NCBI RefSeq assembly: GCF_000340215.1
Contig: NW_006921533.1
Span: forward strand, 6,944,500-7,008,499
DNA from: Pseudocercospora fijiensis CIRAD86
Lineage: Eukaryota; Ascomycota; Dothideomycetes; Mycosphaerellales; Mycosphaerellaceae
DNA length: 64,000 bases
Reading direction: 5' to 3'
How positions within the stretch are numbered: the stretch's first letter is position 1; every line of letters starts with the position of its first letter. Of the stretch, positions 1-64,000 are shown one piece after another. The notes beneath the pieces were generated by a model that saw only the letters and a list, made by a program, of their open reading frames with translations, searched no databases and was not told where the DNA came from. A program made the position numbers and the translations under genes.

Positions 1-939
1 TTTTCCTAGAAAATTACCTAGACAGATCTTATACGTATTATAGACCTAGATATTAGGCCTAAGAGGCTACCCTATCTTTCTCTCGTACCCTTACTTCCGA
101 CTATTCTAGCGCCTTCTATCTATTAGATATACGCGGCTAGAATAAGGTTTACGTACCCGCGCGACCGTTATTAAACGTAGTACGTAGAAGCTCGGACTAT
201 ATCGCCGAAGTAACATTTTAACTATCGCTCGAATTAATAATAATAATAATATATACGGCTACGAGGTATAATAAGTATACGAGGCGTATAACTGTAGCTG
301 TCTATATTATAGCAATATTAAACAAGCATTATAAAGAAGCATTACTACTAATATAGCCGGAGGATCGAAGCTTTAGTAGAAGCGCGGCGCGATAATGTTC
401 GGTTAGGAGGATACGCCTCTACTAGAGTATACGCCTCTACTAGGCGGCACCCCTAAAACGCCTCCGTCCGGCTAGGTAACAATATCGCTATAGCGCGGCA
501 AAGACCCTAAGGGAATAGAACAAGGCAACGAAGTAGAGAATAAAGAGAATTCTAAGGCAATAGAAATAGATAGAGAAGATAGTAATAACGACTATAAGGG
601 AAATAGAGGACGGGAGCCTATTCCCGAGAATAAAGAGAATAAGAATAAAGAGAATAAGAATAAAAAGAATAAGAATAAAGAGAATAAAAACGAAGAAAAT
701 AAAAATAAAAAAACTAATAATAAGGAAGGGGAGCCTATTCCTAGAACTAAGAATAAGGATACTACTAGAAAGAGGGGAAATCCCGAGGATAGTTAATCTA
801 CTACTCTAAATAATAGGGGAGCAGTAGTAAGGCAGGCTATACCTACTAATAGGAAAGAGTAAGGACAGGATAACGACGAGGCTAAGAAAGAGGTTTCCGA
901 TAACGGCGGAGAAGAAGAGTAGAGTTAGTAGGCTACTAA

Positions 940-3900
940 GAGATAGGCGCCTAAGACGAAGCGTCTTATTATCGCGCTACCTAAGCCGGGCGAAATCCTA
1001 CGTATACCGTACCTAGACAAGGTGCCGAGGTTTTCTAATATACTCTCGTATATCGATAGAGCTAGGTATAAGGCTAACGTCGTCTCGGACGTACTAGATA
1101 TACTAGTACGTTCTATTAACGGCATAATACGGCGCGAATACAAACTCCTATATAAGATTGCAACGAATAGTAGGCCGGAAAAGGCTTTAGTGCTATAGTT
1201 ACCTATAGCTCCTATCTACGCCGAGCGGTATATAGCCTTCGGCACTCCTCGAATCGAGTATACGCTTATACCTTAGGTCTATAAGACGATTAGCGCCTTA
1301 GGTAATCGCCTATATTATATCTTAGAGACTAGCTATAACGCCGACGCGCCGTACTATTACGATACCTACGATTAGTAAGGTCGCGAACGCCTCGACCTCT
1401 ACGAATAGAAGCTTCGCGACGGTATAGAGACTAAGGCTAGACGCTAGGTCTATCGTAAGGAATCGAAGGAAGAGAGCCTTAGGGACAACAACTATAAGGC
1501 CTTATAGATCGAATTAGAAACAGAGGGCGAGCGCGCTACGCGTCTTACCGATATTAAGAAGGCCTTAAAGGCTAAGGCCGACTAGTATAAGAGGAAGTTT
1601 AGGAAAAAGGATAATAAGGGCCGCGACGTATATAGTAACTACCTCTAGCCGGACCTCGCCTCTTTTAAGAACAAGTACGATTTCGATACCGACGACGAGA
1701 AGCCTACCTAGGCTAGGAAGAAGGCTATCCTCGGCGCGCGTATAGTACTATAGGCGGATTAGCTTATCGGCATTTTGCCTAATAGACTAGTAGTATACCT
1801 CGTATCGGTCTAGCTATTATATTTTAGCCTTAACGAATTTAAGATAGCGCTTATTAACCCGGATTCTATATACGGTTCCGAAAAGCATATAAATTAGTAA
1901 TACGCCCCCTCCGGCGAATAGCCTAAGGCAATCTAGAAGAGTACCGGCGAGATCTACCCTTCTAGATAGATAAGGAAAGGCTAAAGCGGACTAAGAAACC
2001 CTTACTATAGTACTAACGTACGCTTACTCGAGTAGGCGATAGCCGGTAATAAGCTACTATACGATATTAACGAAGACGGCTTCTCTATAGATAACTTAAT
2101 TATATACGCTCCTAAGGTTCTAGAGGACTTTACTATACCGGACTTCGCTATTCTAAGATATAAGCGCGATAGTTTTACTTATATAACGGCTTTCTAGAAA
2201 ACTTACTAAGGCGAGATAACGACTATTGCTATCGCCTACTATATATTAGTATACTAGGTTATAGAGGGAGCGTATTACCTCGCAAGTTACCTAGAGGTAG
2301 CGAGTTACTTCGCCGGACTAATCGCCGACGTAGTCGAGCGCTATAAAACAGATCTAAGACAGAAAATAGCCGCCGACCTTAAGTCTATCTTCGATATCTT
2401 CCTCGAACCTTTCCTAGCGCTAGTACTTTAGGGCGAGTAGCTAAAGATATAGCGCTCGATATATATATAGCTAATCGTAGTATTTATAGACGATAAGAAG
2501 TAGCAATTAGAATATAGCGATATTACTAAGGACTTCGAGCGCGTAGTCCGCAACTTTTAGATATAATTAGGCTATTTCCCGCTAGGCCTACGCGTCCTAC
2601 TAATAGACCTAATATTAAGTCTTATACCGGCTACCTAAGGCATAGTCTTTTAGGATATTCCTTTAGCCTACTACGAAGAGAAGGCTAAGGCGATAACGAA
2701 AGACGGATACTAACGCCCGGCGATACTACTATATCCCGACTATATAAAGTAGAAAAAAGCAATCGACTAAAAGATATCTACGTAGACTAAAAATTTAAAG
2801 CTAAACTCTAGGAATAGAAGGCTTAGGAGTAGGCTAACGTAAAGGCTTAGAAGGCAGCCTAGAAAGCCGTAAAAGTATAGAAGGCCGCCTCTACCTCGAT
2901 AGCTAGAAAGCGTAAGGATGCGCCTATATCGGCCCTAACCGCCGCTAAAAAGGCTAAGTCTACTAAAGCCGATAGTAGTAAAGCCGACCCGCTAACCGCT
3001 ACTAAAAAGGCTAAGTCTACTAAAGCCGATAGTAGCAAAGCCGACCCGCTAACTACTACTAAAAAGGCTAAGTCTACTAAAGCCGACGATAGCTAAGTCG
3101 ACCTAGGTACTAGAAAAGGCAAATCTACGAAAGCGCCCGCCGGGAAGGCCGCAATAGTAGGAAAGGCTAAGTCTACTAAAGCGTAAGCTACGAAATCCGT
3201 AGCGGCGCCGAAGAAAGTAACCGATAAGGGCAATTTAGACTTAAGTAAACCTATAACTCGCGTAGATAAGGAGATCGTAGACGCCGCTATCTACGTAGGA
3301 CTAGCTCCCTAAGGACTCTTTACGGATTCGACGATCCGCCTCCCTACGAGCTATTTCGACTTTCCGAGACTTATAATAGCTTTCCGTAACGTAGACTTAG
3401 AGCGGGTACTACCCGGTAATAAGCTACGTCTATTAAGGGAGTAGGAGAAGGATTTCATCCGCCGCTCTATAGCTTTTTACGAACTTAATATCGATACTAG
3501 CTAGCTTATTCTCGCGATATTCTTAGACGAAGAATAGAAAGCCTACCTCTACTATCTAATACTAGTCGCATTAAATTTCAACTACGAGTACGGAAACATT
3601 TACTTCTAGGTCTCTTAAATGCTAGTATCCGCTTAGGATAAGATCGAGAAAATTAATAAAGCCGACTCTTTCCCGAATCGAGATTTCGTTACTAGTATAT
3701 CTAGAGACGATAGAGACGTAGATATAAACGCTTTCTATAACTAGACGAACTAGATACTAAGTTACGCCCTTAAGTAAATAATAAACGTTATTTAATAAAA
3801 CGGCGACCGCTTAATACTTTACCTAATAAGTAAGCTCCTTATATCGGCGGTGCCCTTACTATTAAAGGCCGCTATCCTTCGGTACTAGATAAAGGCGCTC

Positions 3901-5100
3901 GTTCTAATAGACGGGAATAACGAGATCTAGCCTATACTCTAGGCGACTATCGTTTACTATAAGAGAGATAACGACGTTAGATAGCTACTTAAGCACTTCG
4001 CGCGGGAACTCGACGACTAAAGTAGCGGACGCCCGCTATAGTAAATCGCGACTAAGGATACTAGGTACTCTAGGTCTACTATAGACAACGCGTTTCGGCC
4101 CCCTAGAGAGGATATTCTCGATAAGCTCGAGGCCGTAAAACAGCTATATTTCGCGGAGCTAATATATACCCGCCCTATAAAGATAGTCTAGCAAATTCCG
4201 CTAGAGCCTACGTCTATCGACGATAGCCGTACCTTACTAATCGAGGCGATACGCGACTATAGATAGGACGACGACGCCTTTCGGAAGGCATTAGCTACGT
4301 TATAAGGAAATTAGTAGGAGGATACCGACCCGTAAGAATTTAAGTAATACGTCGGCCTCTTTATAAGAGCCGTCGGCGACGCGCTCGAAGATAGCGGCTA
4401 CGATTAAGTAATAGACGATAAAGACCTCGCCGAACTAGATACCGACGAGAGGTTATAGTATAAGAGATATATCGCGCTATATTAGAAGTTCGGTACCGCG
4501 TTTGCCTAACTACTAGAAGAGAATTAAAGAGAGGTTATAGACTACGGCAACTAATTCGACTAGAAAGGCACCGCCTAGGACGGTAAATTCGACCCTACTA
4601 ACCTTAAGGACATTATAGAGTTTATAAATACACTCGCTAATTTCTAGTTAGAAGACGGCACTATTAAATACGATAACGAAGACGAGCCGACCCTAAGTCT
4701 ACCCCTAATTATCTACTCTATCTAGCGTATATCTAAAGAACCTAACTCCGCTACGAATACGATTAAGGCTATAAAAGACCTACCGCTACTATAGTACCTT
4801 AGATAAAAGGAAAGCGACCTTTTTAAACTGCTTGCCGCGCTCTATAGATTAGTACGACCGAGCGGCGATAAGGGCCTACGTAAGGCGCTCGGAAAACTTA
4901 CCGTAAAGACTTTTAATAGTCTATATCCTACTAATAAGAAAAAGGGCCTCCGCTTTCTAGAACTGCGCTCTCTATAGTAAGGAGAACCCGATAACGAGCA
5001 TCCTAGAGACCCCGCAGTTAGCGAATAGTAGTGCTTCTTATACTCTCGCGTATTAACGACCTAGCTAGAGGAAATAGGATATTAAGTATTAGCGGGTAAG
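940..5100 (+). pseudogene. very large dead ORF, unrecognised
   Basis: A single forward reading frame can be followed for roughly 4 kb, interrupted almost only by TAG or TAA codons, as expected where RIP changed CAG or CAA. The deduced protein would exceed 1,300 residues. The frame includes a Lys/Ala/Ser-rich tandem-repeat stretch (about 2,930-3,190) and ends with a cysteine-containing segment near 5,150. Upstream (480-900) is a purine-rich stretch that could encode a Glu/Lys/Asn-rich leader. I do not recognise a transposase, reverse transcriptase, integrase or helicase motif. It may be transposon cargo or a multicopy gene family silenced by RIP. Confidence 0.5.
2930..3190. repeat. about 60-bp tandem repeats inside dead ORF
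   Basis: Three to four copies of a unit of about 60 bp, containing the string gctaaaaaggctaagtctac, lie in frame with the large dead ORF. They would encode a Lys/Ala/Ser/Thr-rich low-complexity tail. Confidence 0.7.
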
Positions 5101-5229
5101 GAAGAATTAGGATAGCGAGACGAAAAATAGGGGCGTATAGCCTAAAATCTCTTTTGTTATATATGCAGATACTAAGTCTACCGTCCGCGTAGTCGCGGAC
5201 ATTTCGGGACTAGGGGATTCTATTACGAA

Positions 5230-6290
5230 GGTAGGCATAGGCATAGGCTAGGTAGGAGGCCCTAGCCTCCTATAGTATATACTTCTCTAAGCCTAGATAG
5301 ACTTAGAATAATTATCTACTTTATAACATACGATGCATAACAAGTCGTTTAGCTTTAATTTGCTAACCTTAAGAATAGCTCTAGCTCTAGCGTCCTTAGT
5401 AGTAGTCTTAAACTTAATATTAATCTTAATCTTATCTCTAGTATCGTTTATTAACTCTATAGCGTAGTCGAGAGCCTTATTATAATCGTCCGCTATAGAA
5501 GGATTAGTATATGTAAGTTAAGCAGAGATAGCCGTCCGGTAAGAGCGATAGCGATAGTAAGAATATCGTTACCTTACCTTTCTTCTAACTCTACCTAAAC
5601 TAGTTACTCTTCGCTACTTTAGCGGTAGACACGATTAATATATAGTTACCGATATAGAGCTACTTCTTCTACGCTTCTTCGTTAGCCTAATAGTACGTAT
5701 CTTTAGCGTATTAAGTGCTAGCGCCGGTATAGTTATAATTCTCGATAGCTAACTTATTATTACTAGTAAGAAGGCGCTAGGTTTGCCTATACTATAGGTC
5801 CTTACGAGGGTCGTAAGATAGCGTAGATATATCTTCCTTATTTATCTACTAACTATTTACTAGGCGCCGAGCCTGCCCTAGTACTAGTCTCGAAGGCGAG
5901 GTATTAGCTAATCGAGTTAACTCGCCGACCTTAACTTCGCTAGCGATATTATCTTCTATAGTAGTAGCGGTATCGTTAATCTAGTATTCCTTCTACGCGG
6001 CGGCCTTAAACGCCGGTATATTATTAAACTTCTTCTACTATGCCGTCTTCTTCTACTTTCTACCGACTAGCGCCTTCTTCTTACTACCCTTCTTCGTAGG
6101 CGATTGCGACTCGCGCCGCCGCTCGGCTTCCTTATATACTAGTAGGTCCTTCGACGGTACCGCCCTTCGACGAGACGTACGCGTTTCCGAGGCCTCCGAT
6201 ATAACGTAGTATTCGATATAGATATACTAGAGATCGGTCGCTATCTTCGTAGCGATAAGAATAGCGACTTCCGGCGGTAGCAACGTATAA
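5230..6290 (-). pseudogene. degenerate minus-strand ORF, unrecognised
   Basis: Reading the reverse strand gives a mostly open frame with TAG/TAA interruptions. One part is Lys/Arg-rich (about 6,000-6,130) and further on is a segment with a Cys-x-x-Cys (about 5,330). It converges on the large forward dead ORF ending near 5,100. The basic segment and the position beside a large ORF suggest a second gene of the same mobile element, but I cannot name a family. Confidence 0.35.
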
Positions 6291-7029
6291 CAAGACATAC
6301 TAAGAGGCTAGATTAAGAGGCGGTGTAACCCTATATAACATTATCGTACTTAGAAGGTATAAAGAAGTCTAATTATAGTGTTCTACGAGGCTTAAAACCT
6401 ATAGTTCTTAGCATTCTTAACCTTCCGGAAAAGAACAGTATAAGAGCGGAGCTTATAGCGCTTAGAAGGATTGCTATATATCTATACGAAGGAGTTTTAA
6501 TAGCTGTACGCTGTTTGCGATTATTAGCTACGTATTGCATAAATAGGCGATCCTAGTATAGGCCCGATAATATAGATAAGGCTATTCGGGGCCCTATACT
6601 AGATAAGTTCTAGATCTATAGAGTTAATCTTCGCTTTAACGCCTACGCGTTACGCGCTTAGGGTAGCGACCGTAATATTCCGCTAGAAAGTATAAGACTA
6701 AAGAATCGTACCAAACGATATCTTCGAAGGCTGTATATAAGTTGCATAAACACCCCGATACATACGAGGACTCGGTAACGTTATACCTTATCGCACAATT
6801 AATATATCGAACACAAGCTTAACGAAAGATATAAGAGACTTTATCTTTTCTACCTTAATCTAATCCTTATTACAGCAGCAATTATTACATTAGTAGCCTA
6901 ACTAGATTTCGCTACAAAATCTTGAACAAAAGCATTACAGCTTCCTATTAATTAAAAATCTTTTATCTATTAAGATACAAACCTTTACTATCGTCGCCTT
7001 CTTCGCTACTACTATTATAGCCGCCCTAG

Positions 7030-7210
7030 TAGTAGAGCCATAGGTTAATCTACTAACTACTCTGCTAACAGACCTACTAACTACTCTCCCGACGAGCTTG
7101 CTAACTACCCTCCCGATAGACTTGCTAACAACTCTGCTAACAAACCTACTAACGACTCTTCTAACTAACTTGCTAACAACTCTGCTAACTAACCCGCTAA
7201 CTGCCGTAGT
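7030..7210. repeat. short tandem repeat, gctaac-based
   Basis: About ten imperfect copies of an 18-24-bp unit built around ctaact..ctgctaac follow one another. RIP has blurred the unit. No gene is apparent here. Confidence 0.6.
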
Positions 7211-8399
7211 TATTCCCGCTATTACTATCCCTAGAATTACTACAAGTCTTCCGTATTACATCTTTTAAAAGATTTCCTACTAACCCTTCCTTAGATTCTA
7301 CCTTACGTAACTATACTACTACGAACCATTCTAGCACGAACTATTAGGACTCTAGCTATCCTAACTATTGCCTAGATACGAGGAATACGGCACTCGATCT
7401 TTAAGTCGATAGATAGATAAGATTTCGTATATTATTAAGTGTAATTAACGGAAGTAAATAATATAACGGCTAACCCTAAGTCCTTCTTTAATAAGTAGGA
7501 AGCTATCTAAGTATAATTATAGAAAGATAGCAAAAAGTTCGATATACTATAATATTGCTTAATAGAATATACGGTTTTGATATACTTGCTACTTTACTTT
7601 CCCTTACTTCCTAAAAGGGTAACTAGTTCTTAGCAACAACTACTGCTTACTTTTATGCAGTAGTGTAACAAGAAAGCAAATCTCTACGCTTAACGATAGT
7701 AAAGCCGGGAATTTTGATACGTTACTCGTAACGGGTTGTATTACAAAACTAGACAAGTCTTAATTATTAGAGCTATAGTATACAGGCTCTAGCTTAGTAT
7801 ACGGGCTCGCGTATTAGAGCATCAAACAGTACATGCATGCAACTAAGACGTCGGAGCGAAGACACGTAGCAATTAAACAGAATGCAAACAAACCCTCGCG
7901 CTAAGGAGGCATAAAATTAAAGCTCTTCGTAATCTTTCTTTAACTCTCCCGTTGTATATGTACGTCTACCTCCCTCTAGATCGAAGTAAGTCGCAAATCT
8001 AAGCACCTAGCCTAGTATATACGGGTAAATACTTAAATAGGACTTATTAGCATAGTAATTACTAAGATAGGACTCCTCTTACTTAGATAGTAAACATTGG
8101 CATAGGAATTACTTAGATAGGACTAGTCCTATCTAACTAGCTTTTTGTAGCTATAGGAATTATAGGCATAGGAAACATTAGTATAAAAATTATACGTATA
8201 GGAAACATTAGCGTAAAAATTACACGTATAGGATTTTCTATATTCGTAGCCTTAGCTAGCAGATATACAAATATATACTACTAAAGTAATTTAGTACGGA
8301 ACGATTAAAGAGTCCTTCGTGCGCTCGATCCTATTATTTAGCTTATATTTTCTATATCCTATACTATACGCTATAAATATAGAAAATATAGAAAAGATA

Positions 8400-8720
8400 G
8401 TATAGACTCGGCGGATCGACTTTACGACTTTACTACTTTACGACTTTACTACTTTACGACTTTACGACTTAAGTACGAGACGACTAGCTTTTAACCGCTC
8501 GACCTTCGTAGCAATCGACCTTCGCCGTAATCGACTTTCTATATTCGTAGCAATCGACCTTCGTAGCAATCGACCTTCGCCGTAATCGACTTTCTATATT
8601 CGTAGCAATCTACCTTCGTAGTAATCTACCTTCGTAGTAATCTACCTTCGTAGCAATCTACCTTCGTAGCAATCTACCTTTATAGTAATCGACTTTCTAT
8701 ATTCGTACGTATTTACTATA
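8400..8720. repeat. short tandem arrays around hairpin sequence
   Basis: The stretch starts with repeated tttactactttacgac units (about 8,415-8,475). It continues with many copies of cttcgtagcaatcgac-like 16-mers, interspersed with tttctatattcgtag. The latter matches one arm of the hairpin family described at 8,931. Confidence 0.7.
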
Positions 8721-8930
8721 GATATAGAAAATCGATTAGTTATATATATCCTAATTAATCCTAACTAGTTACTCTCCTCTACTCTAAACTTAAAACCTAA
8801 TTAGTCCCTTTCCCTACAATCTGCAGTTCTACTATTGTTAGTTCGTAGGGATAGCATCGGGGAGCCTCGGGCTTAAAGAAACCCTAACTATTGTCGCCTA
8901 GGTCGTAAAGCTTACTTTAGCCGATTTACA

Positions 8931-9110
8931 ATTTCTATATCTAGTAGTAACTACTACGGATATAGAAATCTATAAACGCTTTACTTAAGCAACATTACCT
9001 TATTATAGCGCGAAGCTAATCCGTACTAACTATTGTCGTAAGGTCGCGAATCTTACCCGACTAGAATTACAGTTTCTATATCTAGTAGCAACTACTACGG
9101 ATACAGAAAT
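8931..9110. repeat. two hairpin elements of about 40 bp
   Basis: Two near-palindromes (8,931-8,969 and 9,073-9,110) have arms reading atttctatatctagtagt and its complement around a 2-4-base centre, about 105 bp apart in otherwise similar surroundings. Related hairpins occur near 10,930, 11,170, 12,735, 27,533, 27,757, 27,881 and repeatedly at 30,190-30,700. They look like a very short inverted-repeat family. Confidence 0.65.
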
Positions 9111-9299
9111 TCACAAACGCTTTACTTTAGCAATATTACCTCGCCGTACCGCGAAGCTAATTACCGTTACCTAATCTAAGTAAAGCCCTACCTAGACCCT
9201 CGTTATTACTTAAACAATAGAACAATAGCCGTAGGGTTTTACGATAGTATATCTCTTATATCTCTTCCTTAGTTCTTCCTTCTGCTTCTTCTTCCCTTC

Positions 9300-12100
9300 T
9301 TCCTTTAGATATCGTATATACCCTCTTACCCTCGTCTATAACATTACCTTAAATATAAGACCTACGTTAATAGTATAGGAAGTAACAAAGATAGCCGGTC
9401 CCTAGTTTGCTCCGACCGCTCGCGGTTACCCCTTCTTTAGCTAGGTACGACTTAACTAAACTTAGATAAGGAAGGCATTAAGTAACTAATTTACTTTATT
9501 TAGAGCTCTACCGCCTACCGCCGCGGCCGCCGTGCTATTCTATAAGTTGTTAACATTAATAGCATTTATTAGGAATGTATACTAATTGCCTCTAGTCGTC
9601 GTATTTGCGAGCGCTTAGCTACCGCCGACCTCGCCCGCTACTCCCTTAACGCCGCTCGTTTCCGCGCGGCCTTTCTCGTACTACGCTAGCGCCGGTAGTA
9701 GCAGTAGTAGTAGTAGCAGCAGGATAAGTATAGAGCTAGTAGGTTATTCGTAGAGCTTATTTTACTAATAGTCTATATAGCGACAATATTATAGTCGACG
9801 CTAGTAGCGACGACGAACTAGCCCTATAAGTTCTAGTTTAGTCCTTAAGAACTTAGTATATTTAGCATTCTTATATCTTATCTATAGGCAGAACGACTAC
9901 TAAGTGCCGCCTTTTAGCGAGGAAACTCTACCGTATATTTAATTATTTCGAGCTCCTTTACTATTAATAAAGAGCTAATATTATTATAGTATCGACGACG
10001 ATAAGCCTGCCGCCGCCGCCGCCGCCGCTCTACCCTCCCCCTCCCTCTCTTCGGCCTCCTCTTTTTTCGAGCCTACTGCCGCCGCCCCCCCTTCTAGCTC
10101 CCTTATGCCTATCGCCGCCGCCGCCCCTCTCTCTACCCCCTTTATACTAATCGTCGCGCCTCGCGAGGTACTAACTTTTCTAAGCAAGACTCTAGCTAAC
10201 CGGGCTAGTAACAGACGCAGTCGTCTAGCGAAAGCTAGTAAGAATATAGTGCTGCTTCGCCGCCTAGAGGTAGTAGATAAGTAGTAGTCTATTTCGGAGA
10301 AGAAGTAGCGTCGTATATTTAACTTTAGAGTATAGAGATCTATATATATATACTAATAATTATTTAGTTTACCCCGGCCGTTAGAAGATCTAGTCGTATA
10401 TCGGCCGCATTATAGAGATCCTGTCGCTATCTCGCCGCCGCCGCCTATATATCGAGTACTACCGCGAGCCGACCTACGAGTGCCGCGAGTACACTACTAA
10501 TACCTTTAGCATATAGCGCAAGTGCGCCCGCTACATTTAGGCGAACTATCCGTATATAGATCGCGACTCGCCGCTTTATTTATCGTCGGATAGTTCGGAT
10601 AGTTCGGAGGCTAAGAGTAATAAGGACGAGAAGTAGGCGCTAGGTCTTTATTTTTCTGTTTTTTTTTTCTACTGTTTAGTCTTAGTCTAGGTTAGTCTAG
10701 GTTTAGCTAGTATTCGGTTCTCGAGGCCGCCTCGTCGTAAGACGAGGTCGTAAGACCTTATAGTATCTCGTAGTAGCTAGCGCGCTATTACGCTATTAAA
10801 AATAAAACTTACTATATAGCGCTAGACGCTGCTATTGCTAATTGCTTACATTCTCTTATTCTCTTATACTATCGCAGTTCTTATCTATATCGATAGGCCT
10901 TCTTATTATAGGCACCTATAGTCGATCGAATTTCTATATTTATTACTATAGATACCCGCTAGCGCCCGCGTTAGCTAGCTAATCGTAAATTTCTATATTT
11001 ATAGGTATACCTACGTACTTCTACATTCGTAATCTCTAGAAGGCCTAGTATATCCTATTTATAAAGTATTAATATCGTAGACTCGAGAACTCTAGTTACG
11101 TCGGTCGTAGAGCGTATACTTCGAGAAGTTACGTCGATTGTCTATTTAGCTATTTGCCTCCCTCGTTGCAATTTCTATATTCACTAAACTAGATACCCGC
11201 TAGTACCCGCATCTGCCGACTAATCGTGAATTTCTGTATTTATAGGCGGACTATTAGTCTTTTACATTCCCTAAAGCTAGGCTAAGTCTCTACTCCTACG
11301 TTGCCTCCGCTATTGTCTACGTATATGCCTCTATCGTTAGCCTCGATTTAGACCTAGCTAGCGCCCCTGCTTCTAAGCCCTTCTATCCTATTGTTTGCTA
11401 TCTACCGTATTCGTTAACTCGTATACTATTCGACTTGTTGCCTATTGCTTGTTGTTTACCGTTTGCCGTTTGCTATTTACGTTTATATAAACACAATAGG
11501 CGGCAAATAGTATAGTACGTAACTAGTAGTTACTATATATTATATACGAGTCTATATACTCTTTGTCCCTCTCTTTAGTAGAGCAACTCTAAAACTAGTA
11601 CTCGAAATCGTTAATACCTTTACCGAATATAAGAGATCTCTAGGCTCGGGTAGCTCGGATCGACGCGGAGATCTAGAGAGTAGTTCGATAAGGCTCTAGC
11701 GGCAAACTAGTTAGTCTAGGTACCGAGGCTAAGGCTCGAGTAGTAATCGATCGAGAGTAGGGAGCGGAGGAGGAAAGGTAGCGGTAAAAGGCTCGAGAAT
11801 AGTATAGGCGGATATAGGGCAATTATCTAGGAGAGACGCCGCTACCGTCTCTATCTGTATCTGCTAGTAGTTAGTATAGCAACAAGAATTAGAAGCAAGG
11901 GGGAAAATACACTATACTATAATATAGTATAATACTATAGAATATCGACTAGGCACGAACCGGAGGTAGCGTTTAAACCTAGGCGTAGCTAGTTTCTATC
12001 CTAACAGTATAGTATAGAAATAGCGAGAATTATAGCGCTATATAGATATAGCGAGAAGCGGCGGCCGTATATAGGTATAGCTAGACTCCTATTCTCTAGC
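9300..12100. other. degenerate sequence with no assignable gene
   Basis: RIP-decayed DNA. It contains a GCC-repeat-rich low-complexity stretch (about 9,990-10,130) whose open frames are composition artefacts, and a mostly open forward stretch at about 10,290-10,640. Single hairpin arms lie near 10,930, 10,985, 11,166 and 11,227. I see no recognisable protein family. Confidence 0.5.
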
Positions 12101-12124
12101 TTAAAACCTACTTAGTATCTAGTT

Positions 12125-12550
12125 CTCTCGCTCGAAATCTGCGCTGCTCTTCTTAAAAACTATTAAAACTCTAGCTCTCCTACTCGAAATCTATACTACT
12201 CTTCTTAAAAACTATCGAAACTCTAGCTCTCCTGCTCGAAATCTGTGCTACTCTTCTTAAAAACTATCGAAACTCTAGCTCTCCTGCTCGAAATCCGTAC
12301 TACTCTACTTAAAACCTGCCGAAACTCTAGCTATATCGCTCGAAATCCGTGCTGCTCTGCTTCAAATCCGTACTACTCTCCCCGAAACCTACCGAAACTC
12401 TAGCTATATCGCTCGAAATCCGTACTACTCTACTTCAAATCTGTACTACTCTCCCCGAAACCTACCGAAACTCTAGCTATATCGCTCGAAATCTATACTA
12501 CTCTACTAGAAAGAACTACGCTACTCTTCTCGAAACCTACTTATATATAC
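12125..12550. repeat. 52-bp minisatellite
   Basis: Seven or so imperfect units of about 52 bp (one about 73 bp) each begin with ctcgaaatc and contain ctactct and gaaactctagct. Units start near 12,131, 12,183, 12,235, 12,287, 12,339, 12,412 and 12,485. The open frame at 12,349-12,633 is a by-product of the repeat. Confidence 0.8.
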
Positions 12551-12989
12551 CGTTCCTACCTATAGGAGGAGTAATGTTACGCCGTATCGGCGTAGATTAT
12601 ACGATTAAGCGTACGATATTAAAACAATACTAGCGACGACGATAACGAAGTGCTATTACGTATACGATTGCGAAGGCGAGTTTCGTGTATTCGATAATGC
12701 GATATTAGATTACTTCTAGTTAATGTTCGATAGTTATATTTCTATATTTATAGTTAGTCGTATAGAATATAGAAATTTAGGTATACCTCGTATACTTACT
12801 CGGATCTTAGACTCTATATATGTACTCTATAAACTATCGAACCTTCGCCCTACCTCCTTTATACTCGTATTAATATCTAATAATAATACGAAATATACAG
12901 TCCTTCGAACGACTATATCTAAGCTTTAGATATAACAAAATGCTACGCGGCGCTGTATTATACGCTTTAGTCGTATTTGTCTATCCCCT

Positions 12990-13500
12990 TAGTAGTATAA
13001 GCTAGTAAATAAAGGCCTCGTATACCTTAACTATATCGATATAGATTGCCCCGGGTACGAATCTTAGGTAACGAGGGCTCGCCGCTGCTACTATGTAAGA
13101 TAAATAATCGGTAAAATGCACGACCCGGATCCTATCGTCCTACTTTACTAGAATAATATTTATTACATATTCCGAGTCTACTTTATATACAAATCTCCGC
13201 ATTCGACCTGTCTAGTACTATACGATAAACGTATCCCTAGACTCCTATATACTAATAATATCTCGGTTAAGAGCGTCTATAGTATACTTCTAATCGGGGA
13301 ATACTATATCGAAATAAAAGGGGGTCGAAGGGAGTTTTAGCTTAAAGTCTATAAGCTCGGCTCGTAGTACTAGTTCGGGTATTGTAATCGCATATCTCGA
13401 CAATGCCGCTACAATACACGCGTTGTCGAGTCTGCGAGTACGTAGGATAAGGTCCCCGACCGCGACCGAGGAGATAAGGTAGATAGTATACTAAGACCCC
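12990..13500 (-). pseudogene. degenerate minus-strand ORF, unrecognised
   Basis: The reverse strand is almost open here, with sparse TAG interruptions, and reads like a folded protein rather than low complexity. It lies just left of the MULE transposase remnant and diverges from it, so it may be a second gene of that element or of another insertion. A trinucleotide run (aat then acg, about 13,580-13,620) separates the two. Family not recognised. Confidence 0.3.
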
Positions 13501-13839
13501 GGCTAATTTCCCCCTAATTATACGTTAAATACGTTAAATTAGTATATCGTGTTCTCTGTTCCCTTCGCCGACCTTCGTTCCTATAATAATAATAATAATA
13601 ACGACGACGACGACGACGATTAACTATAGTATACTAGACAAATACGATACTACGAATCGCTATACCTAAAGACGATTATAGCGACGCGTAGAAACGCGTC
13701 GCCCGTACTACTCGCCTAAGGCTAATGCTATCCAAATATATAGGCAGTAGTAAGGGCATTCGACTAGTATATAGTATAGAAGGGGTAGTCTTTATTTGCT
13801 AGGTTATCGAAGCTAAAACGTAAAGAGTATATATATCTA

Positions 13840-14696
13840 AGCAATCGCGAATATCGTATATTCGATACGGACGGGAGGAAGCAATATATATTTAAGGTCT
13901 TACTACGCTATAATAAGAAGGGCGACGATAGGGAACAAGTAGAAGTCTTTACCTTAGAAGAACACGAATGCTCCCCGGTAACATACTATAACAATCTAAG
14001 GAATTATAGAGTTAACGTTATCTTTAGGCACTATATTAACGCTATTGCTACCGACTAGCAACTTAAGCTAAACTAGCTTCGACGTGCGGAATAGAACTAA
14101 TACTTAAATAAGATTATATATATATAAGCTTTCCGGATTAAGAAACAGTATCTAGACGAACTTATTAGCTCGGAAAAGGACTCATAGTAGAGGATTAGAC
14201 CGCTTTTCGACGTACTAGCTATAATATAGAGCCTCGACGATATATATACTAGTATATTCTATGCCCTATATACCGATTAGCAAGATCGGCATTAGGCTTC
14301 TACGATCTTTCTATACGCGCGGCTAAGCGGCTTTCGACATCTACGTAAGTTGTTTACTCTCGATAGTAGTTATATATCTAGTATATACGGTAGTGTCCTT
14401 TTAATAGTCGCCGGCATCGATGCCGAGAATTAGGTATACATTCTAGAATAGTGCTATATACGGTCGGAGTTAGAGGAAACATAGTCGTAGTTTTTATAGC
14501 ATCTCAAGGATTAGTTAGTACTTATAGACGAATTGTCCGCGACGGAGCACAGATCTCTAGTTAGCGATTAGTAGAAGGGCCTAGTTCCTATAGTAACGAA
14601 GGTATATAGTAGGCGTAAGATACACTACTACTACTATATATAGTACCTTACCGAGAACTTCGATAATAATTTTAGCCCTACTATTGCTAATACGAT
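13840..14696 (+). pseudogene. MULE transposase remnant, N-terminal part
   Basis: The forward frame shows a Mutator-like transposase. There is an N-terminal DNA-binding-like region with a Cys/His pair near 13,965. A DDE-type core follows, with LDSSYI..YGSVLL (about 14,360), an FLQHLKD-like segment (about 14,490), SDQQKGL (about 14,560) and a YLTENF segment (about 14,650) in the order usual for MULE transposases. Stops are TAG/TAA at glutamine positions. The frame runs directly into the left target duplication of the hAT insertion and resumes at 24,368 in phase, so one insertion broke one gene. The element was also inactivated by RIP. Confidence 0.75.
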
Positions 14697-14716
14697 TAGA
14701 CCCCGTAGTAGTTCGG
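14689..14716. repeat. hAT left target duplication and TIR
   Basis: AATACGAT (14,689-14,696) is the target-site duplication. The TIR TAGACCCCGTAGTAGTTCGG follows (14,697-14,716). The next 100 bp are rich in ggtttagttt-like motifs, possible subterminal transposase-binding repeats. Confidence 0.93.
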
Positions 14717-15020
14717 GTTGGTTTAGTTTGGTTTACTAAGCCGAAACTCTAGTTTAGTTTAGGTTAGTTTGCTAAGCAACTATATAAGTAGCTAGTTCGA
14801 ACTATATAATTTATCGGTTTTTAAGAAGTGTACGAATGTATACGTAGCTTTAAGCAAGCCCTTTGTAAGACTTAGCAGTGTAGCCGGCAGCGTGGCCGGC
14901 ATTTTTAGTCCTTAGTACTTATAGAATTTTCGAATCCTACTTAGGCTACGTGGTTATATAAAGGTACTTATATAACCTCAAATCTATAGACAATTAGCTA
15001 AGGGCACTAACTAATTAAAA

Positions 15021-15021
<1 letters not shown>

Positions 15022-15053
<32 letters not shown>
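15022..15053. repeat. (TA)n microsatellite
   Basis: An uninterrupted run of about 16 TA units lies inside the left end of the hAT element. Confidence 0.95.
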
Positions 15054-15056
<3 letters not shown>

Positions 15057-15129
15057 CATTATAGTTTAGTTCGGAAACTGCACTCCTTAGGTATGAATTT
15101 CATCCTTTCGTTTACAGTTTAATTCCCTA

Positions 15130-15610
15130 ACTGCTTAGCAGAATGTCTTTATCTAGATCTAGGTAGAACTTATCGATTTCCCTAGAAGTCCTCCTCTTTA
15201 AGAAGTTTATACACTTTCCTACCGAACTATTCGATAATATTAAGTACTAGGATAGCTCCTCCCTCGGTATCGGCATAGTATATAAAAGAGCTATAAGGCA
15301 GCTCTGTAGAACGTTCTACTAGTTACTCGCTATACTAAGGCCGAATGCTAGTTCGTTCCTTAGAACTCTTAGTTATTTAGGAGATATAAAAGGTAGGGTA
15401 GGTAGTAACTTCGTATTGTATAAGGAGGTAGAGGCTGCTATAGAAGAGGCCTTTAACCTATAGAAGATAGTGAAAGATATAGAGGCAGCTACAGGTCTAG
15501 GTACCTAGTTGAATTTCTAGTAGGTAGAGTATAAGGATATTTAGAGGGAGTATTAGGTAGAGTTGCGAAGGCAGGTATATAATATGCTCTAGAAAATAGG
15601 GATAGTGCCT
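15130..15610 (+). pseudogene. hAT cargo ORF, unrecognised
   Basis: A forward frame of about 160 residues runs from near 15,130 with TAG-only interruptions. It reads as a globular helical protein: a LEVLLFKKF segment, a YKRAIRQLCR segment, then an acidic and glutamine-rich helix. It is the only cargo frame seen on the plus strand. It retains somewhat more CpA and TpG than its neighbours, which might mean later or weaker RIP. The GCCGGC repeats at 15,735-15,795 lie just downstream. I do not recognise the family. Confidence 0.4.
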
Positions 15611-15734
15611 ATAACTATAACTATTAGGCTCTTTAACCTTCCTTATTTTTCCCTGTTTTCTTTTTATAAAAATCTAAACTAATACAAATCAACCGGAATA
15701 TCTATCTTCTTTTAGTTCTTTAAAAAACCTAGCA

Positions 15735-15795
15735 GCGTAGCTAGTAGCGTAGCCGGCAGCGTAGCCGGCAGCGTAGCCGGCAGCGTAGCCGGCCT
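15735..15795. repeat. GCCGGC tandem cluster
   Basis: Five copies of a 12-bp unit, gcgtagccggca, stand in tandem. Similar clusters of two or more occur near 14,880, 16,375, 16,960, 17,190, 17,905, 18,910, 20,315, 21,340, 22,805, 23,370, 24,035 and 24,175, all inside the hAT element. Confidence 0.85.
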
Positions 15796-16018
15796 TTTTA
15801 CTCCTTAGTACTAACGGGATTTTAGGAGACTTCTATTCCGTACGGCCAATAAAGTATACTATACTATATATATATGCTTAGAGAGTATTTAGAGCGCGGT
15901 ATACAGCGCCGTATAACAGCGGCTTATTTCGTATATAGAAAAGCTTATAGATAATACTACGAACATCCTTTCTACTAGAATATCTATCCTACCTAGCACC
16001 GTCTCGAATATAGACATT

Positions 16019-16655
16019 CTAGCCTTTTAGAATCTAATCGAGTGCTTTAAAATCCTTGTCTATAATCGTTATACGCTTCGCGTAGATAGCTATAAGGTTA
16101 ACCGCTAAAATAGTATTAGTATAGTCCGAAAAGAGGTAGAAGAGAAACATATATTCGAAGATACGAACTAGGTAGGCTTCTATAGCCTCTTAAAGGGCGC
16201 CTATCGCGGAGGCTTAGAAGCGAAGGTCCGTTCTATAATCCTAGGCAATTTCGCGAATAAGTCGTTAGAAAGGAGCTTTACGGATTAGGAGCTTAGAACT
16301 CTTCTAATACTGCCGAATCTTACGGAGGGCTACGGCTAAAGAAGGATTAGTAAAAAGATAGTAAGAATGCCGGCTACGCTACCGGCTACGCTGCCGGCTA
16401 TAAATAGGACTTACTTCCTAGGCGCTATCGACGCTTCGTACGATTGCTACTAGTAGTAGAAGCGCTAGTTGTCGTCTTGTATAGAGCCTTGCCCGCCGTT
16501 ATCTTACGCAGAGCCTTACTCGCGACGCCCTTTCTAGCACCGGAGCTAGCGGTAGCAGTAGTAGCCCTCTTACGTTAATGTACTATACTCGTTCTACTAT
16601 TTCCGGTCTTATTACGACCCGTAGAAGCACTAGGTCCCTTCTTACGAGGCGTCGT
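16019..16655 (-). pseudogene. histone H3-like pseudogene A, hAT cargo
   Basis: Reverse-strand exons encode a histone H3. Exon 1 (about 16,655-16,415) gives a basic Lys/Ser/Thr-rich tail of about 80 residues. A 79-bp intron (16,414-16,336; donor GTAAGT, acceptor TTTAG) contains GCCGGC repeats. Exon 2 (from 16,335) restores the H3 landmark GTVALR across the splice, then QYQKSSKLLIRKAPFQRL, REIAQD, DLRFQ and ALQEA, the alphaN-alpha1-alpha2 sequence of H3. A second intron ends at 16,105; its donor has decayed. Exon 3 gives NLIAIYAKRITI, matching the H3 loop-2 segment with His to Tyr, and ends at TAG 16,019. In-frame stops fall at conserved H3 glutamines (RYQ, PFQ, IAQD, RFQ, LQE), as RIP predicts. 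The original start codon is not identifiable. Confidence 0.85.
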
Positions 16656-17219
16656 AACTTAGTTAAGTAGACTCGCTATTATAAAAGTCGTCGAATTGAG
16701 GAAAAAAGTGCGTTACGAAGGTATACGAAGGCGCGCGCGGAGCGAGGGTATTACGGAGGTAGTAGATATAGAGCGTAGAGGTATAGGTATCGATACGAAG
16801 GTTGAATATAGCGGTAGTGTCGCGGTGTCGCTAAGCAATAGAGTAAGCTTCGCGCAAGCCTATATTATAGTAACGTTAGAGCAAGGAAAGAAGGCAGGCA
16901 CGGCTAAAAAAGGTAGGTACGGCTAAAAAAGGCAGGTACGGGAAACTTTGAAATATAGCCGGCATATGTAGCCGGTATAGTAATAGGCGAAAGCCTCCTT
17001 TTAATAAATAGCCGGCGTAATAATAGTATCTTACTATAGTATAGATATTCTTTAGTAATGCCTTTACTAGCTATAGTAATCTTATAAGTAACCTAGGCCT
17101 ATTGCTAGTAAATATAAGAAATATCAGGTAGGCTATACTAAACAAGCTAGTTATAACTCATTTAGTAGGAAAAGGCCTACTACCGTCTCTATATGCCGGC
17201 TACGAGTGCCGGCTATCGC

Positions 17220-17890
17220 TCTAAATTCAACTCCGCCCTATCTCGGAGGCTAAGGTACCGAGCGGAAACCCTATAGCTTATATTTACTCGGTTGTCGCGG
17301 AGCGCTTATAGGTAAGGTATTAGAAAAGAGTATAAAAAGTACGAGAAGAGTATCCTAGGATATAGGTCGTAAGTAAATAAGAGTAGTACGCCTAGTTATT
17401 TATATAGTACGTTACTCTATACGACTAAGAGCCTATATTATCTTATGCTTCGCTTATAAGACCTCGACTCTACTAGTATACTATCGATCTCTTCCTCGGT
17501 CGCTAATACGCTGTCTTAATTCTTCTTCGAGTTACCGGACTTAGTACGTATCTGTAGCTATATAATAGCGCTACGCATTATAAAGAATTTCTCGTTAAAG
17601 TTTCTCTCTCGTAGGCTTGCTATCTGCCTCGTAGTATAGAGGATCAAAGTGCTAATGCTAAAGAATCTCCTTATAGTTAGGATACTAGGGCTCCTTAGGA
17701 CCTTTATATTTTAGGTCTAAATAGAGACGTATTATAAACGTTCTATCGCCCTTTTGCTTACTACCCGCTAGGTCGCGATATACGAAGAAACTAATCTAAA
17801 TGTAGCTCGTCTCTATAATAGCCGGGTGAATATAGAGCGCTAGGTTTCTACTTCGTACCTTAGATTTAGGGACGGCGCGGAGATAAAATT
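17220..17890 (-). pseudogene. degenerate hAT-internal sequence, unrecognised
   Basis: Between the two H3 pseudogenes the reverse strand has short open stretches with TAG interruptions, but no continuous frame I can trust. GCCGGC doublets bound it on both sides (about 17,190 and 17,905), as they do other gene-like units in the element. It may be one more cargo gene with introns. Confidence 0.25.
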
Positions 17891-17978
17891 AGAAATATAG
17901 CCGGTACCTATAGCCGGTAAAAGGATGCGAAAATAGGCCTCCTCCTAGGTTAATCTAACGACTAAATACAATTTCTAA

Positions 17979-18620
17979 CTAATCCGCTATAAACCGACGC
18001 CGAATTTTAGCTAGAAGCTGTATATCTTTATTTTAAAGAGTAACCCGCTTCGTATAGATAGTAAGGAGGTTTAAAAGCTTAAGCTCGGTTACGAGAAATG
18101 CCTCCGTAGCTTCCTAAAGAGTACTAATCGCCTTAGCCGTAAATCGTATACTAGACCGAAAATCTAATATAATTTCTCGGACGAGTCGCTAGAAGGGAGT
18201 CTTAGGGATTAAAAGCTCGGTCCCTCTTTTATTTTAGAAAAGCCGGATCTAGCGAAGGGTAATAGTACCTAGTTTAAAGCGCCGCTTCTTTATCGTCGAG
18301 TCCTGCCTTATTCCCTTTCTTTTAATAGAAAGATAACTTTTCTTCGCGATAGTCTTCGTCCGCCTACTCTTTTTAGCCTTCTCCTATCTACCTATAGCCT
18401 TCTTATTTTTCGGTACTATTTTCCGAGGAACCCCCTTCCTTCGTATATACTACGGAGAGCCTTGCTCTTCCGATATCTCGTTCTCGCTATAGTCTCCCTA
18501 TACTTAGCTTGCTTTACCCTTACCCTTTAGCCTCTAAAGATATTTATCTACGCGTTTAGGCGACGAGGGTATATCGGTAGGACCTAGAAAATTAATAAGC
18601 ATATAATCGTAAGGAGACAT
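17979..18620 (-). pseudogene. histone H3-like pseudogene B, hAT cargo
   Basis: One uninterrupted reverse frame of 214 codons runs from ATG 18,620 to TAG 17,979, with ten internal TAG/TAA and no TGA. The N-terminal part of about 115 residues is long and Lys/Arg/Ser-rich, three times the usual H3 tail. The histone fold follows: GTITLRQIRLFQ, TELLIPKTPFQRLVREI, DFRSSIRF, LQEATEAFLV, TIYTKRVTL and KDIQL, in the order and spacing of H3. It differs from canonical H3 by two extra residues between alphaN and alpha1 and by a diverged loop-2 segment. Loop 1 has canonical length, so a CENP-A assignment is not supported. Stops again sit at conserved glutamines (LFQ, PFQ, LQE). No intron is needed, unlike pseudogene A. 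Confidence 0.9.
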
Positions 18621-19089
18621 TAATGCTTCTTACCTTCTAGAACAAATAGTCTTCTATTAAACCGCCTTAGTAGGTTATCGTTAGATTCGAATAAAGGATA
18701 GTAGCTTAAGGAAGGGGAGGTAGCCGGCTTAGGAAGGCCCGAAGAGCCGAATCCTTAAGGTATGTTTGTCTTTAAGAATATAGGGAAAGGGAAGAAGGAG
18801 AGGAAGAGCGAATAGAGAATTAGAAATAGTCCGTAGGTAAGCGGCGTCGGTTACTATAGCAACTAGTCTGTTTAGGTCCTAGGAATTCGAAACACATTTC
18901 GGACATATACCGGCTATATACGCCGGCTATATTACCTTATACGTAAACGCTTCGTCTCCTTAAAGCTGCTCTAAGCCTATATATATTTCCGCTTCTCGAC
19001 CCGGTATCGCCTTCTACCTCCGCCCTCCTCCTCTTCGTTATCGCTAATTAGGGTTTCGCTTAGACTAAATTTCGCATTCTCTTCGCGCT

Positions 19090-22000
19090 CCTAGGTTTCT
19101 TCGATCTTAAGGTTTTCTAATTCCTCGATTAACTCCTTTAGTATAATCTTTAGTAACCTGCCTTAGCGATTCTAGTAGAGGAGATAGTATCGGAATACTA
19201 TAATAGATTCGAAGGTAGTAGGCGAGTATATTCGATTAAAGCGGCCCTAGTAACGAGCGATACTAAAAGACCTCTTATAGCCTATACCTACGCTCGGGAT
19301 AGCGAGGACGTTCCGAGCGACCGACGCTATCGTTAGAAACTTAGGCTCTAACCGCTGCTATATAGCGAGAATATCGTCTCCGAATTCGTCTAGAAGACCG
19401 GTAAGATCTAGAGATTATTAGCCCTCTTTCCGAGCCTACGGGTTTATACTTACTCGCGCGCCGATAGAGATCGAACTCTTCTTTATTTACTTTAGTAGTT
19501 GCTTCCTCTTCTACCTCTACTTCCTACCTACGAAATAGATATAATGTCGGAGCCTTCTAAACCTTCTTTTTCTTTATAGGAGCTGCATTTAGACTAGTTT
19601 CTTTCCGACGCTCGTAGAACATCTTTTCTAGAATAGTCTAGTAATGCTTCGGCTATACCTCGTCCGCCTTCTATTCCGGCCTCTACTAGTATATATCCTT
19701 TTCTACTAGGTTAAGCAAGCACGCAACGCTATAGATATCCCCGAACGAGTTAAAGGTAGTACTATAATATTTATATAACTTAGTATAGGAGGTGTCTATA
19801 GCTTTCGTTATAGCTACTTTCTAGGGAACGCTCTTCTTAGCTAGCTTAGCTACGGTTTCCTCGAGCTTGTTAAAGAGCTAGTTATAGTATATAAAGACAA
19901 GGTAGATCGTCGGTCCTCGGGTTCTTCTAATCGTAGTAGTAACCTTCGCGTAATGCTTACTAATATCGACGAGATACTCTACTTAGCGCTATTCGGCGGC
20001 GGTAAGGCCGAGCTACTTAATACCCTCGGAACTCTAATAGATCTCGAGAGCGGTACGTAAAGTATATCCCCTCGTAACTATATAGAAAGTCGAATCGAAC
20101 CGGGTCTTAACGTCTTAGGTAAAACGGAGTAGGCGCTAAGGAGGCCGCTTTTACTATCGCTTATTCTATACGATATTCTAGGCATCGGTTTTAGGGCGCT
20201 CGATTAGGTTCTTTTAAATAGCCTCGAATCGGTTATATCTCTATAAGCTCGAGTTCGTATATATTGCTAGACGACGAAGCTAGAGAAAAAGAGTTAGAAC
20301 TATACTAGGTTGCCGGCTATAGGTGCCGGCTACGGACAAAAGTTATACCTTATACAAAACGAGAGCGAGGCTCTCTACCTTATCCCGTCTTATTGCTATA
20401 ATAAGTTTCTCGACTTTCGACTTTGCTTTATCCTTATCTAGGATCTTCTATTAGTCGTCGTTTAATAGTACAATTTTAAGCGTCTTAAAGAGGGCTCGGA
20501 TCGCGATTTAAACTATATAAGCGAGGTAGGGAAACTTCTATAGGGATATAACTAGCAACGACGTCGGCTCCGATTCGTTAGGGCTAGGGCTATTAATAGG
20601 CTCCTCTTTATCGTTATTATCGTACGTATTGTCGTACGTATCCGGAATCGTAGCGAGCTTAATATTCGGAAGATTAAGCTAGATTGTAGACCTTATAATC
20701 TCCTCTACGTACTCGACCCTATCGATACAATTAGTGATTTTAAAGACATATACGAGTAAATTGTATATATAACGCCTTATGTAATATTCGATTATTACTA
20801 GCGTTGTCCGTAGTAATCGAGATTAGTTTCGTTGTTACGCTAACCCTATCTATTGCCGTATAGACAAGCTTCGCTATATCCTTACTAGTATAGGAACCTA
20901 GAATTTCAGGGAATCCGATTATAAGTTCCTAGAGTTTCTAATCCGAATTAATAAAGTATAGTATAATCGAGAGGAAGGAGGCTCTTATAGTCCGGCTTAA
21001 CTAGCTATTAATAGTAATAGCTACTCGGCGAGTATTATAGAGGATCTCCCGAATGTCGTCTAACGCAGCCTCTTTATTCTTTTCGAATATAATACGCTAG
21101 GTTGTCGCGCCGAGAAATAGGGGACGGTAGTTTATAAGATATAGGTATATTTTCTATATAGACTCCCTTTCGTAGAAGTCTTCCGGAAGACCGTTTATAG
21201 CTAGCATTTCGTTTGCTAGTTGCTTAAAGTCTTCGGGGGAGAAATCGGTAGCCTTTAATCCTAGAGCTTCCTTAAGCGTAGCCTATAATAATTAGCTAGA
21301 CCTCTACGGTTGATTTAAGTAGCCGGAATCTATAGCTAGAATCTATAGCCGGCAGCTATAGCTAGTAGCTATAGCCGGCAGCTATAGCCGGCAGCTATAG
21401 CCGGTAGCTGTAGCCGGCAGCTATAGCCGGTAGCTATAGCCGGTATTTTAGAAGACGTACCTCTTTCTAGAACGCTATATCTATATTAACTCTCCTCTCT
21501 CTTTAAGATTCCCGATACTGTTTAGAATAGAGATAGTTCGTAGGCGATAAGTTCCTATCCCCTAGTTTCGGGTATTTCAAGATTAAACCGTAGAAGTTAT
21601 AGACAATTACTAGTTAACCTTTAAGTCGAGAAGTCGTATAACGGTGTAATGCCCCCTCTATAAAGAACTTCTAGAATATGTCCGTTCGCTCCTTACTCCC
21701 CTATCGTATCGAGTACTTCCGGAGTTTATACTCCTTCGAACGTAAGTATAAAGGGAACTATATCTTATAGACCTATTAATTGAACTGCTCTATATACTCG
21801 GGTTTCTAAAGATACGCCTAGCTAGCCTTTTCGAAGATTTCCGGGTTAATACTCGATATTCTTATATCTCCGAACAACCTTCTGCTTAGACTCCGTAAAG
21901 GTAAGGACTAGGTAGTAGTACCCTATAATAAATTCCTACTACTAGGATTCGGAGAGGATAAATCTAGCCCTAATCGTCGTCTAAGACTCGATAGGCTCGA

Positions 22001-22100
22001 AGGTAAGTATACGACCTCCTCTCGACGTTGTCGCAATCTCGCTTGTATACTAGACTGTTTCGACTATCGTCTCGTTATTACCCTTCCTAGTATAGCGCCT
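19090..22100 (-). pseudogene. hAT transposase, RIP-inactivated
   Basis: Reverse-strand frames show a hAT transposase in order. Near 20,960-20,780 is a DSDQKLQELIIGF-like stretch followed by TTDNASNN, the RNase-H core with a catalytic Asp. An intron at about 20,345-20,283 contains GCCGGC repeats. Near 20,115 is DVKTRFDSTF, the hAT DxRTRWNST-type motif, then an alpha-helical region with YNQLFNKLEE and KYYSTT. At the C-terminus (about 19,340-19,130) is the hAT dimerisation domain with VLAIPSVGIGYKRSFSIAR. The N-terminal zinc-finger region (above about 21,500) is too decayed to define. Stops are TAG/TAA. It is the source of the mobility of the 9.66-kb element and is now dead. Confidence 0.85.
21330..21445. 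repeat. GCCGGC 12-bp tandem array
   Basis: About nine units of agctatagccgg stand in tandem on the plus strand, some changed to agctagt. It is the longest cluster of the motif in the element. It falls within the transposase gene region, probably in an intron. Confidence 0.85.
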
Positions 22101-22349
22101 AGTATATATACAATGTCGGTCGGTATGTTTTAAGGTTTCGTACGGTAAGGTAAGGACTTAGGAGTAGTAGATGTATACTAGTAGCTATAGGGAAACACCC
22201 TTTCTTTTATAGCATCGTATCGTTAGGAACAGCTAGGTAGTAAATAGCTAGCTACCTTTTTTTTTGTTTCCTAGCTACCTAACTACTAGATTTTTTTTCC
22301 TAGCTACCCTAGCTAGCCTAACTACTAGAATTTCTTTCCTAGCTACCCT

Positions 22350-23760
22350 AACTACCTAAATTTTGCCTTCTATACGGCGGCTCTCTCCTACTAACGGAAC
22401 CGAGCTACTATACCTAACGAATCTAAGCTCGTTTTTAGTCTCAATCTATCCTCTTTCGGTATAAGATACTCGATAAGCAAATGCTTAGGCCGAGTCTAAC
22501 TACGAAACCTAAGACTAACTAATAGCTCTATTAACTAATCCTAATCCTCGAACTCCTTCCGCTTCTTAGTAAAGACCTTAAAGAGCGCTCGAGCTTCTTC
22601 GGGTGCCTACGGAGTAGTCGAGATAAAGCCGTATCGCTGAAATAGGTAATCCTTCGGAGGCTTATATAGAGATTTAGAGAATTCTAACGCTAACCTATCC
22701 TACTAGTAGCTTAGATTCCGGATACAAGCCCTCTCTGCCTTAGTAAAGATTTTATATAGTAGTAGCACTCTGCCTTCGAGAAATGCTTTCTATTTAACTG
22801 TTAGTATCTGCCGGCTACGAACGCCGGCTATATATGCCGAGTATAGAATAATTACCTATACCTCTTCCTCCTATAGTAACACTTCTACCGTCCCTAGATA
22901 CCTAGCCCCGATCGTATTAATCGTAAGCTACTTTGCCTTTATAGACGCAAAGGCTTCGCTCTAATACTAATAAAGAAACTTCTACTCTATATCGAGGATA
23001 TAAAGACGACTAGTCTCGATTCTAATCCTTACTAGCTTTTCGTAGTAGCTTTAACTATAATTTTCTAGATTAATAGGACTTATACCTTAGCCCTTTACTA
23101 GTATCTTGTTTCTTTAACTATACTCGATCTACTCCTAGCGCTTATCGTCTATAGCGTTAGGCCCTAAGACTATACCTATTACTAGATCGACGTATAGTAT
23201 CTCCTCGCTTTTTTTAGTTCCTTTATTCGTAGTATTAAGCTCTATCGCGGCATCCTAAACTCTAGTATTGTTGTTCTCGGCTATCTAAACATCTCCGTTA
23301 CTATCGGTCGTATCGATAGAGGTAGCGGCTATAGGTCTAAATACTATTAGTTAACGTGTTAAAGAAAAATATGCCGGCTATAGCTGCCGGCTACGGCTGC
23401 CGGCTATAGCTGCTAGCTACGGCCGCTAGCTAGATTGACTTACGCTGCTAGAACTTTACGCTCGAAAACTAGCTGTAATTCTTTCCTCCTTTTAGCCTTC
23501 TCTTAAGTTGTCTTCTTATTCTAACCTTTACTTTTTTCTATAGGCGCTAGCTATCGATAGAATGCCTTATTCCGCGCCTTTCTTCTCTTATCTTTAGCTC
23601 TTTTATCCTTATCTATCTTATCCTTTCTCTCGCGGTCTCGTACGGAATTCTTCTTCGTAGAGTACTCCTCTTTAGTCTTACGCTTTTTAGTTAGACGCTT
23701 AGGCAAAACAAACTCGCGGTCTTTAGTTCTATCTTCTATTTAGCGCGCGGCGCGCTTCTC
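22350..23760 (-). pseudogene. hAT cargo gene, Lys-rich, unrecognised
   Basis: The reverse strand has a first segment (about 23,760-23,430) coding a strongly basic, charged protein with KRLTKKRK and DKDKRAKDKRR runs. A GTAAGT donor and an intron-like stretch with GCCGGC repeats (about 23,425-23,350) follow, then a less charged, globular-looking frame (about 23,330-22,845). A second apparent intron with GCCGGC repeats ends in tactaacag (about 22,800), followed by a further frame to about 22,550. Stops are TAG/TAA. The organisation, with introns carrying the same repeat, matches H3 pseudogene A and the transposase. Function unknown. Confidence 0.45.
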
Positions 23761-23919
23761 TCTTACTATTATAAGGGAAAGGGGCGGGGGCGTAGCGTAT
23801 AGTAGTTATTGTCGGTATAGGTATAGAGGAAGAAGTTGAAAGTGTAAGAATATCGCGAAGCCCTAATTATTGCCGCCTACGTAACGTTATATAGGTAAGC
23901 TTTCGCAACTACGGCAACT

Positions 23920-24225
23920 ACGCCCCGGTAATAGTAACTACGCCCTAGTAACGGCAACTACGCCCTAGCAACGGTAACTACGCCCTAGCAACGGTAATAA
24001 AGCGTAGTAAATACAACCTAGTAACTATTATAGCCGGCAATCGTAGCCGGCAGTCGAATAAGAGTGTCCTTATAGCAAAACTACGCCCTAGTAACGGCAA
24101 CTACGCCCTAGCAACGGCAACTACGCCCTAGCAACGGCAAAAGAGCGTAGTAAATGTAATAGAGTTACTATTATAGCCGGCAATCGTAGCCGGCAGTCGA
24201 ATAAGAGTGTCCTTATAGTAAAACT
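23920..24225. repeat. subterminal tandem repeats of the hAT right end
   Basis: A unit of about 150 bp is present twice. Each copy contains three or four 20-bp copies of aactacgccctagcaacggc followed by a tagccggcaatcgtagccgg doublet. Position just inside the right TIR suggests transposase-binding subterminal repeats. Confidence 0.75.
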
Positions 24226-24339
24226 AATACAGTCTCTAGTTTAAACTAGGAATCTATATAGTTCGAAAAAACTAAACCGGAACTAGGGAGCTAGTTCGCC
24301 GCTAAGAAACCAAACTATATACGTTTAGTAGTTCGGAAA

Positions 24340-24367
24340 CCGAACTACTACGGGGTCTAAATACGAT
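24340..24367. repeat. hAT right TIR and target duplication
   Basis: The reverse complement of the 20-bp left TIR lies at 24,340-24,359, followed by AATACGAT (24,360-24,367), the second target-duplication copy. The terminal bases also form a hairpin: tagtagttcgg aaa ccgaactacta (24,327-24,351). Confidence 0.93.
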
Positions 24368-25270
24368 CCGCTATCTCGCTACGATTGCAACTAAGGTTCC
24401 TTTTAAAGCTAAAAAGTCCGCGATACTATACGAGATACCCTAAGACTAGCGGAGGAGCAAGACCGGCGAGAAGGTAGAATTAATACCGTACTTCGAAAGT
24501 ATCGATACGTCTCGATAGATAATATACTACGTACCGCTCGAGGAATATCCGCGGTTTAGATACTTAACCTTAAACAACTCGGAGTCGATAAACAATAAAT
24601 ACTTAGCAGAACGCGAAATAACTATATTCTAGTATTACTAAGCGATATAGGAGAGGTTAATAGTTAAGAACTACGAGCGGCGCCGTCGTACTTTTAAAAC
24701 ACTACGATAGTCGGACTATTATAGGGAAGAACAATAGCGATATCTATATAGTTCTAGGGCCGGGTAGATCTACCTACCGATAATACTAGGTAGAGCGGTA
24801 ATTAAGAGTAGTACTTTAAAAGAATTATACATTATAGACCTTAATCTACGGATATATAGCTATAGAGTATTCTAGGATATGCGAATGCCTTATAAATATA
24901 CGTACGTAGCGATCCGCTTCTTTAGGAACGAGGCTCTAATATCGAACGACCTAGAAGACTATATCGACTAAGCGTATAGTTAGACGTCGTATCTAGACAC
25001 TTACTCGAGCATTCTATAGCTAATAACGTATAACTAGATTGAACTCGACGGCGTTACTAAGCCTCCGCTACTCGAGAAGACGAAGGGTCGGCTAAAGAAG
25101 GCTCGAGAACGTAAGAAACGTAAGCTAAGGTTACGAAGCGGAAAGCCGGGGACTCCGAAATTATGTTCCGTTTATAAGCAAAATAGGCTCGACGGTCGAG
25201 GGCATACGAAGAAGACGTACGTACGGCGTAGGAACGGCGAGTATCCTATCGTCGGTAAACGAGGCTAAAA
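24368..25270 (+). pseudogene. MULE transposase remnant, C-terminal part
   Basis: The frame interrupted at 14,696 resumes here in phase. It passes a LNNSESINN segment (about 24,580), typical of MULE transposases after the DDE core. A SWIM zinc-finger region follows at about 24,835-24,910, whose three Cys and one His have all become Tyr (pattern Y-x-Y, then Y-x-Y), exactly the TGC to TAC and CAT to TAT changes RIP makes. Then come KPPLLEKTKGR and a zinc-knuckle-like LCSVYKQN..GHTKKTY (about 25,160-25,220), again with Cys to Tyr. The order SWIM, basic linker, knuckle is that of plant and fungal MULEs. Confidence 0.75.
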
Positions 25271-25439
25271 AGGCAAACAGCCTAATCGCCGACAAATTAA
25301 CTATAAAGGGCAGCTATATATAATCGATACTAACGAGGGCGATAGTAGTAGCAGCGGTAAAGGGGAAGAAGATAAGGATAATATCGAGACTATAGCGAAT
25401 CCGGCTAATAGTAGTAGTAAGAGCGAGAAGATTGCGATC

Positions 25440-27500
25440 CGGTAGTAGATATTACGGTTGTCTAGCTTCGACGTAAGCTATCGTCTACGATAGGGCAAAC
25501 TTCTACCTTTAGCGCTATAAGAAGGAAGTCGATGTATATAATGCTAACCGTTAAGCGTATAGAGAACCTAGGTAAGAAACCGACGCGGATAAAGACTACT
25601 TCCTAGACAACGATACGAGCTCTAGCAAACGCGTACTCAAGCAACTTAAGGCTATAACTACCGAGGATATAAAAGCATATCGTAATCGCTTTATAGCTGA
25701 AGCCCTCTAGTAGTCCGAATCTAGTATCTCGATCGGTAAAGCTATTCTTCCCGTACGAATCGATCTAGGTCTAGCGACGACTAAAGCGGAAGTACGCTAG
25801 AGAAAAAAGGACTAAGCCGCTACTATAAAGGCTAGGAAATCCGCTAGTAGACAATTTAATAATATACGGCGATAAAACAAGCGAGCCCTAGGATTAGTAT
25901 AGCAAGAGAAAGAGAAAGAGAAAGTAACTACTAAGAAGGAGATAGGGATAGCTACTATATAGAAGTAGAAGAAGAAAGAGGGAATACGAAAGGAGATAGC
26001 GTAGGCGGGAGTAAGTCGGATAGCTACTACCTAATAGAGATTAGTAGCTATAATAGATAAGTTTTATACTAATAGTACGAAGAAGCCGACTAGATACTCG
26101 ACGGTCCGCTAGCAAAATAGTACGAGGAAGCGGAAAGTACCTATATCCGATTAAAGTCCTGCCCGCTAGGTGCGAATAAAGACAACCGCTACGACTCGCG
26201 CTATAATAGTATAATAGTATACCGCGACCGTACGCGCTAATATACAACTAGCCCTACTAAGTCGCCGATATTATACTACTCTTAACGCCGCCGAAGTAGT
26301 AATTACTAAAAACGAACGTAAGCTTAGTTTTACTACTTAAGACAAGTTTACTAGAATAATATAAGTAGAAAAAAGAGTAGGGGTTATATAGTAGGAGAAA
26401 GCGAAGGCTAACTAACTACTAGTCGAGAAGGAACGGGCTAAGAAAGAGAGAATCGATCGTAAACTCGACGTATATATAGCTAAAGGCGAAGCTACATCGC
26501 GCGCGTAAGAAGCTAGACGAGTAGAACGGCTAACATCTATAGAAGAACGCCGTATATAAGAGTAGGCCGAATAAGAGGAGGATAAGCGAATATATAATAA
26601 GAGGGTAATAAACGAGGTAGCGAATATAGAACAGCGCCGACTAGACTCGCTAAGTATAAGCCTAGGGATATAGCTTAAGCACTTTATTATAGTATATATA
26701 TCCGGTAAGGCGAAGTCGGCGCAAGGGGAAGTCTATAGTACGCGGACTATAAAGAAGACTACTATCGAGGAGTTTAAGCATCTATATAGTAATATAATCC
26801 GAGAGGATATTACTTTGCCGCTATACGTCGAGAAGTTACGAAGAGGGCTACTCCCGGTCTAAGTTAGTATGTGTAGCGGTATAGTGTTAGGCTAGCTAGC
26901 ATTACTTAGTTGTTTTCTAAATGTAGGCTAGGCGGTTATATAGGTACGAAACGTTTAATATAAGGCGATGTCTAGTTAATAATCTACCGAGCCGATAGAC
27001 GATAAGGAAGCGTCCTTATTCTAAAGGGCATTCGCCGACATAATAGTAGGCCTACTGCGCGTTAACTTAGATAGTATAGCCGAGTCGGAGGAGCTAGACG
27101 ATTAGGATATAGACGTAATAACAGGCAGTATTAAAGACGTATATACTAATATATATAAGTTTGTAAGACGTCTCGGCGTAAGAATAACTAGCGTATATAA
27201 ACAATATCTAATATAGATACCGGCAATAGAAAGCCCGACGGTACGGGCTATACGCCGATAGCGTATTATAATAGATAGCGACGACTTTCTATATAGGGAG
27301 TAGGAAGACGAAGATGTGCGACTAGCGCTTACTACCGAGATAAACATCTTTATTGCTAATAAAGAATATCGTAGGACTCGTCTATTCGACTCTAATAAGG
27401 CACCGCTAGAGCAGCGATTTTAGCGGACTAGGCTCTACGAGAGGGGCGGTTCTAGGCTTAGTAACAGATTAAGCCTCGTATTTAAAAGGGTATAGTCGAG
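25440..27500 (+). pseudogene. degenerate ORF downstream of MULE, unrecognised
   Basis: Forward frames remain largely readable with TAG stops. There is a Gln/Lys/Arg-rich helical region (about 25,600-26,700) and a more globular C-terminal part (about 26,960-27,480). It may be a second MULE gene or an independent insertion. I recognise no domain. Confidence 0.35.
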
Positions 27501-27532
27501 TTGTTAGTTGTAGTTAACCGTTCTCCCGCGAA

Positions 27533-27920
27533 TTTCTATATCTATAGTAGGCTACTATAGATATAGAAACACCCCGCGCAATAGCCGCCTACCTCGGATA
27601 AAGGGTTTTGTAACAATATTACGAAACAACGGCATCTAGTAATAAATGTATAGGGCTTACGCCCTAAGAGGAGCCGTCCGCCGGGTAAGCAGTTAATCTA
27701 TTGCTTATAGTAAAGCTATAAGGGCGGCTATAAGGCTATAGTCGTTCTCGCGCGAATTTCTATATCTGTAGTAGGCTACTATAAATACGGAAAATCTAGT
27801 TCTAACTTAGTATAGCTATCGTTAATTGCTATATAAGTATATTATATAACGTGTTGTACTTGTCGGACTAACCCGTGCGAATTTCTGTATCCGTAGCAGT
27901 ATTTATAGAATATAGAAATT
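27533..27920. repeat. three hairpin elements
   Basis: The copy at 27,533-27,569 is a perfect palindrome: an 18-base arm TTTCTATATCTATAGTAG, one central base, and the exact complement. Weaker copies lie at 27,757-27,793 and 27,881-27,920. They share the tttctrtatcygtag arm with those near 8,931 and 30,195. Confidence 0.8.
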
Positions 27921-28456
27921 CGCGCGGGGTAGTCGGATAGATACAGATCGCTAGATTCGGGGTCTTAGTAGGACATTAAGGCCGCTAGTCTTCCTCTTAT
28001 AAGACCTTGCTTAGTAGATCGTCGAATAACATTACTATTAATACTATAACTACCCGTAGCTCCGTAGTGTATACCGCCTAGTAACTACGTTCCTACCGAA
28101 CTATAGCGATAGATATACCTTACCCGCTAGCGACGGTTATATCGGAGACTCGGAGTCGATAGAAACAATACGAATTACTCGACGCGATTGCTACGGCCCT
28201 CGAAGAACTATACAGATACCGGACTAGCTATCGTATACCGCGTGTTTAGTACAAATAATACAACCCGAAGGTTTGTCAAGTACGTTAATATAGACAGCAA
28301 TACGGACGCGCCTATATAGAGCGATACGTTCTATATATAGATAAGAGGTTCTATAACGTTACTACCGATAAAGGCATCTAGCTCGAGCTAGTTTAAGATA
28401 CTTATAAAGGGCTTACGCCCCGAGAGGAGCCGTCCGCCGGGTAAGCGGTTAAACTA
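27650..28456. repeat. direct repeat pair of about 50 bp
   Basis: Two copies of about 50 bp (near 27,650-27,705 and 28,402-28,456) share agggcttacgccc, gaggagccgtccgccgggta and a following gttaa segment. They stand about 750 bp apart in the same orientation. They could be ends of a small decayed element, but no target duplication was found. The sequence between holds two further hairpins and no readable gene. Confidence 0.6.
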
Positions 28457-28639
28457 TTATATATATTGTCTACGAAGCTAACTAGGGAATTTAAGTATAG
28501 GTCGCTATAGTATATATATATCGCATAGCTAGCGGATAGCCGCGCTTCTCGAAATTGGTCGTATAACAAAGAGGCATCGGCTTCCTTCTAAACTCCGCCG
28601 GAAGCCTATAGTAGCGGCTGCCGATATAGTAGATAACTT

Positions 28640-29290
28640 TAACTTACTCTTATTACAGCATCGGTATAAGAATATTATAAATTACAACTAAACAGAAGCA
28701 AAAGGATATAGTATCGGTGCGAGGATGTTATAAATTACAACTAGAAGCAAAAGGATATAGCCTAGGTACGAGGATGTTATAAATTATAACTAAATAGAAG
28801 CAAAGGGATATAGCCTCGGTACGAGGATACTATAAATTACAAATAGAAGCAAAAGGATATAGCCTCGGTATAAGGATATTATAAATTACAACTAAGTAGA
28901 AGCAAAAGGATATAGCCTCGGTATAGGTAAAAGGATATAGCCTAGGTACGAGGATGTTATAAATTACAAACAGAAGCAAAAGCAGAAGGATACGGCATCG
29001 GTATAGGCAAAAGGATATAGCCTAGGTACGAGGATGTTATAGATTACAAACAGAAGCAAAAGCAGAAGGATACGGCATCGGTATAAGGATGTTATAAATT
29101 ACAAGTAGAAGCAAAAGTAGGAGGATACGGTATCGGTATAAGGCACGGCATCGGTATAAGGATGTTATAAATTATAAGTAGAAGTAGAAGGACGCGGCAT
29201 CGGTATAAGACGCGGCATTAGTATAAGACACGGCATCGGTATAAGACACGGTATCGGTATAAGATACGGTATAAATTCTAAACAGAAGCA
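28640..29290. repeat. minisatellite with ggatatagc / aagcaaaa units
   Basis: Ten or more imperfect units of about 50-60 bp contain aggatgttataaattacaa, agaagcaaaaggatatag and cctcggta or atcggtata. The last copies are shortened to about 20-bp cggcatcggtataag units. Confidence 0.85.
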
Positions 29291-29299
29291 AAAGGATAT

Positions 29300-30190
29300 A
29301 GAGGGTTAGGTAGATTTGCAGGTTAATCCGGTAATAGGGTAGAAGTAGGAGACTAACTTACCTTACCTTATAGTAATAAGACAAAAGCAGAAGACTTACT
29401 AACCTTACTTGCCTTAGAACAAGAGACTTATATAGCCTTTATAGCAAGGGCAAAATACTTACCTTGCCTTAGGAGTAAAAGGCAAAAGACTTACCCCCTA
29501 CCGCCTAGAAGTCTAAGTTTTATAGGAGGCTATAGAAACTCGATCGCAGCTAGAGGCTAGGCTTATACTGTTCTCGATTTTCTAGTAAGGGGTAAATTCA
29601 CTTTAACGCGGTACTTTAGCCGAAGTAGGGTTACCTTAGTCTAACAATATTAGACCTCCTAATCTAATATAGGTATCTCGGAATAGAGCTCTTACGACGC
29701 TATGCCCGAGGGCTTTAGAACTAATGTTTAAGGAAGCGCGACACCCCCTAGGGTTCTAGGCCGAAGCCCGAGGTTTTGCGTAGTGTTTAAATCCTCTAGG
29801 CAAAGGATATTTACTAATAACTAAGCAGAGGAGGGACTGTACTCCTAACCTTACCTACTAGTATAGTAGCAGGCTCGCGTCGCTATTAGATACTAACTAT
29901 CAATTCTTATATATATATATGCCTTTATAGTTGTCGCTCGCGTAGTAGCTTAATAGTATAGATTATAGACGAGGTGAACTTTCTACGATATAATAGTCGT
30001 AGGTTCAATCTACGATATCGTCCCTAATTATTTACTATTCCCGGTATTATAGATATAGTAACTCGGCAAGTGTCCCGCTAGAGGAGTAAATATAGAACGG
30101 TATATACTAACTACTTAATAAGTCGACGTCTATAGAGTTTCTAGAGTTCCGGATCTCGTAAACTATCCGAGCCTAAGCCTCGAGAAGATA
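29300..30190. other. RIP-decayed sequence, nothing assigned
   Basis: No readable frame, repeat array or terminal repeat was recognised in this stretch. Confidence 0.5.
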
Positions 30191-30700
30191 ACTAATTTCC
30201 GTATCCGCTAGCCGACCTATTAAATACAGAAACTCGCAACCTCGAGGCTAAACCTAGAGGCTAGTTTCAATTTCCGTATCCGCTAGCCGACCTATTAGGT
30301 ATAGAAATTCGCAACCTCGAGGCTAAACATCGAGGCTAAACCTAGAGGCTAGTTTTAATTTCCGTATCCGCTAGCCGACATATTAAATATAGAAATTCGC
30401 AACCTCGAGGCTAATTCGGAGCCTCGAGGCTAAACCTCGAGGCTAGTTTCAATTTCCGTATCCGCTAGCCGACCTATTAAATATAGAAATTCGCAACCTC
30501 GAGGGTAATTCGGAACCTAAAGACTAATTCTAACTCGAATTTCTATATCCGCTAGTCCCTATACTAGATATAGAAATGCGGAATCTCGAGGCTAATATAG
30601 AACCTCGACCTCGCGACGGGCCCGACCGAATATCTAGTAGGTAGCGGCAATTTCTACCTTCGCTCGTCTATCTATTAAATACGGAAAATAGCGATATCGC
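30190..30700. repeat. tandem array of hairpins with CTCGAGG spacers
   Basis: Five to six copies of an atttccgtatccgctag..tattaaata..agaaa hairpin are separated by cctcgaggctaa spacers. Copies start near 30,195, 30,269, 30,358, 30,449, 30,539 and 30,640. Copies 1-4 are nearly identical over about 40 bp, so this hairpin has been amplified in tandem here. Confidence 0.8.
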
Positions 30701-31800
30701 TAAACAATATAGGAATAGAATAAACGTACTATACTATAACGACGAGATAAGGGCCGGAGCGGGCAAGGCGTAGAGATCTCTTCTAGATCTACGTAAACTA
30801 TATTAAATATAGTTTTTAGTTTAAAAATGCGGAAAAGCAGAGCTAGTAGAAATACGCAGACTACTAAAGCGAGAAACTAGCTATACCGCTAGTACTAAGA
30901 CTAAGAACCCTAGTAGAAACGAAATAATAGCCTAGTAGCCCTCGTTCTTCTTCTTCTTCGTATCGAGACGGCTATTTATAATCGGTTAGTCTTACTCTCG
31001 GCATACTTAGTACGGTTAGCGATAGATATATATAACTTCTTACTAGATCGAAGACGACCTAGCGGCGTCGCCGTAGCAGCGACCTCTATAGTGCCCTAGG
31101 TAGGCGGAAAGTTAGCGGCGCGCGTAGCGCGTAGTATAGAGGTTGCTATACTAATCTTAATTAGCCGCTACGACTGCTAGCGAGCAATAGACTTCGTACT
31201 AGAGCGCATTGTTGCTTTCTATACCGTTAACGTAGTTCTTGTATTTAAGGTAGTATTATAGATAAGGGTAAGAGGGTATATAGTCGAGAGGGCGTAAGAA
31301 GATATATACTACTACCTAATATAATATTCGATTCTGTCGAAGTTGCTATTATATTGTTAAACCTTACTATACGTAATGTTTAGTATTATACAATAGTATA
31401 TACCTTAGCTAAATAGAAGGACTTTACTTAGCTTTACTTTACTTAGAATTTTACTAGATAGGGGTATAGGACTTTACTTTCCTAAGCGTTTTACTAAAGT
31501 AGCATTTTAGTATTATATACGCTATCTTATATAATACAGAAATCCTGCTTTACTTTTTAGGTATAGTAGTCGCGATATTCTACGCGGCGAGGGTATGCGA
31601 CCTACTTTATTATTTAAGGCGATAACGATAGGGTATAGAAAGGGAGGGCATACCGTACGAACCTTAAGCCTTTATAACTATACTATAGATACAATAATTT
31701 CTGTATTTGCCCGCGTACCCTATAGATGCGAAAAATCGTAGATAGAGTAGGAGGTGCTAATATTTCCTATTTTAGTAATTTCTATATTAATAGATTCCTA
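30700..31800. other. right margin of the RIP block
   Basis: RIP-type composition continues to about 31,790, then CpA and TpG return abruptly. One weak hairpin lies near 31,697. No gene or repeat boundary was recognised. Confidence 0.5.
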
Positions 31801-33230
31801 TGTATATAATTAATGTACCAATGTGTATGCTAATGTTATAAAACTGTACCATTTTAGAAATCCCAGGCAATATTGCTAATGTTGTCCCATCTCAGTAATT
31901 ACTATGCTAATGAGTCCCATTTGAGCATTTACCCGCTAGTACATATATGCATAATAAAACCGTCTGTCCATGGGAAACTTGTCACCAAGTCATGCCCAAT
32001 AATAAAGTCTTTCTGATCCCAACCATACGGGAAGCATACTTGGACCACACCAAACCACGCTTGAACAACTGCTGACTTCTTGCTTCCCAGGGCAGGCATG
32101 TTGCCGAAGCATATGGGTGCTCTTAAATTCCTTCAGCCGAGCACGTACGACTGAGGGACCAGTGTCGCAGACGGTAGAAGTGTCTCTCGGCTATGCCTCG
32201 GAGTGAGCATCGTCTCAGCTTCTTCGCCTCAAAGGTAAGCCCGCAAACGAAGCCTTTCATTCCTTTCCCATGATGAGTATCAATCCTGTCCTGACCAGGA
32301 CGCCTTTCTCCAGGCTGTGTCTGATACTAGCTTGCCTTCCAACTGAACTCTTAAGGGATCTCGATGTATACACGTACGAATTCCAATACCAATGGGAGAT
32401 GTGCTGACCAAGTGACCTGTCACGCAGGCCTTTCTTGCGATCCAAATTCTTCATTGGGATATGACGCTCCGAGGTCCTGCTTTCATAATAGTATCAGTAA
32501 ACTTTCATGTCTAACAGGAACGAGTAATGTAGATTTGAAATTTATCGAGTAAAAAGCGCATGTAAACTACATGTACATGTAAGTGTGGTAGGGTGAAGCG
32601 CAGTGGTGGATGATGATGCGGAGGTCGGACCGACTTCCCCTTGGCATTGCTCTTTCAGCGGAAAGGCAACCTCTCCTCACAAAACGCTCCCAGCACCCAC
32701 GTCGATTGAGCTCGCTATATCAAGAAAGTGTCGCCGACGCGAACGCCGATACTGCCCTATCGTAAACATCTGGAAGGCTTTATGTTGAAAGTTGCACCGG
32801 TAATTGTGGAAAGACAGCAAAAACAGAGAAAAGGGACTTGCGAGATATGGCTGCAACAAGAGCTTTGGAAAGGACAGAACTTGAGAGGGGCGGATGAATT
32901 TGAGATGTAATTGCTTCAGCTATTCTACAGGCCGTCTGATATGTTGATGCCATCGACGATGATCGGCGAACCGCCAGACCAATAGTTTGGCAAAAAGGAC
33001 ATTATCGGCCAGCGATGGGCAGAATGGACAGACGTGCTGGGCAAGCGTGGAAAGACCCCAGCGAGAGTGCCATAGCTCATGGTGGCCAAGTTCCGCGCAA
33101 AGAGTGGCGCAGCGTGGGATAGAACTTCGCAAGCATGAGAAGACCACAAAAAATGCGAACGTCACGTCCCATACAATATCAAAGCAAAGCCATGTGGAAT
33201 GCTGTGAAGAGAGATCACTTCGAAATTACT
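31800..33230. other. transition zone without a clear gene
   Basis: Dinucleotide use is normal. Several 60-119-codon open frames overlap on both strands (32,250-33,500) but none has a convincing start, splice signals or protein-like composition. The sequence may be the eroded flank of a gene or subject to mild RIP leakage. Confidence 0.4.
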
Positions 33231-33234
33231 CGAT

Positions 33235-33515
33235 TCAAAGCCAGAAGATGCCGAAGCAAGCAGGTGGCATCAGCTGAGATGAAGTGTGGTTCCGCCAAAA
33301 GATGCCGAGGCAAAGCAGATGGCGGAGTTTGGCAGACACCAATCATCCCTTGCCAGAAGATGCGAAAGCAAAGCGAAAGCAAACTGGTGGCAGAGCGTGG
33401 TAGACACCAGTTACTTGCCAGAAGATGCAAAAGCAAGCTGGTGGCAGAGCATGGTAGACATGAATCACTTGCCAGAAGATGCAAAGCAAGCTAGTGGCAG
33501 AGGTGATTGCTGGAA
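33235..33515. repeat. about 60-bp minisatellite
   Basis: Five imperfect copies begin with gccagaagatgc and contain agcaagctggtggcagagc and ggtagacac. The last two copies (about 33,413-33,500) are the most alike. The array lies immediately downstream of the 33,526 ORF stop. Confidence 0.8.
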
Positions 33516-33525
33516 ATAAGTCACT

Positions 33526-33912
33526 TCATGACTGATCATCTCCACCCGCACGACGATGTCGTAGCCAAGGCGGAAGCTCAAGAGGTGTCGGATTCTTTGC
33601 GATTTTTTTTGCTCTCTCCCAATTACGGTCCATTGCATCACCTAGATGATTCCTGAGCAGCCGACGGTTGGCTGGGCACTGCTGGAACCGTAATCCTGGC
33701 CACCACGACGGAGTGTCTTGATATCTCCGCTCTGAATTGAGTAGTATCAATATGTCCGCTGACCACCCGTAGGAATCCACATCCACTTCATTATACGCAA
33801 AGTCGGCGATCATCTGGTTTTCAAAGTCGGTAACGACCGGACCTGTCGTGCCCATGTGGATCTGGTATCTTCCAATCCCTCGCATGATGTCGTACGATTC
33901 GAGTTGTCCCAT
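33526..33912 (-). CDS. small ORF or last exon, hypothetical
   Basis: A 128-codon minus-strand frame starts at ATG 33,912, five bases after the TAG (33,918-33,920) that ends the coiled-coil gene, and in a different frame. It has ordinary amino-acid composition with aromatic and charged residues (LILLNSERRYQD, WLRHRRAGG) and looks protein-like. The frame is closed upstream by a TGA about 36 bases before the ATG. A splice joining it to the upstream gene would need a weak donor; I found no good one. It may be an alternative 3' exon or a separate short gene. Family unknown. Confidence 0.35.
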   Translation of the reverse strand: MGQLESYDIMRGIGRYQIHMGTTGPVVTDFENQMIADFAYNEVDVDSYGWSADILILLNSERRYQDTPSWWPGLRFQQCPANRRLLRNHLGDAMDRNWERAKKIAKNPTPLELPPWLRHRRAGGDDQS

Positions 33913-33917
33913 GATAT

Positions 33918-36900
33918 CTAAGAGGCTCTGGGCTTGGTGGGCTCAAATGCCGCCATGTGTATCCACTGAGACAGGCCGTGGAGGAGTGGGTCTCCACGAT
34001 CTGCTGGCTTGAATTTCTGCTCGATCTTCTGCCATGTCTTTTGAAGATCTTGAATCGAAATTGGAATTCGGAGGCGAAGGACCAATTCTATCGCGCGCAT
34101 TGTCGCAAGTGCCAGTTTCCTGGAATCGGCCTCTTCGATTTCTTTTTGCAATAAGATCTGTGGGAGTTTCAAAATCGCCTGTTTGGAATCGTCGTCAACT
34201 GGTATCTTTTGCATGCGGAGAGCACATGTAAAAAGCTCGCACAATGCCAGTATTCGGTCAGGTTGCTTCTCGATGCAGGCCGCGATGCACATTTCATGTG
34301 CAATTGTCGGAAGGAAGCCATGCTTCCAAGTATCGGAGCTGGATGGCGAGAACAGTGTGATGTCCCATGCCAGCATGTGCTCATTATCAATGCTGTAGAC
34401 GTTCTCTTGAATCAACATATCCGACGCCGGAGCAGGATATGCTGTCGTGAGATTCTCCATCATTGTTGGGGTCTCTTCTGCTACTCGATCAGCTTGAAAT
34501 CAAGCAAACTGGACTTGCGTGGCAACTTACCTGGAATCTCCGGATTGTCCATCAGCTGCAGCAAAGCAATGATCAGAGACGCCTTCGCGGCTTGTTCATC
34601 GCCGAGAGCTGTCTGTCCGGCCTCAACCTGGGTACGGAGTTCTGCAATCTGCTGCTCGAGATTGCTCTTAACGACTTCATGGTCGGCTCGCTTGTCATTT
34701 ATCTGCTGCTTAAGGGTGTCAATTTCGGCCGTATACTGGCGGCGGAGTCCTGTAATCTGCTGCTCGAGATTGCTCTTGACGACTTCATAGTCGGCTCGCT
34801 TGTTATTTATCTGCTGCTGAAGGGTGTCAATTTCGGCCGCACACTGGCGGCGGAGTCCTGCAATCTGCTGCTCGAGATTGCTCTTAACGACTTCATGGTC
34901 GGCTCGCTCGTCATTTATCTGCTGCTGAAGGGTGTCAATTTCGGTCGTATACTGGCGGCGGAGTCCTGCAATCTGCTGCTCGAGATTGCTCTTGACGACT
35001 TTATAGTCGGCTCTCTCGTTATTCATCTGCTGCTTAAGGGTGTCAATTTCGGCCGCACACTGGCGGCGGAGTCCTTCCATCTGCTCCTCATGAGTTTGCG
35101 TCAAAGCTTGACGCTCCCTTTGGAAGTCTTCGATCTGTTTCTTTTGTTGGTTCGTATGGCTGTCTCGGAGTTGGCTCAACTGCTCCTTCAAAGCATTCTC
35201 TCGTTCATCATGCGCGCCCTGGAGTTGTTCGCGCTGCCTCTGGAAATCTTCGCATGCTGCTTCCTTGGGTTCAAGGTCATCGATCCGCCTCTGCAGTATC
35301 TTCATTTCCATATCCGAACGGGCCTCGTTGCTCTCCAATGTGTTTATGGCCTTCTGGAGATCGGTCTTCGTCTGCTCGAGCTTCTGGTTCGTCTTCTCGA
35401 GACGCTCCTTGTCGAAATTCATAAATTGGATTTCTTGTTTCAGTTTTGGAATCTCTCGGTTCTGAAGGTCTTCGAACCGCTTCTCAACCCCCTCCAGGCC
35501 TTGGAGACGGGTTTCCTTGGTTCTGAGCGTGTCCCGGAGGTCGCTGAACTCCTTCTCGCGATACTCTCTCTCGGTCTCCCCATTCTTGGATATCTGATCA
35601 AGTTTGAGTTTCAAAATCTCAACCTCCTTCTCGTTAGTACGAGCATTATCTGTCGAAGCTTGCAGCATCTCTCGCAGATGATCTCCCCGCTGTCGCTCTT
35701 CAGTGGTGGCAGTCCGAGCTAGAGAAAGCTCGTTTCGGAGGTAATCTTCCATGATCTTGTTTGAAGCATTCGTGGTTGTATTCTGCTGGTGCTGCATCTC
35801 GTTCTCTCTCCGAAGGCCTTGGATCATATCATGGTCAAGCTCAATCTGGCGCAGTGCACCCTGAAGCTCAGCTTGTAGGGTCGAGAGTTCGTCGCTGATG
35901 GCATTCCGCTCTCCCTCGGATCTGAAAAACTCGGCGTCCTTTCACACGTTAGTATGGGTGCGGCACCGGACTGAATGGAAGTGGAGATTATTTACCATCT
36001 CGCCGGCGTGCGTATGACGCTGGTCATCTAAGGCTCGCTCCTTCTCTCTATTCATGCGCTTTTTGGTGTCTTGCAATTCGGCCTGGTGCTGCTCATTCAG
36101 CCTGGTCGTCATATTCTGGTGCTCTTCGGCAGTGACAGAAAGTTCCGCCATACGCACTAAATTCGCATTGGTCTCCTCAAGAGCCTGCAGCGCGTTCTGG
36201 TTGTCTTGGATCGTCTTCTCATGCACCTCAATGGTGCCTTTTCGGGACTCTGCCAACTGCTTGACCACGTCAAGCTCAAGCACAGATCTGTTGCGTGCAG
36301 TGATTCGAAGGTGGTACTCTCGCAACTTGGCGAAGCATTCGTCTATATTCCAACTCGTCTTGTTCACATTCGACTCAAGGATCCTCTGCATTTCATGAAG
36401 AGAAACGGTATCATTCGGTCTTAATTCTGCAGAGCGAGGACCTAGATTCGATCAGTAAACACATTTCGTGGAGCGACAAGAAGTCAAACCTTGGTATGCT
36501 CCTTGCTGGAGGTTTTCGAACCCATCTAGCTCATCTGGTGTCGCATGGCAGGTGGTCCGATTCAAATATTTCAGAACCGCCCGCCGCGTGGCTCGGATTT
36601 CGTCAGCTCTCTCCTGATTGCTCGGCACAAGGCTCAAGTCGCCATCGAGCTCATCTGCGCGCTTGTGCAGGAATTCTATGTCTCGGTTTGAATTTCGAAG
36701 AGTCTTGCTGATCTGGTTGGTAAACACTCTTTGTTCATGGGCTTCGGTTTTTTCTCCTGGACGAATCTCTGGTGCGATTTGTCCTTGGAGTCGGTCACTG
36801 TGCCCGTCAGTACAGAGCCTCCTCAACATGGGATATCTTACCCAATGTTCTTAATCTCTTGTTTCAACTTCACAATGTTAGCCACTCCAGTCAAGGCATC

Positions 36901-36939
36901 CAGCAGGTGAGGCTGGTGCGCTCTCCGGCGTGGTGGCAT
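33918..36939 (-). CDS. long coiled-coil protein, unknown function
   Basis: Five exons give 940 residues: 36,939-36,842, 36,797-36,490, 36,441-35,996, 35,938-34,531 and 34,480-33,918. All four introns (GT donors GTAAGA, GTTTGA, GTAAAT, GTAAGT; AG acceptors) keep the frame. Most of the protein is predicted coiled coil: heptad-rich, Gln/Glu/Arg/Leu, with few aromatics. Near the middle it holds four tandem 36-residue repeats built on SNLEQQIAGLRRQ and EIDTLQQQIN (108-bp DNA units, about 34,640-35,075). The last exon is more globular, with IAHEMCIAACIEKQ and hydrophobic helices. It is a structural or scaffold-type protein by appearance. It is divergent from the 37,107 gene over 167 bp. No family recognised. 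Confidence 0.8.
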
Positions 36940-37106
36940 TTTGTGTTGTGGTTTTGGATGTCCAAACTTTCACAGTCCTGTAGCAGGAAAGCACAACGCG
37001 CGGGAACGTTGGCTAGCGCGACTTCCCGCCGATCGTCGCGTCGTCGTGCTGAGAGAACACCCTCACCCACACCCACACCCACACTCTCCAACGTTCCACG
37101 CACAAA

Positions 37107-38756
37107 ATGGATCGCGCTCGCCTTGACATGAGAACGAGCGATCACCGCCCTCGCGAAATCCGACCCGCATACATATCAGAGAATCAGAAGCGAATGCTCG
37201 AATGCCTGGAAAACTACGACTACCTTAGCCTTCTTGACATCGTGGCTGAACTTGAAGTAAGTCCTGTCCGAGAGAGTGGTGAAGCATCTCCAACTCTGCG
37301 TCGCATCTGAGCATTCGGCCTCAAATCCGTTGTCATGCGCAAGGACTCGTGTTCTTGAAGGCCATCTGCTGACTTTTTGTGCAGGCTACGAAATCGATCG
37401 ACTACAAGAACTCCGCCATCCGACCAGAGATGTCATGGCGACCGCATGCAGTATTCCTGCTGGCACAGAGACTGCGAGAAACGCTCCGAAGCGTGATTGA
37501 CATGACGCTGCCACAGCGAGCGCTCCACGAGCAGGGCTTCGGCCAAGACCTGCGAGATGGATCGAATACACAACCAGGAAACCCCATCGACCCAGTAATC
37601 TATGTCAACTGTCTCGCAGACAGACAAGGATGTGGTCTCACCAGAGCCGAATTCGCCGAATTCCTCGATGCTATGGAGGTCGCTGGTGGCATCACCGAAG
37701 ATCAGCAGCACAAATTCTACCGAGACGGTCGAAGCGTAAGAACAGGTGTCGACGCGATTTACATGCCCAAAACAGCCCGAAATTTGTCATTTTTCGCGCT
37801 TGTCGACGCAGCCGATGTTCAAAAGCACGTGAACGAGTTTGTATCTGAAAACCGAAAGATTCTCAAGGTAAGCACCCCCTGATAAAGCCTACCTTCGTCT
37901 ACCCGTCAACGACTCTGATCACACCATCCATTCGAGTGTTGTTTGGAAGACGTTACGACTGTTGGCTTCGAAAGAGTTTTGGCGACTGACTTGATGCAGG
38001 CAGCAGAAGACGAAGGCTGCGATCACATCATACCGAAGTTCGAAATCGGCTGGTCCATTCGAGGATACGAGCGACTACCCAAGCATGCAAACCTACAAGA
38101 CAGCTCACCACTGATCATGAGACTCTCCGTTCTCGTGTTGAGACACCTATGGAGTGGAAGAGGTTTCAAGCTTCACCAATTCATATTATTTGACATCATG
38201 GATGGAGAGCAGGCAGCGATTGGGGAGTGCGTTGGCACCCAGATTTGCAATGGATACTCAACATACGGCGGCTTTAACCACGCACAAGCTGGGCTATCAG
38301 TCACATCTGCGGATAATGAACAAGACCCCGTTGCCTGGTCGAAGTACCGCAACTCCGAGAGAGGTGGTATGCTAATGCGACAAGTACCACTCAACATGAA
38401 GAAGACGGAAGAATTTTATAACGCACAGCTGGAAACCGTGACTGTAAGTTGACAATACTGAGAGAAGTTGCAAACGGCTTGCTGACTCGAGCCCTAAGCG
38501 TATTGCCGATGCGCTCGACGAAGCCGCATATATCGAAAACGAAAAGAAAACCACTGAGACGCTCAACCAGTTAAACCAACTCGAACTTGAAAAGCTCCAA
38601 TTGAACATATCATTGCTAGAACCCAAACTTTTGCAACTGCAGGCCGCTTTCGAACAACGCGCGCAGCAGCAGCGAGAACTTGATGACGAAGAAGACGCTT
38701 GGCGTGAGTTACTGGAAGCCCTTGGCGAGAGCATTCCAGCCACCCAGCTTCGGTGA
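37107..38756 (+). CDS. hypothetical protein with C-terminal coiled coil
   Basis: Four exons give 444 residues: 37,107-37,256, 37,385-37,867, 38,000-38,443 and 38,499-38,756. All junctions are phase 0 with GTAAGT or GTAAGC donors and CAG/AAG acceptors. Residues 1-360 look globular and mixed (IYVNCLADRQGCGLTRAEF, FEIGWSIRGYERL, LFDIMDGEQAAIGE). The last exon is a coiled coil rich in Leu/Gln/Glu. No signal peptide or membrane segment is visible. It shares a short promoter with the long coiled-coil gene to the left, containing a cacccacaccc run at about 37,065-37,085. Function unknown. Confidence 0.8.
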
Positions 38757-39426
38757 GCCTCTGCAATGAACTCACTCACGATCTGGACCGACGTCGCTCT
38801 GCCGGAACGCCGCGGATCCAACCTCGATTTTCTCGACACCAGAGCAAGAGCGCTCTCTCGAAGCTGTATTGTCAGAACGCCGAACTGGTCGGATTCGATG
38901 TATTCCCTCCAGCTAGAGCCGGTGTTCACCCAGCATTTAGTCCAGAGAACCTAACAGCCTGACTTGTTTCTCGTCATGAGATCTTGATCACTGTCATCTT
39001 CCTGCTATTTGCTAAACATGCTAATCGGAGCGACAGCTTGGCCTAGGTCACTGTCACCTTCGAAGCATGCAAACACGGCGCCGGAGAATGGCACCGATAG
39101 TCACCGTAGTCGCCATGCCTTGCCCAGAGCACTGCTTTTGGCCCACCTCTGACATAGCATTTTGCCTGCGTTCGGCATCTTGCATATCCATTTAGCTGTA
39201 AGTAGTCTTAATGCATTCATCTCTTCGCGCAAATATGTATTGAAAATCGTGCACTGTCATGAGCTCTTGCCGTCAAGTGTGACCAGCCTAACGCTTGGAC
39301 GTTTGATGCGAAAATTCGGCTAACGGGGACACTAAATTTCGTGACTATTGAGTCGCTCTCTCGCCCTTCCACCCAAACATCACCCACCCACACACACACA
39401 CACACTTCCGAGATCTGTGCAACAAC
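38757..39426. other. intergenic, no gene seen
   Basis: 3' flank of the preceding gene and 5' flank of the next. A short CA repeat (about 39,385-39,405) lies just upstream of the next start codon. No other signal was found. Confidence 0.5.
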
Positions 39427-40027
39427 ATGGCCTGCAATTCAGACGACGAGGGCGGCGTACGCCTCAGCAACGAACATGATTACCCACCAACGACCACCCA
39501 CCGCGAAGAAATACATGACGACCGACTACTAGAAGACAACCCCGAGACGCCCATACTCCCGACCGAGATCACGACACCGACCATGAATGCCACATCGACT
39601 GAGGTCGAAGCCGAAGATACGAGACCGAGTGAAGAAACCAAGCAGGTGGCGCCACCGAAGCGCCTGAAGTGCGGGCATGACTTTCGCCCAGCTGCATTGG
39701 ATACCCGACACGCCTGTCTGGCCTGCTCATTGGAGCAATTAAGGAATGTTGACGTTCCTGCGGTAGGTTTCATGTTAGCCTCTAGCCATGAAAGTCTTCA
39801 CTGACAGCAGCTATTGACAGATCGAAGACCGCCACACAGAGCTTGAGGCGGCGATCAAACAAGACGAAGTCGACATCACTGCTTTGTATGCTGAAATCAA
39901 GCGCCGCAAGGCCGAGACACGCGAAAAGCGCCAGGAGCGCATTGAGAACCGCAAGCAGCGAGATGCCTACACGAGCGAGCTTGTTGAGCTTACTCAAAAT
40001 GTAGTCCGCATTATAATACGTGCGTAA
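39427..40027 (+). CDS. small acidic/coiled-coil protein, hypothetical
   Basis: Exon 1 (39,427-39,762) encodes a 112-residue acidic Thr/Glu/Pro-rich leader ending with a small Cys/His-containing segment (LKCGHDF..RHACLACSLEQL) that resembles a short metal-binding motif. After a 58-bp intron (donor GTAGGT, acceptor GACAG), exon 2 (39,821-40,027) is a charged coiled coil. Stopping at TAA 40,027 gives 180 residues. An alternative intron (40,020-40,132, donor GTGCGT, acceptor CACAG) would extend the heptads by 14 residues to TGA 40,176, giving 192. Role unknown. Confidence 0.65.
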
Positions 40028-40154
40028 TCATGATAACGACGATATTTTGGGCCAGAAACGTTGACACTCAGCAGAACAAATGAATCAAAATTTCTCTCAT
40101 AACCGTTCACCTCTGCTTCCATAACTCCACAGTCTCAGAATTGCAGCCAGCATT

Positions 40155-40520
40155 TCAGCTTTGCAAAGACGCATGAGAGCTCAGCATTCCTATATCAGCC
40201 AAGCTCGCCAGACTGTTGGCGACAAGCTCAATGATCGGCCACATATTGTTGGCAGAGAATGTCTTCGCCCAAATCTTGAGAATGGCCATGCCAAGTGCGT
40301 TCGTCGGCAGTTGTTGAACATCGACGTCGTCGTGCAACGCCAGCTCCGCAGGCTCGACAGTCTGCAAGGCCTCAACTATCAGCACCCTGATCCATGTAAT
40401 AATCCGAGTCTCTTCAATGGTAAGATCTTCACTCCCATCGACAACTTGCAGCCATTTCCAGAGCAGACCAGCCGGCTCCAGAGCACAGAATGCGTGTTGA
40501 CAGCTTCTGCATCTACTTTG
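40155..40520 (-). CDS. possible terminal exon of an unmodelled gene
   Basis: The minus strand is open from about 40,520 to a stop at 40,155. It reads as a plausible helical protein (GLLWKWLQVVDG, IEETRIITWIRVLIVEALQ, MAILKIWAKTF, ELVANSLASLADIG). There is no ATG near the beginning, so an upstream exon would be required. An acceptor-like GATGCAG lies near 40,512, but I could not find a matching upstream exon in phase. The plus strand of the same segment is also open. Treat as tentative. Confidence 0.3.
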   Translation of the reverse strand, partial: QSRCRSCQHAFCALEPAGLLWKWLQVVDGSEDLTIEETRIITWIRVLIVEALQTVEPAELALHDDVDVQQLPTNALGMAILKIWAKTFSANNMWPIIELVANSLASLADIGMLSSHASLQS

Positions 40521-40974
40521 CTGTCATCCTTGACCTTAATCAAGTCACACTAGCATTCTTTGCTTCGGCATCGATGTTGCTACCAAAGTTGAGTTTCGTG
40601 ATGGAAACCATTTGTTTGCTGATTCTGCCAAGGCACCACAGCATACATCATCGTCGTTCGCTTTTTCTTTCCTTTGTAATCATTTCCTTGCTATCCGTTT
40701 CGAATTGCCAGGCCTTCGTGTCTCCTTTCGATCCTTGCCGTCGCCAGCTCGGCATCTATTGTCATTGTTGCGAAAGTTCTGTAAGTAGCACCGTAATGAA
40801 TGTACGTGTTGCTACCACTCGTGTTCCCATCATCAAATGAAAGTAGAGCTCTCCATACGACTAAGATGCTGAACAATAAGAGATTGACGAGGACATGGCA
40901 CTTGAGCAGGATCCTGTCGATGAGCTTCTACAGCGATGTATTGTATGATCGTTCGGCTTATATAGAGCTCATGC

Positions 40975-42972
40975 CTAATGTCCAGCCATCCTCCATCCCG
41001 CATCTCTCTTCCTCAACTCGTCACTCTTGCTCCTCATTGCATTCGAATCCAATCCACCTTCCAACTGCCTCTCACACTCAGGTAATTTTAGTTCCCGCCC
41101 AAACAAGTCTCCAATCCAAATCAGCACACCATTACTCCACCCAAAGCCCAGCTGTACATCATACTCCCCACCACCACCATAAGTCAAGATATCAGTAGAA
41201 TTGTACTTCTCAAAGATCGCACCACCAAAATCTTCTTCAGGATGCACTGTACTAAGTTTAGGCAAGTCGGGTGTTGCGCCGCCTGAAGTTCTCCAAGTAC
41301 AGAATGTGCTATCAAGGTATCGTTGAGCAATTTCGAGAGCCAGCGACTGACTGCGCATGTACGAAGGGTCATCGGGTCCGAAAGTTGCAGGAGTATTGAG
41401 GAGACCGGCGATGAGGATGTACACATGCGGAGGCCAGACGTTGGGTTCATCCCACTGTTGGCCGGTCTTGAGATTTGTAGCTGGAGGCGCTCCGCGGAAA
41501 CGCTCGAGCTGCCTTTCTATAGGCGCAAAGGCTCGCAAGATTGCTGAAGGATTATTCTTGAGGTAGTCTGGAGCAGCACCGGTCCAGAACGGATAGAACT
41601 GTGCGATGTGTTCAAAGACTTGCATGCCCTTTGGGGCATCGCGGGTCTCCGTGGCATTCGCGTCGGCATCAACAGGTATATACATGTTGAGTGCTTGGGA
41701 GGTGAGATTGTAGTCGAAGTAGCTCCAGTGCTCTTCGCTCCAGAGAACTGCGGCCATGGCAGCAGATCGGACTGCGGCACGTTCTGCCCAGGAGGCCGCG
41801 GCAGTAGCGTTGCCGGTCATGTTGTGAAACTCTGCTATGGCAATCTCATTGGCGTACAAAATACTGTTGAGATCGACCGGGACGATGTTGATAGTGTTCA
41901 GGCTACGAAGAGGAAAATAAATACCTTGGATAGCATCGTTGACATTGGCGATCCATCGAGAAGAGTAGTCCCATCCACTCTCGGCGCCAGAAGCCAAGTC
42001 GCTGTACAGTACATCGAGCTGAGAAGAGTTCAGTGGCGTGGCCGGATAAATGATACCGGACGCGGCAAAGTAGGACTGGTTCGTGGCAGTGTGGTAATCT
42101 TCAACATAGCTCTCTGGCCGAGGTTGATTGTTTTCAACAGCGTAATGGCTCAGTCGATATGAGGTCCCATTGACTTCTACATCAACGCTGCGATTGGTCG
42201 TCCAAAAGGCATACTCCTTCTCCAATATTGGGAGCGCGCGTTCCAATATCGATGTGCTCTTGGTGTAGCCGACGTATGCCTTTACCATCTCAGTCAAAAC
42301 TGGAGGCTGTGACCGGTTCAGATAATACTGCCTAGCTCCATTGGGGACGAACCCGAATTCGTCAATCAGATCCAGGAAGTTTTCGATGATATTCCGCGCG
42401 ATCTCAGTAAATGAGCCCCTTGTGCGAAGCAGACCTTGCAGAATCCAGTAGCTATCCCAATAGTAGGGCTCTCGAAAGCGTCCACCTGCAACCACAAACG
42501 TGCGGTTGAGAGGTATGAAAGAGCTTACACATTCTGAGCAATTCCCACCGCCTGCGTAAGAGCGTGTCAGGTTAGGCCAGATGTCTATGACTTGGCTTAT
42601 GAAGCTTCGGATATTGGTATCGTTGACATTCTCAAGAAAAGTTGGATTAGTCTGAAACGAATTTGGATCCAGCTCCTTAAGCTCGCTGCCGGCTTTTCCG
42701 AAGTAGGTGCTTAGAAATTGCTGCAGCTCGGTGTTGTTCGAAAGTGGTTTTTTGAGATTTTCGAATGCTTCGAGAACTTCGTTCAATGGTCGAATCGTCG
42801 GTAGGTCAACATACGTCTTGCTGTCCTCGAATGCCCCAGCAAGCTGAATCTGCTTCAATATCTCGCCACGACAATACAAAGGTGATTCGCACGGTGCTGT
42901 CACCGAGCCGTTCCGGTAGAGTGCTAAAGCAAACGGCACGAGTGCTGTGATCAGTATTCCAAATGCTATCAT
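40975..42972 (-). CDS. secreted GH37 trehalase
   Basis: Intronless, 665 residues. It hydrolyses alpha,alpha-trehalose to two glucose, outside the cell or in the wall. A signal peptide (residues 1-18) is followed by a glycoside hydrolase family 37 domain. Signature 1 GGRFREPYYWDSYW is at 163-176; SGWDYSSRW has the catalytic acid Asp335; signature 2 QQWDEPNVWPP is at 505-515; FEKYN has the likely catalytic base Glu588; a glycine-rich GGGGEYDVQLGFGWSNG follows at 599-615. Many N-x-S/T sites fit secretion. It lacks the long regulatory N-terminus of cytosolic neutral trehalase and is not the GH65 acid trehalase. It is divergent from the GH16 gene across a 932-bp promoter region. A short basic tail follows the domain. 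Confidence 0.93.
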   Translation of the reverse strand: MIAFGILITALVPFALALYRNGSVTAPCESPLYCRGEILKQIQLAGAFEDSKTYVDLPTIRPLNEVLEAFENLKKPLSNNTELQQFLSTYFGKAGSELKELDPNSFQTNPTFLENVNDTNIRSFISQVIDIWPNLTRSYAGGGNCSECVSSFIPLNRTFVVAGGRFREPYYWDSYWILQGLLRTRGSFTEIARNIIENFLDLIDEFGFVPNGARQYYLNRSQPPVLTEMVKAYVGYTKSTSILERALPILEKEYAFWTTNRSVDVEVNGTSYRLSHYAVENNQPRPESYVEDYHTATNQSYFAASGIIYPATPLNSSQLDVLYSDLASGAESGWDYSSRWIANVNDAIQGIYFPLRSLNTINIVPVDLNSILYANEIAIAEFHNMTGNATAAASWAERAAVRSAAMAAVLWSEEHWSYFDYNLTSQALNMYIPVDADANATETRDAPKGMQVFEHIAQFYPFWTGAAPDYLKNNPSAILRAFAPIERQLERFRGAPPATNLKTGQQWDEPNVWPPHVYILIAGLLNTPATFGPDDPSYMRSQSLALEIAQRYLDSTFCTWRTSGGATPDLPKLSTVHPEEDFGGAIFEKYNSTDILTYGGGGEYDVQLGFGWSNGVLIWIGDLFGRELKLPECERQLEGGLDSNAMRSKSDELRKRDAGWRMAGH

Positions 42973-43904
42973 CGTGAGACACTACCTCTGCGCTGGATAC
43001 CAAGAGGAGGAAAAGTGAAGCAATCGATGCTCACCCCTGCAGACTGACAATCTCGCTGCGTTCCCTGAACCTCGCTTTCCGGCCGGGCTGAAGTACCGAG
43101 AACTTTCTCAGCTGTACAGCGCTGGGCTCTGTACGTTGCATCTCCCGGGCGACGACTTGAGGCTATATATGCCTTCAAAGTCTCATGATCGCTCACTGTC
43201 CATGCGAGGGCAGGATTTCTGCTGCTCCGCCGATTGCCGCCGACATCATATTGCTTCTGTTTCTACGTTTTATGGTACAGTCGCTCGCGAACAGACTTGG
43301 CTTGACGTGTCGGCGTCATTGCCAATGCCCTCTTCTCCTCTTCTGGTTCCTTGGCGAGCATTGGCCTCGAAGCAGTGGCCTGGATCGTGGTGCCATGCAG
43401 GGACGCCATGTGCACGTGCTAAGCATGCTCTGCAGAGACATCGTGAGTCGGCGAGGCGAGGTGGTGTTGTTGATGGAGTAACAGCCGAGAACCTTCGAGA
43501 AACGCAAACGCAACGCGGAGCGAGTGGCAGAGCATGGGCTTGGCGCTTGCCTGAGGCTCAACACTTCAAGTTCCTTTCACCACCTGCATGTACGCTTCAC
43601 ACGATGTCTTGCCGCGCGAAATGGGCCTAGGAGAATGCAGTGGTAGATGGCCTCTTCGTTCCTGGTGTTACAATGTCCGCTGTATCGATCGAGCCGCCTA
43701 AAATGTCACGGAAGTTGGAAGTAGAGAAGCATTTCTTGCTTCATTCACGCACCACGACGATCAATCCTGCATTGTGGTCTTTGTATCCTCCTTCCGAAAC
43801 CAGAGGCAGAGCATCTGCCAGAGAGTCCTTTGTTAGTAGCATCATATTGCCAACTATGCGGCATAGCATTCCACAGCATGGAAGACCGACAGTCATAAGC
43901 CGCA
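42973..43904. promoter_or_regulatory. shared upstream region of trehalase and GH16 genes
   Basis: A 932-bp interval between two divergent secreted-enzyme genes. Overlapping open frames exist on both strands but lack gene-like composition. No specific factor-binding site can be assigned with confidence. Confidence 0.4.
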
Positions 43905-45258
43905 ATGCCGAACAACTTCATGCTAAGAAGTATTGCGGTTATCACACTCCAGCTGACCGGCACAGCTGTCGCCCAACGCGCGGATGGCCAATTTTGGCCT
44001 TGCAATCCCATCAAGAACGCCACTGGGTCCTGTGCACCGAATCCTGGTCTAGCTCAGTCCAGCTATACTATTGACTTCACGCAGCAGACAGACATACCAG
44101 ACGACTGGACCATTTCCAACTATGCTACGATCAATTTTGGCGAGCTAGGTGCCGAATTCACGTACAACAAAAGATACGATGCACCGCAGCTGTGGACCAA
44201 CTTCTTCATCCTATTCGGACGTGTAGATGTCGAGCTTAGGATCGCAAATGGCACAGGAATGATATCCAGTGCAGTGCTCATGAGTGATGATTTCGATGAG
44301 ATCGATTTCGAATTCTCGGGCAATAACTTTGGTGAGTCGAGCAATGTCCTTTGCTGGTCGACGCTAATGAGACATTACAGGAAAAGCTGAATGGGCTGCC
44401 GGAAAAGGCCAGAACAACTATTTCGGCAAAGGTCTCACGGGTAACTATGATCGAGGACAGTATTTTGACGTTTCAAATCCTCAAGAAACATTCCACACAT
44501 ACTCTGTCGACTGGACTCCAGAGCGGCTGAATTGGTTGCTTGACGGCAAGCTTCTTCGGACATATACCTACGCCTCGTCTTCTGGAGACAAGGGCAACTA
44601 CCAGTATCCTCAGACACCTTCTAAATTCCAGCTTGGGATCTGGGCAGGCGGAGACCCAGGCCAGAATTCTGGAACCAAGAGTTGGGCTGGAGGAACGACA
44701 GATGTGACAGGAGGTCCGTACACCATGTATGTGAGGAAAGTTTCGATTCAGAATATGTATCCTGCTGCTGCATACAACTGGACAAACCAGAGTGGGAAAT
44801 GGCAGAGCATTCAGCTGTTGCAGGAAGAACAGCCAGTCGGTAATGGCACGAATGCCACGATCACGCCCATTGCAGCTGGAGGCAATGCGACTCTGACAGG
44901 ATCGTCGAGCCTTACATCGAAAGCCAGTTCTTCTACGACGAGCCGAATCTCAAGCTCGTCCGTCAAGCCATCGACAAGCAACCCTCCTACCACCTCGAAG
45001 CCGACCATAGCGACAAAGTCGGGCACGCTTCTCCCAACTCCTACCGCGATCAGCACTAAGAAGCCAACATCGACTTCTATATCTAAGGCTGCGACAACGA
45101 GCACAAATAAAGTTACGACGACTTCAAAGCCAAAAGCGTCAACCACTTGCACAACAGCAAGTCTTGCTAAGGATTGGCAATGGTCAGGCTGGGGTTGGGG
45201 TTGGGGTCGCTTTGGAAACAGGGGTGAGGGTTGGGGAAGAGGAGGGCGATGGTCGTGA
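43905..45258 (+). CDS. GH16 Crh-type cell-wall transglycosylase
   Basis: Two exons (43,905-44,331 and 44,381-45,258; intron GTGAGT..TACAG) give 434 residues. Crh-type GH16 enzymes transfer chitin chains to beta-1,6/1,3-glucan in the fungal wall. A signal peptide ends near Ala23 (Met6 is an alternative start). The catalytic motif DEIDFEF has nucleophile Glu132, Asp134 and acid/base Glu136. The lectin-fold strands TFHTYSVDWTPERLNWLLDG and GIWAGGDPG are typical. After the domain comes a Ser/Thr-rich stem of about 120 residues. The C-terminus is unusual: a Trp/Gly/Arg-rich tail (WSGWGWGWGRFG) with no hydrophobic GPI signal. The stop lies 69 bp from the stop of the convergent SDR gene. Confidence 0.9.
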
Positions 45259-45327
45259 GCGAAAAAAAAAATATATATCTTCAAAAAATGAATGAATCCA
45301 AAAAGCCCTTCCTCTCCTACGAAACTT

Positions 45328-46275
45328 TCAAACAACCAACTTAACCCTCAACTTATCCCCCTCCACCACCTCCTCTTTCTTCTTATAAAGTTCCTCCATA
45401 TCCCACGTGACATCCAAATACCTCCCATTCAACCATTCCCTCTCCTCCCACTCCCTCCTCACCAAATCAACAATAAAACTCCCACAAAGCCCCGGCTCAT
45501 CCTGACTCCACTCCTTCACACTCTCAGGAAACCCAGGAGGAATATCCTCGTCCTTGGGAAGCACAGCACCAGGATGAACCGCCACACAAAAAACCCCATC
45601 CTTTCCATAACTCTCCGCGACGCGTTGGGATAGACGGTTTGTAGCGAGCGCTGAGAGGGAGAAGGCGAGGGGACCAGAGATGTTGCCGCCTACGGAGGAG
45701 ATGTTGATGATGGATTTCGTGGGACGGGGAGAGGATAGCAAGCAAGGGAGGAGATGTTTGATCATATAAAATCTTCCGAAAAGGTTTGTCGTGATAGGAA
45801 TTTCGAATTGTGAAGAATCCATTTCGTGGAGAGGTTTGAAAGCCGTTTCGTTGGTGCTTACGATTCCTGCGTTGTTGATGAGGAGATCTAGTTTCCCGTC
45901 AAACTCCTTCTCGACCAGTTCTTTAATTTCTATCGCGGAAGTTTCTTGTGCGTTATCAGCTGCTATCGCTACTACTTTTATTTCTTTGGAAATTTCTTCC
46001 AGTTCTTCTTTGGTTTTGGAAAGAGATTCAAGTTTGCGAGCGGTGATTATTAGGCCTGTGGCTCCTGCTCGAGCTAAACATTTTGCTGTTGCTGCGCCAA
46101 TGCCTCGGGAAGCGCCTGTGACGATTGCAGTGAAAGGTTGTGGGAGAAGGTTCTTTGAAGGATCGAGAGAGGGTGGGACGGAGTGGTTGATGTGCGGGTA
46201 GGTGAATCTGCTGCCGGACCAGGGAGGGAGGGAGAGGATGAAGTCGTCTGCCGAAGAAGATGAGGGGCCTGACAT
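45328..46275 (-). CDS. SDR-family protein lacking the catalytic Tyr and Lys
   Basis: Intronless, 315 residues from ATG 46,275; the frame is open further upstream but has no earlier ATG. It has a Rossmann fold of the short-chain dehydrogenase/reductase family: TGASRGIG (53-60) binds the cofactor, NNAG (134-137) is the structural motif, and NISSVGG holds Ser193/194 of the catalytic triad. Where the family has Tyr-x-x-x-Lys the protein reads F205-SLS-A209, so both the catalytic Tyr and Lys are replaced. HPGAV (234-238) follows. The frame is intact and unbiased, so it is probably expressed as a non-canonical SDR (regulatory, binding, or altered chemistry). Convergent with the GH16 gene. Substrate unknown. 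Confidence 0.88.
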   Translation of the reverse strand: MSGPSSSSADDFILSLPPWSGSRFTYPHINHSVPPSLDPSKNLLPQPFTAIVTGASRGIGAATAKCLARAGATGLIITARKLESLSKTKEELEEISKEIKVVAIAADNAQETSAIEIKELVEKEFDGKLDLLINNAGIVSTNETAFKPLHEMDSSQFEIPITTNLFGRFYMIKHLLPCLLSSPRPTKSIINISSVGGNISGPLAFSLSALATNRLSQRVAESYGKDGVFCVAVHPGAVLPKDEDIPPGFPESVKEWSQDEPGLCGSFIVDLVRREWEEREWLNGRYLDVTWDMEELYKKKEEVVEGDKLRVKLVV

Positions 46276-46964
46276 TTTGATGTTTGTTGTGTCGTGGAAT
46301 CGATAGTTGAGTTGATGCTGTTGATTGAGATTGGTTTGCGATGAACTGAGTATTTTTATCCTTGGAGCAGATAGTGATCGATTCGGAGGACGTGATATCT
46401 CCGCATGTTTGCATGTCGACTGTGCCAATCAGTTCGCAATGCTGTCCATATACATGCGGTGTGCGAAGGAGCTCGCACATGATCTAGCCTGGTATAGTCA
46501 GTAGACGGGACAATCAGCACGCTGACGCTATGCTGGATATGGTAACCAAGTTGCTGCCAACACACAGCTTCAGGCAATGATCCTTCGGGTCCCACGCGCT
46601 GCGATACAGTACCAGAAGCATGATGATGCAGAAACACGGGCTCTCAATCTCTCTCAATCGGTTTTAATTTGAGCGACTGTCCGCTGCGTCGCCCTCTCCC
46701 AGCAACATTATCCGTCCTTGTCGGATTCCGGTTCGAACTCTTCGCGGATACCACATACCGCTGTGCTGTGTCCTGATATGTACATGATAGAGTGCGTCTG
46801 ACAAAGACAAACAAAATGGTATCCGTTCCATAATCACTCCTTCCAATTCTTGCCCATCATGATCCAGCAACTTGTCCGCGCCGGAATGTGTCGTCGCTAA
46901 CATAAGAAACAAATAGCAATGCCTGCAATGCTGCTATCAAGACAAATGCGAAGCTGATGATAGC
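46276..46964. other. intergenic, no gene seen
   Basis: 5' flank of the SDR gene and 3' flank of the Tea4-like gene, both on the minus strand. Only scattered short frames are present. Confidence 0.5.
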
Positions 46965-49900
46965 CTAGAATGAAACGCCCTTCCGCTTCAAATAAGACCC
47001 AAGGAGGCCGTCCAGCTGACCCATCATGTTTTGAACGCCTTTCCGCTGCTCGACGAACAAGTCTGCCATGAGAGGATGGTCAGCAGGCGCAGCTTTGATG
47101 CCGCTCTTGTCATGAATCATGACGAGCATATCGCGCACTTCGCTACCGTCCTCCAGCCAAGCTTTGAGACAGTCGTCGCTCCAGGCTTGCTGAGACACTG
47201 TGGGTGAAGGCCTAGGCGAAGGTCGTGCTGATGAAGAAGATGAGGTGGTACTGCTATCAGTAGAAAGACCACGTCTTGATTGCACGGACACAGGCTTGGA
47301 CTGTTCTTGCGAAAATGGCTGTGGAGAGCGTGCCGTTGGTGTTGGGTCGTTGTCTTCGACAAGCTCAACCTCCTCTTCGATCGGTTCCGCGGGATGCTCG
47401 ATGATGCTCGGCGAACTTGTAAGACTTTCGGGCTCCTCGTCATCATCGTCCGTCTCCTCAGGTAGCGCACCAGGCATAGGGATGTGAATCGACTCAGTAC
47501 CATGCATAAACGTATCGGTCGAGATTTCCACCGGACTCTCAGACAGACGTCCACCACGTTCTTGTGATGAGTCAGCCTCGTCCATTGGGTCGTCCTTAGC
47601 GTCCGGTGGTGTGTCGAAATCGTCCATCGGCACGCGCTCTTTAGAACGTTTCGCTTTTTGGGGCTTGCTCTCCTTGTCTGCAGGCTTGAGCATATTAGTG
47701 ATGGCGCTTAGACCGCCCTTCTCTTGCTGTGCCTGTTGCGTCTGCTGTGCCATCTGAGCGTCAATCTTGTGTTGTGCTTCGCTATCCTCCTGGTCTGGAG
47801 TGTCCATCTCGTGTGCGACAGCCGAACCTTCGAGCTCTGCAACAAAGCCTTCGCTCGACTCCTTCGATGAGTCGCGACTCGTTTCTTCGGGGGCAGCCTG
47901 CTGTCTATCGTTCTTCAGAGCCATTGGAGCACTGATAGCGCTCTTGTCAATAGGTGAGTTGGTGCCGCTAAGCAGCGGTGACGCCCTCGGCGATTCTCTC
48001 TGCAACTCTGTAGAAGCTTTCTCCGAGTCGGCCTCGCTAGATTCCTCCTTAGACTTCTTGTCCTTCTTCTTGCTCTTGAAGAGGCCGCTCAGCATACCAC
48101 CCTTCTTGGGCTTCTCTTCCTTCTCCTTCTTGGGCTTATCTTCCTTCTCCTTCTTCTTGGCTTCCTTCTTCGACAACGGAGGAGGCTGCGGTTCTGCAGG
48201 AGATAAGGTCTTGGTGATGACATCGAGACTGTTACTTCGCGTGCTATCGGAAGAAGGCGATTTGGTGGATGCATTTTCTTCGCGAAGGAGACCAGGCGTG
48301 AGGGTGATTTTTCTGGTCTCGATGCTCTCATCCTTGAGGAAGGAGTCTGTGTTCCGAGTTCGCTTCGACTTGAGTGGTGCAGCTTCTACCGAGACGGTTG
48401 GTGGGCTGATCGCATCAACATCATATCCATACTCACCAGTCTTGTCAGCAAGCTTGGGTCCATCGCCGGTCAGTCCAGCATCTGTCAGTGCCTGAGCGGC
48501 GGTAGCCGCCTGTTCACGATCGAACGAGGCACGATTAGAGCCAGTGCTTGATCTTCGTTCGGCTTCTGGATGTACTGGCTCGGCCTTCTTCGCTTCTTCA
48601 GGCTCCCCTTGCAACTCTTCCTGTTTGCCATCTTCAGTCGTCTTCTCGTCGCCATACGGCTCGATCATCTGCTCTTCGTCTTCAGTGGAGTAGTCATAAT
48701 CAGAAGCCTCAACATAAGTCGGTGCAGCGAATTGAACTGTCTTTGCGTTGCGTCGGCGCATGGCCTTCTTTAGCGGATTTCTCGACTTCTCAGAATTGTC
48801 ACTAAGCATTGTAGCGGAAAGCTGATCTTCTTGTTAGCAGATGCATGATAATCACGAGTCAGCAAACACACGTCAATATTCCGGTGCTTGTTCAACCGCG
48901 CAAGTCGTTCTGTAGGCGTTTCGATGTGCTCGGCGGGAAGGTATCCTAAGCACATCAGATATGTCTCTTTGCAAGTTCAAGATACATTCACATACCAATA
49001 CTGCTATCTTTGACAACTCTGACCAGCCACCAATAGCTATTGCTGTCATCTAGCAATACCATTGTGTCGCCTTTTGTGGCATTGGCCTGACCTTCGACCG
49101 TGGCCACAAATGTGTGCAGTGCGTAGACAAATTCGAAATCAATATCTTCTGCATCTTGTAAGCACTCACCACCCCAACCGGTGTCAATAAAACGATCATC
49201 AAGATCAAAGAAAGCGTCATGTTCATCATCGTCTCCGAGGTCGTCCTGAGACCCGCGGGAGTCCAGCAGAGAGTCTGGAATGCTTTCCCAGGAAGCAGTG
49301 GATCCATCCGGCGAGAGGGGCGTGCCCAAAAGTGGATCGTCAACAGGGAGAAGAACGGACTCCAAGTCGACGCTGTCGATACTGGACAGACTTGGCGATT
49401 CCTCGAGAGACTTGTGTTGCAGATCTCCGAGTGTTCGCATGAAGAAATGTTGTCGGAATGGGCTCGAGATAGGACTGCGGCCTGGCTCCTCCTGCTGCAA
49501 TTCGTGTTCGGCTGTGTGCGCGGTCTGGTAGGCATTGATTGCAGGCGGCCCTTCGTCTCCTCCTGATATTCCTGTATCGTTTTCCAGCGCCGATCCAGTG
49601 ATCTGGCCATACCTACCCATTTGATGATGATTCGACGCTGTAATGTTAATGCCACTCCTGCGAGCGAGCTTGTAAGGAGAACACCTCGGCGGCTCGTCAA
49701 AGGGAGAAGAAATGGCAGCCTGCTGCAAGAGCAACGGAGAGCAATTCCTCTCTACCAATTTCAAACGCAACGGCATGTGCTGAGGCGTGGTAGAAAATGG
49801 AGACGAGTCCGGAGTGGTGTCTGCTGCGATCTGGTTGAAAGATTCGCGAGTTGGAGTTGGGGTTGATGCTTCGGGCGACAAGCTGGACGAGCGGTCGGGC

Positions 49901-50316
49901 CAAATCTTGTTGCGCAACAGCATGGTGGGAGGGCAAGAAGACTGATAGTACCCACCATCGTCGATGCTCGGCGAGCTGGATATCCTGTCGGTCATGTCAT
50001 CGTCACCGTCCTCTCCTCCCTCCGCATCTTCCTCCCCTTCGTGCGAGCCTCCATTCGTCGCGTTTTCCTGCGTCGTGCCATTTCCCTGCGCGGGATTCGT
50101 AGTGATTGCGTCTTCAGCCAGGGTGGAGGTGATCTGCCAGGCGTCTGCGAGTGCTTGTTCCTCGGAATGACGTTCCTCCAAAACGTGGTGCAGCTTCTCC
50201 TGGACGTGGGGCGCGTTGGAGTTGGACTGCGGGTGCTTGGTGTGTTCTTGGGCGGAGGGGCTGTCTTGGTCTTGCAGGTCGAGGGTGTCAGCGCGCAGAA
50301 TGTTGGGTCGAGTCAT
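46965..50316 (-). CDS. tea4: Tea4/Bud14-like SH3 cell-polarity protein
   Basis: Three exons (50,316-48,996, 48,945-48,872 and 48,821-46,965; donors GTATGT and GTGTGT) give 1,083 residues. An acidic, disordered N-terminus is followed by one SH3 domain (about 395-455: YALHTFVATVEGQANATKG, NSYWWLVRVV, GYLPAEHIE split by intron 1). Then RLARLNKHRNID and a basic stretch with KTVQF (492-496), an RVxF-type docking motif for protein phosphatase 1. The rest is low-complexity, Ser/Glu/Lys-rich, with a short conserved-looking helical C-terminus (WLEDGSEVRDML). This layout is that of Tea4 (fission yeast), TeaC (Aspergillus) and Bud14 (budding yeast), which bring PP1 and formin regulators to growth sites at the hyphal tip. 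Confidence 0.88.
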
Positions 50317-51536
50317 GCTGGCGGTGGAACAGCGAGCGATAGGCTTCCTGCTGGTGTCACGCTGTCGAAGCAGGCTTTACGTGGAAATGAGCGTTGTCGG
50401 CAGCATGGCAGGGAGGTGGCCGTCTGTCGTGATTCGGAGGTGTTTGATATGGAACCTGATGCGCGTGAGGAATTAGAAGGGTCTGTCGGTCTCGCGCGCG
50501 AAGTCTGAGAGACTGAGACTCTGACTGCAGGCGGATCGAGGATCGCAGGTGCCTTTCGTGATGTGGCTGGCCTGGAGATTCCAATTGCAACGGTCTGGCA
50601 CTCTGCGTCTGGGCGTCGATCGAGGCACTTTTGCAGTTGCGATTGCGCGTCCGCAGCTTCAGTTTCTAGCAGCCTGTGACTCTTGGTATGATAAGTTAGG
50701 TGAATGAGCGTGCGCCATGCGCGTGCCCTCAACCACGTCGTCTTCACAATAATTCCAGAGACATACTGGCCTGGCCTGCCCGAGCTAGCGATGACCCCTT
50801 GTCGTTTCATCACTCACTCGAGTCTAGCGCCCGGGCGCCGGACGGAGCACCAGGTTTCACATCGTCCAAGCCTTACGTATTTCTCTCCACTGCCAACTCC
50901 GCCGCATCTGCTATAAACATCCACCAAACCACTCACATCGATATGCCTGTTCCCTTTGATATGCGTCCATCACGTCCTCCATCTGCTGGTCATGACAGCC
51001 CCCTCACTCCGCCAGACAAGATTCTCCGCGTGAAATTGTCCCGGGATGCAGGGCGTGTGTCAAGTACACTTCATCTGTCCCTGTTCCACGGATAATTGCG
51101 CGTGAGCACAAACTTCCCACCTCCTGGGTCATGTACTGTAATGTATCATCAACACGTGACAATGGCAGACGCGTCTATCGGAGGAAGCAAGAAATGCCCC
51201 GAGCTGCATGAAACACCCCAGCTCAGAATGTCAGGTACTGACGCTTGCTGACATCGAAACCCGGTTAATGTCACGAGAGCTTGACGAAACCTCACCTCGA
51301 GAAAGCTCAGCACGTGGTAGACTAAAACAAACATCGAACGAATGTCGAAAGTGGTCTTATAGGTAAGGAGATCGACGTATGTTAAAGCAAGTTGGTATTG
51401 CTAGAACTTCACTTTGGTACATTTCTCACCAGGCATAACACCTCAGAACAGTGGCAACTTCTGTGGGCCCACCCTATCTTCTAAAACTTCCTTCGAGTAT
51501 ACACATCCTAGGTGAGCAACTTATTCTACCCGCTTC
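50317..51536. other. intergenic; one weak small ORF
   Basis: Upstream region of the Tea4-like gene and downstream of the 51,537 gene. A 50-codon plus-strand frame (50,943-51,095; begins MPVPFDMRPSRPPSAG, contains SPLTPPDKILR) has a protein-like look but no other support. It could be a short conserved peptide or uORF-type frame. Nothing else was recognised. Confidence 0.3.
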
Positions 51537-52583
51537 CTAGACGCCCCACGGCTTACCAGGCTGGAAGCTCTGAACAGGACCGCGATTCTCCTTGATGCCG
51601 AAAGAGCTTCCCTTGGGAACACTCAGCTCGATCAATTCGCCGTTCTGGTTCTTGATAGGTATGCGATGCGTGCTGGCTGGTGAGCTGTTTGTAGAGCTAC
51701 GCTGAATGGTGAGCTGCTTGATGTTGCTGTCGAGGCGCGCGACATTCTCCTTGACCTCCTTGATCATGCTGATGATTCCGTCACGATCGTCGAACAGGAT
51801 ATTGACCTCCTCCTTCATAGTCGCCACATCTTCGTTGTAGGTGTTAGACACTGTGATTGCTGGAGTAGAGGCAGCAGCCACAGCAGCCGCAGCAGCATCC
51901 TCTTGGCTCTTCTTCAAGTCAGCCAGCAGCTGATCGACCGTAGCGAGCTTCTGCTCAGCCCAACCCAAGCGACCAGAGCAGGCGTTAAGCTTCTCTTGGT
52001 GTGCATTGAGGCGGACATTTGAGGTCGCGATACGCTCGTCCACGTCGCGAGCAGCCATCCTCCGCTCCAGCTGAGCCATGCGAGTCTCAAGTTCAGCGAT
52101 GCGGCGGTCCTGCGCATGGGTATGGTCCTCTGCCTTGGCGAGCTCGAACATCTGAGCGTGGAAGAGCTTTTCAGCCTCAGTCTGGCGTTGCATCTCATAG
52201 AGAAACATTGCTTGAATAGCGCTTGCTGGAGGAAGCTTGTTGGCACATTTCACACCGACCTGTTTCAGGAAGTCTTGATTATATGTCGTGAATGACGAGG
52301 CAGGTGTTGCGCTAGTGGAACCCGCAGAATTGTTATTCGGGTTGGAGAGGAAATGATCACCCATAGTGATCGCGCGCTCGGTCGTGGTCTTCTCGGGGGA
52401 AGGAGCGCCTGGTGTAGTTTGAGCAACTGTTGGGCTCGTCTCCGTGTCAGGCTTGATCGCGCGTTTGCGCAGGTGAGGTGGCACCGGCAATGAGTCTGGT
52501 AATGGTTAGGGTCCAAAGTGCTGAGTAGGAATCGATCACTTACCAGCAGCAGCGGCAAAGCGCTGAGCGTATTCGTCTTCCAT
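51537..52583 (-). CDS. coiled-coil protein, hypothetical
   Basis: Two exons (52,583-52,544 and 52,495-51,537; donor GTAAGT, acceptor ACCAG) give 332 residues. The first exon encodes only 13 residues and the splice completes Asp14. An N-terminal Ser/Thr/Pro-rich region is followed by a coiled coil (about 115-210, with repeated RIAELETRMAQLERRM-type heptads), an alanine run, then a second helical segment. The C-terminus carries GELIELSVPKGSSFGIKENRG. No signal peptide or membrane segment. The 348 bp upstream (52,584-52,931) are shared with the 3' end of the BRE2 gene. Function unknown. Confidence 0.82.
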
Positions 52584-52931
52584 GGCGGTGCTGACGAGCT
52601 CGCGTGTTCAGTACAGCTTGAGTTGATCGAGAGGTGATGTTTATAAACAGTCTGCAGCGGCCGTTGGCGCGGCCCCGCGGCGTTGGAAGCGTTCGGAAGG
52701 AGCGATTCATGTGAAAGTGAGGCCCAAGTCCTCACTTCAGAGTGATCGTCATGACTACATCCTCGCTCTCATAGCCCGCTCAAGGATGTCTTCAGCAATT
52801 TTAATGGCCATCAAGTGTGTAACGTGGGAGTGAGAGAGAGTGTGTGGTCAAGGTTCTGGAATTGCTGCGAGGCGGACGAGGACCTTCGTGTGACCGCATG
52901 CAGGTCTGCTTGGTGCAAATTTGCAAGATCA

Positions 52932-54698
52932 CTAGTCTTCATCTTTCAGTCGACTGCCATTCCGACTGACACCCTCACCTCCTACTCCACTACTCTCGAA
53001 TGCACCGTCCTGAATGAAAAAGTCCACCTCATCAATCACATCCCATACCACATCCTCCGCAATCTGCTCCTTGTATCGCTCGCCAACTCCTCTCAATTGC
53101 CGTCCCGAGTTCCAACCCGCTTTCTGACCACTTGCATCGACTCCCGCATCCGGCATTTCGATATCGGACCCTTGCCCTGCGCGCCGCGAAGCATTCTTGG
53201 TGTTCTGTAAATGAGCTGGAGGGCACCAGAATCCTTGAGCGCCGTCACCAAAGTTGACTTCAGCTATGCCACCCCAGAAACACGACACGGCCGGGAAATA
53301 TCCCACTAGTCCATCATCAAACCCTTCTCGGGCACCCATCGTCTTGCTTGGTGCAGAAGCAGGAGGCAAGAATGCGAGCAGGTTCTCGAAAGCAGTGCCA
53401 ATCAGCTTGCCATTTTTGTAAACCCTGATGGCGCTGTGCGGTAGTGTTCTCAACGAAGGATATTCGTTGTGCGGGCCAGGCGCAGTTTTGATGCTCTCTT
53501 TATTGGAGCTTGGTCCATTCGTGGGTAAATGGTTGAGATTTGTCGTTCTATCGGCATAGATCTCCATTGGTTTCGACGCAACATGATCCAATACTTCGAA
53601 GTAGCTGTTGCCCTTGTACGAGACTGGAATACGATCGCGAATGACATCTGGTGGCTGAGTGTCTGCATCTTGGTGATGGCTCTGGTCAAAGCCGTCACCA
53701 GAGTCCACAGCGGGATTGTACACCCCTTCGACGACTTTGCGGTGTAATGTCAAGGAGGGAAGCTGGATTTCGACACCAATCACGTCGCCTTCTTTGACGT
53801 TCTGGTCTTCTGGAGCTAGTGTGATCGTCGTTGGTACTGCCTTGACGGCTTTTGATTTTGATTTCTTGGCGTTGAAAAATTTCCCGGGTCTGCTGCGGTG
53901 CATGGTTTCGAATCGGATGTCAGTAATGCCATAGCTGTACCCATCAAAACCAACTGGAGCATCTAGTGGTGCTTCTCTCCTCGCCCATCCAAACCGAACA
54001 TGTGGCTGTGGTCCATTGACCGTCGGGTCTGGCCCTTCCGGCGGCACACCTCTGTGAATCTTGATTTCATAATACAACGAGCCTTCCCTTGCGCACACAT
54101 TTGACCTAACCATGCGCCAACCCTTCTCATTAGTCGTGATCAAAGCATTTGTGGTGAAGTGCATCCACTTGTCAGCATCTTCAAAACTGAGTCGTGCATA
54201 ATGTGGTGGTGGTGAGGTTGATCGATATAGCTGTTTGTGTGGAAAGTGTGGATCTGCGATGGCGCGCGAATAGCGGTATCCTCTCTTATTCTCCGCAAGA
54301 TCAATCGGCTTGTAGAGCTGTCGTTCAGAGTTGGGCATAGTAAGAGGGAATGGCTCATGCGCCATCATGACATCGTCTTTGGGCTCTTCGAAATCTTGCG
54401 CCTTGGGTGGAGGGACATTGAACCGTTGCGGTGATGGATATGTCTGCACAGCACTGGCTTTCCGCTTGCCCAAAGTGCTATTCGAAGATGTGGCCTTCTC
54501 ATTCCCTTGCTTGCTCTCACGCATCTTGAGCGACTCTTTCTTCTCTCGTTGTTCTCGCTGGATGGGAGCTGGCGTTCGTGATGCCTGCCGTGAGATGGTG
54601 GAAGGGTTGAGAGGCGAGGATATGCTGGGTGCATGCTCTTGGTCCATGACTGCCTGAAGAGGTGTCGCACCATGCGACTGCGGTGCTGAGTCGGCCAT
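52932..54698 (-). CDS. BRE2: COMPASS subunit Bre2/Ash2-like (SPRY)
   Basis: Intronless, 588 residues from ATG 54,698; an in-frame ATG at 54,872 is possible but reaches into the divergent promoter. This is the SPRY-domain subunit of the Set1/COMPASS histone H3K4 methyltransferase. After a disordered N-terminus come WMHFTTNALITTNEKGWRMV and SLYYEIKIHRG, HVRFGWARREAPLDAPVGFD and YSYGI, all typical of the Ash2/Bre2 SPRY domain, split by a low-complexity insert, then AIRVYKNGKLIGTAFENL and YFPAVSCFWGG. The C-terminal helix YKEQIAEDVVWDVIDEVDF matches the Sdc1/Dpy30-interaction motif. It shares a 255-bp bidirectional promoter with ENP1. Confidence 0.93.
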   Translation of the reverse strand: MADSAPQSHGATPLQAVMDQEHAPSISSPLNPSTISRQASRTPAPIQREQREKKESLKMRESKQGNEKATSSNSTLGKRKASAVQTYPSPQRFNVPPPKAQDFEEPKDDVMMAHEPFPLTMPNSERQLYKPIDLAENKRGYRYSRAIADPHFPHKQLYRSTSPPPHYARLSFEDADKWMHFTTNALITTNEKGWRMVRSNVCAREGSLYYEIKIHRGVPPEGPDPTVNGPQPHVRFGWARREAPLDAPVGFDGYSYGITDIRFETMHRSRPGKFFNAKKSKSKAVKAVPTTITLAPEDQNVKEGDVIGVEIQLPSLTLHRKVVEGVYNPAVDSGDGFDQSHHQDADTQPPDVIRDRIPVSYKGNSYFEVLDHVASKPMEIYADRTTNLNHLPTNGPSSNKESIKTAPGPHNEYPSLRTLPHSAIRVYKNGKLIGTAFENLLAFLPPASAPSKTMGAREGFDDGLVGYFPAVSCFWGGIAEVNFGDGAQGFWCPPAHLQNTKNASRRAGQGSDIEMPDAGVDASGQKAGWNSGRQLRGVGERYKEQIAEDVVWDVIDEVDFFIQDGAFESSGVGGEGVSRNGSRLKDED

Positions 54699-54953
54699 GG
54701 CGGAAAGATTATTGTAAACAGATGTTGGTGAGTGCTTTCGGCTTCCTTCAACTCGCGATAACGCGCTACAAACTTCCAAGACCCTGTCATGCTTGCTTGC
54801 CAGCTGCAAGGTTGCGTGTGGTGGTGCCGCTGCCGAGATCCGAACAGGACCCTGCCCAAAATTTAGCTTCATCGAAAAGTTGTGGCCCTGCGAATTACTT
54901 CTGCTTTTCGACCTAAGCACAGGCAACAGCCTTCAAAGCGCATACCCTCGAAG
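54699..54953. promoter_or_regulatory. bidirectional promoter BRE2/ENP1
   Basis: 255 bp between two divergent start codons (54,698 minus and 54,954 plus). Both genes must be driven from here or from sequence overlapping the other's 5' end. No individual binding site is assigned. Confidence 0.6.
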
Positions 54954-56462
54954 ATGCCTAAAGCAGCCAGATTAAATACAGTTTCCCGCCAGGACCGCCG
55001 CCATAATCCCCTCAGCGAAGAATATTCCCCGACCGCCCCACTCAAGCAGAAAGCAGGAAAGAAGCGAAAGTCCATTAATGAGAATGACAAAGGAGGATAT
55101 GTAGACAGCAAGGCATCGCGGAGGATCTTGGATCTGGGTCAAGACCTTGCGGCAGAAGAAGAGGCAGAGCAGCAATCAAAACGACCGGCCACCGCACAAA
55201 ACACAGCATTCGCATTCGAGAGCAGATTTCCCATAGATGATGAGGATGAAGAAAGTGGGGCGGAGGTTGGCGAGTACGATGACGAGGAAGCATGGGGATC
55301 AGAAGAAGAGGAAGTAGAAGAGATCGAGGTGGACCCGAACGACCTCGAGATGTTCAACAAATTCAATCCGGAATTCGATCCCTCAACTTTACTGAATCCA
55401 AAGAGTGGTGAAGATGATGAAGAAGCACAAGGACCGGGAACGAACCTTGCAGATCTAATTCTGGAGAAGATCCAAGCACACGAAGCCCAGCAAAGAGGAG
55501 AGCTAGACGGCTTGCCACAGATACAAGGCGGAGGCGATCCTGAGGACGCTGTGGAGCTGCCAGCGAAAGTTGTGGAGGTATACACACAAGTTGGTCTGCT
55601 ATTGTCACGATACAAGAGTGGCAAACTACCGAAGCCTTTCAAGATTCTACCGACTCTTCCACAATGGGATGTGCTCATCTCTATTACGAGACCCGATAGC
55701 TGGACGCCGAATGCGGTCTACGAAGCAACCAAGATTTTCACATCTTCTCGACCGGCTGTCGCACAGGCTTTCTGCTCCGACGTCCTGCTTCCCTGTGTCC
55801 GGGAGGACATTCGTGAGACGCGAAAACTCAATGTGCATCTCTACAAGGCTTTGAAGAAAGCACTGTACAAGCCAGCCGCATTTTTCAGAGGCCTTCTGTT
55901 TCCGCTCGTTGGATCCGGTACATGCTCACTGCGAGAAGCTCAGATCATCAGCTCGGTACTTGCCCGAGTGTCGATTCCAGTCCTACATTCTGCTACAGCG
56001 CTTTACAGGTTGTGCGAAATTGCTGCTGAGCAGATGATGCATGATGCCGAGTCTGCCGGAGCTTGTAACATCTTCATTCGAACACTTCTTGAAAAGAAGT
56101 ACGCTTTGCCGTTCCGAGTTGTGGATGCACTGGTCTTCCATTTCCTGCGATTCCGCGCTATGCAGGATGGAAGTGACGATGTAAATATGGATGGCAATGG
56201 CCACGCTTTCCCTGGAAAGAAAGGTGCAGCAGATCCCAAACTCCCCGTCCTTTGGCATCAGTCACTTCTAGCATTTGCTCAGCGATACAAGAACGAGATT
56301 ACCGAGGACCAGCGAGAGGCACTGCTTGATCTCTTGCTGGTGCGAGGACACAAGCAGATTGGACCGGAGGTTCGAAGGGAGCTGCTCGAAGGCAGAGGTA
56401 GAGGGGAGGTTAGAGAACAGGAAACGGGCGATGGAGGAGACGATACCATGATGGACATGTAA
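54954..56462 (+). CDS. ENP1: Enp1/bystin, 40S ribosome biogenesis factor
   Basis: Intronless, 502 residues from ATG 54,954; the frame is open upstream but without ATG. It acts in the nucleolus and on pre-40S particles in 18S rRNA maturation and 40S export. A basic N-terminus (MPKAARL..SRQDRRHNPL) and an acidic stretch (DEDEESGAEVGEYDDEEAWG) lead into the bystin domain: KPFKILPTLPQWDVLISIT, PDSWTPNAVYEATKIF, LNVHLYKALKKALYKPAAFF, RGLLFPLV, SVLARVSIPVLHSATAL, RTLLEKKYALPFRVVDALV and a C-terminal FAQRYKNEIT. Length and motif order match the family. Confidence 0.95.
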   Translation: MPKAARLNTVSRQDRRHNPLSEEYSPTAPLKQKAGKKRKSINENDKGGYVDSKASRRILDLGQDLAAEEEAEQQSKRPATAQNTAFAFESRFPIDDEDEESGAEVGEYDDEEAWGSEEEEVEEIEVDPNDLEMFNKFNPEFDPSTLLNPKSGEDDEEAQGPGTNLADLILEKIQAHEAQQRGELDGLPQIQGGGDPEDAVELPAKVVEVYTQVGLLLSRYKSGKLPKPFKILPTLPQWDVLISITRPDSWTPNAVYEATKIFTSSRPAVAQAFCSDVLLPCVREDIRETRKLNVHLYKALKKALYKPAAFFRGLLFPLVGSGTCSLREAQIISSVLARVSIPVLHSATALYRLCEIAAEQMMHDAESAGACNIFIRTLLEKKYALPFRVVDALVFHFLRFRAMQDGSDDVNMDGNGHAFPGKKGAADPKLPVLWHQSLLAFAQRYKNEITEDQREALLDLLLVRGHKQIGPEVRRELLEGRGRGEVREQETGDGGDDTMMDM

Positions 56463-57069
56463 TGATACCCATAAGCTCTGGTCAATCTGGCGGTATGCAG
56501 CAACTTGGCGGCGTATGTAGCCTGAGCTCGTCGCTCAGCAGGAATACCAATATAATAGGATGCATTGCACATTGCGCTGCTTTTGAGCCGTTGTTGCCTG
56601 GAATTCCGGTATGCCTTCCATAAAGCTATGCGATGCAGACAGATCAAGACGTCGTGCATATTGATGAGATGAGTTGGCTCCATTGAATGTGTATGCTCAA
56701 GGCTGCACACTGCAGGTATCCGCACATTAGGCACCACGGCAAGCTTCCACACGCACGGTGGAACGTCTGCGAGATCGCGATGGCAACTGACATCAGAATC
56801 GAATGATTCTAGACATTTTTCGTAATGGCGTAGGCCGAGGTCGCGAGTTTCAGTATCCCAGCCTCTCGAAATCGCGTAGAGACGCGTGAAAGCTTGGCAA
56901 ACAAAAATGCATTGACCAGCGCGCCTGCCCACTCGCGTGTCGCGCTTTCTGCTTAAGTACCTCGTCTTGCTCTTTGTCTACCAACACGCTACATCGACAG
57001 CATCTTGCTCGCCACGCCCATTGTCCTTCTTCAACGTCATCACACTCAGCATACATATACAACACCACA
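56463..57069. promoter_or_regulatory. RNR2 upstream region with MCB-like site
   Basis: 607 bp between ENP1 and RNR2. It contains ACGCGT at 56,882-56,887, about 185 bp before the RNR2 start, plus nearby CGCG-rich sequence (about 56,933-56,950). ACGCGT is the MluI cell-cycle box used by MBF-type factors for G1/S genes in yeasts; its use here is inferred. Confidence 0.5.
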
Positions 57070-58452
57070 ATGAGCGTGCAAACTACGCCATCTAAGAAGG
57101 TTCGTCCATGACGTCCTCGCCACGACCCTGACTGTCTCTAACTCTTCTCCAGGCAGCTTCTGCTCTCGAGAGCCTCAAGATGGAATCACCAGTGAAGAAG
57201 GTCACCTTCTCAGAAGCCGACAAGGAGAACCGCATACAGTCGAAATACGAGTCCGATGAAGTCGCTGTTCCAATCAAGGGCATACCAGACCTGCCTGACG
57301 AGCCAGAAAAGTCTGTTGCAGCTACATCAGTAGCCTCAACTATCAAGGAAGAGGAGGCCATCGAACCGATATTGCAGGAGAACCCACAGAGATTCGTGCT
57401 GTTTCCAATCAAGTATCACGAGGTATGAGAAGCTGTCGCGACACGCGTCCAGGCGCGTAAAGTGCAAAGAGAAGCACGCTAACGAGGGGCTGCAGATATG
57501 GCAGATGTACAAGAAGGCCGAAGCATCCTTCTGGACAGCTGAGGAGATTGATCTGTCCAAGGATCTTCACGATTGGAACAAGAGATTGAACGATGATGAG
57601 CGATACTTCATCTCACATGTTCTTGCTTTCTTCGCCGCATCTGATGGCATCGTTAACGAGAACCTGGTGGAGCGCTTTAGCTCTGAAGTACAAATACCCG
57701 AAGCACGATGCTTTTATGGATTCCAGATCATGATGGAGAACATCCACTCGGAAACATACTCCCTGCTTATCGACACCTACATCAGCGAACCCAAGCAGCG
57801 ATCATATCTGTTCAACGCCATCGACAACATCCCATGTATCCGTAAGAAGGCTGACTGGGCATTGCGATGGATCTCTGACAAGAACTCGACATTTGCGTGC
57901 CGATTGATCGCCTTTGCAGCTGTCGAGGGTATCTTCTTCTCTGGATCATTCGCGTCCATCTTCTGGTTGAAGAAGCGTGGTCTCATGGCCGGTCTCACAT
58001 TCTCGAATGAGTTGATCTCGCGAGACGAGGGCATGCACACAGACTTCGCATGCCTGCTCTTCTCCCACCTCAAGAACAAGCCAGACGCATCACTCGTGCA
58101 GAGCATCATCGTCGAAGCTGTCGCGATTGAGCAGGAATTCCTCACCGATGCGCTCCCGGTCATGCTCCTCGGCATGAATGCTAAGCTCATGTGCCAGTAC
58201 ATTGAGTTTGTCGCGGATCGTCTGTTGTTGGCACTCGGCAACCAGAAGTTTTACAACGCCACCAACCCATTCGACTTCATGGAGAACATTTCTCTTGGCG
58301 GCAAGACCAACTTTTTCGAGAAGCGCGTTGGTGACTACCAGAAAGCTGGTGTCATGGAGGGCATCAAGAAGCAACAGGCCAAGAAGGAGGCTGAGGAGGG
58401 TGTCGCTGCACCCGTAATGAAGGGTGATTTTGCCTTCGACGAAGACTTCTAA
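57070..58452 (+). CDS. RNR2: ribonucleotide reductase small subunit (class Ia, R2)
   Basis: Three exons (57,070-57,099, 57,153-57,422 and 57,496-58,452) give 418 residues. It carries the diiron-tyrosyl radical used by the large subunit to reduce NDPs to dNDPs. Exon 1 codes only 10 residues. The diiron ligands are all visible: Asp150 (AASDGIV), Glu181 and His184 (MENIHSETY), Glu244 (VEGIFFSG), Glu278 and His281 (RDEGMHTDF). The radical tyrosine is Tyr188. The C-terminal FAFDEDF is the large-subunit-binding tail. The N-terminal region ([15 protein letters not shown]) is species-variable and resembles a regulatory leader with a KEN-like box. Donors are GTTCGT and GTATGA; phases are consistent. 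Confidence 0.97.
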
Positions 58453-59257
58453 ATAATTTATGCATTTGCGGCTGGCGTTTCTGGACACAACTCACGGACG
58501 AGCATGGGAAGCGGCGTTTTGATGGATGGATGATACCTTTGCTCACTTCTCATTTTACATGGAAAGCTACAGAGGCACTACAGTGACAGCGTTAATAGAC
58601 GCTCTGGATAAGTGACTGCTCGAAACATTTTAAATCAAGACGTATCTGCACAAGAACCCTGCCCTTCCAGCTACTCGGTACGGAATCTCAAACGTCTCCG
58701 ATGAGAAGAGTCTTGGCAGATCTCATCCCAATTCTCTTCGGAGTGATCTCTCTTCCTTTCCCACATGATCTTTTTTCTTGATGGTGTTCTTCGGCTGCAC
58801 GCGGATACCTACATTAGACGCATCGCATCGCGTGGCTGCTAGTTCTAGAAGCATGGCACATCGCGTTTCGGCGCGTGAGCCTCAGCCGGCTGAGGCGTCC
58901 GTATGACGTTGACGTTGCCCGGGGCCTGCGGCGGAGCTCGCATTCAATCCGCCGCAAGGCATATCCGACTATCGCGATTGTTGGGGTACGACTTAGACAG
59001 ATTCACGATCAATTAAGATTGCGTCCAGCCAGCTACCAAGAACGGCCGACCATCACTACAGCCATACAGCCATCTTGATCAAGCCCGACGTGACAGCTTT
59101 TGCTAACTCCACCATTCTCCGAAGCCGATCGCTCTCTGGCTGTGTCCCTCGAGGACTATTTTCTTACTTTCTTTTCGTGTTGGGACTGGCTTGGAGATAA
59201 TGCGGCGATGATTGGGTATAATGCAGGCAGTTGGATGATTGATAGGCCTACGACAAC
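58453..59257. promoter_or_regulatory. intergenic, with an 18-bp perfect palindrome
   Basis: 805 bp between RNR2 and the WD40 gene. GCCTCAGCCGGCTGAGGC at 58,879-58,896 is a perfect palindrome, about 360 bp upstream of the WD40 start; it could be a dimeric factor site. Short open frames on both strands lack support. Confidence 0.4.
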
Positions 59258-62162
59258 ATGGCAGACCTGCCTGCTATTGCGATCACAAGCGCCTCTCCCG
59301 CACAATCCCCGATCAAGGACAATACATTTGGAGAACTGAATAGACGTATCGCACCTGGCAGAGGTAGGAGATAAGACGAGGGAATGCGGAGCTCGATGCT
59401 GATTGTGCTCCCCAACAGCTCGGCCGGAGGGCTCGCCAAATTGGCCATCACCAGGGCGACTGATAAGAACGATCTCAAGCAATGCGCAAGCCGCGCAGAG
59501 CAATAATCAGCTGTCGCGGGAAGATGCGAACGGCAGCAAACAGCAGTCGGAGCACCCACCTTCCGCAATCGATCCTTTATCACAGGTATGAGCTCGCTAT
59601 GTATTATGTATTGCGTGTTTGTTGCGTATTCTTCGCTAAGCGATGCTGACTGCGTCGCTACAAAAGCACATCCTGAATCGCACTAACACGCCGCTCCACC
59701 TGAACACACCCCGTGACTCGCCTCGACCGCGTACCTCTGAAGGCCATGCGCACAAAGATGATCGCTCCTCTGCGGATGAGAAGAGTGCGCCGCCGACCTT
59801 TGAGCCGCCCACAAGAGCAAACACGAATGACAGCAGTATCGGAGGAGATGCCAGGCGGGATCTCAAGAAGGGTGTGAAGGCTGTGTCCTTCTTGAGCAGA
59901 CTCATGGGCGGGAAGAAGCAGCGCGAGACCGGGGACGACCCTGTCGACGATGATTCTTCTACAAGCGACGGCAGGCCTGAGGGCAACGATGCAGAGGTCT
60001 TCAAGCAGAGCATGGACAATGAAGGCATCGGCTACAACCCTAGACATGCTCCTCCGCCCGCATACATCAAGGTCAGGTCGAAGTATAAGAAACCTCAGGA
60101 CTTCGACCGGGTGTTTCTTGCTCAGGAGCTTTCATGTGGTAAACGTCCGGATATCATGGCGCGGCGGAATAGTACAAACAAGCTACGCAGGAAGAGTTCA
60201 GCGACTGCCGACGATGGCAGCACGATATGGGCCATTGAGTTCAGCCGCGATGGCAAGTACCTCGCGACGGCTGGTGCTGATATGATCGTTCGCGTCTGGC
60301 AAGTGTTGAGCTGTCCGGAAGATCGACAGAGACATGAGCGCCAGGAGTCAAGTGACAGCGATTCGAATGGCATGGGTGCAGATTCTGGACATTTGAGTGC
60401 GCCAGTGTTCCAATGCAAGCCCGTGCGTGAGTACGAAGGGCACACGTCGACGATTCTAGACTTGAGCTGGAGCAAGAACAACTTTCTCTTATCGTCTTCT
60501 ATGGACAAGACCGTGCGACTATGGCATGTGAGCAGGAACGAATGCCTTTGCACATTCAAGCATAACGACTTCGTTCCTTCGATATCGTTTCACCCGAAAG
60601 ACGATCGCTTCTTTTTGGCCGGCTCGCTGGACTCTAAATTACGGCTGTGGAGCATACCAGACAAGAGCGTAGCCTTTGCAGCACAGGTCCCGGACATGAT
60701 CACAGCTGTGGCATTTACTCCGGACGGCAAGTATGCAATGGCAGGCTGTCTGACCGGACTATGCATGTTCTTTGAAACGGAAGGCTTGAAGTATCAAACG
60801 CAGATCCACGTGCGATCCACGAGAGGCCAGAACGCAAAAGGCAGCAAGATCACTGGCATCCAAGCGTTCAACGCCCCCACTGGGGAGCTCAAAATACTGA
60901 TCACTTCGAACGACTCAAGGATTAGATTGTACAATTTTCGCGACAAGAGCCTAGAATTGAAGTTCAAGGGCAATGAAAATAACTGCAGCCAAATACGAGC
61001 AATGCTGAGCGATGATGGACGATATGTTGCCTGTGGCAGCGAAGATCGGAAAGCGTATATCTGGTCTTTGCACCAAAGCCCAGGCGAGAGAAGAGACAGA
61101 ACTCCAGTGGAAATGTTCGAGGCTCATAACACCATCACGACTGCCGTATGCATAGCACCAGCGAAAACACGACAGCATCTTAGCAGGTCCGAAGATCCAA
61201 TCTACGACCTCTGCAACCCGCCGCCAGTCACATTACTCAGCCAAGCCGAGAAGGCTGAAAGTACGACTTCGGCTTCACGATCGCAAAGTCGCGCCGGCAG
61301 CATACAGCAAACGCCATCGCTCTATAGCCAGCCAAGAGAGTCTCCCGCTTTCATGTCTCGAGCGTCTCACAAAGAGGGCAACATCATTGTCACGGCAGAC
61401 TTCGCCGGCAAGATCAAGGTCTTTCGCCAAGACTGCGCATGGTCGAAGCGACTGAAAGACGACGCAGATCGAGCTTCGCTTTTCTCTAAGAGAGGAAGTA
61501 AATCTGGTCGCGTCGGCTCTCTGGCAACCAAGAATAGTATTGGTAGCCTGCGCGAGCCTCCGAAGTCGACGTCCACTGTGGGTCCTAGCGATCGGATCCT
61601 CAGCTGGAGGCAAGGCATTGCTAGCACACCTAGTATCAGTGACGGACCATCACGAAGTTCAACCAAAGCGTCCAGCCGTAGCATGTCGCCGCGAAACTCC
61701 TTGGAAATCCGCGGCGGGAGCAACAAGCCTGGTAGTGTACGCTCTGCTCATCCTCTGGCTGCAGACGTAATGGTTCGGTCTCCATCGCCAATCAGAAAGT
61801 CTGAAGAGAACGCAAATGGCGTACAAGATCCCAACTCACCAAATTTTTCGCGCTCGGGCAAGAGACAGGCAGAGGAGAATCCGCTCCATCTGGAAGGTGG
61901 CCGCTCGTATCTCTTCTGGGACCAACATATATGGGAAGACCATGCCAGGAAGATCAACGATATACACGAGGCTCAGAAGCTCGCACCACAGCCTCCGAAG
62001 TCCCACGACGGTAGCACCAGTCTGGAAGACTCGGACCATCTTGCGGTGCTACCTCCTCTGACACAAGTTCCGACAGGCGTGAGTAAGCTGTCGGATGAGT
62101 TCAGTAGCGAAGACGAGCACGAGCAATTCGATGATGCGCCAGAAGAGAAAGACGGAGGATGA
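59258..62162 (+). CDS. WD40-repeat protein, WDR44-like
   Basis: Three exons (59,258-59,363, 59,419-59,585 and 59,667-62,162; introns of 55 and 81 bp) give 922 residues. The upstream exons were chosen because they give an ATG start (MADLPAIAITSASPAQSP), good splice sites and continuous phase; the frame inside exon 3 alone starts without an ATG context. A disordered N-terminus (Ser/Pro/Asp-rich) precedes WD40 repeats from about residue 279 (WAIEFSRDGKYLATAGADM, VRVWQV, HTSTILDLSWSKNNFLLSSS, KTVRLWHV, FVPSISFHPKDDRFFLAGSL, ITAVAFTPDGKYAMAGC, DDGRYVACGSEDRKAYIWSL). A long Ser-rich tail follows. The pattern resembles WDR44/rabphilin-11 and yeast YMR102C-type proteins. Role unproven. Confidence 0.88.
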
Positions 62163-62728
62163 GATGGCACTTCTGTCTGAGTATTGTGAATGAGATGTAC
62201 GATGTGACGACTACGTGGGTGATACAGTACGGGAGAGACTCTGAATAGTGCAGCCTATGCCTAAGACTTACTTTTTTGCCGCTCGCTGCGGCATAGTGAT
62301 TTGATCTCGCGTTACATTTCCCTGTCGGGATATTAGACCACGGTGGAGCTGCAGTTGAGTATGTCCAGCGAGTGCGGCCCCCGTTTGTTCGCTGGAATGT
62401 CATGATTACAAACTGAATCGGGCTCCAGAAGTCGTGTTCTTTCCTATTAACGCCAGTCCATCAGGTCACCCTCGCGGCCAACGACGATCCAGCAATCCAC
62501 CTACTCTCACCTTCCTCCGTGTAACACAGTACATCCAATAACTATCGCAACATCACTTCAAACATCATGCGCATTGCGCTGAAGGTGACGTAAGAACGAT
62601 CATGTGTGCTCATTGAGCAGGGGCTGGGCGAGGTTGCGCCTGCGACTGCAGCACAGTCTTGGCAGAGAAGGCAGGACAACACCAGATTCGTTTCATTCTA
62701 CACAAAATGGAGGAGCGCGAACAGCGCA
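62163..62728. other. intergenic, no gene seen
   Basis: 3' flank of the WD40 gene and upstream region of the secreted ASST-family gene. Short frames only. Confidence 0.5.
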
Positions 62729-64000
62729 ATGCCTCTCCTCTTCTCAATCCTGGTCCAGCTTTTGGCTGTGCCACAGATCGTACGCAGTGACCTCGTACCT
62801 GCCGATGCCTCCAAGAACATTTCATGGCCATATCATACCTTCAAAACAGCCAATTTCACACCACCAGTCTTAGAGATCGCAGGCAACAGCAGTTCAGACG
62901 GCTACTTCTTCTTTGCCCCTAATGGTGCCACCGCATTCCAAGTTGCGCCCATAGTTGCAGACTCGGTTGGAGATGTGATCTGGAATGGCCCGAAATACTA
63001 CAAAGCATTCGGGTTCGCGGCCCAAGAATACAAAGGCGAAAAAGTGCTCGTGGCTTGGAATGGATCGAGTTTTCAGGAACCTATTGGACGTGGACATGGT
63101 TATGTGACGCTCTACAATAAACATTATGAGCCCGTGGCGAATGTCACGTTACCCGGCAACTTTCTGGAGATGAATGCGAGTGTCAGATATCCTTCCAATA
63201 TCGACTTGCACGAGATGCATATTACCGAGAAGAACACCATGCTTGTGCTTGGAAACAACATCACGGAAGCTGATCTGACTTCTGTCGGTGGTCCTGTGGA
63301 TGGCTGGGTCGTGGAGGCTCAAGTCTACGAGATCGACATCGCCTCGAACAATGTTCTCTTTTCGTGGAAGAGTCTGGATCACATAGACACTCTACCTCTG
63401 AGTGATTCCGTCTACCCTCTCGGAACAGACGAGCAAGACGGCAAAAGCCAAGCCACTGCGTGGGGATACTTTCACATCAACTCCGTCGCACCGCTCGGAG
63501 ACGGCTACATCCTCAGCTCTCGATACCTCGCCAGCGCAATCGCGCTCTCGAGGACAGGCGAAGTCTCATGGCGTGTCCAAGGTATACACGGCAATGGCTT
63601 TACGCTCGGCAAAGACGCCGACTTTCGATACCAGCACCACATCAGAGTCGTGTCGGCAAATGACAGCAACGTGGTGATACGAATGCACGACAACCACAAT
63701 TGCCCATTTGACAACAATACCGTCCCGGCTTCTGGCAAAATCCTGGACATCGATCTCGACAAGAAACATGTCAATCTCCTCGCTCAATATTTCAATCACT
63801 CCGGTCCAATTTTCCCTACAGCGCAAGGAAATTTCCAGCGCATGGAGAACGGGAATTACTTCACTGGTCACGGCTGGATCCCAGTCTTGGAGGAGTTCTC
63901 AGCAGACGGCAAAATCCTCTCGACTATCCAATTCGGCAACGCAACGAAACGCCCAGGTGGCGGCTTCTTCTCCGGCGCGCGAGGCACACTTTCCTATCGC
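62729..64000 (+). CDS. secreted arylsulfotransferase-family protein (partial)
   Basis: An open frame of 424 codons runs from ATG 62,729 to the last base, so the 3' part is outside the window. The earlier ATG at 62,707 is out of frame and soon stops. A signal peptide (MPLLFSILVQLLAVPQIVRS) is followed by an ASST-type beta-propeller as in fungal Arylsulfotran_2 proteins: NIDLHEMHIT, VEAQVYEID, WGYFHINSVAPLGDGYILSS, SRTGEVSWRVQG, FRYQHHIRV, RMHDNHNCPFDN and MENGNYFTGHGWIPVLEEFS. Several N-x-S/T sites. The family is named after bacterial sulfotransferases but fungal members are mostly uncharacterised. Confidence 0.88.
   Translation, partial: MPLLFSILVQLLAVPQIVRSDLVPADASKNISWPYHTFKTANFTPPVLEIAGNSSSDGYFFFAPNGATAFQVAPIVADSVGDVIWNGPKYYKAFGFAAQEYKGEKVLVAWNGSSFQEPIGRGHGYVTLYNKHYEPVANVTLPGNFLEMNASVRYPSNIDLHEMHITEKNTMLVLGNNITEADLTSVGGPVDGWVVEAQVYEIDIASNNVLFSWKSLDHIDTLPLSDSVYPLGTDEQDGKSQATAWGYFHINSVAPLGDGYILSSRYLASAIALSRTGEVSWRVQGIHGNGFTLGKDADFRYQHHIRVVSANDSNVVIRMHDNHNCPFDNNTVPASGKILDIDLDKKHVNLLAQYFNHSGPIFPTAQGNFQRMENGNYFTGHGWIPVLEEFSADGKILSTIQFGNATKRPGGGFFSGARGTLSYR

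What the first reader, a model, noticed from the sequence alone, without database searches (positions are those of the whole stretch)
15990..18620. Two histone H3-fold genes carried inside a hAT transposon
Within the 9.66-kb hAT lie two distinct degenerate genes whose deduced proteins align with histone H3 across the whole fold. Pseudogene A (16,655-16,019) has an intron whose removal restores GTVALR, then KLLIRKAPFQRL, REIAQD and AKRITI. Pseudogene B (18,620-17,979) is one frame of 213 residues with TELLIPKTPFQRLVREI, LQEATEAFLV and KDIQL. In both, stops fall on conserved H3 glutamines, so they were once intact proteins. A DNA transposon carrying its own H3 variants could influence chromatin at its locus, evade silencing or affect target choice. 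I know of no described hAT with such cargo.
Basis: partly seen in the sequence, partly recalled or inferred. Interest (0 to 1): 0.93.

Follow-up and report, generated by a model that had tools for sequence, protein, structure and literature searches.

The report
Fossil transposon carrying two histone-like genes
A long-dead jumping gene, present in hundreds of copies in a fungal genome, carries two different histone H3-like genes; this cargo was published in 2019, but one gene's introns and the deep split between the two do not fit the published account of how it was captured.

Summary
Window 14697-24359 is a complete 9,663-bp hAT element: perfect 20-bp TIRs, 8-bp TSD, broken transposase on the minus strand. 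Two H3-fold pseudogenes follow it: with X at stops, B (18620-17979) scores 77.5 bits and A (16699-16019) 68.1 bits to PF00125. They belong to the family: 32 of 34 scored copies span both uninterrupted, and 34 of 40 transposase matches on contigs C1 and C2 have A within 6 kb. But this is published: Dhillon et al. 2019 (PMC6710886, Pseudocercospora fijiensis), and a similar hAT in Manning et al. 2013 (PMC3538342). New here: A has two introns, and the paper's '16-aa insertion' is a 48-nt intron, against its 'no introns, captured transcript' inference. A and B are only 43-54% identical, no nearer to each other than to host H3, yet form one clade (95/93) sharing Tyr where six cellular H3/CENP-A rows have His. 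Of 150 scored histone hits in the genome, 148 carry stops; the other two are cellular genes. Whether the histones ever served the element is unproven.

The parts
14697..24359 (-). hAT element, 9663 bp, transposase and both H3-like genes on the minus strand
   Evidence: same borders in other copies; TIR and TSD
14689..14696 (.). 8-bp target-site duplication, left copy
   Evidence: AATACGAT, identical on the right
24360..24367 (.). 8-bp target-site duplication, right copy
14697..14716 (+). 20-bp terminal inverted repeat, left
   Evidence: 20 of 20 matches with the right end
24340..24359 (-). 20-bp terminal inverted repeat, right
20797..21069 (-). hAT transposase catalytic region (broken)
   Evidence: tblastn with hAT frames of the same genome: 2 of 4 queries match, E=5e-7 (34%) and 4e-6 (33%)
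19256..19375 (-). probable hAT C-terminal dimerisation region (weak)
   Evidence: Pfam Dimer_Tnp_hAT E=0.02, 15.1 bits, under the 21.4 cut-off
17979..18620 (-). H3-like pseudogene B, one exon, 213 codons, fold at 18371-18000, long basic N-terminal tail
   Evidence: PF00125 E=1.3e-21; PDB H3.3 90 bits
16019..16699 (-). H3-like pseudogene A, three exons (exon 1 ends 16415; exon 2 16335-16153; exon 3 from 16104); start codon not found
   Evidence: PF00125 E=1.1e-18; PDB H3.3 88 bits; gene model
16336..16414 (-). intron 1 of A (79 nt here; 69-102 nt in the other five copies measured)
   Evidence: GTAAGT donor in 15 of 15 aligned copies, TACTAAT branch in 14 of 15, TTAG acceptor in 15 of 15; branch+acceptor of the main form exact at 305 places in the genome, control 0
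16105..16152 (-). intron 2 of A, 48 nt (the published 16-aa insertion)
   Evidence: branch and TTTTAG acceptor in 15 of 15 copies, donor begins GT in 6 of 15; of 292 exact matches genome-wide 49 keep GTATGT, the rest have A for G at one or both of two positions
15143..15665 (+). uncharacterised + strand frame (174 codons with stops), on a block absent from subfamily copies L043 and L044
21320..21443 (.). largest of several arrays of a 12-13-bp TAGCCGGCAGC-type repeat in the element

Best explanation
This is one RIP-inactivated copy of a high-copy hAT DNA transposon whose normal gene set included a transposase and two divergent histone H3-like genes (A with two introns, B without). Shown: the cargo lies inside the TIRs, is present across the family and the subfamilies sampled, and 148 of the 150 scored histone hits of the genome are broken. 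Inferred: an H3 gene entered the hAT lineage once, duplicated inside it, diverged strongly, and was spread to hundreds of sites by the transposase before RIP (CpA to TpA mutation of repeats in meiosis) killed the copies. Function while alive is not shown; I think passenger cargo somewhat likelier than useful accessory genes, about 0.6 to 0.4.
For: TIR/TSD; transposase similarity; PF00125 hits for A and B; 772 first-look histone candidates in the genome, 150 scored, 148 with stops, the two clean ones being cellular H3 (L001) and, by my reading, CENP-A (L045); 32 of 34 scored candidate copies span A and B uninterrupted, a further one in two pieces; A follows B in 5 of 5 B-seeded subfamily copies, L003 partly; 34 of 40 transposase matches on C1+C2 have A within 6 kb, random placement gives about 0.5 per contig; A+B clade 95/93 and Tyr in 6 of 6 A and 7 of 7 B rows where six cellular rows have His; published account of the same kind of element.
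Against: The tree rests on 92 columns with long branches and X at stops, so A+B as one clade could be long-branch attraction. By identity A is nearer to host H3 (53-64%) than to B (43-54%), and B is as near or slightly nearer to host H3 (52-57%) than to A, which would also fit two captures. DUF659, reported by the paper, was not found by my Pfam scans; the dimerisation domain scored under its cut-off. One of 34 scored copies lacks A, and 6 of 40 transposase matches have no exact A match within 6 kb.
Confidence: 0.9

Rival explanations
1. Published view: a spliced H3 transcript or retrocopy of the host gene was captured by the hAT; the two copies in an element differ by a 16-aa insertion that arose by mutation.
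For: Paper text. B has no intron and spans the host exon junctions in one frame.
Against: A has an intron one codon (3 nt, same phase) from the host's second intron, and the '16-aa insertion' is a 48-nt intron with donor, branch point and acceptor whose removal restores the H3 alignment. The two genes are 43-54% identical in the fold, not near-copies. AU test disfavours A with host H3, p=0.044.
Confidence: 0.1
2. Genomic capture: an intron-bearing H3 gene entered the hAT, A kept its intron near the original position and gained a second, B lost its introns or came by a retro-step.
For: Intron 1 of A is displaced by one codon, same phase, from host intron 2.
Against: The position is near but not identical, and intron 2 of A has no counterpart in host H3 as read; independent intron gain cannot be excluded.
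Confidence: 0.5
3. The H3-like pair served the element (for example chromatin at its copies, expression or escape from silencing).
For: A follows B in 5 of 5 B-seeded subfamily copies, L003 partly; excess of third-position transversions in A's fold between subfamilies, p=0.028-0.048 in three related comparisons; an H3-like hAT gene with ESTs in another order of fungi.
Against: B's fold not significant in five comparisons (p=0.12-0.65), A against L042 not significant (p=0.45), tails show no constraint; the comparisons share one clade and are not independent; no correction for multiple tests.
Confidence: 0.4
4. Chance insertion of histone pseudogenes in this one copy.
For: None found.
Against: Many copies carry them.
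Confidence: 0.01

Closest known systems
Histone H3-carrying hAT of Pseudocercospora fijiensis (Dhillon et al. 2019, PMC6710886; abstract, Results, Discussion and Methods read)
   Same: Full-length size class 9.5-9.9 kb, 20-bp TIR, 8-bp TSD, two H3-like genes per full-length element, CpA-to-TpA RIP, original H3 on scaffold 6 (here contig C6), genome of about 74 Mb; very probably this very family and genome.
   Different: Paper reads the cargo as intronless copies of one captured transcript with a 16-aa insertion; here A has two introns, and A and B are deeply diverged. Paper found DUF659 and no dimerisation domain; here a weak dimerisation match and no DUF659 hit.
H3L-carrying hAT of Pyrenophora tritici-repentis (Manning et al. 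2013, PMC3538342; section on transduplication read)
   Same: hAT with TIRs, transposase and an H3-like gene with insertions in its tail.
Pack-MULE type transduplication in plants (mentioned in PMC6710886; not searched)
   Same: Host gene carried between TIRs of a DNA transposon.
   Different: Different superfamily; usually fragments (recalled).

Membership tests
hAT DNA transposon | terminal inverted repeats | tested here: met
   20-bp perfect TIR
hAT DNA transposon | 8-bp target-site duplication | tested here: met
   AATACGAT here; 6 of 7 other copies checked have identical 8-bp TSDs, the seventh has altered ends
hAT DNA transposon | hAT transposase with catalytic region | tested here: met
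   tblastn with hAT frames of the same genome, 2 of 4 match, E=5e-7 and 4e-6; no DUF659 or other hAT catalytic Pfam hit
hAT DNA transposon | C-terminal dimerisation domain PF05699 | tested here: inconclusive
   E=0.02, 15.1 bits, below cut-off 21.4
Histone H3 (gene B) | core histone fold profile and H3 as best relative | tested here: met
   PF00125 E=1.3e-21; the 60 PDB matches shown are H3 variants
Histone H3 (gene A) | core histone fold profile and H3 as best relative | tested here: met
   PF00125 E=1.1e-18; the 60 PDB matches shown are H3 variants
Histone H3 (A and B) | groups with cellular H3 rather than CENP-A | tested here: inconclusive
   A+B form their own clade beside cellular H3 and CENP-A
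Published H3-carrying hAT of P. fijiensis | length 9.5-9.9 kb, 20-bp TIR, 8-bp TSD, two H3-like genes, RIP | tested here: met
   organism name itself inferred, the genome here is unnamed

The most novel reading that the evidence does not exclude
A lineage of fungal hAT transposons kept a pair of specialised H3 variants, intron-bearing A and long-tailed B, as its own accessory genes over a long period, changing a conserved position (His to Tyr in both; by recall H3 113, an H3-H3 contact), so that element-encoded nucleosomes could mark or protect its copies; the Pyrenophora H3L would belong to the same lineage rather than be an independent capture.
Probability: 0.25. Interest if true: 0.75.

Novelty: already known. 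Interest (0 to 1): 0.3.

Why it matters
It shows that a 2019 case presented as transcript capture by a DNA transposon does not fit that mechanism for one of its two genes: the element carries an intron-containing H3 gene and a second, deeply diverged one. That turns 'one housekeeping gene captured and multiplied' into a testable question of whether transposons can keep their own histone variants.

Tried and rejected
Six-frame Pfam scans of the whole element found only the two histones. Pfam on pieces found no other domain over its cut-off: the + strand frame at 15.1-15.7 kb, the 17.1-17.9 kb stretch and the pieces of 21.5-24 kb gave nothing; a bacterial PH match (E=0.02-0.12, under cut-off) is taken as chance. 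In one search the + strand piece was given in the wrong frame and was repeated in the right one. A PDB search with a transposase piece gave one unrelated hit at E=0.015, taken as chance. A first transversion count for B used a frame two bases off and was redone. Row A_L039 was dropped from the tree because a TIR cuts off the 3' end of A in that copy. Copies searched with the A-B region cannot show elements that lack it, hence the separate transposase-seeded count: only contigs C1 and C2, 40 of 271 exact matches, distance only, orientation not checked; 6 of those 40 have no exact A match within 6 kb, two of the six have one at about 11.5 kb. A right-end search (40 scored of 871 candidates) and a left-end pattern count (236 matches) were run but not cross-compared with the histones. 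No structure prediction was run.

Full report
What was checked. The window lies in a 73.9-Mb genome of 30 contigs. Bases 1 to about 32,000 are at about 40% GC and stop-ridden; the rest is at about 51% and gene-rich.

The transposase. On the minus strand, 21069-20797 matches hAT frames elsewhere in the same genome (2 of 4 queries, E=5e-7 and 4e-6), and 19375-19256 weakly matches the hAT dimerisation domain (E=0.02, under the cut-off). My Pfam scans did not report DUF659.

The histones. With X at every stop, B (18620-17979) and A (16699-16019) match PF00125 at 77.5 and 68.1 bits; the 60 best solved relatives shown for each are H3 variants. A genome-wide PF00125 search had 772 first-look candidates; of the 150 scored, 148 carry stops. 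The two without are the cellular H3 on contig C6 (L001) and, by my reading of its translation, a CENP-A gene on C5 (L045). So no intact element-borne H3 was found among those scored; the other candidates were not scored.

Cargo of the family, not of one copy. A search with 15000-19000 scored 34 of 644 candidate copies; 32 (the window included) span both genes uninterrupted, the 31 others at 94-97% identity; one more spans them in two pieces and one lacks A. Five B-seeded subfamily copies at about 75-89% identity (L003, L039, L042, L043, L044) also hold B then A in the same order; L003's fetched stretch ends inside A. Seeded instead with a transposase 30-mer (271 exact matches), 34 of the 40 matches on C1 and C2 have an exact A-intron match within 6 kb, against about 0.5 per contig for random positions.

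Introns of A. In 15 aligned copies intron 1 begins GTAAGT in all 15, has a TACTAAT branch site in 14 (TGCTAGT in L039) and a TTAG acceptor in all; its length is 69-102 nt in the six copies measured. Removal restores LGTVALRKI, as in H3. Branch plus acceptor in the main-family form occurs exactly at 305 places, control 0. Intron 2 is 48 nt in all six copies measured, with a TACTAAT branch site in 13 of 15 (TGCTAAT in L041 and L043) and TTTTAG in 15; its donor begins with GT in 6 of 15 copies, and genome-wide 49 of 292 exact matches keep GTATGT, the rest having A for G at one or both of two positions, as RIP would make. Against L041, the four subfamily copies have 0 transversions in its 48 positions. 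The PDB alignment shows it as a 16-residue gap: this is the 16-aa insertion of the 2019 paper. The host H3 gene's second intron, read by eye, sits one codon upstream of A's intron 1 in the same phase. The paper's inference of an intronless captured transcript therefore does not hold for A; B is intronless.

Relationship of A and B. Over the fold they are 43-54% identical; A is 53-64% (window copy 64%) and B 52-57% identical to host H3. A tree of 18 rows puts A and B in one clade (95/93) apart from cellular H3 and CENP-A; holding A with host H3 is disfavoured (AU p=0.044). All 6 A and 7 B rows carry Tyr where host H3, host CENP-A and H3.3 have His, as have the three recalled rows typed; by recalled numbering this is H3 position 113.

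Selection. Transversions by codon position between subfamilies and L041: A's fold shows third-position excess in three related comparisons (14/86 v 13/172, 14/86 v 14/172, 15/86 v 16/172; p=0.028, 0.041, 0.048) but not against L042 (p=0.45); B's fold is not significant in five comparisons (p=0.12-0.65); the tails show none. This is too weak to claim function. RIP context: 41 of 64 (A) and 27 of 41 (B) biallelic transitions in ten main copies are in CpA/TpG context, with 9 and 1 transversions.

Known already. PMC6710886 (abstract, Results, Discussion, Methods read) describes in Pseudocercospora fijiensis 784 H3-like sequences in 471 hAT elements of one family, full length 9.5-9.9 kb with 20-bp TIR, 8-bp TSD, two H3-like genes per full-length element, all copies but the original inactivated by RIP. 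PMC3538342 (section on transduplication read) describes the first case, in Pyrenophora. PMC13041039 (2026; passages only) repeats the 2019 finding. Judged from the listings, six library searches showed no paper that revises it; subscription papers are not held, and PMC8616336 was seen only as a listing.

Verdict. The element and its H3 cargo are real and already published; the intron structure of A and the depth of the A-B split are additions that change the published origin story. Function in the element remains open.

Noticed in passing
14697-24359: A 7-base core TAGCCGG/CCGGCTA, mostly in 12-13-bp repeats or pairs, occurs 38 times in the element (3.9 per kb) against 0.36 per kb in the other RIPped DNA and 0 in the gene part; none lies in the exons of A or B as modelled, three lie in A's intron 1; perhaps a transposase-binding motif.
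   Followed up: partly
14825-15805: A block of about 0.93-0.97 kb with a + strand frame of 174 codons is missing from subfamily copies L043 and L044, which join the left end straight to the region just past A; the same short repeat lies at its borders.
   Followed up: partly
L039:481: A TIR sequence lies right at the 3' end of A in this copy, suggesting a shortened derivative or nested end.
   Followed up: no
L045: What I read as the host CENP-A gene, without stops in its exons, with an intron in its fold region.
   Followed up: no
L048, L049: Five of 47 genome matches to the hAT dimerisation domain carry no stop there, these two loci among them.
   Followed up: no
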